Below, one piece after another: positions 1 to 34,604 of a stretch of DNA of 34,604 bases. Every line of letters begins with the position of its first letter. Position 1 is the stretch's first letter. Both the position numbers and the translations under genes were made by a program. The stretch is taken from positions 1 to 34,604 of the IMG/VR virus record IMGVR_UViG_3300042261_000457; one strand, given 5' to 3'. Under the pieces are notes generated by a model. That model was not told where the DNA came from. It worked only from the letters and a program-made list of their open reading frames with translations, and did no database searches. The DNA is from a virus.

Positions 1-659
1 CGGCAGTCCCGGCATTAAGAAGCGTCGGCGCCCCATCAGTCGCATAGTAAAGGATATCGCCCTGCGTGCCATGCGCTAATTTCTCCAGCGTCACAGAGTT
101 ATCGCCTACACCGGCGCTTGCAAGCGCAGCATCTATCCCTTTCAAATGAGAGGTTAAATCCTCTGTGTCAGTAGTGATATTACTTACCAGTGTTGACGTG
201 TAGTTTGATGGAGTATAAGTAATGTTTAGCTTATCACCATCTATTTCGTCGGATCCACCAGTCACATGATTAGTGTCGTGATCAGATGCCGCATAGTCAT
301 GCGTATGGTTAGATGCTGAGTAGTTATGCGTATGGTTAGATGCTGAGTAGTCATGCGTATGGGTTAGAGGCGCTCTAGCATCCGATAGCCTAGAGTCGTT
401 CCCTTCACATGCTGTCCCAGATGTTGTCCCATACTCTACCTCTAGATTGAGTTTGCCGTCCTCGATCCCCACTTCTGCCGTGATACCAACCGTAGTGTTG
501 TCTGTAACAGCATCCGTAAGAGAATCCGAAAAGCTTGAGGCGTCAAGGTTCTCTAATACCTGCTCTATGGCCTCAAAGTTACGGTTAATCTTACCTGCAC
601 CCTCCGGTAGAGTATCTCCAGGTATTGTGTTGTCTATTAATTCAGGTATAAATGCCATT
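1..659 (-). CDS. Tail fibre protein, C-terminus cut off by window edge
   Basis: The frame opens at an ATG at 659 (MAFIPELIDNTIPG) and stays open to base 1, so at least 219 residues are present and the 3' end lies outside the window. Seen: an N-terminal segment of about 80 residues, then the motif NDSRLSDARAP, which is common in phage tail-fibre stalks. A tract of three near-identical nine-residue units follows, each carrying H-T-H (HTHDYSASN, HTHNYSASN, HTHDYAASD). The H-x-H pattern is known from T4 short and long tail-fibre tips, where histidines of the trimer bind metal ions; that role here is inferred. It is the last gene of the fibre cluster and starts 35 bases after the preceding fibre gene stops. 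Upstream is only a weak A/G-rich ribosome site. The likely role is host recognition or a fibre shaft. Confidence 0.85.
294..366. repeat. 27-bp tandem repeat, about 2.7 copies, inside fibre gene
   Basis: Units begin at 294, 321 and 348. The first two differ by one base (tagtcatgcg versus tagttatgcg), and the third diverges after about 15 bases. The period of 27 bases is nine codons, so copy-number change keeps the frame and adds or removes one H-T-H unit of the encoded fibre. Confidence 0.85.
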
Positions 660-693
660 TACTTTTTCTTTCTGATACTATTTAAACCTAGCT

Positions 694-3600
694 TTACCAG
701 ACACTTGACTGGCGGGTGATAACTATCTGACCATCTGCTCCTTCCCACTGGAGAGGAGTAGTAACCGTATGATTATAGCCACCATGCGAAGACCAAGTGT
801 TCCATGCATCCAGTGTATGATCTAAAACTATGTGACCTTCATGAACTCCTGATGTTAAGGTAGGATAGTTAAAAACTACATGTGAAGAAAAGGATGGAGT
901 ACTAACCCATTCTGGGTTACCATAAAACTCGTAGTATGGGTTATTGATATTTCTTATTATTCGCCAACCTGCACCAAATCCAGCGTAGTAATACCCATCA
1001 GGGTCTGGACCCTGGTCATACTCAGAATCAATCTCCTGCTTCCATACCGATGTTCTGTCACCATACGAGTAGCCGTCCCTCAGTTGTCCCCAGTAGTTTG
1101 GGTTCCAGTCATTACATCTCCATGCGCCTATCATCCAACTATTGCCTGTTCTAGAAGAAACGGCTTGTCTATTAGGAGGCACCACTATTCCTGGAAGGTC
1201 GATGTATGGATCGTTGAATGTGGTTATGTTACTAGTCCAAGTCCTTGTCGGTTCACCATAGAGAGAGAACACATTCCAGTTACCAGCAAATGTGTTGGTC
1301 GCCGAACAACCAACATACCCAACCAGGACGCTTGTTCCCCTTGCAGCCAACCTGTCATACCAAATATCAGGAGCAGATGTAGACATGACCAGATTGCCGG
1401 TATCATACAAATAAACGTAGTATAGCGTGGTCGTTGAGCCAGATGCGTATAAAAAAACACCACCTGACGGTATCTCTCTCGTAGACATGTCGGGAAAAAC
1501 TATTTTAGTAACACTTCCCGTTATTGTCGAATATAGTCTTACTCGAGTAGAGTCATAATATTCTAGCCTTAAAGGTAAGCCAAACTGCTTTTGGTTAGAG
1601 TAACCCTCTGCCGCTCCGATCTTGCTTAGAATATTATTTAGTTCTTGTTGTATTTTTATGCTACTCCAGGTTGACGTAGTGCTTAAAACATTATCATTAA
1701 TAATTACTGTTTCTAAACCAAGAACCGTCTCTTTAAAAATAGAGCCCAAGAAGTTGCCAGTTAGAGCCTGCCTTACAGACACATCATCGATGTTTCCGTT
1801 AAAGTCGGAGGAGGGAATTATTTCGAGGTCATCATCGTTAATACAAGACAGAAACAAAGAATGATTTCCTGCAATTGAGTATTGGCTACTTTCAACCCCT
1901 CCGCACCTTACATGCACCGAACCTTGTGTGACAGCATCTACACCAATAATAACCTGTATTATCATCCCGCTTGACACTGACACCGTTTGGCTTAGAGATT
2001 CTGTCCCCGTCCCATGTGTCACATAGAAGTTTACTGAGTCATAAGTCCAACCTGAACCAAAAGTCCACGAACTGGATAGTGTAAAGTCACCATTTGTAAC
2101 CTTCTCTGAACCCATATTGGATGGCACAGTCTCGATTGTGGCCAACCACCTCGCATTATTCCCTGGCCAGGAGCGACTCAAATACCCATTTTCCGGCTCC
2201 GCCATGCTTAGAAAAACTTTCTCCGCCAAAGAACCCCAACAGTCCTCGTCATTAGCCAGATATAGGTAGACAGGAACACCTACCTTTGTTGATATAGTTG
2301 TTCCTGACGAAGACAAAGGAGACTCAATATCAGCTTCAGTATAAGTATACACAGTGTCATTTGTGTTAACTGTATGGACATTATCACTATCGTCCCGCTC
2401 ATATGTCTGGACAGGTTTACCGCCGACATATACTATTCCAGTCGTGCCTGTTTTCTTAAAAACCTTAAACTGCGTGGCAGACTCTATCGAAAACGAACAC
2501 TCGGCCAAACCATCTAGGTGAGTAGGGTTTAATGTGGCTGACCGTATAAGTGATATTCCAGAACTATATCTAAAATAACCACCATCGTCAGTCTCTATCT
2601 GACCTATGTGCCTAGCATAATAACCAGGATAAGACTCATCCAATAATCTGTGGTCATGCTCTTTAGTGGACAAGAACATGCGATGTCGCATATCCTTGGC
2701 TGACAAGTAACCCACCTCTCCTTCTTGATAAGGGAAGCCAGTCCCAGGATTAGTGGCGTTGAGATTAAACTCGTCTGAACTATTAGATAAGTATATGTTA
2801 TAAAGTTGGTTACTAGCTATGCCGGATGTGTCCAGAGACAAAGGACTAGTGCCTGACGTCCAATTGACTCTATAATCCGATCTCGATAATTCAAGACCAT
2901 TCCCGAACGACAATAACTGTCCAGCCACATAACACAAGCCAATTGTCCCGTCAAATTTATTAAAGGCTAATGTGTCTTGATCTACGAACTCTACTCTATA
3001 ATCCGAATACTCTGTAAAAGCCTGTGAAAGATCAAAGGATCTACCTATCAGAGACATATTTATTTCTCTAATAAAGTAAGGACCACCTGAAGCATAAGCA
3101 GTGTCATCTGTGGCGCACTTACCCACTATGCGGGCATTAAGCCCGGGTTCGGACGTTCCCAGTGTGCCGTTAAAGTCTTCGGTTTGAGACAGAAAGAGGT
3201 TACCTCTAAAGTCTCTCGCAGATGTTGCTGGTTTGTCTCCGTCAGCAGGCAATGCTCCTACGTTAAAAGCAGCGCTCTTGTAATTAGCAATATAAATAAA
3301 GTAGTTAGTGGATGGTTCTATATGTATCGCTGTTATGGTATTAGTGTTATTGTTGTAATTCAGCACAGGAAAAGCGTTGGTAACATCATCACTAAGGTCA
3401 GTAAAAAGAAGTTCGCCGCTACACCATATAGCGCCAACACTTCCTTTTATAGAACCAAAGATGCCAATATTAGTTTTGCTTCTGAACTCGACAACGGCCT
3501 CGCTAATCCTGGAATTAAGGGCTAACTGAACCTCTCCCAATGTCAACTCATCTATCTTCTTAGAGAGGATCACCTTCTTTAATTCCACATCTTTTATAGC

Positions 3601-4611
3601 ATCCGATATTGCGTCTCTTTGGGCTTCCGATATCTCTTTTGGGTAAGGAGGGTTGTTAGTCCACAAACTCAAGACTACTCCTAGTGTAGCTAATGCCTGA
3701 GAATAATTAATCTTTTCCGTGGTTATGTTTAGAGATTCAGCCCAACTAATAAAAGTCTCAGATTCTGACGAGAGTTGATCATAGGCAACATCTAGTGTGT
3801 TTGCCTCTGCTAAGGTTAGATAATTGCCGGAGGACAGATTAGTTATAGCCGTATCCATAGTCGTAAGCGTGCTATCAATATCACTAATATTGCCTTCCAG
3901 TGTTGCTAATTGTGAATCTATCCCGTCAAAGGCTTGTTCGTTCGCAGATGCGTGTGACAACAGGTCTTGACTTACCGTGGATATCCTACCATGCGTATCA
4001 GATATCTGGTCCTCATAGTCTTGGATAAAACCCTCCGGCATGTGTATCTCAGGCTCGTCATTGTCTAACCCAGAGTGCCTATGTGCTTTTACCCATCGGT
4101 AACCGTCCCACATCATCGTTACGTTATAAAAGATAACCTTATGACCACACCCTATCTTCTTTCCCGGATACGGCACAGCCCTATGGTGGAGAACTGTCCA
4201 TAACCACTGAACCTTGTTCCATGTCTGTGATAGTGTGTCCCAATAATATATATCCCAAGGTCCAGACCAATATCCTCCTCTGGATGTATCTACACTGTTA
4301 AAATCAGTCCCGTTTGGAACGGCCCAAAAATCACCAAAACTATCAACGCTCTCAGGTAGATCGCTAAAACTTCCAGCATACCCAGCAGGAACATTGCATG
4401 GCCAATAATTAAGGCCATCCCATACTACAAAGAACTCAAACTCTCTGACCACCCTCTTTTGGCCGTAGAAGTTTCCTTCTGGAGACTGCCAGCCTATAGA
4501 CGGAGAATAGTTGATACCATCCCCCATACGATTAAAAGCGGCAGTTTCTTCACCGGATGTAACCTGCTGTCTGTCTAATGCTAAATCTTCGTATGCTTCT
4601 ATGTATGCCAT
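694..4611 (-). CDS. Long tail fibre / adhesin-like protein
   Basis: This 1305-residue protein starts at the ATG at 4611 (MAYIEAYEDLALDRQ). The frame extends 12 codons further upstream, but this ATG forms a TAATG junction with the preceding gene. Residues 1-185 are rich in Trp and Tyr. Residues about 195-380 look like coiled coil (ISTVSQDLL, IDSQLATLEGN). A motif of about 28 residues then recurs three times, near 472-498, 645-674 and 799-828, with shared x-FLS-x-x-E, PG-x-x-AR and often G/T-x-IET, each closing a unit of about 155-175 residues. Near residue 837 a segment beginning VTNGDFTLSSSW resembles carbohydrate-binding jelly-roll modules. The C-terminus is again Trp/Tyr-rich. A receptor-binding fibre or baseplate-attached adhesin fits best. 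The exact family is not recognised. Confidence 0.75.
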   Translation of the reverse strand: MAYIEAYEDLALDRQQVTSGEETAAFNRMGDGINYSPSIGWQSPEGNFYGQKRVVREFEFFVVWDGLNYWPCNVPAGYAGSFSDLPESVDSFGDFWAVPNGTDFNSVDTSRGGYWSGPWDIYYWDTLSQTWNKVQWLWTVLHHRAVPYPGKKIGCGHKVIFYNVTMMWDGYRWVKAHRHSGLDNDEPEIHMPEGFIQDYEDQISDTHGRISTVSQDLLSHASANEQAFDGIDSQLATLEGNISDIDSTLTTMDTAITNLSSGNYLTLAEANTLDVAYDQLSSESETFISWAESLNITTEKINYSQALATLGVVLSLWTNNPPYPKEISEAQRDAISDAIKDVELKKVILSKKIDELTLGEVQLALNSRISEAVVEFRSKTNIGIFGSIKGSVGAIWCSGELLFTDLSDDVTNAFPVLNYNNNTNTITAIHIEPSTNYFIYIANYKSAAFNVGALPADGDKPATSARDFRGNLFLSQTEDFNGTLGTSEPGLNARIVGKCATDDTAYASGGPYFIREINMSLIGRSFDLSQAFTEYSDYRVEFVDQDTLAFNKFDGTIGLCYVAGQLLSFGNGLELSRSDYRVNWTSGTSPLSLDTSGIASNQLYNIYLSNSSDEFNLNATNPGTGFPYQEGEVGYLSAKDMRHRMFLSTKEHDHRLLDESYPGYYARHIGQIETDDGGYFRYSSGISLIRSATLNPTHLDGLAECSFSIESATQFKVFKKTGTTGIVYVGGKPVQTYERDDSDNVHTVNTNDTVYTYTEADIESPLSSSGTTISTKVGVPVYLYLANDEDCWGSLAEKVFLSMAEPENGYLSRSWPGNNARWLATIETVPSNMGSEKVTNGDFTLSSSWTFGSGWTYDSVNFYVTHGTGTESLSQTVSVSSGMIIQVIIGVDAVTQGSVHVRCGGVESSQYSIAGNHSLFLSCINDDDLEIIPSSDFNGNIDDVSVRQALTGNFLGSIFKETVLGLETVIINDNVLSTTSTWSSIKIQQELNNILSKIGAAEGYSNQKQFGLPLRLEYYDSTRVRLYSTITGSVTKIVFPDMSTREIPSGGVFLYASGSTTTLYYVYLYDTGNLVMSTSAPDIWYDRLAARGTSVLVGYVGCSATNTFAGNWNVFSLYGEPTRTWTSNITTFNDPYIDLPGIVVPPNRQAVSSRTGNSWMIGAWRCNDWNPNYWGQLRDGYSYGDRTSVWKQEIDSEYDQGPDPDGYYYAGFGAGWRIIRNINNPYYEFYGNPEWVSTPSFSSHVVFNYPTLTSGVHEGHIVLDHTLDAWNTWSSHGGYNHTVTTPLQWEGADGQIVITRQSSVW

Positions 4612-5069
4612 TAAGTGCTTACACTCACCGGGCCTGGTAACGACCACTGATTAGGAACCGCTGGTTGTGTTCCTGATACGTGAAAATTAAAATTCACCTT
4701 CTCAAAAGCAGCCATTATTGACTCAAACCTATCACCTATGATTATTCTCAAGCCAGTAACACCCCAACACCCACCATCAACCGGATCGTAAGCTACTGCG
4801 CCACCGGAAGCTTTGGATTCCAAGCATCCTGGACTAACGGCGGCATTCCCTGTAGCGCCACTGCCGGTATAATACTTGCCTCTATGGTCTGATACGTTGC
4901 CGACATACTGTCCGCCATTTGCAGAGCCTCAGCCACCCGCAGTGCAGGATGGCGCCTGGCTCGCTCCACTCGCTTCTCTCGCAGATGGGGTAGAGGTAGC
5001 CGGGCTACCGGGTGATTGTTGTCCAGGAGCAGGCGCTCCTGAAAAAGTGCTACTCGGAGGTATTGACAT
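4611..5069 (-). CDS. Gene interrupted by in-frame UGA (46 codons + UGA + 105 codons)
   Basis: An ATG at 5069 follows the stop of the upstream gene directly (TGATATG). It opens a Pro/Ser/Ala/Gly-rich segment, MSIPPSSTFSGAPAPGQQ, which runs 46 residues to a TGA at 4931-4929. The same frame then stays open for 105 codons (GSANGGQYVGNVSDHRGK onward, ending SLPGPVSVST). It ends at TAA 4613-4611 in a TAATG junction with the fibre gene. No ATG, GTG or TTG occurs in frame between the UGA and a poorly placed TTG at 4823. Both ends are coupled like genuine genes here. The full product would have 152 positions, reading GG-x-GS at the UGA. It could be programmed readthrough, a recent nonsense mutation or a base error. 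TGA is used as a stop elsewhere in the window. The function is unknown, possibly a fibre-associated structural protein. Confidence 0.6.
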
Positions 5070-5070
5070 A

Positions 5071-6099
5071 TCAGAATTCCCCTATCTTTTTTCTTAGTTC
5101 TTTTGGTATCTCTACCTCGTCTCTTAGATAGAATTCATTATCACCACCCACCTTAAACTCTGTTCCACAATCCCAAGGACAGGGAGCTTCTTCGTCTGGT
5201 TCGCAAAACATTATCTCGTTTTTTGACCAATACCGAATATGTGACGCTCCAGGTGGTATATATGCGATATCAAATGGTAGAGGTAGGTAGTTGGATCGCA
5301 CCACAACTATGTTAGAGTTTATGGATTCATATTTTTGGAGGTTACGTTCTGGTAAATCATAAATTATAGTAGTAAAAGCCCAGACTCTCCAATATGTCTT
5401 ATGTATGCGGACTATAGTCACATCATCCTTTCTTCTGCATCCAGCCAAGCAACACCACATCTCACAAGGATAGCAGTTATATGCTCCAATAAAGAAGGTT
5501 CTGGGAGTGAGCATATAAAACAAGACATCCCCATAGAACTCACCCTTCCCTTCGAGCATAACCAACTCTCTTGCGTCCTGACACGCCTCTTTCCCTATAA
5601 AGACAGCACGCTCACCTTTAATAACCGCTTCCATTATAGGCCCAGGAGCGCCCGGAGGATAATCCCCGCTATTTACTATAAGCGTTCCCTGGCTATATTT
5701 TGACGGATCAACCCCAACATAAGACTCACCCTTATAAGGAATATCCCAACTCTTTCCTAGAGGGTCATCTCCAGCATGGTAACTCCAAACGGTTGGACTT
5801 TTACCTATAAGTCCCATCTCGGATATGCCACGCAGATCGTTCGGAGATAATGTTATCTGTTTGTTCCAAACCCCTGCGGCATCCGGTATCATAAAAGGTA
5901 TGTCTTCGTATACAGTCTTCTCTGTGCCAACCTGCTCTCCGGTAGTAAAATTAATAACAGGGTTTGAGTCAGTCAACCCACCGATTAGTGTGCCGGCCGT
6001 ATTGTAGGTTCCTCCACCCAGTTCGTTATACACAAGAGAACCGTAGGTAATACTTTTACCGTCAGGGTTAATAACACCTTTAAGTCCAGGGATAGCCAT
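5071..6099 (-). CDS. Distal structural protein with two cysteine clusters, unrecognised
   Basis: This 342-residue protein starts at the ATG at 6099 (MAIPGLKGVINPDGK), three bases after the stop of the small coiled-coil gene. No family is recognised. Residues 1-200 look like mixed beta structure. Two Cys clusters follow: C209, C212, C216, C217 and C221 (NCYPCEMWCCLAGC), then C299, C307 and C311 (CEPDEEAPCPWDC). The spacing would suit metal binding or disulphide pairing, but this is inference. It sits between the baseplate and fibre genes, so a virion role is likely. Its last codons contain AGA AAA AAG, an in-frame A AAA AAG heptamer. The -1 frame after it stays open for 97 codons, overlapping the next gene; see findings. 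Confidence 0.7.
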   Translation of the reverse strand: MAIPGLKGVINPDGKSITYGSLVYNELGGGTYNTAGTLIGGLTDSNPVINFTTGEQVGTEKTVYEDIPFMIPDAAGVWNKQITLSPNDLRGISEMGLIGKSPTVWSYHAGDDPLGKSWDIPYKGESYVGVDPSKYSQGTLIVNSGDYPPGAPGPIMEAVIKGERAVFIGKEACQDARELVMLEGKGEFYGDVLFYMLTPRTFFIGAYNCYPCEMWCCLAGCRRKDDVTIVRIHKTYWRVWAFTTIIYDLPERNLQKYESINSNIVVVRSNYLPLPFDIAYIPPGASHIRYWSKNEIMFCEPDEEAPCPWDCGTEFKVGGDNEFYLRDEVEIPKELRKKIGEF

Positions 6100-6101
6100 G
6101 C

Positions 6102-6287
6102 TTATTTTTTCTTCTTAGAAACCAAACCTGCAACCATTTCTTCTAATTGGTCAAGGCGTGCTTTGAGATCTTCGTTCTCGGATTTAAGGTTCTTTATTTG
6201 TTTTTTTTGTGGAGTAGAGGCCACAGATAACCATCCGTTCCCGCTCCTCTTATACCCCAAGGGTGGATTATTTAAAAAACTTGACAT
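6102..6287 (-). CDS. Small coiled-coil protein, 61 aa
   Basis: A short gene starts at the ATG at 6287 behind GGAG (9-base spacing), four bases after the preceding stop. The N-terminal half (SFLNNPPLGYKRSGNGWLS) has no obvious fold. Residues 27-54 (KKQIKNLKSENEDLKARLDQ) have clear heptad character with L and I at a/d positions, and the tail ends SKKKK. It lies between two unrecognised structural genes in the distal cluster. It may be a small trimerising or chaperone factor for the neighbouring fibre proteins, which is inference only. Confidence 0.65.
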   Translation of the reverse strand: MSSFLNNPPLGYKRSGNGWLSVASTPQKKQIKNLKSENEDLKARLDQLEEMVAGLVSKKKK

Positions 6288-6290
6288 GCT

Positions 6291-7226
6291 TTATATCTCC
6301 ATTAACCTTTTTTGTTTATCGGATAGCATAGACCTAAAACGCCCTACATACTCCAGCATAACTGTGTCCCCGTCTTCCGCACTCTCCACAGAGGCGCAGT
6401 TTCTTCCTCTTATCAGAATGTTTCCTACTAAGTGACAGTATGCGTCCTCTCTGGTTTTAATGTCAGTCCTCATAGGGACATCATATCCAAAAAGCCTCAA
6501 CAAAAAACTAACCACAAAAGGGATATCAGATATGCCTTGGTATTTTAAGCCAAAAGAGGAAAGGAGTTTAACGTAAAGGGTAGGTTTTAAAGTATTTAGG
6601 CTATATAGGACAGAATATACTGAACCAAACTTGTGTTTTATGTCGCTTGACTCGAACAAGTCAGCTATATCTGTCACAAAAGACTCTTTATTAATATCCC
6701 TAATAGACGTCTTATCCCATGGAAAGTTCCAACCAGACGCAGCCATTATGCTTAATAATTCAATAAGTTCCCTTACATTTCCTCCGTCTAAAAACTGACT
6801 TCTGGATTTCTTGTAGTCCAAAATATAATATGACTGCTGATTATCAGAATCATAACACACAGAGTCCACGACATCTACGGCTGACTTCGGGAAGCATTTA
6901 GATATTTTTTCAATTGCTTTTTCTTTCTTGCCGCACGACCCAATAAAGTCTGAGAAGTAAGGTTGAAACCGCTCCTGAAAAATACCAAACAAACCAGTCC
7001 ATTTCCGGTTCACAACATCATTTCCGTAATAGAACACTGGGTTGCGACCTATAATACTATAATCATTACTTTTTATGCTTGCATGACACTTATACGGAGT
7101 GCCAACACCTTTATAATACAAGCCACCGGATTTACTAGTTCTCCCTGACACATGCGTAATGTCATCAGGGAGACTAATGTTATTCACTATCTTGCCCTCA
7201 ATGGAATATACAGGGATGTTTTTCAA
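6291..7226 (-). CDS. Unknown protein, 311 aa, TTG start
   Basis: The gene starts with TTG at 7226 (MKNIPVYSIEGKIVNN), with AAGGA six bases upstream and the stop of the giant baseplate gene eight bases before. I do not recognise the family. The protein is mostly helical after residue 80, with several isolated Cys, Trp and Tyr residues and no transmembrane segment or signal peptide. Motifs such as YYILDYKKSRSQFLDGG are not diagnostic. The length and the position between baseplate and fibre genes would fit a baseplate component, a fibre chaperone or a late assembly factor. The real-gene call rests on length, the ribosome site and tight spacing. Confidence 0.65.
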   Translation of the reverse strand: MKNIPVYSIEGKIVNNISLPDDITHVSGRTSKSGGLYYKGVGTPYKCHASIKSNDYSIIGRNPVFYYGNDVVNRKWTGLFGIFQERFQPYFSDFIGSCGKKEKAIEKISKCFPKSAVDVVDSVCYDSDNQQSYYILDYKKSRSQFLDGGNVRELIELLSIMAASGWNFPWDKTSIRDINKESFVTDIADLFESSDIKHKFGSVYSVLYSLNTLKPTLYVKLLSSFGLKYQGISDIPFVVSFLLRLFGYDVPMRTDIKTREDAYCHLVGNILIRGRNCASVESAEDGDTVMLEYVGRFRSMLSDKQKRLMEI

Positions 7227-7234
7227 GCTTTTCC

Positions 7235-10200
7235 TTAAACCTGTGAAACCACAAATGCGACGTTCTTGATTCTGGGAGTCCTGGCCTGGTTCGATGTAGT
7301 AGCATACAGGAATGTTCTACACTGACTCAATTCTGCTATTGACATTGTTCCACCAGTTCCCGCTCCAGTCCCAACAACAGCCTCTTTCGTGACAGAGTCA
7401 TAAAGAGACACAGTATCATCTGTCACACCTCTTATGATAAAAGTGCCGTTGGCATTATCATCTCCAACTACTCCCGTAATAGTCACCATAGCATTCTCTT
7501 TGAACTTGTGGCCTGTGGATGTCACGACTATGGGGCCGCTTGCTGTGGCGTTAGCTGTAGAAATAATGGTCGCAGGAGATGGTGTTGTAAAGAGATACTT
7601 ATAGTAGACACCACTAACGAACGAAGGTTCAGCAGTAATATCCTGCTCTATTTCGACTAGTGTGTATCCATTATCGTAACTATAATAGGGCGAAACTTCA
7701 GTTACACCGTCTGCTTTATCAATATCGACATAACACTTGACGGTATTCGGGTAATCTAAAGGATCGATGAAGTCTTCATTGGGGAATACAGCCCACCCAC
7801 TGGTCTTGTGTAGCATAAACACAATACCGGTGTAAGGAAAGACCATCTGGTAACTTCCACCTAAACTACTAACGTCAGCCTTTAGTGTTATCCTTTTTAG
7901 TGATGTTTCCATATAGGTGTCAACATTAGGATAAAATGGTGTCCAAGACGGTGTTTCTACATCTCCTTCTGTCCAGTATGGTTTATAGAACCACTTCACA
8001 TCTGTACCCGGCGCAGCAAACTCTTGAACTGCTGCAACAAACGCTGCGGCGTCGATTGATGTTATCTGTTCAAATATAAACGAAGCATTATCTCTAAAAT
8101 TAGACCTGTATAACTTGAACTTCAGGTCTTGTTTTGTCATGGGTTCCCATACCCTATTATTGGGAGAATGAAACAAAACACCATCATTAGTCTGACCTGT
8201 AACTAGCGAACCAGTCTTAACATCAACTCCACCCACCTTTGCAGTCCATACCGTGTAATCAGTATTGTTCTGTTGAGGAAATAAAACAATAGAAAATTCG
8301 GAACCTTTATTGTAACCGATAACAGCATCTAACTCAAATATGGTTTCTGCCGAAGCATCCTCGCTACATGTCACACTAGCAGCCTCTACGATAGAGGTTG
8401 CTAATATTTCTGGACCAGGCTCACCATTCACAGTGTTTCTAATTTCAAGCCGAATAGGCAATGTGTCATGCTTGGTTCTAAAGAATATCCCGACCTCAGA
8501 GATATATTGTATCTCGTCATATATCACGAATGTCTGTGCTAAAGGATCGTAGTAATTATGATAAACTGTGCGAGTACTCTCCTCATGAAAATTTTTTCTG
8601 GTATAACAGAATGTAGGCATTCCAATTGTGGTTTCTCTACTCTGCTGCACATAACCAGCGCTATTAAAATAGGCAGAAGCGTTGGAAAATGATGGTGTTG
8701 CATAATAAAACACCTCAATAGCAACACTACCAGCATCTACTCCGGTAGGAACAGTAAACTTACCTGTCAATCTCCCTGTGTTGTCCGATTTTACGGTAGT
8801 GCAACCTTGATACGTGTGCCCCACATCTCCTGCTGCACCTCTCTGAGTTCCACTCGGAGGATTAGTGTCATGCGAAAAATTAACCGCTTTGCCGCTTATT
8901 GTTACAGCATGATCTTGGTTTGGTAATAAATTAGACGCTTCTACATAGATAATAAAAGCAGACCCATCGTCATACTTAGTTCTGAGTTTTCCAACCTTAG
9001 CAAAGTTCACTACGGAAGACCCCAAACTCTCGGTGGTGGTTCCGGGCACTAGACTTCGACTAACTCCATCCCTCCACCTTCTTTGGGTTGTAGAGCCTCT
9101 GGAACTAGGCCCAATATAGCTTCGGTTAGGCGTGTAAGCATAGTAAGCATCAAATGCTGCATCCATGTCTCCCCAACCATACACAAAGTTGCCATACCCA
9201 TATTCACCTGTAGCATCATCATACCAATAAGCTCCACCGGCAGCAGTGTTAGCCAGTGTGTTCCATATATTATTAGAATAGGATGTGTTCCAGTCGCTCC
9301 ACACCATTTCGTTAAGACGCAAGGCTCCTTGATCCACCAAAGCATCAACTAGTGGCTGTAGGTTGTTGTCAAAATCAAGGTGTATGCTAGGAAGTTGTTC
9401 TTTATCGACAAACACATCAGAAGCTGGTGATATGGTAAGTGTGCCTCTGTAGTTGTCGTAATCATAGTCCATTGCGCAATTGACTGACTCTGTTGCATAC
9501 GGTTGTTCCAAGAAGAGTTCTGAGTCATAATCAATCATTAGCGTGTTTCCGACCTGCTTTATCCCCACACTGTCAGTTTCGTTAATTGTCAACTCTTTCA
9601 TTTCGGGAGTGGCAGGCAACAGCAAGCACTGCTTGTGGATATCCAGTGCTAAGGAATGCCTTACGTCAACATTGTCTGAGGTTCCAACCCTAGCATACCG
9701 ATAAAAATTCAAATCAAACTTGTTGAAGCCTGTTAGAGCATTAGTATAGATACCGACAGCATCCGCTGAAACGGCATTCCCTGCTACCTCTTGTTCTAGG
9801 TCTGTAACAGCTTTCCAGTATTCTAAATGATCCAGCCTTTTTAGTATACTCCTCATATCCTCCTGTTTAATAACGGTTGGCTCTACCGAGACGATAGTAA
9901 CCCAGGATGGTGTATACGTATAAGGAGCAATCCTAAGTATAGCAATTGATAGCCTGTCAGCCTGATCGTTTGGTATAGTGGGTTTTAGTGCTGACTCACC
10001 CTCAACAATATAAAAATTACCAAAATCATCCAGCATCACCTTATCTATGCGAGGAAGGTAGTGGGTGTAGTCGAGGACAGTGTTGTAGTTTGGTACAGGT
10101 AGTGTTTCTGTAGTGGTTCTGAAGTCAATACAGTCTCTTAAAACATAGTCACCAAAAGGCTCAACCTTCTCATACATATCGTACGAGTCACCTGAAACAT

Positions 10201-12655
10201 AATCTCCCTCCGAACTGTGATACCACATCTCATAGGTTACATAGTATGTATTACCATCGGATGGACGTCCCGTTCCTGTTGTTCCAGGTGACCCTGCATT
10301 CTCCCAGCTTATCTGTGAGGTTGAGTGACTAGACGCATCCGAATTAGATACAAGAGCATATATATCGTAGTCGGATTCTGTATGACTATCTGTTGTAGTA
10401 ACTCTCAAAATTCTAATGACATTTGACGGGCTTCCCACGAGGCTCATCGCATTGTTATTTAGAACCCGATACTGTGTTGTTGAGAAGGTTAGATTATCAA
10501 CGTCGCCCGATGACGACCTGACAACAGGAGCATTTTCCACCCTAACTAGTTGTCTGGTGCCTTTTGTGGCAGTGTAGTTACGCCGACACTTCAAGTAGTA
10601 ATCGTCACCTGGAGTGGGAGGTGTTCCAGAAATACCCTCAAAACTTATATTTCCTTCATTAGTCACATAGAAGTCTTCATTGATTACATAGTCATAAATA
10701 CCATCATTACAGTTGGCTTCTGTATCACTTCCTCCTAATATAGAACTGGCTTCTATGACGTCGTAACTATTGACAGTACTACGAGTAACAGGAATCACAT
10801 ACTCTGTCTGATAACTGAGATCAGAGACTGTCTTAACAAAGTCGTTACCAACTGGATAGACCCGAATACCTGTAGTCTGTGTGGTTCCAGAAGTCCAAGC
10901 TAACTGTGTCAGGGCTGTGCCTGATATAGTGATTGGCTTAGGATCAAGCGCTTGTATCTGTAGAATTGCCCCATCTGACACAGCCTCTACAAGATTTACT
11001 GTGGCATTTATGGCGCTCTCTATAGCGACAGCCACGGCAGATGCAGTGAGGTTGTTGGATGAAAAGGTTACAGTCCTAGTGTTTCCGTCGCCTACCTTTA
11101 CTATTAGTGTTAACGTGTTCAGGTCGTAGTCGTTGTATAGGCATGTCCATGTGACATTTCCATCCACTACGGTAGAACCTGGAGTCTCTGGCCAAATTGG
11201 CTCTCTATTGGCTGTAAGGTAATCTAACGCTCTATCTGTGGCTTTATACCTATACCCGTTCAGAATAGTTGGCACTACTATAGTGTTCAAGGCTGTCTCT
11301 GTGGCTTTTTCCCAGTAATTCCAACCATTAGAAGCGCCATTAACTACATAGCCAGTTAAGTCACTATTGGCTACCTCTCGGATACTTCTGGCTTTGTTGA
11401 ATGGTAAAGACCGGCCTCCCTCTATTACTGTTTTGTATCCATTTGGGTATGCTTTGCCACGCTTCAGGTTCAGCATGAGTTTTGTGCTATCGGTAGGATG
11501 TTCCTCTACAGCCATAGGGAACCGGTCAACAACGAAATGACCCGCTAAATCGTTTATTTTATCTGCTACAAAACTCTCCATCAAGGTTCTTTCTGGAGTT
11601 AGAGTAACCTTTTTGGGAGAATTATTATAAAACTCCTTTATAAGAATCATGCCGTTTGTATCTTTTACGTAAGAGAACTGAAAATATAGCCAATCTGGGC
11701 CGGCATTAGCATATCTGGCAGGCACACCCTCATCAGCAGATGGTTTTTGTACCACATCATAGGTGGATGTCGAATAAAAAGGAGTAATAGTCAATCCAAC
11801 CTGCTCTGTGCCTGTTCCAGTAAGCGTGATCTCACCTTCCGGCACAGAAACAAACCTACCCATAAAGTAAATAGACCCCGGTGTAAAACCCCATGTTGTG
11901 CCTGATTTAAAGAATTCTTTACAGCCTTCTCTAATATCTCCGTCCTTGTGTGTAAGGTCACCCAAGTCTTGGATCATTCTAAAAAAGATACCCTGTAAGT
12001 CTTCCCACGTCTGTCTCTGTATTAGCGTTCCCGGCTTACATCCAATTGCGATAACATCTGGTCTTCCGGATGTGTTTTCGTCCGGGATTGTTCCTGTGGT
12101 TAAGGCTCCACCTATGTCGTAGACCTGGCCTACGCTAGGAGAGACCTCACCCACTATCTGCCAGTCATCTGTAATGTTGCTCTCTACTGTCCAGACTACA
12201 TTTCCGTCTGTTACAGTGTCGCCTATTGTTGTAGTCCAACCTGAAGCCGCATTCTCGGAGGACGCTCCAGCAGTTGTGCATTTATAACGAACATCAGACG
12301 TTACATTTAAGACAACATAATCATTTAAGTCATAAGAGGTAGACGGTGTTCTAAGTGTGTCTGTGGTATAAGACCACACATTCTTCCAATACCGAACAAG
12401 AGTGACTGTTTCAGGTATCTCGCTTACAGACAATCTAATTTTGTTGAATCCACCCATAGATGCGAAACCGTTTAGCACAGTAACCGGAGTGGCCATTAAG
12501 GTCTGCCCAACCAATGTCTCAAAAGATACTGAGTAAATATATTTCGTGGTGCCGGATGTGTCACCCTCTACAGTAGCTGTCAATATTGGAGCATCAAGAC
12601 TGTCTATAACCCTTATTTTGTAAGGAGCTAGATAATCTAATATTCTCTTTGCCAT
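7235..12655 (-). CDS. Giant baseplate/virion protein, DUF4815-like, 1806 aa
   Basis: The ATG at 12655 lies directly behind GAGGGAAGAG. Seen in order: a DUF4815-like region near residues 200-290 (REGCKEFF ... GSIYFMGRFVSVPEGE); a small surface module at about 104-158 and again at about 465-505, ending W-P-x-T-x-G-x-T-V-x-DGNV-x-W; a divergent copy at about 509-590 of the repeat domain found in the sheath and the decoration protein; a Gly/Tyr/Trp-rich patch (GEYGYGNFVYGWGDMD); and a later segment with DPLAQTF and IRNTVNGEPGPE. That last pattern is typical of very large baseplate proteins of T4-like and related myophages. It follows the wedge genes, so it probably forms the outer baseplate or fibre attachment platform. 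The DUF assignment is from memory of the motif and was not searched. Confidence 0.75.
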   Translation of the reverse strand: MAKRILDYLAPYKIRVIDSLDAPILTATVEGDTSGTTKYIYSVSFETLVGQTLMATPVTVLNGFASMGGFNKIRLSVSEIPETVTLVRYWKNVWSYTTDTLRTPSTSYDLNDYVVLNVTSDVRYKCTTAGASSENAASGWTTTIGDTVTDGNVVWTVESNITDDWQIVGEVSPSVGQVYDIGGALTTGTIPDENTSGRPDVIAIGCKPGTLIQRQTWEDLQGIFFRMIQDLGDLTHKDGDIREGCKEFFKSGTTWGFTPGSIYFMGRFVSVPEGEITLTGTGTEQVGLTITPFYSTSTYDVVQKPSADEGVPARYANAGPDWLYFQFSYVKDTNGMILIKEFYNNSPKKVTLTPERTLMESFVADKINDLAGHFVVDRFPMAVEEHPTDSTKLMLNLKRGKAYPNGYKTVIEGGRSLPFNKARSIREVANSDLTGYVVNGASNGWNYWEKATETALNTIVVPTILNGYRYKATDRALDYLTANREPIWPETPGSTVVDGNVTWTCLYNDYDLNTLTLIVKVGDGNTRTVTFSSNNLTASAVAVAIESAINATVNLVEAVSDGAILQIQALDPKPITISGTALTQLAWTSGTTQTTGIRVYPVGNDFVKTVSDLSYQTEYVIPVTRSTVNSYDVIEASSILGGSDTEANCNDGIYDYVINEDFYVTNEGNISFEGISGTPPTPGDDYYLKCRRNYTATKGTRQLVRVENAPVVRSSSGDVDNLTFSTTQYRVLNNNAMSLVGSPSNVIRILRVTTTDSHTESDYDIYALVSNSDASSHSTSQISWENAGSPGTTGTGRPSDGNTYYVTYEMWYHSSEGDYVSGDSYDMYEKVEPFGDYVLRDCIDFRTTTETLPVPNYNTVLDYTHYLPRIDKVMLDDFGNFYIVEGESALKPTIPNDQADRLSIAILRIAPYTYTPSWVTIVSVEPTVIKQEDMRSILKRLDHLEYWKAVTDLEQEVAGNAVSADAVGIYTNALTGFNKFDLNFYRYARVGTSDNVDVRHSLALDIHKQCLLLPATPEMKELTINETDSVGIKQVGNTLMIDYDSELFLEQPYATESVNCAMDYDYDNYRGTLTISPASDVFVDKEQLPSIHLDFDNNLQPLVDALVDQGALRLNEMVWSDWNTSYSNNIWNTLANTAAGGAYWYDDATGEYGYGNFVYGWGDMDAAFDAYYAYTPNRSYIGPSSRGSTTQRRWRDGVSRSLVPGTTTESLGSSVVNFAKVGKLRTKYDDGSAFIIYVEASNLLPNQDHAVTISGKAVNFSHDTNPPSGTQRGAAGDVGHTYQGCTTVKSDNTGRLTGKFTVPTGVDAGSVAIEVFYYATPSFSNASAYFNSAGYVQQSRETTIGMPTFCYTRKNFHEESTRTVYHNYYDPLAQTFVIYDEIQYISEVGIFFRTKHDTLPIRLEIRNTVNGEPGPEILATSIVEAASVTCSEDASAETIFELDAVIGYNKGSEFSIVLFPQQNNTDYTVWTAKVGGVDVKTGSLVTGQTNDGVLFHSPNNRVWEPMTKQDLKFKLYRSNFRDNASFIFEQITSIDAAAFVAAVQEFAAPGTDVKWFYKPYWTEGDVETPSWTPFYPNVDTYMETSLKRITLKADVSSLGGSYQMVFPYTGIVFMLHKTSGWAVFPNEDFIDPLDYPNTVKCYVDIDKADGVTEVSPYYSYDNGYTLVEIEQDITAEPSFVSGVYYKYLFTTPSPATIISTANATASGPIVVTSTGHKFKENAMVTITGVVGDDNANGTFIIRGVTDDTVSLYDSVTKEAVVGTGAGTGGTMSIAELSQCRTFLYATTSNQARTPRIKNVAFVVSQV

Positions 12656-12687
12656 CTCTTCCCTCTATTCTTCTATAAAAAAACGTA

Positions 12688-13272
12688 TTAGACTGTTGGT
12701 AAGTAGTCTGTAAATTCTATCAACATAGGAATTGTGACAGCCCTGCCTGGGTCTGTTTGTAAATAGACAATACCGTGGCTTATATTAAGAAGCATTCCGT
12801 AATTATTGGCGTCAATATTAATAGGAGCGAGCCAATCACTACCTTCGTAACCAGCGTCAGGCGTCAGTCCAGAGTAAATCCCATAAATCCTAAAATCAGC
12901 TTCCGGCATACCCAAGAAAGGAGCATAAACGACCTCTACATAGATCATTTTTGCAGTCTTGGTAAAAGCGTCCTCGTCAGGCACCAGTTCGAGGTAAACA
13001 TAACCTGAGTCAGCATAAGCCACAGCCCTGAGATTAGAATCAAGTAGAGCGTAGTCCTCGCTACTCACTTCTCTGCACAATGAAGTTGTGTTAGCTTTTA
13101 TGGCTACTATAGGCTCTTCTATATCTGTTGTGGCTGGAGAAGGAGCATCCGGCATAGCCTCGTCTGACCAAGGAGTCTGTCTGCCTAAGACTACCCACAT
13201 GTCCGCTCTGTTCTTGATGAGCCTGGCAGCCTCAACCTGTGCATAATTAGTTAGTATTGTTTCTCTCGCCAT
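12688..13272 (-). CDS. Baseplate wedge protein, T4 gp8-like N-terminus
   Basis: This 194-residue protein starts at the ATG at 13272 behind AGGAAAACAG. The segment WVVLGRQTPWSDEAMPDAP (about residues 26-44) matches the pattern F/L-G-R-x-x-PW-x-x-E-x-x-P-x-P seen near the N-terminus of T4 gp8 and of many virion proteins in this position. T4 gp8 is about 330 residues, so this is a short version. The rest is beta-rich and has no other landmark. It lies between gpI and the giant baseplate protein, as expected for a peripheral wedge component. The gp8 link is moderately supported; a baseplate role is well supported by context. Confidence 0.6.
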   Translation of the reverse strand: MARETILTNYAQVEAARLIKNRADMWVVLGRQTPWSDEAMPDAPSPATTDIEEPIVAIKANTTSLCREVSSEDYALLDSNLRAVAYADSGYVYLELVPDEDAFTKTAKMIYVEVVYAPFLGMPEADFRIYGIYSGLTPDAGYEGSDWLAPINIDANNYGMLLNISHGIVYLQTDPGRAVTIPMLIEFTDYLPTV

Positions 13273-13280
13273 CTGTTTTC

Positions 13281-14246
13281 CTATAGGTAAGTAGTGGATT
13301 CTGGTCCGAATGTGATACTTGAGTCACCCCAATCCACAAGATCGTTTGTAAAATAGACTGGTTGATTAATACACAAACCTGGCTGCCTAAGTCCTGCATA
13401 GAAGGATTGATTAAAAATGGCAATACGACTGGATGGTGTCAAATCCATGTGTATATTCATATCGGATTGACTTAAAATACCGAGATCGTTCTTTATTACA
13501 TCCGGTTGTATATAATAATACCATTTTGTTCCTGCCGGTCGTATATACTGAAAATCCTCTATAAAATCACTTAAATTAACTGTCTCGGATAGGTATATTA
13601 GAAAGACGCCTGGATGAAAGAAGTCAGAGTCGAAAAAATAGCAATTATCTTCTAAAGGAACACCCTGAACAGACCACACACCAACCTTAGAGGCCATATC
13701 AATAATCTCACAGAAGGCTGAGTCGTGTTCAAAAGCTAGGTCTTTTATCGATAGGTCTGTGCCTTTATAAGAATACCTCGTTACTAACTCGGATATTCTC
13801 TGTCTGTTCCACTGATAATCCTTAGAGCCCTTCCATCTATGACCTACCAGATTGCCCAATAACACCAAATACTTATCTGGAATTGACTCAATACTACGAG
13901 TAGCCAGTATTGAGGCTATTTTCTGGTCATTAGCCTCAAATGCCTTATCCCAAACACCAAGAAACCTCTCTAAAACTCCAAGTTCATCCTGTGCTTTCCA
14001 CATAAGAGGAAGCAAACCAAAGAAGGTTTCTCGATGAATTTGCTCTTCAGCAGCAGAGTATTCTTCCGTCACCCAAACAAGATCACCCGACTCACTAACA
14101 GTCTCACCCGGAGTCTCAGGCCAAAGCGGTTCTGTTGAACCCGATGTTCCACCCGTGTTGCATCTGTATTGGAAGTAGTTCTGGCTTGTAGATACTACTA
14201 AGTCGTCCTCAACATAAACTTTGAGAGGCTCCCAATACCTTATCAT
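13281..14246 (-). CDS. Baseplate protein gpI-like (P2 tail protein I family)
   Basis: The ATG at 14246 overlaps the stop of gpJ as TAATG, the usual J-I arrangement of contractile tails. Residues 1-62 form a small module (YWEPLKVYVEDDLVV ... CNTGG ... EPLWPETPGETV ... DLVWV), which also occurs in the giant baseplate protein. Residues about 70-250 are the gpI-like part: a helical stretch with SIPDKYLVLLGNLVGHRWKG, then RQRISELVTRYSYKGT and a segment before IRPAGTKWYYYI. P2 gpI is shorter (about 175 residues), so the N-terminal module and a C-terminal tail of about 65 residues are additions. Role: joins wedges to fibres at the baseplate rim. Confidence 0.75.
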   Translation of the reverse strand: MIRYWEPLKVYVEDDLVVSTSQNYFQYRCNTGGTSGSTEPLWPETPGETVSESGDLVWVTEEYSAAEEQIHRETFFGLLPLMWKAQDELGVLERFLGVWDKAFEANDQKIASILATRSIESIPDKYLVLLGNLVGHRWKGSKDYQWNRQRISELVTRYSYKGTDLSIKDLAFEHDSAFCEIIDMASKVGVWSVQGVPLEDNCYFFDSDFFHPGVFLIYLSETVNLSDFIEDFQYIRPAGTKWYYYIQPDVIKNDLGILSQSDMNIHMDLTPSSRIAIFNQSFYAGLRQPGLCINQPVYFTNDLVDWGDSSITFGPESTTYL

Positions 14247-15676
14247 TAGACCACCGTGACAGTTATGGTTCCAACCGTAAAATAGGAACCCTCATCTATT
14301 AGAATGTTTGCTGTCGGAGTGTCAAACTCTACCCAATTCACACCGGCTACACTAGCCGCTGTCGTGTTAAGGTCAGAAAAAGCGAAGTGTCTTCCGATGA
14401 TCCCATACTCTATAGCAAAAAGACCGGTTATCGCAGCCCTCAAGGCTGTTGTGACAGCGTTTGAAGAGTATCCGGTAGACACACTAAGCCTACATGTTAT
14501 GGGCATAGAAACCGGTGTGGCGTCCTTTAGGATGTATCTATCCTGCCATCCTCCTAATGCTCCATACGATGTTAGTTTGTTTTGGACTGCCCTTGTGAGT
14601 TCTGTGGACATGTCTCCGCCACCACTCGCCAAGACATATATGCAAACATATTCCCAAGGATACTCTTGGTCTGTATTGCGGTCGGTTGTCTGACAATCAC
14701 CCACACCAGGGATTGGCCTAATCAAGTCCTCATAGTCAGAACGTGTAACACCTCTCCTTTGAGTAGATACCGTATCCGGTATTCGAGACCTGAAGTCCTC
14801 AACTGTTTCTGAGTAACTACCACCTGTGGCTGTGTCAGGATTCGTGACAGTCATCATTACCGGGTAATTGCCGGAGCATATCGTAATTGTTGACGCTCCT
14901 GTGTTTCCAGAAGGACCATCCGTCTGGACAAAACCAACTGTCATCGGTGACCCTGGATATGCGCTACCTTTTCTACCATCACCTAAGACAAGGAATACTG
15001 TGTCCGTTTCTCCGTTATACTCATCAGCATATAGTTCTAATCTATAATGAAGATCGGTAGATGTTGATCTATAGAAGGAGTCCACCTCTGTCCACGGTTG
15101 GTCGTCATCACCATGTATAACTGTAATGGTTCTAGCCGCTACATTAGTCCCAAGATTATATTTCACGTGCCCACTGAGGTCTACGCTCTCAAGGTCAGTC
15201 TCAGTAATTGTTCTAGTCTGGTAGACACCCTGATAAACCTCTATGGTTATCGAGTCTGTTCCAACAGGTATCGTGTAGTCTTCGATACACACATACGGGA
15301 CACTATCAGATCGATAAAAGGCTGTCCCTTTCGGAATCGATATCTCCATCGTTCTATAAAAAGCCTCTGGAGTTCTAGTTATAACCAGTTCTGTAGAGGC
15401 TGCGGATGCAATCTTAGGCAGTATATCGACTGTTTTGGCAATATTAATCAGTGACTGTTTAAACCTAGCAGAATCCTTATAGCCCTCAGCAAAGACTTCG
15501 TCTATATAGAAGTTACTTTGATCTAAAGCTCGTCCTACGAGCCTTGTGAGCGCTATACCTGGGTCACTATGGTTGAAGTCTGTGAGTTCCGGGACATCCT
15601 GTCGTAGAATACTATACAACCACTCAAGGGTTGCAGTATAGTCCCTTCCAGAAAAGTCGGTATATATCTCAGGCAT
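14246..15676 (-). CDS. J: Baseplate assembly protein J (gpJ / T4 gp6-like)
   Basis: A 476-residue protein starts at the ATG at 15676 with TAATATG spacing after the gp25-like gene. The start, with DFNHSDPGIALTRLVGRAL at about 37-55, is the hallmark N-terminus of gpJ-family wedge proteins. The middle has the RRGVTRSDYEDLI ... PGVGDCQT segment, also characteristic (helix followed by a P-G-V strand). The C-terminus is beta-rich. The family forms the wedge core of the baseplate, contacting gp25 and gpI, and both flanking genes here are those partners. The length is normal for the family. Confidence 0.88.
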   Translation of the reverse strand: MPEIYTDFSGRDYTATLEWLYSILRQDVPELTDFNHSDPGIALTRLVGRALDQSNFYIDEVFAEGYKDSARFKQSLINIAKTVDILPKIASAASTELVITRTPEAFYRTMEISIPKGTAFYRSDSVPYVCIEDYTIPVGTDSITIEVYQGVYQTRTITETDLESVDLSGHVKYNLGTNVAARTITVIHGDDDQPWTEVDSFYRSTSTDLHYRLELYADEYNGETDTVFLVLGDGRKGSAYPGSPMTVGFVQTDGPSGNTGASTITICSGNYPVMMTVTNPDTATGGSYSETVEDFRSRIPDTVSTQRRGVTRSDYEDLIRPIPGVGDCQTTDRNTDQEYPWEYVCIYVLASGGGDMSTELTRAVQNKLTSYGALGGWQDRYILKDATPVSMPITCRLSVSTGYSSNAVTTALRAAITGLFAIEYGIIGRHFAFSDLNTTAASVAGVNWVEFDTPTANILIDEGSYFTVGTITVTVV

Positions 15677-15677
15677 A

Positions 15678-16526
15678 TTACGTTTCTCGTAAGATACGAG
15701 CCCTTGACGGGGCTCTTAGAATAGAACCATAGGGAGGAACATAGGATGGGTTCATTATGGATCGATCAAGACCAAGTTCAGCCGAGTCTTGAACATATAT
15801 TTCAGCCAGACATCTCCAATACCTAATTTCTCCGTATTGTTTATAGGCTATATCCAGCCAAGACGCCTTGTGGCTCACCTTCAGGAATTCGTCATCCCTC
15901 TGTTTTGGCCACAAACGTGGCACTTGGAGACGTAGACTCCTTATTCCACCATTATTAAGAACTGTGTTATTATAATACTTAGAGTAGTAGTCGTGTCCAA
16001 CAGCATCATATTGTATAGGTCTATACTCCTGCTCTCTTGCTTGTCTCGGTGTCACAAAGGGAGCAACAAGGTTTTCAGGGTGTTGTTCTGCTATAAATTG
16101 TATCGAGACATGGAGAGGCAATTCACCTTGGTCAGTTAGGTAAGGCTTTTTACCCCAAATAACCCCACCCACATCAGGTATGTTAACCCTTTTCTCCCAC
16201 CGGTCAGTCGCTGTCTTAAGATAAAATTGGAATAGGAGTTGAAACTCCTCCGTATTAGGCTCGAAAACAGCTTCCATAAGACGCGAACCAAACCATGGTA
16301 GCGTGTCATGTTCTCCAAGTTTAGTAAGAAGTATATGTGCTACAGACTCAGCAATATGGTTAGTGGGAAGGCTAACGTCGTCCCTTATAGACCATTTTGA
16401 GGCGATATATTGCAGTTCTACAGAATTATGCTCGTCTACACCAGACGATATAACAAAACCACCGGTTGCAGGATTAATCCTTGGAACCCAAGCGAGTCCT
16501 TTTCCATAGAAAGGTAAAGTTCTCAT
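15678..16526 (-). CDS. Baseplate wedge protein gp25-like with C-terminal gp53/LysM-like domain
   Basis: This 282-residue protein starts at the ATG at 16526, three bases after the spike gene stop. Residues about 20-115 carry the gp25/gpW pattern: a leading GFVISSG, NHIAESVAHILLTKLGE, the WFGSRLMEAVFEPN turn and a helix ending at the conserved R of ATDRWEKRV. T4 gp25 is only about 130 residues. The extra C-terminal part holds SHKASWLDIAYKQYGEIRYW followed by YVPPYGSILRAP, which fits the W-x-x-IA-x-x-x-YG ... W pattern of gp53/LysM-type baseplate clamps. A natural fusion of two wedge parts is therefore likely. gp25 initiates sheath polymerisation in known systems. Confidence 0.75.
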   Translation of the reverse strand: MRTLPFYGKGLAWVPRINPATGGFVISSGVDEHNSVELQYIASKWSIRDDVSLPTNHIAESVAHILLTKLGEHDTLPWFGSRLMEAVFEPNTEEFQLLFQFYLKTATDRWEKRVNIPDVGGVIWGKKPYLTDQGELPLHVSIQFIAEQHPENLVAPFVTPRQAREQEYRPIQYDAVGHDYYSKYYNNTVLNNGGIRSLRLQVPRLWPKQRDDEFLKVSHKASWLDIAYKQYGEIRYWRCLAEIYVQDSAELGLDRSIMNPSYVPPYGSILRAPSRARILRET

Positions 16527-16529
16527 GTT

Positions 16530-17606
16530 TTAACCTGTAAAACCTGCCATATTTCCAAAATTAGAGGTTGAACCTGGTGGGAGGCTACCACTGGAACTAG
16601 AGCCTGAACTGGATTGGCCACTTGATTGACCCGATGACGAGGAAGATGAACTCCCAGCGGATGTGAAGTATGACAAGTTACTCTTTAAAAAGTTCTTGTG
16701 ATTCTTAATGGTTGTCTCCACATCTATCTTAGGTTTTTCCTGCACAACCTGTTTTGTTACTTCTACTTGACCTTTTTGGCCATTTATAACTAGCTGAGTA
16801 TCTCCTGCCGTAAGAATAATGGCACTATTCTTTGAATCCAGAAAAATACTTGGGCCATTTGTCTCACCATTAGCATTGCTTGCCTGGAGAGTTATAGAGC
16901 CTTTTCCATCACCGGAATAAACCATTAGGCCACCACCGTTTAATCCAAGCAAACCCATCACTGCCTCTTTACTCTTGAGAACTTCTCCGGGCTTAGGGGC
17001 AGTTTGGGTTGCTACCGACTTATCTTCTCGGGTAAAGGCCGTTCTTAGTTCACTATCTGAATTTGGGCCTTCTTTTGGATCAGTCCCTTTTCCTGGAGCT
17101 ATTAGATACAAGCCTTCTCCAAAGGTATTCACCAGCATCAGGTGTTCTTTACCAGCTATCGACGAGAAACTAAGAGTATTGCCTGACTCGTCCTTTATTT
17201 GCCTTATTCTAGTCATATCCCTAATGTTCTGCTTAGAGACAGCCAGCACTTCTGCCGGTAGGACTTGTTCGTCCCCATCAGGTTTCTCTCTCCAAACAGG
17301 CCCAGGCACTATAAATGGCTGCAAGAGGTCGCCGTCCTTAAAACCCATATAAGCCAGATCATCCCTTTGTGGAGGCCACCATATCCCGGATGCTGTTTTT
17401 CCGCTTCCCGAAGACATAGTGTTTCCCATAAAATCAGCCCAGTCAGTGTAGTTCTCTTCACCCGACCCCAGACCACCTACATACTCTGCCCTAACTCTCC
17501 CAGCCTTCTGTGGATCCTTCAGGTCTTTGATTACTACCTGATGCAGAGTTGCTGCGTGCAAGACATGTTCTAGGGATGGAGGTATTACTGTTTTTGAATC
17601 CCACAT
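16530..17606 (-). CDS. Baseplate spike protein (gpV / gp5-like OB fold)
   Basis: A 358-residue protein starts at the ATG at 17606, overlapping the hub gene stop as TAATG. Residues about 20-105 look like the OB domain of VgrG/gp5/gpV proteins: HQVVIKDLKDPQKAGRVRAEY, then WWPPQRDDLAYMGFKDGD. A middle beta-rich part with GSITLQASNANG and AIILTAGDTQLVINGQKG suggests a short beta-helix. From about residue 317 the chain is almost only Ser and Gly (about 30 residues), then SLPPGSTSNFGNMAGFTG. No lysozyme domain is visible. Located after the hub, it should form the central membrane-piercing spike. The Ser-rich tail is unusual. Confidence 0.8.
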   Translation of the reverse strand: MWDSKTVIPPSLEHVLHAATLHQVVIKDLKDPQKAGRVRAEYVGGLGSGEENYTDWADFMGNTMSSGSGKTASGIWWPPQRDDLAYMGFKDGDLLQPFIVPGPVWREKPDGDEQVLPAEVLAVSKQNIRDMTRIRQIKDESGNTLSFSSIAGKEHLMLVNTFGEGLYLIAPGKGTDPKEGPNSDSELRTAFTREDKSVATQTAPKPGEVLKSKEAVMGLLGLNGGGLMVYSGDGKGSITLQASNANGETNGPSIFLDSKNSAIILTAGDTQLVINGQKGQVEVTKQVVQEKPKIDVETTIKNHKNFLKSNLSYFTSAGSSSSSSSGQSSGQSSSGSSSSGSLPPGSTSNFGNMAGFTG

Positions 17607-18847
17607 TATTTATTACCCTCCGAAGGAGCAGCGCCGGTGACCCTTCTAACTATTCCACTACTGGTAGTCTTGACGTCTCTTAGAGCGGTTTTCTGTGCCA
17701 CCTCTTCTCCACCCGACTTCTGTTGTGTGGCGGATAGTGATGCATTAAAATCTATCAAATGCTTCCCCTCCCCATAAGTAAAGGTGGCTTGAGATTCGGC
17801 GTCTGATCTACGTGGCCCTACATAAATCTTAGGCTTTGAGGCATATATATCCTGCTTAATAGTCATCGGCCTTGAAGCTTTAGACTTACCCTTCTTTCCG
17901 CCACCTCCGCCTTTATCACTCTCTATCTCTCCTCGTTTCAAGGATGCTAATGTAACAAACCCTTCACCTATACTCCATTGATGGACTACTCCACTGACAT
18001 ACCAGTCACCACTAAACTCACATGCATTCAGGATTGTTACACACTTTGCAGCTTTTAGGGATGGGTATCCTAGAAGTTTTATCTGTGCAGTAATAGTCTC
18101 TGAGTGCTGTTGATCGTTTACGTTCTTAGCCCTATTGGTATCTATAAGGTTTCTTTTTGCATCACCATTACCAGAATCTTTTTTTTCAGTAACTTTTTTA
18201 TCTTTCTGGTAATCGGCATTGTCTTTCTTAGCGACACCTTGAGAGGGTATCATTGTGTTGGCAGTTTCATAAACTCCCTTAAAATCACCCTGCTTTGCTT
18301 GGCCTGACTCATATAGAGACTTGTTAACATTATTTACGGTGTCATCTACGTCTTTCGACATCTGCGCTATCCATTGCAGCGCATCCGACGCAAGCATATT
18401 CATCAATCCTAACCGATACCCTTCTGCAAACTTAGGACTTTCTAAGTTGACATCCGGCGTTGCATTAGCCACATTCTTAATTATGGATGCAGCCGCTGTG
18501 TCAGTTCCTGTACCTCTCTTAAAGGCACCCTGCATTGTCTGTCCACAGAGTTTTTCCGTGTTGTCATAGGCTACTAACTTATACGAAATAACACCTAATC
18601 CCATACTGAGACTGATATCCTTTAGATTCATTGTGATCTTGGGGGATAGGTTGTTTTCGTAACCAAAAATCAGAGTGACATCCGTGTTTGGTTTAAAGAC
18701 ACCCGCATACTGGAGGTCTTGGTTACTTACCGCGAAGGTTATTGTGCTGGTTCCGTCATCAACTTCTTTGAGTTGCCAACTGATAACATCCTTGGTTACA
18801 TCTCTGCCACCGGATGTTATAACGAAATCTGGATCTGGGTAAGACAT
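17606..18847 (-). CDS. Baseplate hub protein (gpD / T4 gp27-like)
   Basis: The likely start is the ATG at 18847 (MSYPDPDFVITSGG), with a GTG one codon upstream; both overlap the previous stop (GTGATG). The first 110 residues, with ISWQLKEVDDGTSTITFAVSN, match the late-control gene D/gp27 N-terminal beta domain. SEYR-type hub elements follow, and VSGVVHQWSIGEGFVTLASL at about 280-300 is the expected C-terminal strand pair. Two low-complexity linkers stand out: Lys/Asp-rich at about 205-235 and GGGGGKKGKSK near 317. The last 95 residues are an addition with no recognised fold. Role: ring joining tube and spike; neighbours on both sides agree. Confidence 0.78.
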   Translation of the reverse strand: MSYPDPDFVITSGGRDVTKDVISWQLKEVDDGTSTITFAVSNQDLQYAGVFKPNTDVTLIFGYENNLSPKITMNLKDISLSMGLGVISYKLVAYDNTEKLCGQTMQGAFKRGTGTDTAAASIIKNVANATPDVNLESPKFAEGYRLGLMNMLASDALQWIAQMSKDVDDTVNNVNKSLYESGQAKQGDFKGVYETANTMIPSQGVAKKDNADYQKDKKVTEKKDSGNGDAKRNLIDTNRAKNVNDQQHSETITAQIKLLGYPSLKAAKCVTILNACEFSGDWYVSGVVHQWSIGEGFVTLASLKRGEIESDKGGGGGKKGKSKASRPMTIKQDIYASKPKIYVGPRRSDAESQATFTYGEGKHLIDFNASLSATQQKSGGEEVAQKTALRDVKTTSSGIVRRVTGAAPSEGNK

Positions 18848-19320
18848 CACATATACTCTACAAATTTTATAACGACATGTCCTTCTTTTGGAAGTAATGT
18901 GTCAGGATTAGCGAGGTAGGTGTAGTGTTGTTGGCCTCTATGTGAGCCGTATCGTATATGAACATCATCAACAAAACCTGTCATGTTGATATCTTGTCCT
19001 AGTATTATCTGACATCTTGGAGGTCTGTTCACTCCCATGTTTTTGACTAGTGGTTTTGTTAGCATTAGTAGTGATTCAAAAAATCCCTTTACAAAAAAAT
19101 CAGAATTGTTCTCTCTGGATACCTCTAGAGACAGAGCCAGCACAACAGGTTCTCCGCAGCCATACTGATACACAGGCTGCTCTCTGCCAGCCACATGGAT
19201 GCCTTTCCATTTTATGTCTTTCTTTACGTGGATTTCGTAGGGGTTATATTGGAACACCACAACTCCGGCCACAGGATCAATAGGTATTATCATTCCTTTA
19301 GTAAAAGCAGCACAAGGCAT
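18847..19320 (-). CDS. Tube-to-hub adaptor, CIS-tube (Afp7/gp53-like) protein
   Basis: A 157-residue protein starts at the ATG at 19320 behind AGGATAACAGT. The VVVFQYNPYEIHVKKDIKW segment at about 20-38 is the signature F-x-x-NP-x-x-I of the contractile-injection-system tube-cap family. That family lies between tape measure and hub in phages and in Afp/PVC-type particles. These proteins often continue into a LysM domain; none is seen here, but a LysM/gp53-like domain does occur at the end of the gp25-like protein. Position between tape measure and gpD supports the call. Confidence 0.7.
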   Translation of the reverse strand: MPCAAFTKGMIIPIDPVAGVVVFQYNPYEIHVKKDIKWKGIHVAGREQPVYQYGCGEPVVLALSLEVSRENNSDFFVKGFFESLLMLTKPLVKNMGVNRPPRCQIILGQDINMTGFVDDVHIRYGSHRGQQHYTYLANPDTLLPKEGHVVIKFVEYM

Positions 19321-19343
19321 ACTGTTATCCTATCTTTTTTCAC

Positions 19344-21914
19344 TTAACGAGAATCTAGCTTAGAGTTTGAATTAAACCTATTTTGGGCACCTGCTCCAAA
19401 CATACGGATTGCTGATGTTGCTGTCTGTAACGCATCCGAAAACATCTTAACACTTGACTCACCTGTCTTCAGGTTGGCGGCAAAAGCGCCTAAATCAAGT
19501 TTTGTTGATGGCAGTTTTGTTGGCTCTTCTTCCCCTGAAGTTTTCCCTAAAAAATCGTTCACCGAGTCTTTGGGGGATTTAAGAGGATTACCCTGTTCGT
19601 CTACTCTGTATTTGTCTACTAAGGGCGCACCTGTTAACCAATCTACGACCGGACGCAAGTGCCCCACGTCACTTCCATCTTGATTTTTAGGTATTCCCCA
19701 TTGAGTGTTATTAAAACCAGGCTTATGTCTCTCCTGAACTGGAGCAGACTGTTTGGATGGGTCTGTATACTCTATCCATTGTTTAACGTAATCGTAACCA
19801 TGTCCCTGATTCAATAACTCTTGGGCCACAATTCTCCTGTCTCTATTATAACTATCAATGTCCGTTATGGCCTGTCCACGCGGATATTGTTTACTGAATC
19901 CTTCCCTAGTGAGTCCAGACTGGTTTGCCCTATGCGCAGCCTCGGTCATTTGCCCTAATGCTCCTAATAAGGCATTAGTGACAGGCCAATCGGTGTTGAG
20001 TTTTGCCAGGATTTGTTGGTTTTCGGTCAGTGCTTTATTTAATTCCTGCCAAGGAGTAGTAAGATCTTCTCTCTCTCCTTTAAGTTTATTGCCTGCTTCT
20101 TCCGGGTTTGCGTTCCTGATCTTTTTCTCGTTCTCTTCAAACATAGACAAATATCCCGGCATACCCATCGTTTTTGTTGTGCCAATAAACTCCCGACTAA
20201 ACTTGAACTCCTGTAGTGGGTCATATATCCCTTGGTCTTTTGCCAACAACATTGCGCCTGTAAGCATTTTGATTGCCTCTGGCATATCGTTGTCGAGGGC
20301 TTGCATATACCTTTGAGCCAACTCACCCTTTAATTTAGCAAACTCAGCTTTTCCTTGTTTTTTGTCTTTGCTCAGATGTTCCGGCAACAAGGCGCCACCG
20401 CCTGGGCCAGCAGTTCCTAACATCATGTCCGCTACTTTATCGGCGTCTCGCCCCATGATCGTCTTAGATGCTCGCCCAATAGAACTTGATTTAAAACCAG
20501 CGCTTTTTAGAGTTCCCAAGAAAGCCAACTGCTTTGGAACATCCCAACCTCTGGCTGCCATATTACCCATTGCCTGGGCATTAAAGTTCATAATGTCTGG
20601 GCCCCAGAGAGGGAAAACCTTTATAGCCTCATTTAGATATGCGGCGTTTTGTGACGTGTTCTGTCCCAACCATCCGTTAGATTTAGCCGCTTGCTGTTGT
20701 TTAGGAGTCATCTGCATGAGTGCAGCATTACTATAGGAAGAGAGCAAGTCTGCTGCCTTAGCCGGGTCTAGCTTATTTAAAGCAGACATCTTCATTGCTG
20801 CTTCGTTGGCCTTTAATACACTATCTAAGCCCCATTCGTTCGGCTGAAACGAAGACGCCATTTGGCCTGCGCCTTTTAGGTATTGTTCACTATTAAACAG
20901 AGGATATTGTCTTGAAAAAGCATTTGCACTGGCCCAAGTTTTAGCTCTCTGTTCCTTTGAGAAGTCGGTAGCCACCAAATCCCTCATGCTGGTAGCTATA
21001 GGAGCATAATCCTCTCCCAGGGTTTGTCCTTTAAACTCACTTGCCATTTCGCTTGCCGCTAATTCGGCTAAGTTGTATCTTAACCAAAACCCGATGCCAC
21101 TCATTCCCCTAGATGCCTGGGCACGACCACCCCCTTTTGATAAAGGAGAACTTGACCGTCCGGAGTAATTTCCGGCAGGATTGCCAAACTCGTCAACCTT
21201 CCCCACATACCTAAAATCGTCGGGGCCTAATATTTTATTAGTTATTGGTTTTCTTCTGCCATACCCTGCCCTAGTATCATGATCTGAATAATATGCTCCG
21301 TTTTGCCCCTTCTTCATCTCTATCGGATCAGGCTCACCCTGTGGTAATGCAAGTTGATCACTTGCCCTACTCCTGTAAAAATTCATATTCCTCGGGTTGC
21401 CATAATTCCAGTTAGGTCTACTTCTGACATTAGTGGATGGATAATTATACCCCGAAGAGAGAATCCAGTTGGGAACATAAGTAGAATTTGGTTTGGAGTT
21501 TTCGGTGGCAACAGGCCCTGCTCCACCCCTTTGAGAAGGCGCAGCCCCAACAGATGTTGTTGTTGCCCCTCCTCTATTCATAGCCGCTGCGCTTGGAGCC
21601 GGACCCGTGAGATCTGAGAACCTTCTAACACCAGCTTGCGCCTTCACTAAAAGCTGAGTTGCCTCTGAGAGAGTTGCTATGGCTTTAGCTAGGTTCTCTA
21701 TTCCAGTTACCTCTCCTGACATCTTTTTGATGTTTGAGGCAAACTTCCCTAATTCTTTTACTTGTGCGCCAAAATCTTTGCCTAGGTTCAGAGACTCAGA
21801 TATCTTTTTAAGATCTGATCCTAATCCTGAGAGGCTTTCCTTGATCGACTTTACAGCAGCAGTAACCTCATCTTGGCCTTTTACAGTAAAACTTATACCA
21901 ATATTTTGGTTCAC
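19344..21914 (-). CDS. Tail tape measure protein
   Basis: This 856-residue protein starts with GTG at 21914 (MNQNIGISFTVKGQDE). AAAGGA lies nine bases upstream, and the GTG overlaps the frameshift extension stop as GTGA. Residues 1-100 are helical with heptads (SIKESLSGLGSDLKKISESL). A Pro/Gly/Ser/Asn-rich stretch follows to about residue 270, then GIGFWLRYNLAELAASEMA and mostly helical sequence. No peptidase or muramidase motif is evident. It is the longest gene between tube/chaperone and baseplate genes, the usual place of the tape measure. In known phages tail length is about 0.15 nm per residue, so a tail near 125-130 nm is predicted (inference). Confidence 0.82.
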   Translation of the reverse strand: MNQNIGISFTVKGQDEVTAAVKSIKESLSGLGSDLKKISESLNLGKDFGAQVKELGKFASNIKKMSGEVTGIENLAKAIATLSEATQLLVKAQAGVRRFSDLTGPAPSAAAMNRGGATTTSVGAAPSQRGGAGPVATENSKPNSTYVPNWILSSGYNYPSTNVRSRPNWNYGNPRNMNFYRSRASDQLALPQGEPDPIEMKKGQNGAYYSDHDTRAGYGRRKPITNKILGPDDFRYVGKVDEFGNPAGNYSGRSSSPLSKGGGRAQASRGMSGIGFWLRYNLAELAASEMASEFKGQTLGEDYAPIATSMRDLVATDFSKEQRAKTWASANAFSRQYPLFNSEQYLKGAGQMASSFQPNEWGLDSVLKANEAAMKMSALNKLDPAKAADLLSSYSNAALMQMTPKQQQAAKSNGWLGQNTSQNAAYLNEAIKVFPLWGPDIMNFNAQAMGNMAARGWDVPKQLAFLGTLKSAGFKSSSIGRASKTIMGRDADKVADMMLGTAGPGGGALLPEHLSKDKKQGKAEFAKLKGELAQRYMQALDNDMPEAIKMLTGAMLLAKDQGIYDPLQEFKFSREFIGTTKTMGMPGYLSMFEENEKKIRNANPEEAGNKLKGEREDLTTPWQELNKALTENQQILAKLNTDWPVTNALLGALGQMTEAAHRANQSGLTREGFSKQYPRGQAITDIDSYNRDRRIVAQELLNQGHGYDYVKQWIEYTDPSKQSAPVQERHKPGFNNTQWGIPKNQDGSDVGHLRPVVDWLTGAPLVDKYRVDEQGNPLKSPKDSVNDFLGKTSGEEEPTKLPSTKLDLGAFAANLKTGESSVKMFSDALQTATSAIRMFGAGAQNRFNSNSKLDSR

Positions 21915-22875
21915 TTTTGTGCATCCTTTAAGGCTTTGTTTTTGGCGCTTATGAAATCAATATGTCTACGAAGCGTATCTCTTCTGATGAAGTTAGTCCA
22001 AGAAAGGACTTCACTCCTTGGTTGATGAAGTTCTCGTATGGTGTGATAGACTTCTTCGTCGAAGGAATCTAGGCTTTGTTTTAGGAAGGAAAAAAGCAGG
22101 GCATAATCTTTGAAGCCAAGTTTTGCTTGGCTATTTGCTAATTCTACCCCGCTGGTAATAAAAAATCTCTATGCACCAAGATGTTCATTACAAAAGACTC
22201 TTCACACTTAGGACAAGTAACACTTATGTTAGTATCATACCCACAAATAAGTTTTTTCCTGGCCTTCCTGATAGCTTTATGGTCTGCTAAAGGAAGAACT
22301 ATTACATCCTCAAAACTAAAATCAATCTCACCGTCTAATGCTCTGAGTGCTTTAAATGATGCTTGGTTGATATCTGGGCCTGTGGTTGCAGCCAACATCA
22401 ACAAATCAAGTTCTTTTTCTCCCGTCAGCATTCCGACCACGGCAGTTTTTTTGCTCTTAGGAAGAGTAATGTTAATAATAGGATCAGGCCCTGTTAACTC
22501 TTTGCTAAGTTCGATAAATGTCAACTTAGTCAGATTAACTATCTGGTCGCTCTCTGCATCACAGGATGGACAAGAAAATTCAAACTCAAAGTCATCGCCA
22601 TAATTCAAACGATAGGCTTCTATTGACAAGAATTCCTGGTCGGGTGTTAGTAATTTCAAAACATCTGACCGACTAATATTAGGTCGATCATCAATCGTTA
22701 CAACCATGGAAGCTAAATAATCGAACACAGAATCATAAATTCTTTTGTTCTTTTTTAGTAATGCTCTGGTTGAATATCCATCACCCTCCCGAATAACAAT
22801 CTTCTTCCCACTAATTGGGAGGGCGATATCTCTCGTTTCTCTATCTTCTAAAGACAAAATTTCCCCCGTAATCAC
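21911..22875 (-). CDS. Tail assembly chaperone, -1 frameshift product (321 aa)
   Basis: If ribosomes slip back one base at U UUU UUA (22165-22159), residues 1-239 of the chaperone are followed by 82 codons in the -1 frame. These begin ITSGVELANSQAKLGF and end ALKDAQK, with TGA at 21913-21911 overlapping the tape measure GTG. No codon of this extension is ATG, GTG or TTG, so it cannot start alone in the usual way, yet it fills the otherwise empty gap before the tape measure. The extension is helical and charged (SFLKQSLDSFDEEVYHTIRE). The arrangement equals lambda G-GT and P2 E-E', where the long form links the chaperone to tape measure and tube. Confidence 0.72.
22114..22132 (-). promoter_or_regulatory. 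Hairpin downstream of the slippery site
   Basis: AGCCAAG and CTTGGCT form a perfect 7-bp stem with a 5-base loop. It begins 26 bases after the slippery heptamer, farther than the usual 5-9 bases, so a stimulatory role is possible rather than certain. Confidence 0.5.
22144..22875 (-). CDS. Tail assembly chaperone, zinc-ribbon T4_baseplate/gp26-like, short form
   Basis: A 243-residue protein starts with GTG at 22875, overlapping the tube stop as TAGTG. It contains two CPxC pairs, C102/C105 (SCPSCDAE) and C221/C224 (TCPKCEES), which together look like one zinc site. Helical sequence lies between them. This architecture is known for T4 gp26-like proteins and for chaperones encoded between tube and tape measure genes of many myophages. 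The role is to coat the tape measure during tube assembly. Near the 3' end, GAT TTT TTA contains an in-frame U UUU UUA heptamer, five codons before the stop, and a second product is predicted (see next entry). Confidence 0.75.
   Translation of the reverse strand: MITGEILSLEDRETRDIALPISGKKIVIREGDGYSTRALLKKNKRIYDSVFDYLASMVVTIDDRPNISRSDVLKLLTPDQEFLSIEAYRLNYGDDFEFEFSCPSCDAESDQIVNLTKLTFIELSKELTGPDPIINITLPKSKKTAVVGMLTGEKELDLLMLAATTGPDINQASFKALRALDGEIDFSFEDVIVLPLADHKAIRKARKKLICGYDTNISVTCPKCEESFVMNILVHRDFLLPAG
22159..22165 (-). promoter_or_regulatory. Programmed -1 frameshift slippery heptamer U UUU UUA
   Basis: On the minus strand the codons read GAT TTT TTA TTA, so the heptamer is phased exactly as X XXY YYZ for tandem slippage. 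It is five codons upstream of the zero-frame stop. Confidence 0.75.
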
Positions 22876-23354
22876 TAGAGTATTCTAAGTTCTCGCTTTG
22901 TGTAAGCCAATTCTATTTCTTCCACAACGTCGGCGCTCTCTGATTGTGCATTTCGGTTACCGGGAACATAACGAACAGGAAAAGCCCTCTTGTATTCCCA
23001 TGCTCTGGATGGGTTGCCTTGAGGGTCTAACTCATACATTGTGAAGTTCCTCATATATTCCGCTGGTCTACCGCCATTACCAGTATATGGGTCTTGCGCC
23101 TGATTCATCCAGATGTCAAAATACTGCCGACCAGGCCCATCCAAAGGAACCACCTGTCTCATAACAGCGTTCCCGTAGTTGATCATGCCGACTTCTTTAC
23201 ATACGTAGTTCTGTCCTGCTCCTGCGTGAGTCGTTACTCCATGGGTTCTGTCTCCAGGATTGAATTCATGGCATAATGCACTCGGATACCCATTAATTTC
23301 CAACCTGTATTTGAACTCTTTGAGCCGCGATATGGCACATGCTTCAGTGGCCAT
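22875..23354 (-). CDS. Tail tube protein (T4 gp19-like)
   Basis: A 159-residue protein starts at the ATG at 23354 behind AGGGGGAA (7-base spacing), the strongest ribosome site of the tail module, as expected for an abundant product. Landmarks are KYRLEINGYPSALCHEFNPG near the N-terminus, the central GNAVMRQVVPLDG, and the C-terminal strand EEIELAYTKRELRIL. The latter is typical of gp19-type tubes (V-x-x-IELAYE). The length fits the family (about 150-165). It sits between sheath and chaperone genes. Stacked hexamers of this protein form the inner tube. Confidence 0.85.
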   Translation of the reverse strand: MATEACAISRLKEFKYRLEINGYPSALCHEFNPGDRTHGVTTHAGAGQNYVCKEVGMINYGNAVMRQVVPLDGPGRQYFDIWMNQAQDPYTGNGGRPAEYMRNFTMYELDPQGNPSRAWEYKRAFPVRYVPGNRNAQSESADVVEEIELAYTKRELRIL

Positions 23355-23398
23355 CTATATATTCCCCCTATATATTTTATCCGTGTCTTGTAATCTTA

Positions 23399-23436
23399 GA
23401 TACCCATTAATCACATTTTAGGCGTCAATGGGCATC
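23399..23436 (-). promoter_or_regulatory. Stem-loop in the sheath-tube intergenic gap
   Basis: A 10-bp stem (GATGCCCATT with AATGGGTATC, one G-U pair on the minus strand) with an 18-base loop lies between the sheath stop (23458) and the tube start (23354). This is one of the widest gaps in the block. No U-tract follows, so it is not a clear terminator. An mRNA processing or stability element for the abundant tube message is possible. Confidence 0.45.
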
Positions 23437-23457
23437 TAGAAGGGTAAGTTGCTAATA

Positions 23458-25695
23458 TTACTTCTTAATCCAACCAGGCAGCTCTTTCATTTCTGTATAT
23501 GTGGAGAAGGCTTCACCAGTTCTGAGGACTCCAACCTCAAACTCAATGTATCTAATAGCTCTGGTTGGTTGTATTAAAGCCCTGGCGCGATAGATTCCCT
23601 GATCGATGGAAAGTCCTGAATTTAATACGGCATTTTTTAGGACACCACCATCCCAAAACGCATCACGGTCCGTCTGGAGGGCGTAATCATAGATGGAATA
23701 GCGCGTTTTCCAGTCTTCAAATGTAGGTTCTAGGGTTCTATGTATCTCGCGCCATGTTGAAGGATGGTTAGGCTCGAAGAGGAATGTCCTCAGTACAGGC
23801 TCAAGAACACGCCGCATCATAGTCAAGAATCTTACAACATTCAAATCCCTTAAAGCAGAAGATGCTCTCTGTGTGGTATACTGCTCCCAGAAGACCGCTC
23901 CTTCAATGCCTTGATCTCGGGTGATCATCAGGTAGTTGATGCCGTAATCAGCATACAAGTCCTGATATCCCTTGTAATCATACATATTAAAGTCGATACC
24001 CTCTACGAAATCAGTGGTTCCGCGCCTTGGCCCAACCGGAGCATAATGATAATCGTAGTAAGTGTCTGTTTTGGAGATACATGAAGCCAAGTGGCCTAGT
24101 GGTGATATATTAAGCCTAGAATCAGTTCGTGACTCATACACCAATGGGCGCCCAAAGAACAGGGCAAGTCGATGAGAATTAAAGGCTTCGTGTGAATATG
24201 GGTCTTCACCCATCCGCCACGCCTTTGTCTCCATAGGATCCAACCCTGGAGGAGTGTTCCCATAGGCCACATAGACACCAGTGTTTTCGCAATAAGCCAC
24301 AAGAGCCTGTAGAACGGTTACACTGGATGTCCCAGGGATCATTATGTCAATTGACATATCCGTTTTGTTAGCAGCATAGATTCCGTTTTGTAAATATTCA
24401 TCGCCAATATAGTCGGAATCATTAAAACCCTCTAGGCCGTCAGTTCCTCCAGTCATGGCAATGCCGTTTCCGTCTATAGCAGGCATATTGGTGGGATATG
24501 GGTTCGTTGAATAGAGGTCTGTTACTGTAACTAGTTGTGATCTCTCATTAATATAACTAACCACATATCTATCAGAATCCGGGTCCATCGATAGATTGGA
24601 AAAATACTCTGTCAAACCACCCTGGTAAGAGTAGGATACTCTAACATCAAAGGCTGTCTCTGGATTCAGGTCACCGGCATAGGTATGAACCCTGAGTCCA
24701 TTCCCCCATGCGCCGGGGTTATTCGATTCAAAGGTTAGTGTGTCCTGAGACACACCTGCTGTCCCAGCATGTTCATCAGTATCAAAATCGAACAGCGTCA
24801 AGCATGTAGAGTCAGCTTTTACCTGTACCGTACTGGAGAGTCCCGTCGTAGCAGATATGATGCGTAGTTTGCCGTTAACAGATGTTGCGCCACCACCAGT
24901 CATCGCAGAGAGGTCTGCTGCAACCTGCGCCGCTGTTTTGCTTCCGGCTGTCAGCGTAAACGTCTGATCTGCTCCACCATCAATAGAAAACACTAGAGAG
25001 TTATTGCCACCAACAGAAGCATAAGACGCCTCTATAAAACCTAACACAGAATACGCATCATTTGATACTGAGCCAATAACGAGGCCATCAGCATCTGCAT
25101 TAGCCGTAAGCTTTATCTTGTTATCAACCACAGAGGCAGTGAGTCCAGTTGTAGCAGCATTAATCTGGTCAACAACATTGGCTGCTGTCACGGAGGTTCC
25201 TGTCAAAGCAAATGTCTGTGCAGCGCCACTCCCCACTGTGATTTTAAAAGCATCCGCTGTATCCAAAACAAACGAGTAAGGGCCTACTTCTGTCCCTGTA
25301 ACTGTCCCCGGAGTCGGCGCCACAATAGTAAAAAGCCCAACCTTACTCTCAACCCTAGCCGCTGTAGGAGTGCTTCCGGAATCTGTTAAGGTGACAGAAG
25401 AAGTGGATGCCGTTATTGTATCAAGATCACCGACATCTTCGCAGTGTACTAGCCGGATTACAATGAACCTCGCTCCTTGGAGTAGTCCCATTTTAAGGAT
25501 CAATGGATCTGTGGAGGAGGAGAATGTTCTACCAAAAGTTCTTTCGTATTCGTCCCAACTGGTTATCGGAACAGGTGACCACAATGGGCCTCTCTCTGTT
25601 TTAACCAAAACAACGACATACCCTCTCATCAACTGATCAACATAGAGAGATAAGTCGTTTATTTGGTACATTACCCGTGCTGCGCCTAATGTCAC
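23458..25695 (-). CDS. Tail sheath protein with two inserted repeat domains
   Basis: A 745-residue protein starts with GTG at 25695, overlapping the preceding stop (GTGA). Residues 30-85 are the usual sheath N-terminus (RGPLWSPVPITSWDEYERTFG). Residues about 138-225 and 230-308 are two copies of an inserted domain (DAFKITVGSG ... NDAYSVLGF, and SLVFSIDGGADQTFTLTAG), also present in the decoration protein at 31369-29801. After this, NNPGAWGNGLRV, the GGTDGLEGFNDSDYIG motif and the C-terminal RARALIQPTRAIRYIEFEVG match sheath proteins. Most sheaths in simple phages are 390-500 residues; the insert accounts for the extra length and should decorate the outer tail surface. Confidence 0.9.
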   Translation of the reverse strand: MTLGAARVMYQINDLSLYVDQLMRGYVVVLVKTERGPLWSPVPITSWDEYERTFGRTFSSSTDPLILKMGLLQGARFIVIRLVHCEDVGDLDTITASTSSVTLTDSGSTPTAARVESKVGLFTIVAPTPGTVTGTEVGPYSFVLDTADAFKITVGSGAAQTFALTGTSVTAANVVDQINAATTGLTASVVDNKIKLTANADADGLVIGSVSNDAYSVLGFIEASYASVGGNNSLVFSIDGGADQTFTLTAGSKTAAQVAADLSAMTGGGATSVNGKLRIISATTGLSSTVQVKADSTCLTLFDFDTDEHAGTAGVSQDTLTFESNNPGAWGNGLRVHTYAGDLNPETAFDVRVSYSYQGGLTEYFSNLSMDPDSDRYVVSYINERSQLVTVTDLYSTNPYPTNMPAIDGNGIAMTGGTDGLEGFNDSDYIGDEYLQNGIYAANKTDMSIDIMIPGTSSVTVLQALVAYCENTGVYVAYGNTPPGLDPMETKAWRMGEDPYSHEAFNSHRLALFFGRPLVYESRTDSRLNISPLGHLASCISKTDTYYDYHYAPVGPRRGTTDFVEGIDFNMYDYKGYQDLYADYGINYLMITRDQGIEGAVFWEQYTTQRASSALRDLNVVRFLTMMRRVLEPVLRTFLFEPNHPSTWREIHRTLEPTFEDWKTRYSIYDYALQTDRDAFWDGGVLKNAVLNSGLSIDQGIYRARALIQPTRAIRYIEFEVGVLRTGEAFSTYTEMKELPGWIKK

Positions 25696-25958
25696 TTCGT
25701 CACCTCCACTATGTCAATCTCACCCCGTTTTTTCATTGCCCACAGATGTGGCGTAAGACGCTTTTTAAGTATTGGTTCAGAGATGTGCGCTTGCCAATCT
25801 CTCCGAAAGGGCATCAGATGAGGACCATCTCCGTCCCTTAGATGCACATCCCTTTCGCTGGGCTTGAGGTTCACTATCCTCACATATCCCGGAATAAAGA
25901 GAGGCTCTGTAGAAACCGGAAATGTTTCCACGAAGTCTTCACTCGACTTTTTAGCCAT
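25692..25958 (-). CDS. Small conserved-type tail protein, 88 aa, unrecognised
   Basis: The gene starts at the ATG at 25958 behind GGGGGGAAAT and overlaps the sheath GTG by four bases. The protein (PVSTEPLFIPGYVRIVNLKP ... LTPHLWAMKKRGEIDIVEV) has no recognised domain, signal or membrane segment. A short basic protein just before the sheath is common in myophages. Tight coupling suggests co-production with the sheath. Function unknown. Confidence 0.65.
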   Translation of the reverse strand: MAKKSSEDFVETFPVSTEPLFIPGYVRIVNLKPSERDVHLRDGDGPHLMPFRRDWQAHISEPILKKRLTPHLWAMKKRGEIDIVEVTK

Positions 25959-25983
25959 ATTTCCCCCCGTTATAGAATTCTGG

Positions 25984-26556
25984 TCATATTATTTCTGTTT
26001 GATGATCAATAATCTGTATTGACGGAACTTCTTCTGATTCCATCCTCTCTAGCCAAATATCGGTTACCTGTAAGACAAACGATGTTCTGTATAGAGGAAG
26101 TTCAAGTTGGTCTGAGACAATAATGTCTCCATGTATAAAAAGAGGATAGTAATTCCCTATTTTGGCTTGATGCCCTGGAGGAAAAGCCTGGAGCAACATA
26201 GTCAAAAGGTATGTGTTGTCACTTTTTGAAGTCGCAAGAGCCGCAATCTCGTAGAAAATATCTATCGGTGTAGAATATGGCTTTAGCGTATAAGACTCTG
26301 GGCCGGTTAATGTTCCTCCACCCATATCGAAAGGAACATCTACTGTTGCCAAGACATCCGACGGAGTTCTAAGTTTCTCGTCAGGACGCTTATCAACCTC
26401 TCTTATTGTCATGTCCTGTCTTAGGTAGACAGCACAAGGATATGGTGTTTTGCCTCTCTCTTGTGACGGTATGTATGAATACACAGGCAAGTCTGCACTG
26501 TTAAACTGAATCTTTTTTAGTCGATTCTCGATATATTGATCAATATCTGCAATCAT
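25984..26556 (-). CDS. Tail terminator/neck protein candidate, 190 aa
   Basis: The preferred start is the ATG at 26556 (MIADIDQYIENRLKK), which overlaps the preceding stop as ATGA; a TTG at 26568 is possible. The N-terminal helix IADIDQYIENRLKKI followed by YSYIPSQERGKTPYPCAVYLRQD, and a later beta-rich part ending ELPLYRTSFVLQVTDIWLE, resemble tail terminator proteins in layout, and the position immediately before the sheath agrees. No diagnostic motif, so family assignment is by position and length. Confidence 0.55.
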   Translation of the reverse strand: MIADIDQYIENRLKKIQFNSADLPVYSYIPSQERGKTPYPCAVYLRQDMTIREVDKRPDEKLRTPSDVLATVDVPFDMGGGTLTGPESYTLKPYSTPIDIFYEIAALATSKSDNTYLLTMLLQAFPPGHQAKIGNYYPLFIHGDIIVSDQLELPLYRTSFVLQVTDIWLERMESEEVPSIQIIDHQTEII

Positions 26557-27122
26557 ATACCCATCCAAGCGGCTTGAACAGCACTCCCAAACATACCTCC
26601 AACAGATTTACGGACTCGAAGGTATGTCTGAAAGAAAAATGGTCTAGCTTTAACACCTCTACTAGTTCCAAACTCTAGCAATTCCGCTAATACTGCGGTA
26701 GGAAACATAGTAGGCTTTGTAGTTTTTCGTGTTATCAACTTATTATCTTTTTTTCGCTTATATTGAGTGACCTTGGTTGTTTTGTGACCCCAGTGAGGAT
26801 GCATCGTCCCAATCCTGAATCCAATATCACCTCTAATGAGAGCAGCCGATGTTATCATCCTTTTGTAGGATATTTGATGCATCATGAGAGGCATCATTTT
26901 TAGTATATCCCCACTATAACCGTGTTTTAGTTTCCATCTGATATACTTGGCTTGTAGTGGGTGAAAGTTTTGTCCTTCTATTTCAGCCTTTGTCTCTCCA
27001 ACAATATACCATCCGACTTCATCAGCTTTTCGTATTAGCGCAGTCCGGAGCGTTACATCAAATCTACCTAGTTTTGTGAGGAATGCTTTAGTGTCCCGAT
27101 CAAGCGAAACCTTAATTTTCAT
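26553..27122 (-). CDS. Tail completion / HK97 gp10-like neck protein
   Basis: The preferred start is the ATG at 27122 (MKIKVSLDRDTKAFLTKL); a GTG at 27143 in the same frame would add seven residues. The predicted 189 residues show an N-terminal helix, a segment with ADEVGWYIVGETKAEIEG (about 35-52) and a C-terminal LAELLEFGTSRGVKARPFFF. The E-F-G-T ... ARPF pattern is the signature of HK97 gp10/virion-morphogenesis type tail completion proteins. The middle is unusually basic (KRKKDNKLITRKTTK). It lies between connector genes and the terminator candidate, which fits a head-tail joining role. Confidence 0.7.
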   Translation of the reverse strand: MKIKVSLDRDTKAFLTKLGRFDVTLRTALIRKADEVGWYIVGETKAEIEGQNFHPLQAKYIRWKLKHGYSGDILKMMPLMMHQISYKRMITSAALIRGDIGFRIGTMHPHWGHKTTKVTQYKRKKDNKLITRKTTKPTMFPTAVLAELLEFGTSRGVKARPFFFQTYLRVRKSVGGMFGSAVQAAWMGI

Positions 27123-27558
27123 CCCACTCAAAATCCCACCCACTCCCTAATTCTTCCGGGTCTTTCGGAACAGTTTGGTTTCTTTCGGATGATTCTCTTA
27201 CTCTCACGGAGAGTATATTGTGAAGCCCTCCCACAGGGTTTATGAACTCCATAACTTCCTCGTTCTTAGCGAAGTCGTATCTCTTCCCGTTCTTTATCCA
27301 ATGTCCTTCAACTGAGACAGTGATACCAGCTGTATCAAGCCAACTCTTCTTGAATAATAACTCGATAACTGACTGTTCCAACATCCCGTATTTATCGATT
27401 ATAAGTCCAGGTTTGTTCTCTAGCTTTAGGTTGTTAGCAATACAAACGATATCTGTTTCTATTCCTTCCTTGTCAACAAAAGTCCATGTATCACCGGCAA
27501 GGAGGGAGAACATCTTCTCGAAAGCGCCATCAATCCTCTCTAGTTGATAAGGTGTCAC
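27112..27558 (-). CDS. Head-tail connector/closure candidate, 148 aa, GTG start
   Basis: The open frame reaches 27585, but a GTG at 27558 overlaps the preceding stop as GTGA with AGGAG ten bases upstream, so that start (MTPYQLERIDGAFEKMF) is preferred. The product has an N-terminal helix, a beta-rich centre (TWTFVDKEGIETDIVCI) and an acidic C-terminus (GSGWDFEWDEN). No family is recognised with confidence. Position between a helical connector-like gene and the gp10-like gene suggests a head closure or stopper protein. Confidence 0.55.
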   Translation of the reverse strand: MTPYQLERIDGAFEKMFSLLAGDTWTFVDKEGIETDIVCIANNLKLENKPGLIIDKYGMLEQSVIELLFKKSWLDTAGITVSVEGHWIKNGKRYDFAKNEEVMEFINPVGGLHNILSVRVRESSERNQTVPKDPEELGSGWDFEWDEN

Positions 27559-27944
27559 AACCCTGCAACTCCTACCCCAGGCCACCTATCGGCAGTAACC
27601 AAAGAACTGGGTGATGCTGCGCTGGCAGCCGCTATCTTTCTAGCCTCTAACTCATCTCGAAGAGCCTCTAGGTATTTTATAGCATCCTGAAATTCGACGC
27701 TTGCCGTTCCACCCGCAGTTTTCTTTATCTCTTGTGCGAACTTCAACAACAAACGACTAACAAAAGATTTGGTTACTAGTATTGCAATATATGCTGATCT
27801 CTTGTCGGTTAGATCAATAACTCCCCATCCCTGCAAAGCCATTTCTGCTTCTACTCTAGCAGGTATTGCGTCCCTTAAAGTTGGGTCTAATGCCAAGACA
27901 GGGTCTAGATCGATTGCTACTAAGGCTTCTGCCGATACAGCCAT
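27555..27944 (-). CDS. Head completion/connector candidate, helical, 129 aa
   Basis: The ATG at 27944 overlaps the preceding stop as TAATG. The protein is nearly all helical and Ala-rich (LALDPTLRDAIPARVEAEMA, then DAIKYLEALRDELEARKIAA), ending in a flexible segment DRWPGVGVAGL. The size and helical content resemble adaptor-type head completion proteins (gp6/gp15 class), and it is placed just after capsid genes. No specific motif supports the call, so it rests on context. Confidence 0.55.
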   Translation of the reverse strand: MAVSAEALVAIDLDPVLALDPTLRDAIPARVEAEMALQGWGVIDLTDKRSAYIAILVTKSFVSRLLLKFAQEIKKTAGGTASVEFQDAIKYLEALRDELEARKIAAASAASPSSLVTADRWPGVGVAGL

Positions 27945-28432
27945 TATTTTTCACCCATGTCGTGTATCAGGATGTTCTTTGCAAGCGTGTTAGAACTGGT
28001 GTTACCCTTTACTTGAAGCCCTCTCTCTTTCGCCATCTGCTTGAGTTCAGACTTTGTCTTGTCTGCTAGAAGTTTCTTGATCTCGTCCTGTAACTGGAAG
28101 AGTGCAACTTTTCGGGTAACTACCGAAGGTTTTACTTCCTCGGTTACCTCTGCCACTATCTCTACCGCAGGGATTTCTACATCGATAGCAGCAATGTCGG
28201 CGCTAGGCGGTGGTTCAGGCTCTGTTACGGCCTCTATTTTTACTTCCTCCGAAACAGGTTTATTTAAAAATGAGGGAACCTCATCCTTTTCGATCAAGAT
28301 TCCCCCTCCATTCAACCAGAGCCTAGTCAAGTAGCCAATGTTTTCAACTTCTTTAACTTCCCCCCCAGACAGTCTAAGTTTAGTCTCAGGATCAAAGAAG
28401 AGTGCATTCTTATTAGCTAGTCTGACTTTCAT
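27944..28432 (-). CDS. Virion-region protein with C-terminal SAP/Rho-N-like motif, 162 aa
   Basis: The ATG at 28432 is preceded by GAAGG nine bases upstream. Residues 1-55 are a small beta domain (VRLANKNALFFDPETKLRL, GYLTRLWLNGGG). Residues 60-110 are Glu/Pro/Val-rich and probably disordered (TEPEPPPSADIAAIDVEIP). Residues 125-158, with TKSELKQMAKERGLQVKG and then NTLAKNIL, fit a SAP/HeH/Rho-N helix-extended-helix motif, known to bind nucleic acid or act as a capsid adaptor in several phages. The gene sits directly after the non-coding structured element downstream of the capsid gene. Function not established. Confidence 0.65.
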   Translation of the reverse strand: MKVRLANKNALFFDPETKLRLSGGEVKEVENIGYLTRLWLNGGGILIEKDEVPSFLNKPVSEEVKIEAVTEPEPPPSADIAAIDVEIPAVEIVAEVTEEVKPSVVTRKVALFQLQDEIKKLLADKTKSELKQMAKERGLQVKGNTSSNTLAKNILIHDMGEK

Positions 28433-28465
28433 TTAACAACTACCTTCAGTGTTTTGGTAAGAAAA

Positions 28466-28636
28466 TTATTGACACTCCCCATACCTAAAGGCAGGGGATT
28501 CTTAGGCAACCAGACCCAACGGTTTGGTTAGCGCCTGAAGGGTCTGCCCGACCCTTGAAATATTCTTGGCGGCTAAAGCCGAGGGATTGAAACCCATAAG
28601 AGTTTCGGCCAAAAGCCTCAAGTGAGGCTATTGACC
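28466..28636 (+). ncRNA. Solitary omega-RNA-like element (HEARO / IS200-IS605-end type)
   Basis: About 170 bases without an ORF lie between the capsid gene (stop at 28655) and the next start (28432). Read on the plus strand, hairpins follow closely: TCCCC/GGGGA (28476-28498), CCAGACC/GGTTTGG (28510-28527) enclosed by AGGC/GCCT, AAGGGTC/GACCCTT (28538-28556), CGGC/GCCG (28570-28581), GAAAC/GTTTC (28589-28606) and AGCCTC/GAGGCT (28614-28629). TATTGAC flanks both ends (28467-28473, 28629-28635). The GACACTCCCC start and TGCCCGACCC core recall HEARO/IscB omega-RNAs and IS605 ends; this is from memory. A TnpB-type RNA on the minus strand is the alternative: a G-U pair in hairpin 1 favours minus, one in hairpin 2 favours plus. 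No IscB or TnpB gene is in the window. Confidence 0.5.
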
Positions 28637-28654
28637 TTCATTGTTGTGTTGTAG

Positions 28655-29779
28655 TTAAATCAAAGGAGCCATATAACTCGGAAAACCATTAGCGGCAAAA
28701 GTCTTGGTTCCGTCGATTATAACTCTAGCAGACCTGTCGATAGTTGAAAAACCACCAATCAAGCTACAAGCGGTGCCCTGAATCTGACGCATCACGATAC
28801 GCTCTGATTCTACGGTAAGCCCTCTGAATGCCAGATAGAGCATTGACTGTGTTTTGTCGAACAGGAGCGACTGATCATCACCCAAAGCGGAACCGATCAG
28901 GTGAGGCATATTGCTAGGTATAATGCGGTTTCTGCTGTCAAGATTTACAACCACCCCACCATTGTTCTGAGGAGTAGAGAATTCACTCAACTGCATGATT
29001 TTAAAAGAGGTAGCCTCGTTGTTAACTAGATTATTCCACTGCATAAAAATGCGACGGGCGCGAATCCATGCCTTCAGAAAATCCTTGAACTGAGTGCTGG
29101 TTCCGGTTTCTGTACCAATTATGGCGCAAGAATCTGAACCATCCGTTTGGTCACCATTGATAAGTACAGACATACCCTCTGAGTAAAGGCTACCCGACAA
29201 CATTACACCAAACTTCTCCAAGAAGTAAGATAGTAGTGGAAGAGGAGTAGACAGCATGAGTTCATCAGTTATATGAATAGCTTTTGCTTTCTTTTTGAGT
29301 CTAATGGTCTTCTCTCCCCACTCGATGTCGGCTTCAGCAATTGTCTCGGCCTCTGCCGTATCAAGAGCCTCCTCATTCTTTACGCGAATCCATGGGCTGG
29401 TTACAGTCAGAGAACCAATATTCTCAGAGCCAGCTACCAAATCCATATAGGAAGCATCAGCATTCAAACCCTTCAAGATGAAGTCTCTGATGACCTCAGG
29501 AGCTAGGTATCTCATGTCATCAGATATTGACAATAGGTTGTCCATTGTCAGTTTTGACGGATCAAGACCGAGGTCACACCAAATGTCAGTCCAAGTAATA
29601 GGCTGTCCTGATGTGTTTTTCAGTCCAACAGGCTGTTTGTCTTCATTGACTGCGCGGGTCTGCATGAAATCGATCAGGCTAATTTCTTGACCAGCTTCAC
29701 CGTCAGATCCACGAAATTTCTGCAAGGGACCATATACTCTTGTCCGAAAAGAGTTGGTCAATCCGAGTTCTCCACTCAT
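28655..29779 (-). CDS. Major capsid protein (HK97-fold)
   Basis: A 374-residue protein starts at the ATG at 29779 behind GGGGG. It follows the protease/scaffold and decoration genes, as usual. Landmarks consistent with an HK97-fold coat are a long helical N-terminus, the LVAGSENIGSLTVTSPWIRV segment leading to the E-loop region, EAETIAEADIEWGEKTIRLK, the spine-helix-like LPLLSYFLEKFGVMLSGSLY, and the C-terminal GTACSLIGGFSTIDRSARV. The length fits the family. The cleavage site of the upstream protease cannot be placed from sequence alone. Forms the icosahedral shell. Confidence 0.82.
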   Translation of the reverse strand: MSGELGLTNSFRTRVYGPLQKFRGSDGEAGQEISLIDFMQTRAVNEDKQPVGLKNTSGQPITWTDIWCDLGLDPSKLTMDNLLSISDDMRYLAPEVIRDFILKGLNADASYMDLVAGSENIGSLTVTSPWIRVKNEEALDTAEAETIAEADIEWGEKTIRLKKKAKAIHITDELMLSTPLPLLSYFLEKFGVMLSGSLYSEGMSVLINGDQTDGSDSCAIIGTETGTSTQFKDFLKAWIRARRIFMQWNNLVNNEATSFKIMQLSEFSTPQNNGGVVVNLDSRNRIIPSNMPHLIGSALGDDQSLLFDKTQSMLYLAFRGLTVESERIVMRQIQGTACSLIGGFSTIDRSARVIIDGTKTFAANGFPSYMAPLI

Positions 29780-29800
29780 TCTTAATTACCCCCGATGTTT

Positions 29801-31369
29801 TTAGTATTCTAGAGTTTGAACAGTTTTAGATGCACTGTAGGTCGCAACGGTGAACCCAAGCAAACCATAAGCATTATTAGAAACAGTCTTAATGATAATA
29901 TCATTCCATGGTGATGTTGCCGTCAACACCACACAGTCATCTGATACGGTAGCCTCGAACCCTACACCTGTTGCATTTAGGTCGGCTGCAATCTGTGCAG
30001 CTGTCCTAGCTGTGCCGGCAGTTAGATCAAACGTCTGGTCTTCACCAGAGCCAATAGCTAACTTAAATGCGTCAGATACACCATTCACAATAGCGTAAGG
30101 GCCTTTTACTGTTCCAGCAAGGCTGAGAGCAGCAGGGCCACCCACTACTATTCCTCCAATAGCTAACTCACTATGAGAAGGGTCTGTGTTGGTTATTTCT
30201 TCAGCAGTCAGTCCAAGTAGCGTGTAGGCATCGTTATCAACGGCGTCGATGGTAAAGTCTACACCCAAAGCATCACAAGTCAGGACTAGTTGGTTCCCGC
30301 TTGCTGTAGCAGTAATGTCGGTGATATTTAGATTAACAGCATTAACCACAGATGCGATAGCTGTGCTACCTGCGGCAAACGAGTATACCTGTGGATCACC
30401 ACTTCCCACCGTTATAGATATAGTGTCCGTGGCCTCATAGTCGTCCGCAGTAAAGCCAAGGGCGGTATAACAATCGTCGGCTACAGTTAACAGGTTTAGT
30501 ATTTTGCCTGAGTCACTGGCAGTAACAGTTACTGCGCCTTCACTGGCGGCTGCTACAATGCCCGCTCCGGCATCGATATCAGTGGCTACCTGCGCTGCTG
30601 TTCTGGTTCCAGCGGTAAGGGTAATCGTAACAGGAGTTCCTGAATCGATCGAATACTTGAACTTATTGTTACCGGTAACAATCGCATGAACACCGGCTGT
30701 AAGCCCCAGGACTGTATAACTATCCGCTGCTACAGCCTCTATTTCTAGAGCGTCAGTCACTGTTGTGGCCTGAAAAACAACTGTTACACCTACTGCCGTT
30801 GCAGTAAAGCCAACAGCAGCAGAGAACTGAGACGCCACTTGGGCTGCTGTCCGAGCGGAACCGGTTAACGTAAAGGTCTGAGATGCCGCTGCGCCAATCT
30901 TTATTTTAAAGGCGTCACTAACACCCGTCTCGAAAGTAAAAGGCCCATTTCCTGTAGTGACAGAGCCTCCTGCTGCAGCAGTAATGGTAAAGTTTTCCGT
31001 TCCAGTCCCTGTAAAATTCGCTTTCGCAAAAACAAAAGGACCATCAACAGAGCCGGTTACTGTAGCAAAACCACCTAGTGTCCATGCTACAGGCTTGTTG
31101 GCTGCGCCCCAAACAAAAGGGCCAACCGATAACTGGGCGTATGCTTCCCGCTCCCTCCTAAAGTTGAAGGATGTGTCCACGGTGCAGTAGGCGTTTCCAG
31201 AATCATACTGACTTACGGATCCGATGATGTCTCTATGGGCTGATGAACTAACACCCGCCACAGTTAAGTCTGATGCAATTCTAACTGGATCTCCTACCGA
31301 CAGCGTTTCTACCGGGCAGTTGAATTTTATTCCCAGAACTCTATCTTTTTTCTGGTAATTACTCCCCAT
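29801..31369 (-). CDS. Capsid decoration-type protein with four tandem repeat domains
   Basis: A 522-residue protein starts at the ATG at 31369 behind AGGGGA (6-base spacing). Residues 1-105 are similar to the whole 121-residue protein encoded just upstream (V-LG/A-IKF-C ... VGPFV). After a linker, four units of about 80-90 residues follow at about 143-226, 233-309, 314-391 and 422-511. Shared positions are DAFK-x-x-IG, T-x-TLTAG-x-x-TAAQVA, a variable beta part, and D-x-Y-x-x-LG-x-TA. Two such units interrupt the sheath. The first domain resembles DUF2190-like head proteins that decorate capsids. The repeats probably project from the head. Confidence 0.75.
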   Translation of the reverse strand: MGSNYQKKDRVLGIKFNCPVETLSVGDPVRIASDLTVAGVSSSAHRDIIGSVSQYDSGNAYCTVDTSFNFRREREAYAQLSVGPFVWGAANKPVAWTLGGFATVTGSVDGPFVFAKANFTGTGTENFTITAAAGGSVTTGNGPFTFETGVSDAFKIKIGAAASQTFTLTGSARTAAQVASQFSAAVGFTATAVGVTVVFQATTVTDALEIEAVAADSYTVLGLTAGVHAIVTGNNKFKYSIDSGTPVTITLTAGTRTAAQVATDIDAGAGIVAAASEGAVTVTASDSGKILNLLTVADDCYTALGFTADDYEATDTISITVGSGDPQVYSFAAGSTAIASVVNAVNLNITDITATASGNQLVLTCDALGVDFTIDAVDNDAYTLLGLTAEEITNTDPSHSELAIGGIVVGGPAALSLAGTVKGPYAIVNGVSDAFKLAIGSGEDQTFDLTAGTARTAAQIAADLNATGVGFEATVSDDCVVLTATSPWNDIIIKTVSNNAYGLLGFTVATYSASKTVQTLEY

Positions 31370-31380
31370 TCAAGTTCCCC

Positions 31381-31746
31381 TTATAGTTCAAGCGTTTCAA
31401 CAGCTATGTCAGCGTCACCTGCTGCCTTGATAACAAGTCCTCTGACAGCGACAGGAGAATGAGTCTGATCGTCGTAAGCTATTACTTTACCAGCAGAATT
31501 GAATACGAACGGTCCTACTTCAACAGCAGCGCCTGATACTCTGTCATCACGTCGTTCTCGAAACCTGGTTGATACTGTGCATTCCGTACCATAAAGTCTA
31601 TCAATAGTCCCAACCACTTTTACGCTTCCAGCGCCGGAAGGAACCGCCACAGTATTATTACCAGTAATTTCTACTACATCACCCTTGGATTCTGTGCCAG
31701 CGCAGGTAAATTTTACTGCCAGCACATTCTGCAATCTTTGTTCCAA
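31381..31746 (-). CDS. Capsid decoration-type protein, single domain, 121 aa
   Basis: It starts with TTG at 31746 (MEQRLQNVLAVKFTC), chosen because AGGGAGGAAC lies six bases upstream. The protein corresponds to the N-terminal domain of the next gene (NVLAVKFTC aligns with RVLGIKFNC; VGTIDRL with IGSVSQY; VEVGPFVF with LSVGPFVW). It resembles DUF2190-type small head proteins. Tandem arrangement suggests gene duplication followed by addition of the repeat domains in the second copy. Likely a capsid surface or cement protein. Confidence 0.7.
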   Translation of the reverse strand: MEQRLQNVLAVKFTCAGTESKGDVVEITGNNTVAVPSGAGSVKVVGTIDRLYGTECTVSTRFRERRDDRVSGAAVEVGPFVFNSAGKVIAYDDQTHSPVAVRGLVIKAAGDADIAVETLEL

Positions 31747-31750
31747 TTTA

Positions 31751-31760
31751 GTTCCTCCCT
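31751..31760 (-). promoter_or_regulatory. Strong ribosome binding site selecting a TTG start
   Basis: AGGGAGGAAC on the minus strand is followed after four bases by TTG at 31746. It decides the start of the 121-residue decoration-type gene, which has no ATG nearby. Confidence 0.7.
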
Positions 31761-31761
31761 A

Positions 31762-33165
31762 TTAACCGAATATCCTTCTGGATGAGGATTCAATGTCTCT
31801 ATTTTTGAATTCCGACACAACCTTATCTGTGGGGAGTTCTGCCCCTTCTGACACTCTCTCGGTTGTAAAATTAGCTTCTGCTACAGAGCGATACTCAGTA
31901 ATCATGTCTTCTAGATAATCGAGGTCATCACTCTTGGAGATTCTCGTCCTCTGTCTCTTCTCTGAATCAGAGAGATCTGACTTACCCAAAGCAGCCTTAG
32001 AAGCGTCAAACCACTTAACAGCGTCCCTTCTGTAGTGTTCTACGAGTTTCTCGCCGTGCTTGGCAAACTCAAGTCTAGCCCTGAGAGCCTCAAAAACATC
32101 CTCATGGCTTTTTACTACAGCGCCTTCATTCAGATACTCAGCCAAACTGTCTACGTCTGAACAAAGTTTATTGTATTTCTCCGCCAAGGTTGTCAGTTTC
32201 TCGATCTTTTTGCCTAATCTCTCACCAAGACCCTCCGGAATACCAGAGTCCTCAGTAAAGGCAACCTCGATCCCGAGTCCTTCTGCGAGGCCCGACAATA
32301 GGCTAACCATTTCCTGCATACCGTTTCCTCCTGTTTGTTTTGTGATATCTACACAATTTTCAGATGTGTTCATGACCGGTTCTATTGCCGGGGTGACATC
32401 TGCACACTCTTTTTCTGTTTCTATATCGTTAGCAGCCTGATTCTGCGCTGCTATTCGTCTTCCCGCATTTGGGTCAGCTCCAGTCCCTGCCGGTATAATC
32501 GCCATGTGTCTTACTTCATGCGACTTGACAGGTATCCACCGAACTACCTCTCCATCAATCGTCTTGCCTTGGTTTTGGACAAAATCAACGAAGTCCATTT
32601 GGGGATGGGATGGTTTGCAGTCCATCGAAATACCGATACTACCATTCCTATATATTCCCTTCTCTACACACTTAGCCTCTTTCGGGAACAATTCAGGATC
32701 GATAACAAGGTCACCATTGATGCCTGGAGGAATATCTCTTGAATCCTCCCAGGCTGCATTCTCAACCACACCCACTACGTCCTTTATGTCATTGGAATGG
32801 TTTAACAACAGATCTGGTCGTAGATCATTAACAGATGAGACGCTCTGGGACAGAACCCTACCACCCTCATGTGCGTAGTCTACTAGTTGTGGATAATCAA
32901 AACCTGAACTAGGCCATGCGCGAACAGCCGATATCAATCTCCATCTCTGCCTAACCATACCATCGCCTATAATGGGCTCTACGCTGTTGTTGTACACATC
33001 TATGGGTATGTCGGACGAAGTCTCCTCCTCGATAGGATCAGCATCACTGCCCTGCTCTGGTTGGTCTATTTTTTTGTTCTCAACCCTAACTGAACAGTTG
33101 ATTGTATGGTCAAATCGGTAAACATTACATCCTTCGGCATGATCAAATTCTACTGTGTAATTCAA
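31762..33165 (-). CDS. Prohead protease fused to scaffold-like domain
   Basis: A 467-residue protein starts with TTG at 33165 (MNYTVEFDHAEG), selected by AGGAGGAA seven bases before. Residues 70-225 fit a phage prohead serine protease: DLLLNHSND gives a candidate catalytic H123, NGSIGISM a candidate S176, and HEVRHMAIIPAGTGADPNAG the strand and loop that usually follow. From about residue 270 on the chain is helical and charged (LGKKIEKLTTLAEKYNKL, then LRARLEFAKHGEKLVEHY), as in scaffolding proteins. Protease-scaffold fusions are known in several phages. The usual place is before the capsid gene, as here. Confidence 0.75.
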   Translation of the reverse strand: MNYTVEFDHAEGCNVYRFDHTINCSVRVENKKIDQPEQGSDADPIEEETSSDIPIDVYNNSVEPIIGDGMVRQRWRLISAVRAWPSSGFDYPQLVDYAHEGGRVLSQSVSSVNDLRPDLLLNHSNDIKDVVGVVENAAWEDSRDIPPGINGDLVIDPELFPKEAKCVEKGIYRNGSIGISMDCKPSHPQMDFVDFVQNQGKTIDGEVVRWIPVKSHEVRHMAIIPAGTGADPNAGRRIAAQNQAANDIETEKECADVTPAIEPVMNTSENCVDITKQTGGNGMQEMVSLLSGLAEGLGIEVAFTEDSGIPEGLGERLGKKIEKLTTLAEKYNKLCSDVDSLAEYLNEGAVVKSHEDVFEALRARLEFAKHGEKLVEHYRRDAVKWFDASKAALGKSDLSDSEKRQRTRISKSDDLDYLEDMITEYRSVAEANFTTERVSEGAELPTDKVVSEFKNRDIESSSRRIFG

Positions 33166-33170
33166 AATCC

Positions 33171-33178
33171 TTCCTCCT
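33171..33178 (-). promoter_or_regulatory. Strong ribosome binding site selecting a TTG start
   Basis: AGGAGGAA on the minus strand lies five bases before the TTG at 33165 (core AGGAGG seven bases before). It marks the start of the protease-scaffold gene, right after the portal gene stop at 33180. Confidence 0.7.
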
Positions 33179-33179
33179 A

Positions 33180-34604
33180 TTACGAAACAGCAACAATGCT
33201 GTCCCTACAATTTATGTGGTAAGGAGGAACAGCAATACCGTTATCCTGAATTTCTGTGGCATTCATGTCATTAAGGCGGGCAGCCCCTTCTTTTCCTGGA
33301 TATAGATTCATAAGGAACGCTATTTCCTCATTGATACTAGGGTTACCCTTCACCACGACATCCTCAATGTTGCGTATCTCCGTATCCACAGAGAAGACTT
33401 TTCCAAGCATGGCTCTACAGAATTCGCATTTGCGATCATCATCTGGCCCTACGATCATGAATTTCTTTATACCACTAGCCTTGAGAGCATATATTGCTCC
33501 CCAAGCCTTTGCTCTCTGTGAAGTTGCGTCAGACATAGAATTGGTAGCCTCGGAGACTACTGAACTCATAAAATTACCTACAGCCACCTTGAATGAGTTA
33601 ATGCGCTCTGGAGTTCCAATCTCTACTCCATACTCATTGTAGAGTGACTCAATCTTGTTACGCAACCTCTCCACTCTCCACTCTGAGCGTGACATGAAAT
33701 TCTTCACCATGTGGGGCTCTACTACTCCGTAGAGGTATATCATGGCCAATATTTCGTCTTGTGTCTTTTTGTCTTTCTTGAGGTTTTCGTTTACTCTAGA
33801 AAATAGAATGGGTGAGGTTTGTCCCTCTTCCCATAGTTTTGTTATAGCTTCGGCTGCGATCGCCTCAATATCTCCAACATATATGCCCTTCTCGGCGTTA
33901 GAGAGGTATGTCTCAACCCCTTCTTTTAGAATACGCTCTAAAGACAAGTCACCCTGTAGAGACAACCACATAGCAAAAGCGGCCAACCCATCGTCGTTAG
34001 CTTTCGTCAGTATTTTTTTTACTTCATAGAAATAGTCTGATTGGTATTCTTCTGCCTTAGTGTTGCTGACAGGAAAGATATGGGAACCTTTTGATTGTAG
34101 GAAATATCTGTTGTCATGTCTCGAAAACGTAGCTACAAACGAACCTTGTTTTACGGGAGACATATCGTAACCTAGTTCTTTTCTGGCCTCTTCCGGAGAT
34201 ATGATCAATGCCACTAACTGATCTAATATCTTTTTGCTATCCATATATTCTGCTTCACTATCTCTAAACTGGTCAAGACTGCGAGCAGCATGGAAATTAG
34301 CGGTTACCCTACAATTACCCATGCCTTTTAGCGCCAGATTGAGGTGGTGGCCTCGCTCTATAATTTTACGGACACCGCGCTGAAAGAAGGCAAGAGATTG
34401 CATCAATTCTTCATAGATGACCTTTACAAAAGAATCACTGTTCCCAAAATTCCAGCCAAACATAATCGGGTCACGCTGTAGACCAGCAAACACACCCTGC
34501 AACACCATCTGTAGCAATTCTTTTGCGCCGGAAGCGCCGGCCTGTGTATTTTGGAACTGGAACTTAACATTATTGTAAGCAACACCCAACCCACTCGACA
34601 TGTT
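33180..34604 (-). CDS. Portal protein C-terminal part fused to Mu gpF-like head domain, partial
   Basis: The frame runs through the window edge; a Met codon at 34601 has an in-frame codon before it, so the real start probably lies outside. Residues 1-160 (from 34601) look like the C-terminal half of a portal: PIMFGWNFGNSDSFVKVIYE, long helices, and SPEEARKELGYDMSP, the S-x-x-EAR-x-x-LG motif of portals. The last 130 residues show the Mu gpF/minor head pattern: MIVGPDDDRKCEFCRAMLGK, then a C-terminal PPYHINCRDSIVAVS, with the usual Cys-x-x-Cys and H-x-NCR. The fusion places the minor head domain on the portal. Confidence 0.78.
   Translation of the reverse strand, partial: NMSSGLGVAYNNVKFQFQNTQAGASGAKELLQMVLQGVFAGLQRDPIMFGWNFGNSDSFVKVIYEELMQSLAFFQRGVRKIIERGHHLNLALKGMGNCRVTANFHAARSLDQFRDSEAEYMDSKKILDQLVALIISPEEARKELGYDMSPVKQGSFVATFSRHDNRYFLQSKGSHIFPVSNTKAEEYQSDYFYEVKKILTKANDDGLAAFAMWLSLQGDLSLERILKEGVETYLSNAEKGIYVGDIEAIAAEAITKLWEEGQTSPILFSRVNENLKKDKKTQDEILAMIYLYGVVEPHMVKNFMSRSEWRVERLRNKIESLYNEYGVEIGTPERINSFKVAVGNFMSSVVSEATNSMSDATSQRAKAWGAIYALKASGIKKFMIVGPDDDRKCEFCRAMLGKVFSVDTEIRNIEDVVVKGNPSINEEIAFLMNLYPGKEGAARLNDMNATEIQDNGIAVPPYHINCRDSIVAVS

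Follow-up and report, generated by a model that had tools for sequence, protein, structure and literature searches.

A TnpB-type omega-RNA scaffold without its nuclease behind the capsid gene of a phage, probably a core-deleted IS605 relic

Introduction

The element ISDra2 encodes TnpB, and its omega-RNA extends over the 3′ end of tnpB as well as the right end; the scaffold measures 116 nt, the guide lies 3′ of the right end, and a pseudoknot is formed by bases −5 to −3 before the guide (PMC10097598). TnpB guides are located immediately 3′ of the right-end tip, and TnpB cuts the omega-RNA out of its own mRNA (PMC10278001). Core-deleted, transposase-free IS605 derivatives, the PATEs, have been described from Haloquadratum walsbyi (PMC3119063). 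HEARO/IscB omega-RNAs (RF02033) are likewise compact structured RNAs of the IS200/IS605 superfamily.

Here we describe an insert in a phage structural operon that combines traits of these systems. As in ISDra2, the omega-RNA overlaps the tnpB 3′ end and the right end, the guide position is 3′ of the right end, and the bases equivalent to −5 to −3 are predicted to pair; unlike ISDra2, the element is without TnpB, and its modelled core measures about 86 nt. With the PATEs it shares an apparently deleted core and the lack of a transposase; its right palindrome is intact, and of the putative left palindrome one half is present. However, PATEs reside on archaeal chromosomes and were described before omega-RNAs were known, whereas the present element sits in a phage operon and its conserved part is the RNA scaffold. 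HEARO/IscB RNAs resemble it in compactness and superfamily, but no covariance match to RF02033 was obtained, and the strand, the side of the guide and the protein remnant are all of the TnpB type.

Results

A structured gap behind the capsid gene

The window, that is, the whole stretch of DNA analysed, is a virus record of 34,604 bases (IMGVR_UViG_3300042261_000457) in which every evident gene lies on the minus strand, with products comprising portal/head, protease, major capsid, tail sheath and baseplate proteins. Between the capsid gene and the next gene there are 222 nt of non-coding, strongly structured sequence.

28655–29779, minus strand: major capsid gene, upstream of the element (phrog_3922, E 4.8e-29; PF05065 slightly below the cut-off)
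27944–28432, minus strand: next gene of the operon, function unassigned, without a match in Pfam and PHROG searches

The minus-strand fold reaches −72.8 kcal/mol (z = −5.0 against 200 dinucleotide shuffles) and the plus strand of the same insert gives z = −4.0. The ORF-free hairpin array that the initial annotation had placed between the two genes is thus present, with about six hairpins on the minus strand. It had contrasted this gap with the other junctions, almost all of them overlapping or very short, but two further gaps, of 247 and 229 nt, are about as long, so that spacing alone does not set this junction apart. The 229-nt gap, at 21915–22143, separates an 856-aa gene from a 243-aa gene, a position at which a frameshifted tail assembly chaperone is commonly located.

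An omega-RNA of the TnpB type on the minus strand

Almost certainly, the insert is the remnant of a TnpB-type omega-RNA. Its sense strand is minus, like that of the operon's genes, which corrects the initial annotation. The following features were recognised.

28469–28554, minus strand: TnpB-type omega-RNA scaffold core, full-length match to covariance model R1
28469–28503, minus strand: IS605 right-end terminal hairpin with GTGTCAA tip, AAGAATCCCCTGCCTTTAGGTATGGGGAGTGTCAA, recognised by identity to other right ends
28540–28554, minus strand: hairpin P1, GGGTC-GGGCA-GACCC, its pairing extendable to 28538–28556 (7 bp)
28545–28548, minus strand: 5′ strand, GGCA, of a predicted pseudoknot with UGUC at 28474–28471
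28504–28536, minus strand: stem P2, AGGC/GCCT, enclosing hairpin P3 in the minus-strand fold
28449–28468, minus strand: guide position, TAATTTTCTTACCAAAACAC, immediately 3′ of the right-end tip

Model R1 was built from 10 other phage-borne omega-RNAs, 7 of them tnpB-linked, with the window sequence left out. It matched 28554–28469 (minus strand) over its full length with 66.6 bits and an E-value of 1.8e-12 (E-values from this model are rough), the sole match in the window; the covariance check on which the omega-RNA assignment had been made to depend was therefore positive, for the TnpB-type model and on one strand. The terminal 35 nt, AAGAATCCCCTGCCTTTAGGTATGGGGAGTGTCAA, agree at 34 positions (97%) with right ends found in viral contigs, and several to many of these lie directly behind a tnpB gene; annotated examples come from Geobacillus phage E3, Nodularia phages and a Nostoc plasmid.

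The pairing of P1 occurs in all 10 reference sequences, with 3 of its 5 pairs altered on both sides; among the counterparts of P1 in other omega-RNAs, the stem varies with compensatory changes and the loop is constant as GG[G/A][C/T][A/G]. Over the ten reference omega-RNAs, the helices are paired in 95.3% of cells (84.6% when shuffled), and 19 cells are changed on both sides compared with 6.0 in shuffles, all slid controls being far lower. Pairing of the loop with UGUC is possible in 10 of the 10 references, every loop change being G-U compatible, and the 3′ strand of this pseudoknot occupies positions −6 to −3 before the guide, thereby including −5 to −3. Stem P2 is found in the reference set but is the weakest helix there, and it is bulged in the window. 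Collectively, P1, the bulged P2, the terminal stem and the pseudoknot are all predicted to be able to form, and the scaffold is apparently intact as a scaffold for TnpB guide RNAs. Should the element be of the TnpB type, the initial annotation had expected the guide in the flank that precedes 28466, on the opposite strand; the guide position is indeed 28468–28449 (minus strand), behind the right-end tip. Further 12-nt guide matches with fewer than two mismatches were not found in the window.

The tail of tnpB and a related complete element

The omega-RNA overlaps the 3′ end of a tnpB gene, of which 23 in-frame codons and the stop remain (28573–28502), terminating just before the terminal hairpin.

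28502–28573, minus strand: tnpB 3′ remnant, AAKNISRVGQTLQALTKPLGLVA then TAA, the last 23 codons plus stop, in frame
28570–28589, minus strand: putative left-end-like half hairpin, CAATCCCTCGGCTTTAGCCG, the 3′ arm of which would have been lost at the deletion junction

A search of viral contigs for TCGGGCAGAC followed by AAGAATCCCC yielded seven loci, among which L073 (IMGVR_UViG_3300037132_000058) and L074 (3300048762_000133) are most like the window. L073:643–2286 and the reverse complement of L074, 4580–6223, hold the same 1644-bp element, 100% identical within unrelated flanks, which indicates that elements of this kind move between phages and suggests that this movement was very recent. 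The element of L073 encodes a 377-aa TnpB (NF040570, E 1.4e-90), and the frame upstream of tnpB reads, by eye, like a Y1 transposase. The tail AAKNISRVGQTLQALTKPLGLVA-stop aligns with the end of this TnpB, AARNILSRGVGQTPQVLTWEVAPCVA-stop, and this complete IS605 element is the best match to the tail: with the terminal hairpin excluded, the DNA match scores 52 (top of 2000 shuffles, 34), and the protein match, weaker than that of the DNA, scores 38, a value attained in 2 of 5000 shuffles. Common to L073/L074 and the window are the GGGTCGGGCAGACCC hairpin, a TCAGG[T/C]GCTAAC segment, the tnpB tail overlapping the omega-RNA and a right end of the form AAGAATCCCC...GGGGAGTGTCAA. They differ in that L073 is complete, with tnpB, the upstream transposase-like frame and both ends within 1644 bp, whereas the window retains 23 tnpB codons and a truncated left hairpin. 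Two genome-wide pattern scans for a parent returned nothing, and no cellular parent was found; in viral contigs, patterns GGTTGCCTAAG... and TCAATCCCTCGG... had no matches and GGTTGNCTAAGAATCCCC had two chance matches only.

Similarity to the tnpB of L073 starts abruptly at 28573, where it adjoins the half hairpin, so the core appears to have been deleted, as in the haloarchaeal PATEs. The half hairpin CAATCCCTCGGCTTTAGCCG resembles a left-end-like hairpin, gCAATCCCCttGCTTTAGCtatGGGG, of the solitary element L054. The simplest reading is that a deletion joined the left end to the end of tnpB; a GCCG shared at the junction would suit a deletion between short repeats, as a possible microhomology.

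Boundaries and site of insertion

The element spans about 28610–28469 on the minus strand, with the right end at 28469 and the left end between 28595 and 28611, most likely at 28610. On the capsid side it is adjoined by one further feature.

28611–28629, minus strand: hairpin presumed to be the capsid-gene terminator, with the first bases of its T-tract, outside the element, by comparison with hairpins of relatives

Three distant relatives were found (L018, L019 and L020; capsids 32–35% identical), none of which carries the element; its presence in all relatives as an ordinary spacer would have spoken against the initial annotation. Their junctions measure 86–93 nt and are too divergent for base-by-base alignment, and a close relative with an empty site did not turn up. 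In all three, a terminator-like hairpin followed by a T run stands at the capsid junction, and the first hairpin of the array, 28614–28629, is therefore probably part of the capsid terminator. In the window this hairpin, the nearest to the capsid stop, is followed by only TTT and then GG. A minus-strand terminator scan detected none at the present junction but did so after the flanks had been joined: 28611 joined to 28468 gives AGCCTCACTTGAGGCT-TTTTAATTTT, and the 80-nt junction so formed holds a terminator, suggesting that the element inserted into its T-tract. The uninterrupted junction predicted from the joined flanks reads GAGGCTTTT-TAATTTTC. Joins at 28610–28616 also pass the terminator rule, as do others with different hairpins; since several joins restore a terminator, the left boundary is supported but not fixed.

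The heptamer TATTGAC, proposed earlier to bound the element on both sides, proved to be no boundary. It occurs 12 times in the window compared with 5.4 copies expected (0 of 100 shuffles were as high); the copy at 28467–28473 overlaps the conserved GTGTCAA and is the right-end tip plus flank, and the one at 28629–28635 overlaps the capsid-proximal hairpin. Its presence at both sides is probably a coincidence. IS200/IS605 elements insert without target duplication, and TATTGAC as a target duplication is ruled out by its 12 copies in the window.

Searches for a nuclease and for known RNA families

The statement that the window holds no nuclease or transposase was borne out, with no match to PF07282 (tnpB), PF01797 (Y1 transposase, tnpA) or the RRXRR domain in the 34.6-kb contig. 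The first two families were detected in control genomes; the RRXRR result is a weak negative, as the control gave no signal anywhere. With tnpA and tnpB both lacking a match, the contig does not carry an autonomous IS200/IS605 element, and because it is a genome fragment, a tnpB elsewhere in the phage is possible.

Rfam scans at gathering and permissive thresholds produced no meaningful match; in the permissive scan of 28380–28720, on both strands and with E up to 10, HEARO was not matched, and a targeted HEARO search was negative, its controls also giving no signal. A HEARO/IscB identity was rejected in view of the strand, the homology and the tnpB tail, the dedicated searches having had no signal from their controls. 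Of the initial proposal of an omega-RNA or IS200/IS605 right end lacking its nuclease, that core stood, and the HEARO/IscB type fell: all positive evidence, namely the terminal hairpin, the GGGCA-loop hairpin, the pseudoknot and the remnant tnpB codons, is for TnpB.

Other solitary omega-RNAs in phages

A census was made in 24 phage records selected for carrying such right ends or related sequences. Among matches of at least 60 bits, 10 adjoin a tnpB and 8 do not, a ratio that is illustrative and not an estimate, with some matches close to a contig end and L004, L054 and L079 also part of the covariance model. Since the same phage sequence accounts for three of the 8, six distinct cases are left, and near one of them (G023) there is a weak remnant of tnpB. 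L004, L015, L054, L003, L014 and L079 are solitary TnpB omega-RNAs that score strongly with the model and have no tnpB immediately upstream. L015 and L010, which lie on different contigs, match without a difference over 88 nt; the overlapping parts of L004, L011 and L016 are identical too, and these hence represent one phage, providing no test of selection on a shared solitary insertion. The open-access literature searched yielded no report of phage-borne solitary omega-RNAs of the TnpB type, although this does not prove that none exists. Altae-Tran et al. (2021) reportedly noted stand-alone omega-RNAs of IscB.

Very short elements are present at L065, L066, L068 and L070, where the left-end-like hairpin GCCGTAAAACCCCTxGCTTTAGCTATGGGG runs directly into AGTGTCAA; they resemble the 52-bp terminal-only PATEs of Haloquadratum.

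Discussion

With moderate confidence, we consider the element to be a passive core-deleted IS605 relic. An IS200/IS605 element related to that of L073/L074 would have inserted behind the capsid gene of an ancestral phage, probably in the T-tract of the terminator, its tnpB running the same way as the operon. Subsequently, a deletion within the element would have joined the left end directly to the last tnpB codons, removing nearly all of the coding sequence. The product would be a PATE-like, non-autonomous relic in which the omega-RNA scaffold for TnpB is apparently intact. Such a relic would presumably be transcribed within the late operon but idle, as no TnpB is encoded on the contig, and it may weaken the capsid terminator. 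Against passivity speaks the fact that the scaffold is still predicted to fold, pseudoknot included, since a relic long out of use would be under no need to retain either.

A functional solitary omega-RNA, excised from the operon transcript by a TnpB acting in trans and directing the cutting of siblings without the insertion, is a reading that we regard as rather unlikely. The TnpB would come from the host, from a co-infecting phage or from the part of this phage's genome that the contig lacks, the relic would spread or mark its site, and the carrier would be spared since its guide match is preceded by GTGTCAA, which is no target motif. Given a matching enzyme, the RNA could be cut out and aimed at TAATTTTCTTACCAAAACAC behind a target motif in empty-site siblings. 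Consistent with such a role, P1, the pseudoknot, the bulged P2 and the terminal stem could all form, other phages carry a solitary omega-RNA plus a tnpB elsewhere in the same record, and in G006 the scaffold of the solitary L054 is identical at 79 of 90 positions to that of the tnpB-linked L055. However, the contig is without TnpB, and the middle region of the omega-RNA differs between TnpB subfamilies, so that a matching enzyme would be required. The wider proposition is that solitary TnpB omega-RNAs serve phages as trans-acting guides: the scaffold would be retained after tnpB loss because a TnpB of the host, of a co-resident element or of a co-infecting phage would load it and cut empty-site siblings, giving the relic a putative drive in phage populations. 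We hold this to be unlikely. The idea of a guide in trans is also less novel than it seemed, because core-deleted IS605 elements have been described (PMC3119063) and other phage contigs contain solitary omega-RNAs.

In a further reading, the insert might be kept for phage gene expression: it would weaken the capsid terminator and form a stable structured spacer between the capsid and downstream messages, with effects on read-through, RNase processing or mRNA stability. The position directly behind the capsid gene, the z-score of −5.0 and a minus-strand terminator that is absent as the junction stands and present once the flanks are joined would all agree with this, but any insertion at that site would have the same effect, and the omega-RNA-specific GGGCA loop and GTGTCAA tip would need another explanation, which makes the reading improbable. 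Lastly, the good fold of the plus strand (z = −4.0) would be compatible with an IscB/HEARO omega-RNA with its guide upstream of 28466; yet the permissive Rfam scan gave no HEARO match, and all homology, together with the tnpB tail and the covariance model, indicates the TnpB type on the minus strand, leaving this assignment with hardly any likelihood.

The locus indicates that a TnpB guide-RNA scaffold can persist in a phage structural operon after the nuclease has been lost, and our small census suggests that such survival is not unique to this phage. If solitary scaffolds can be loaded in trans, a phage would not need to encode TnpB to take part in TnpB-driven competition between phages. If they are not, they would be fossils of IS605 insertion in phages, as well as false positives for structured-RNA searches.
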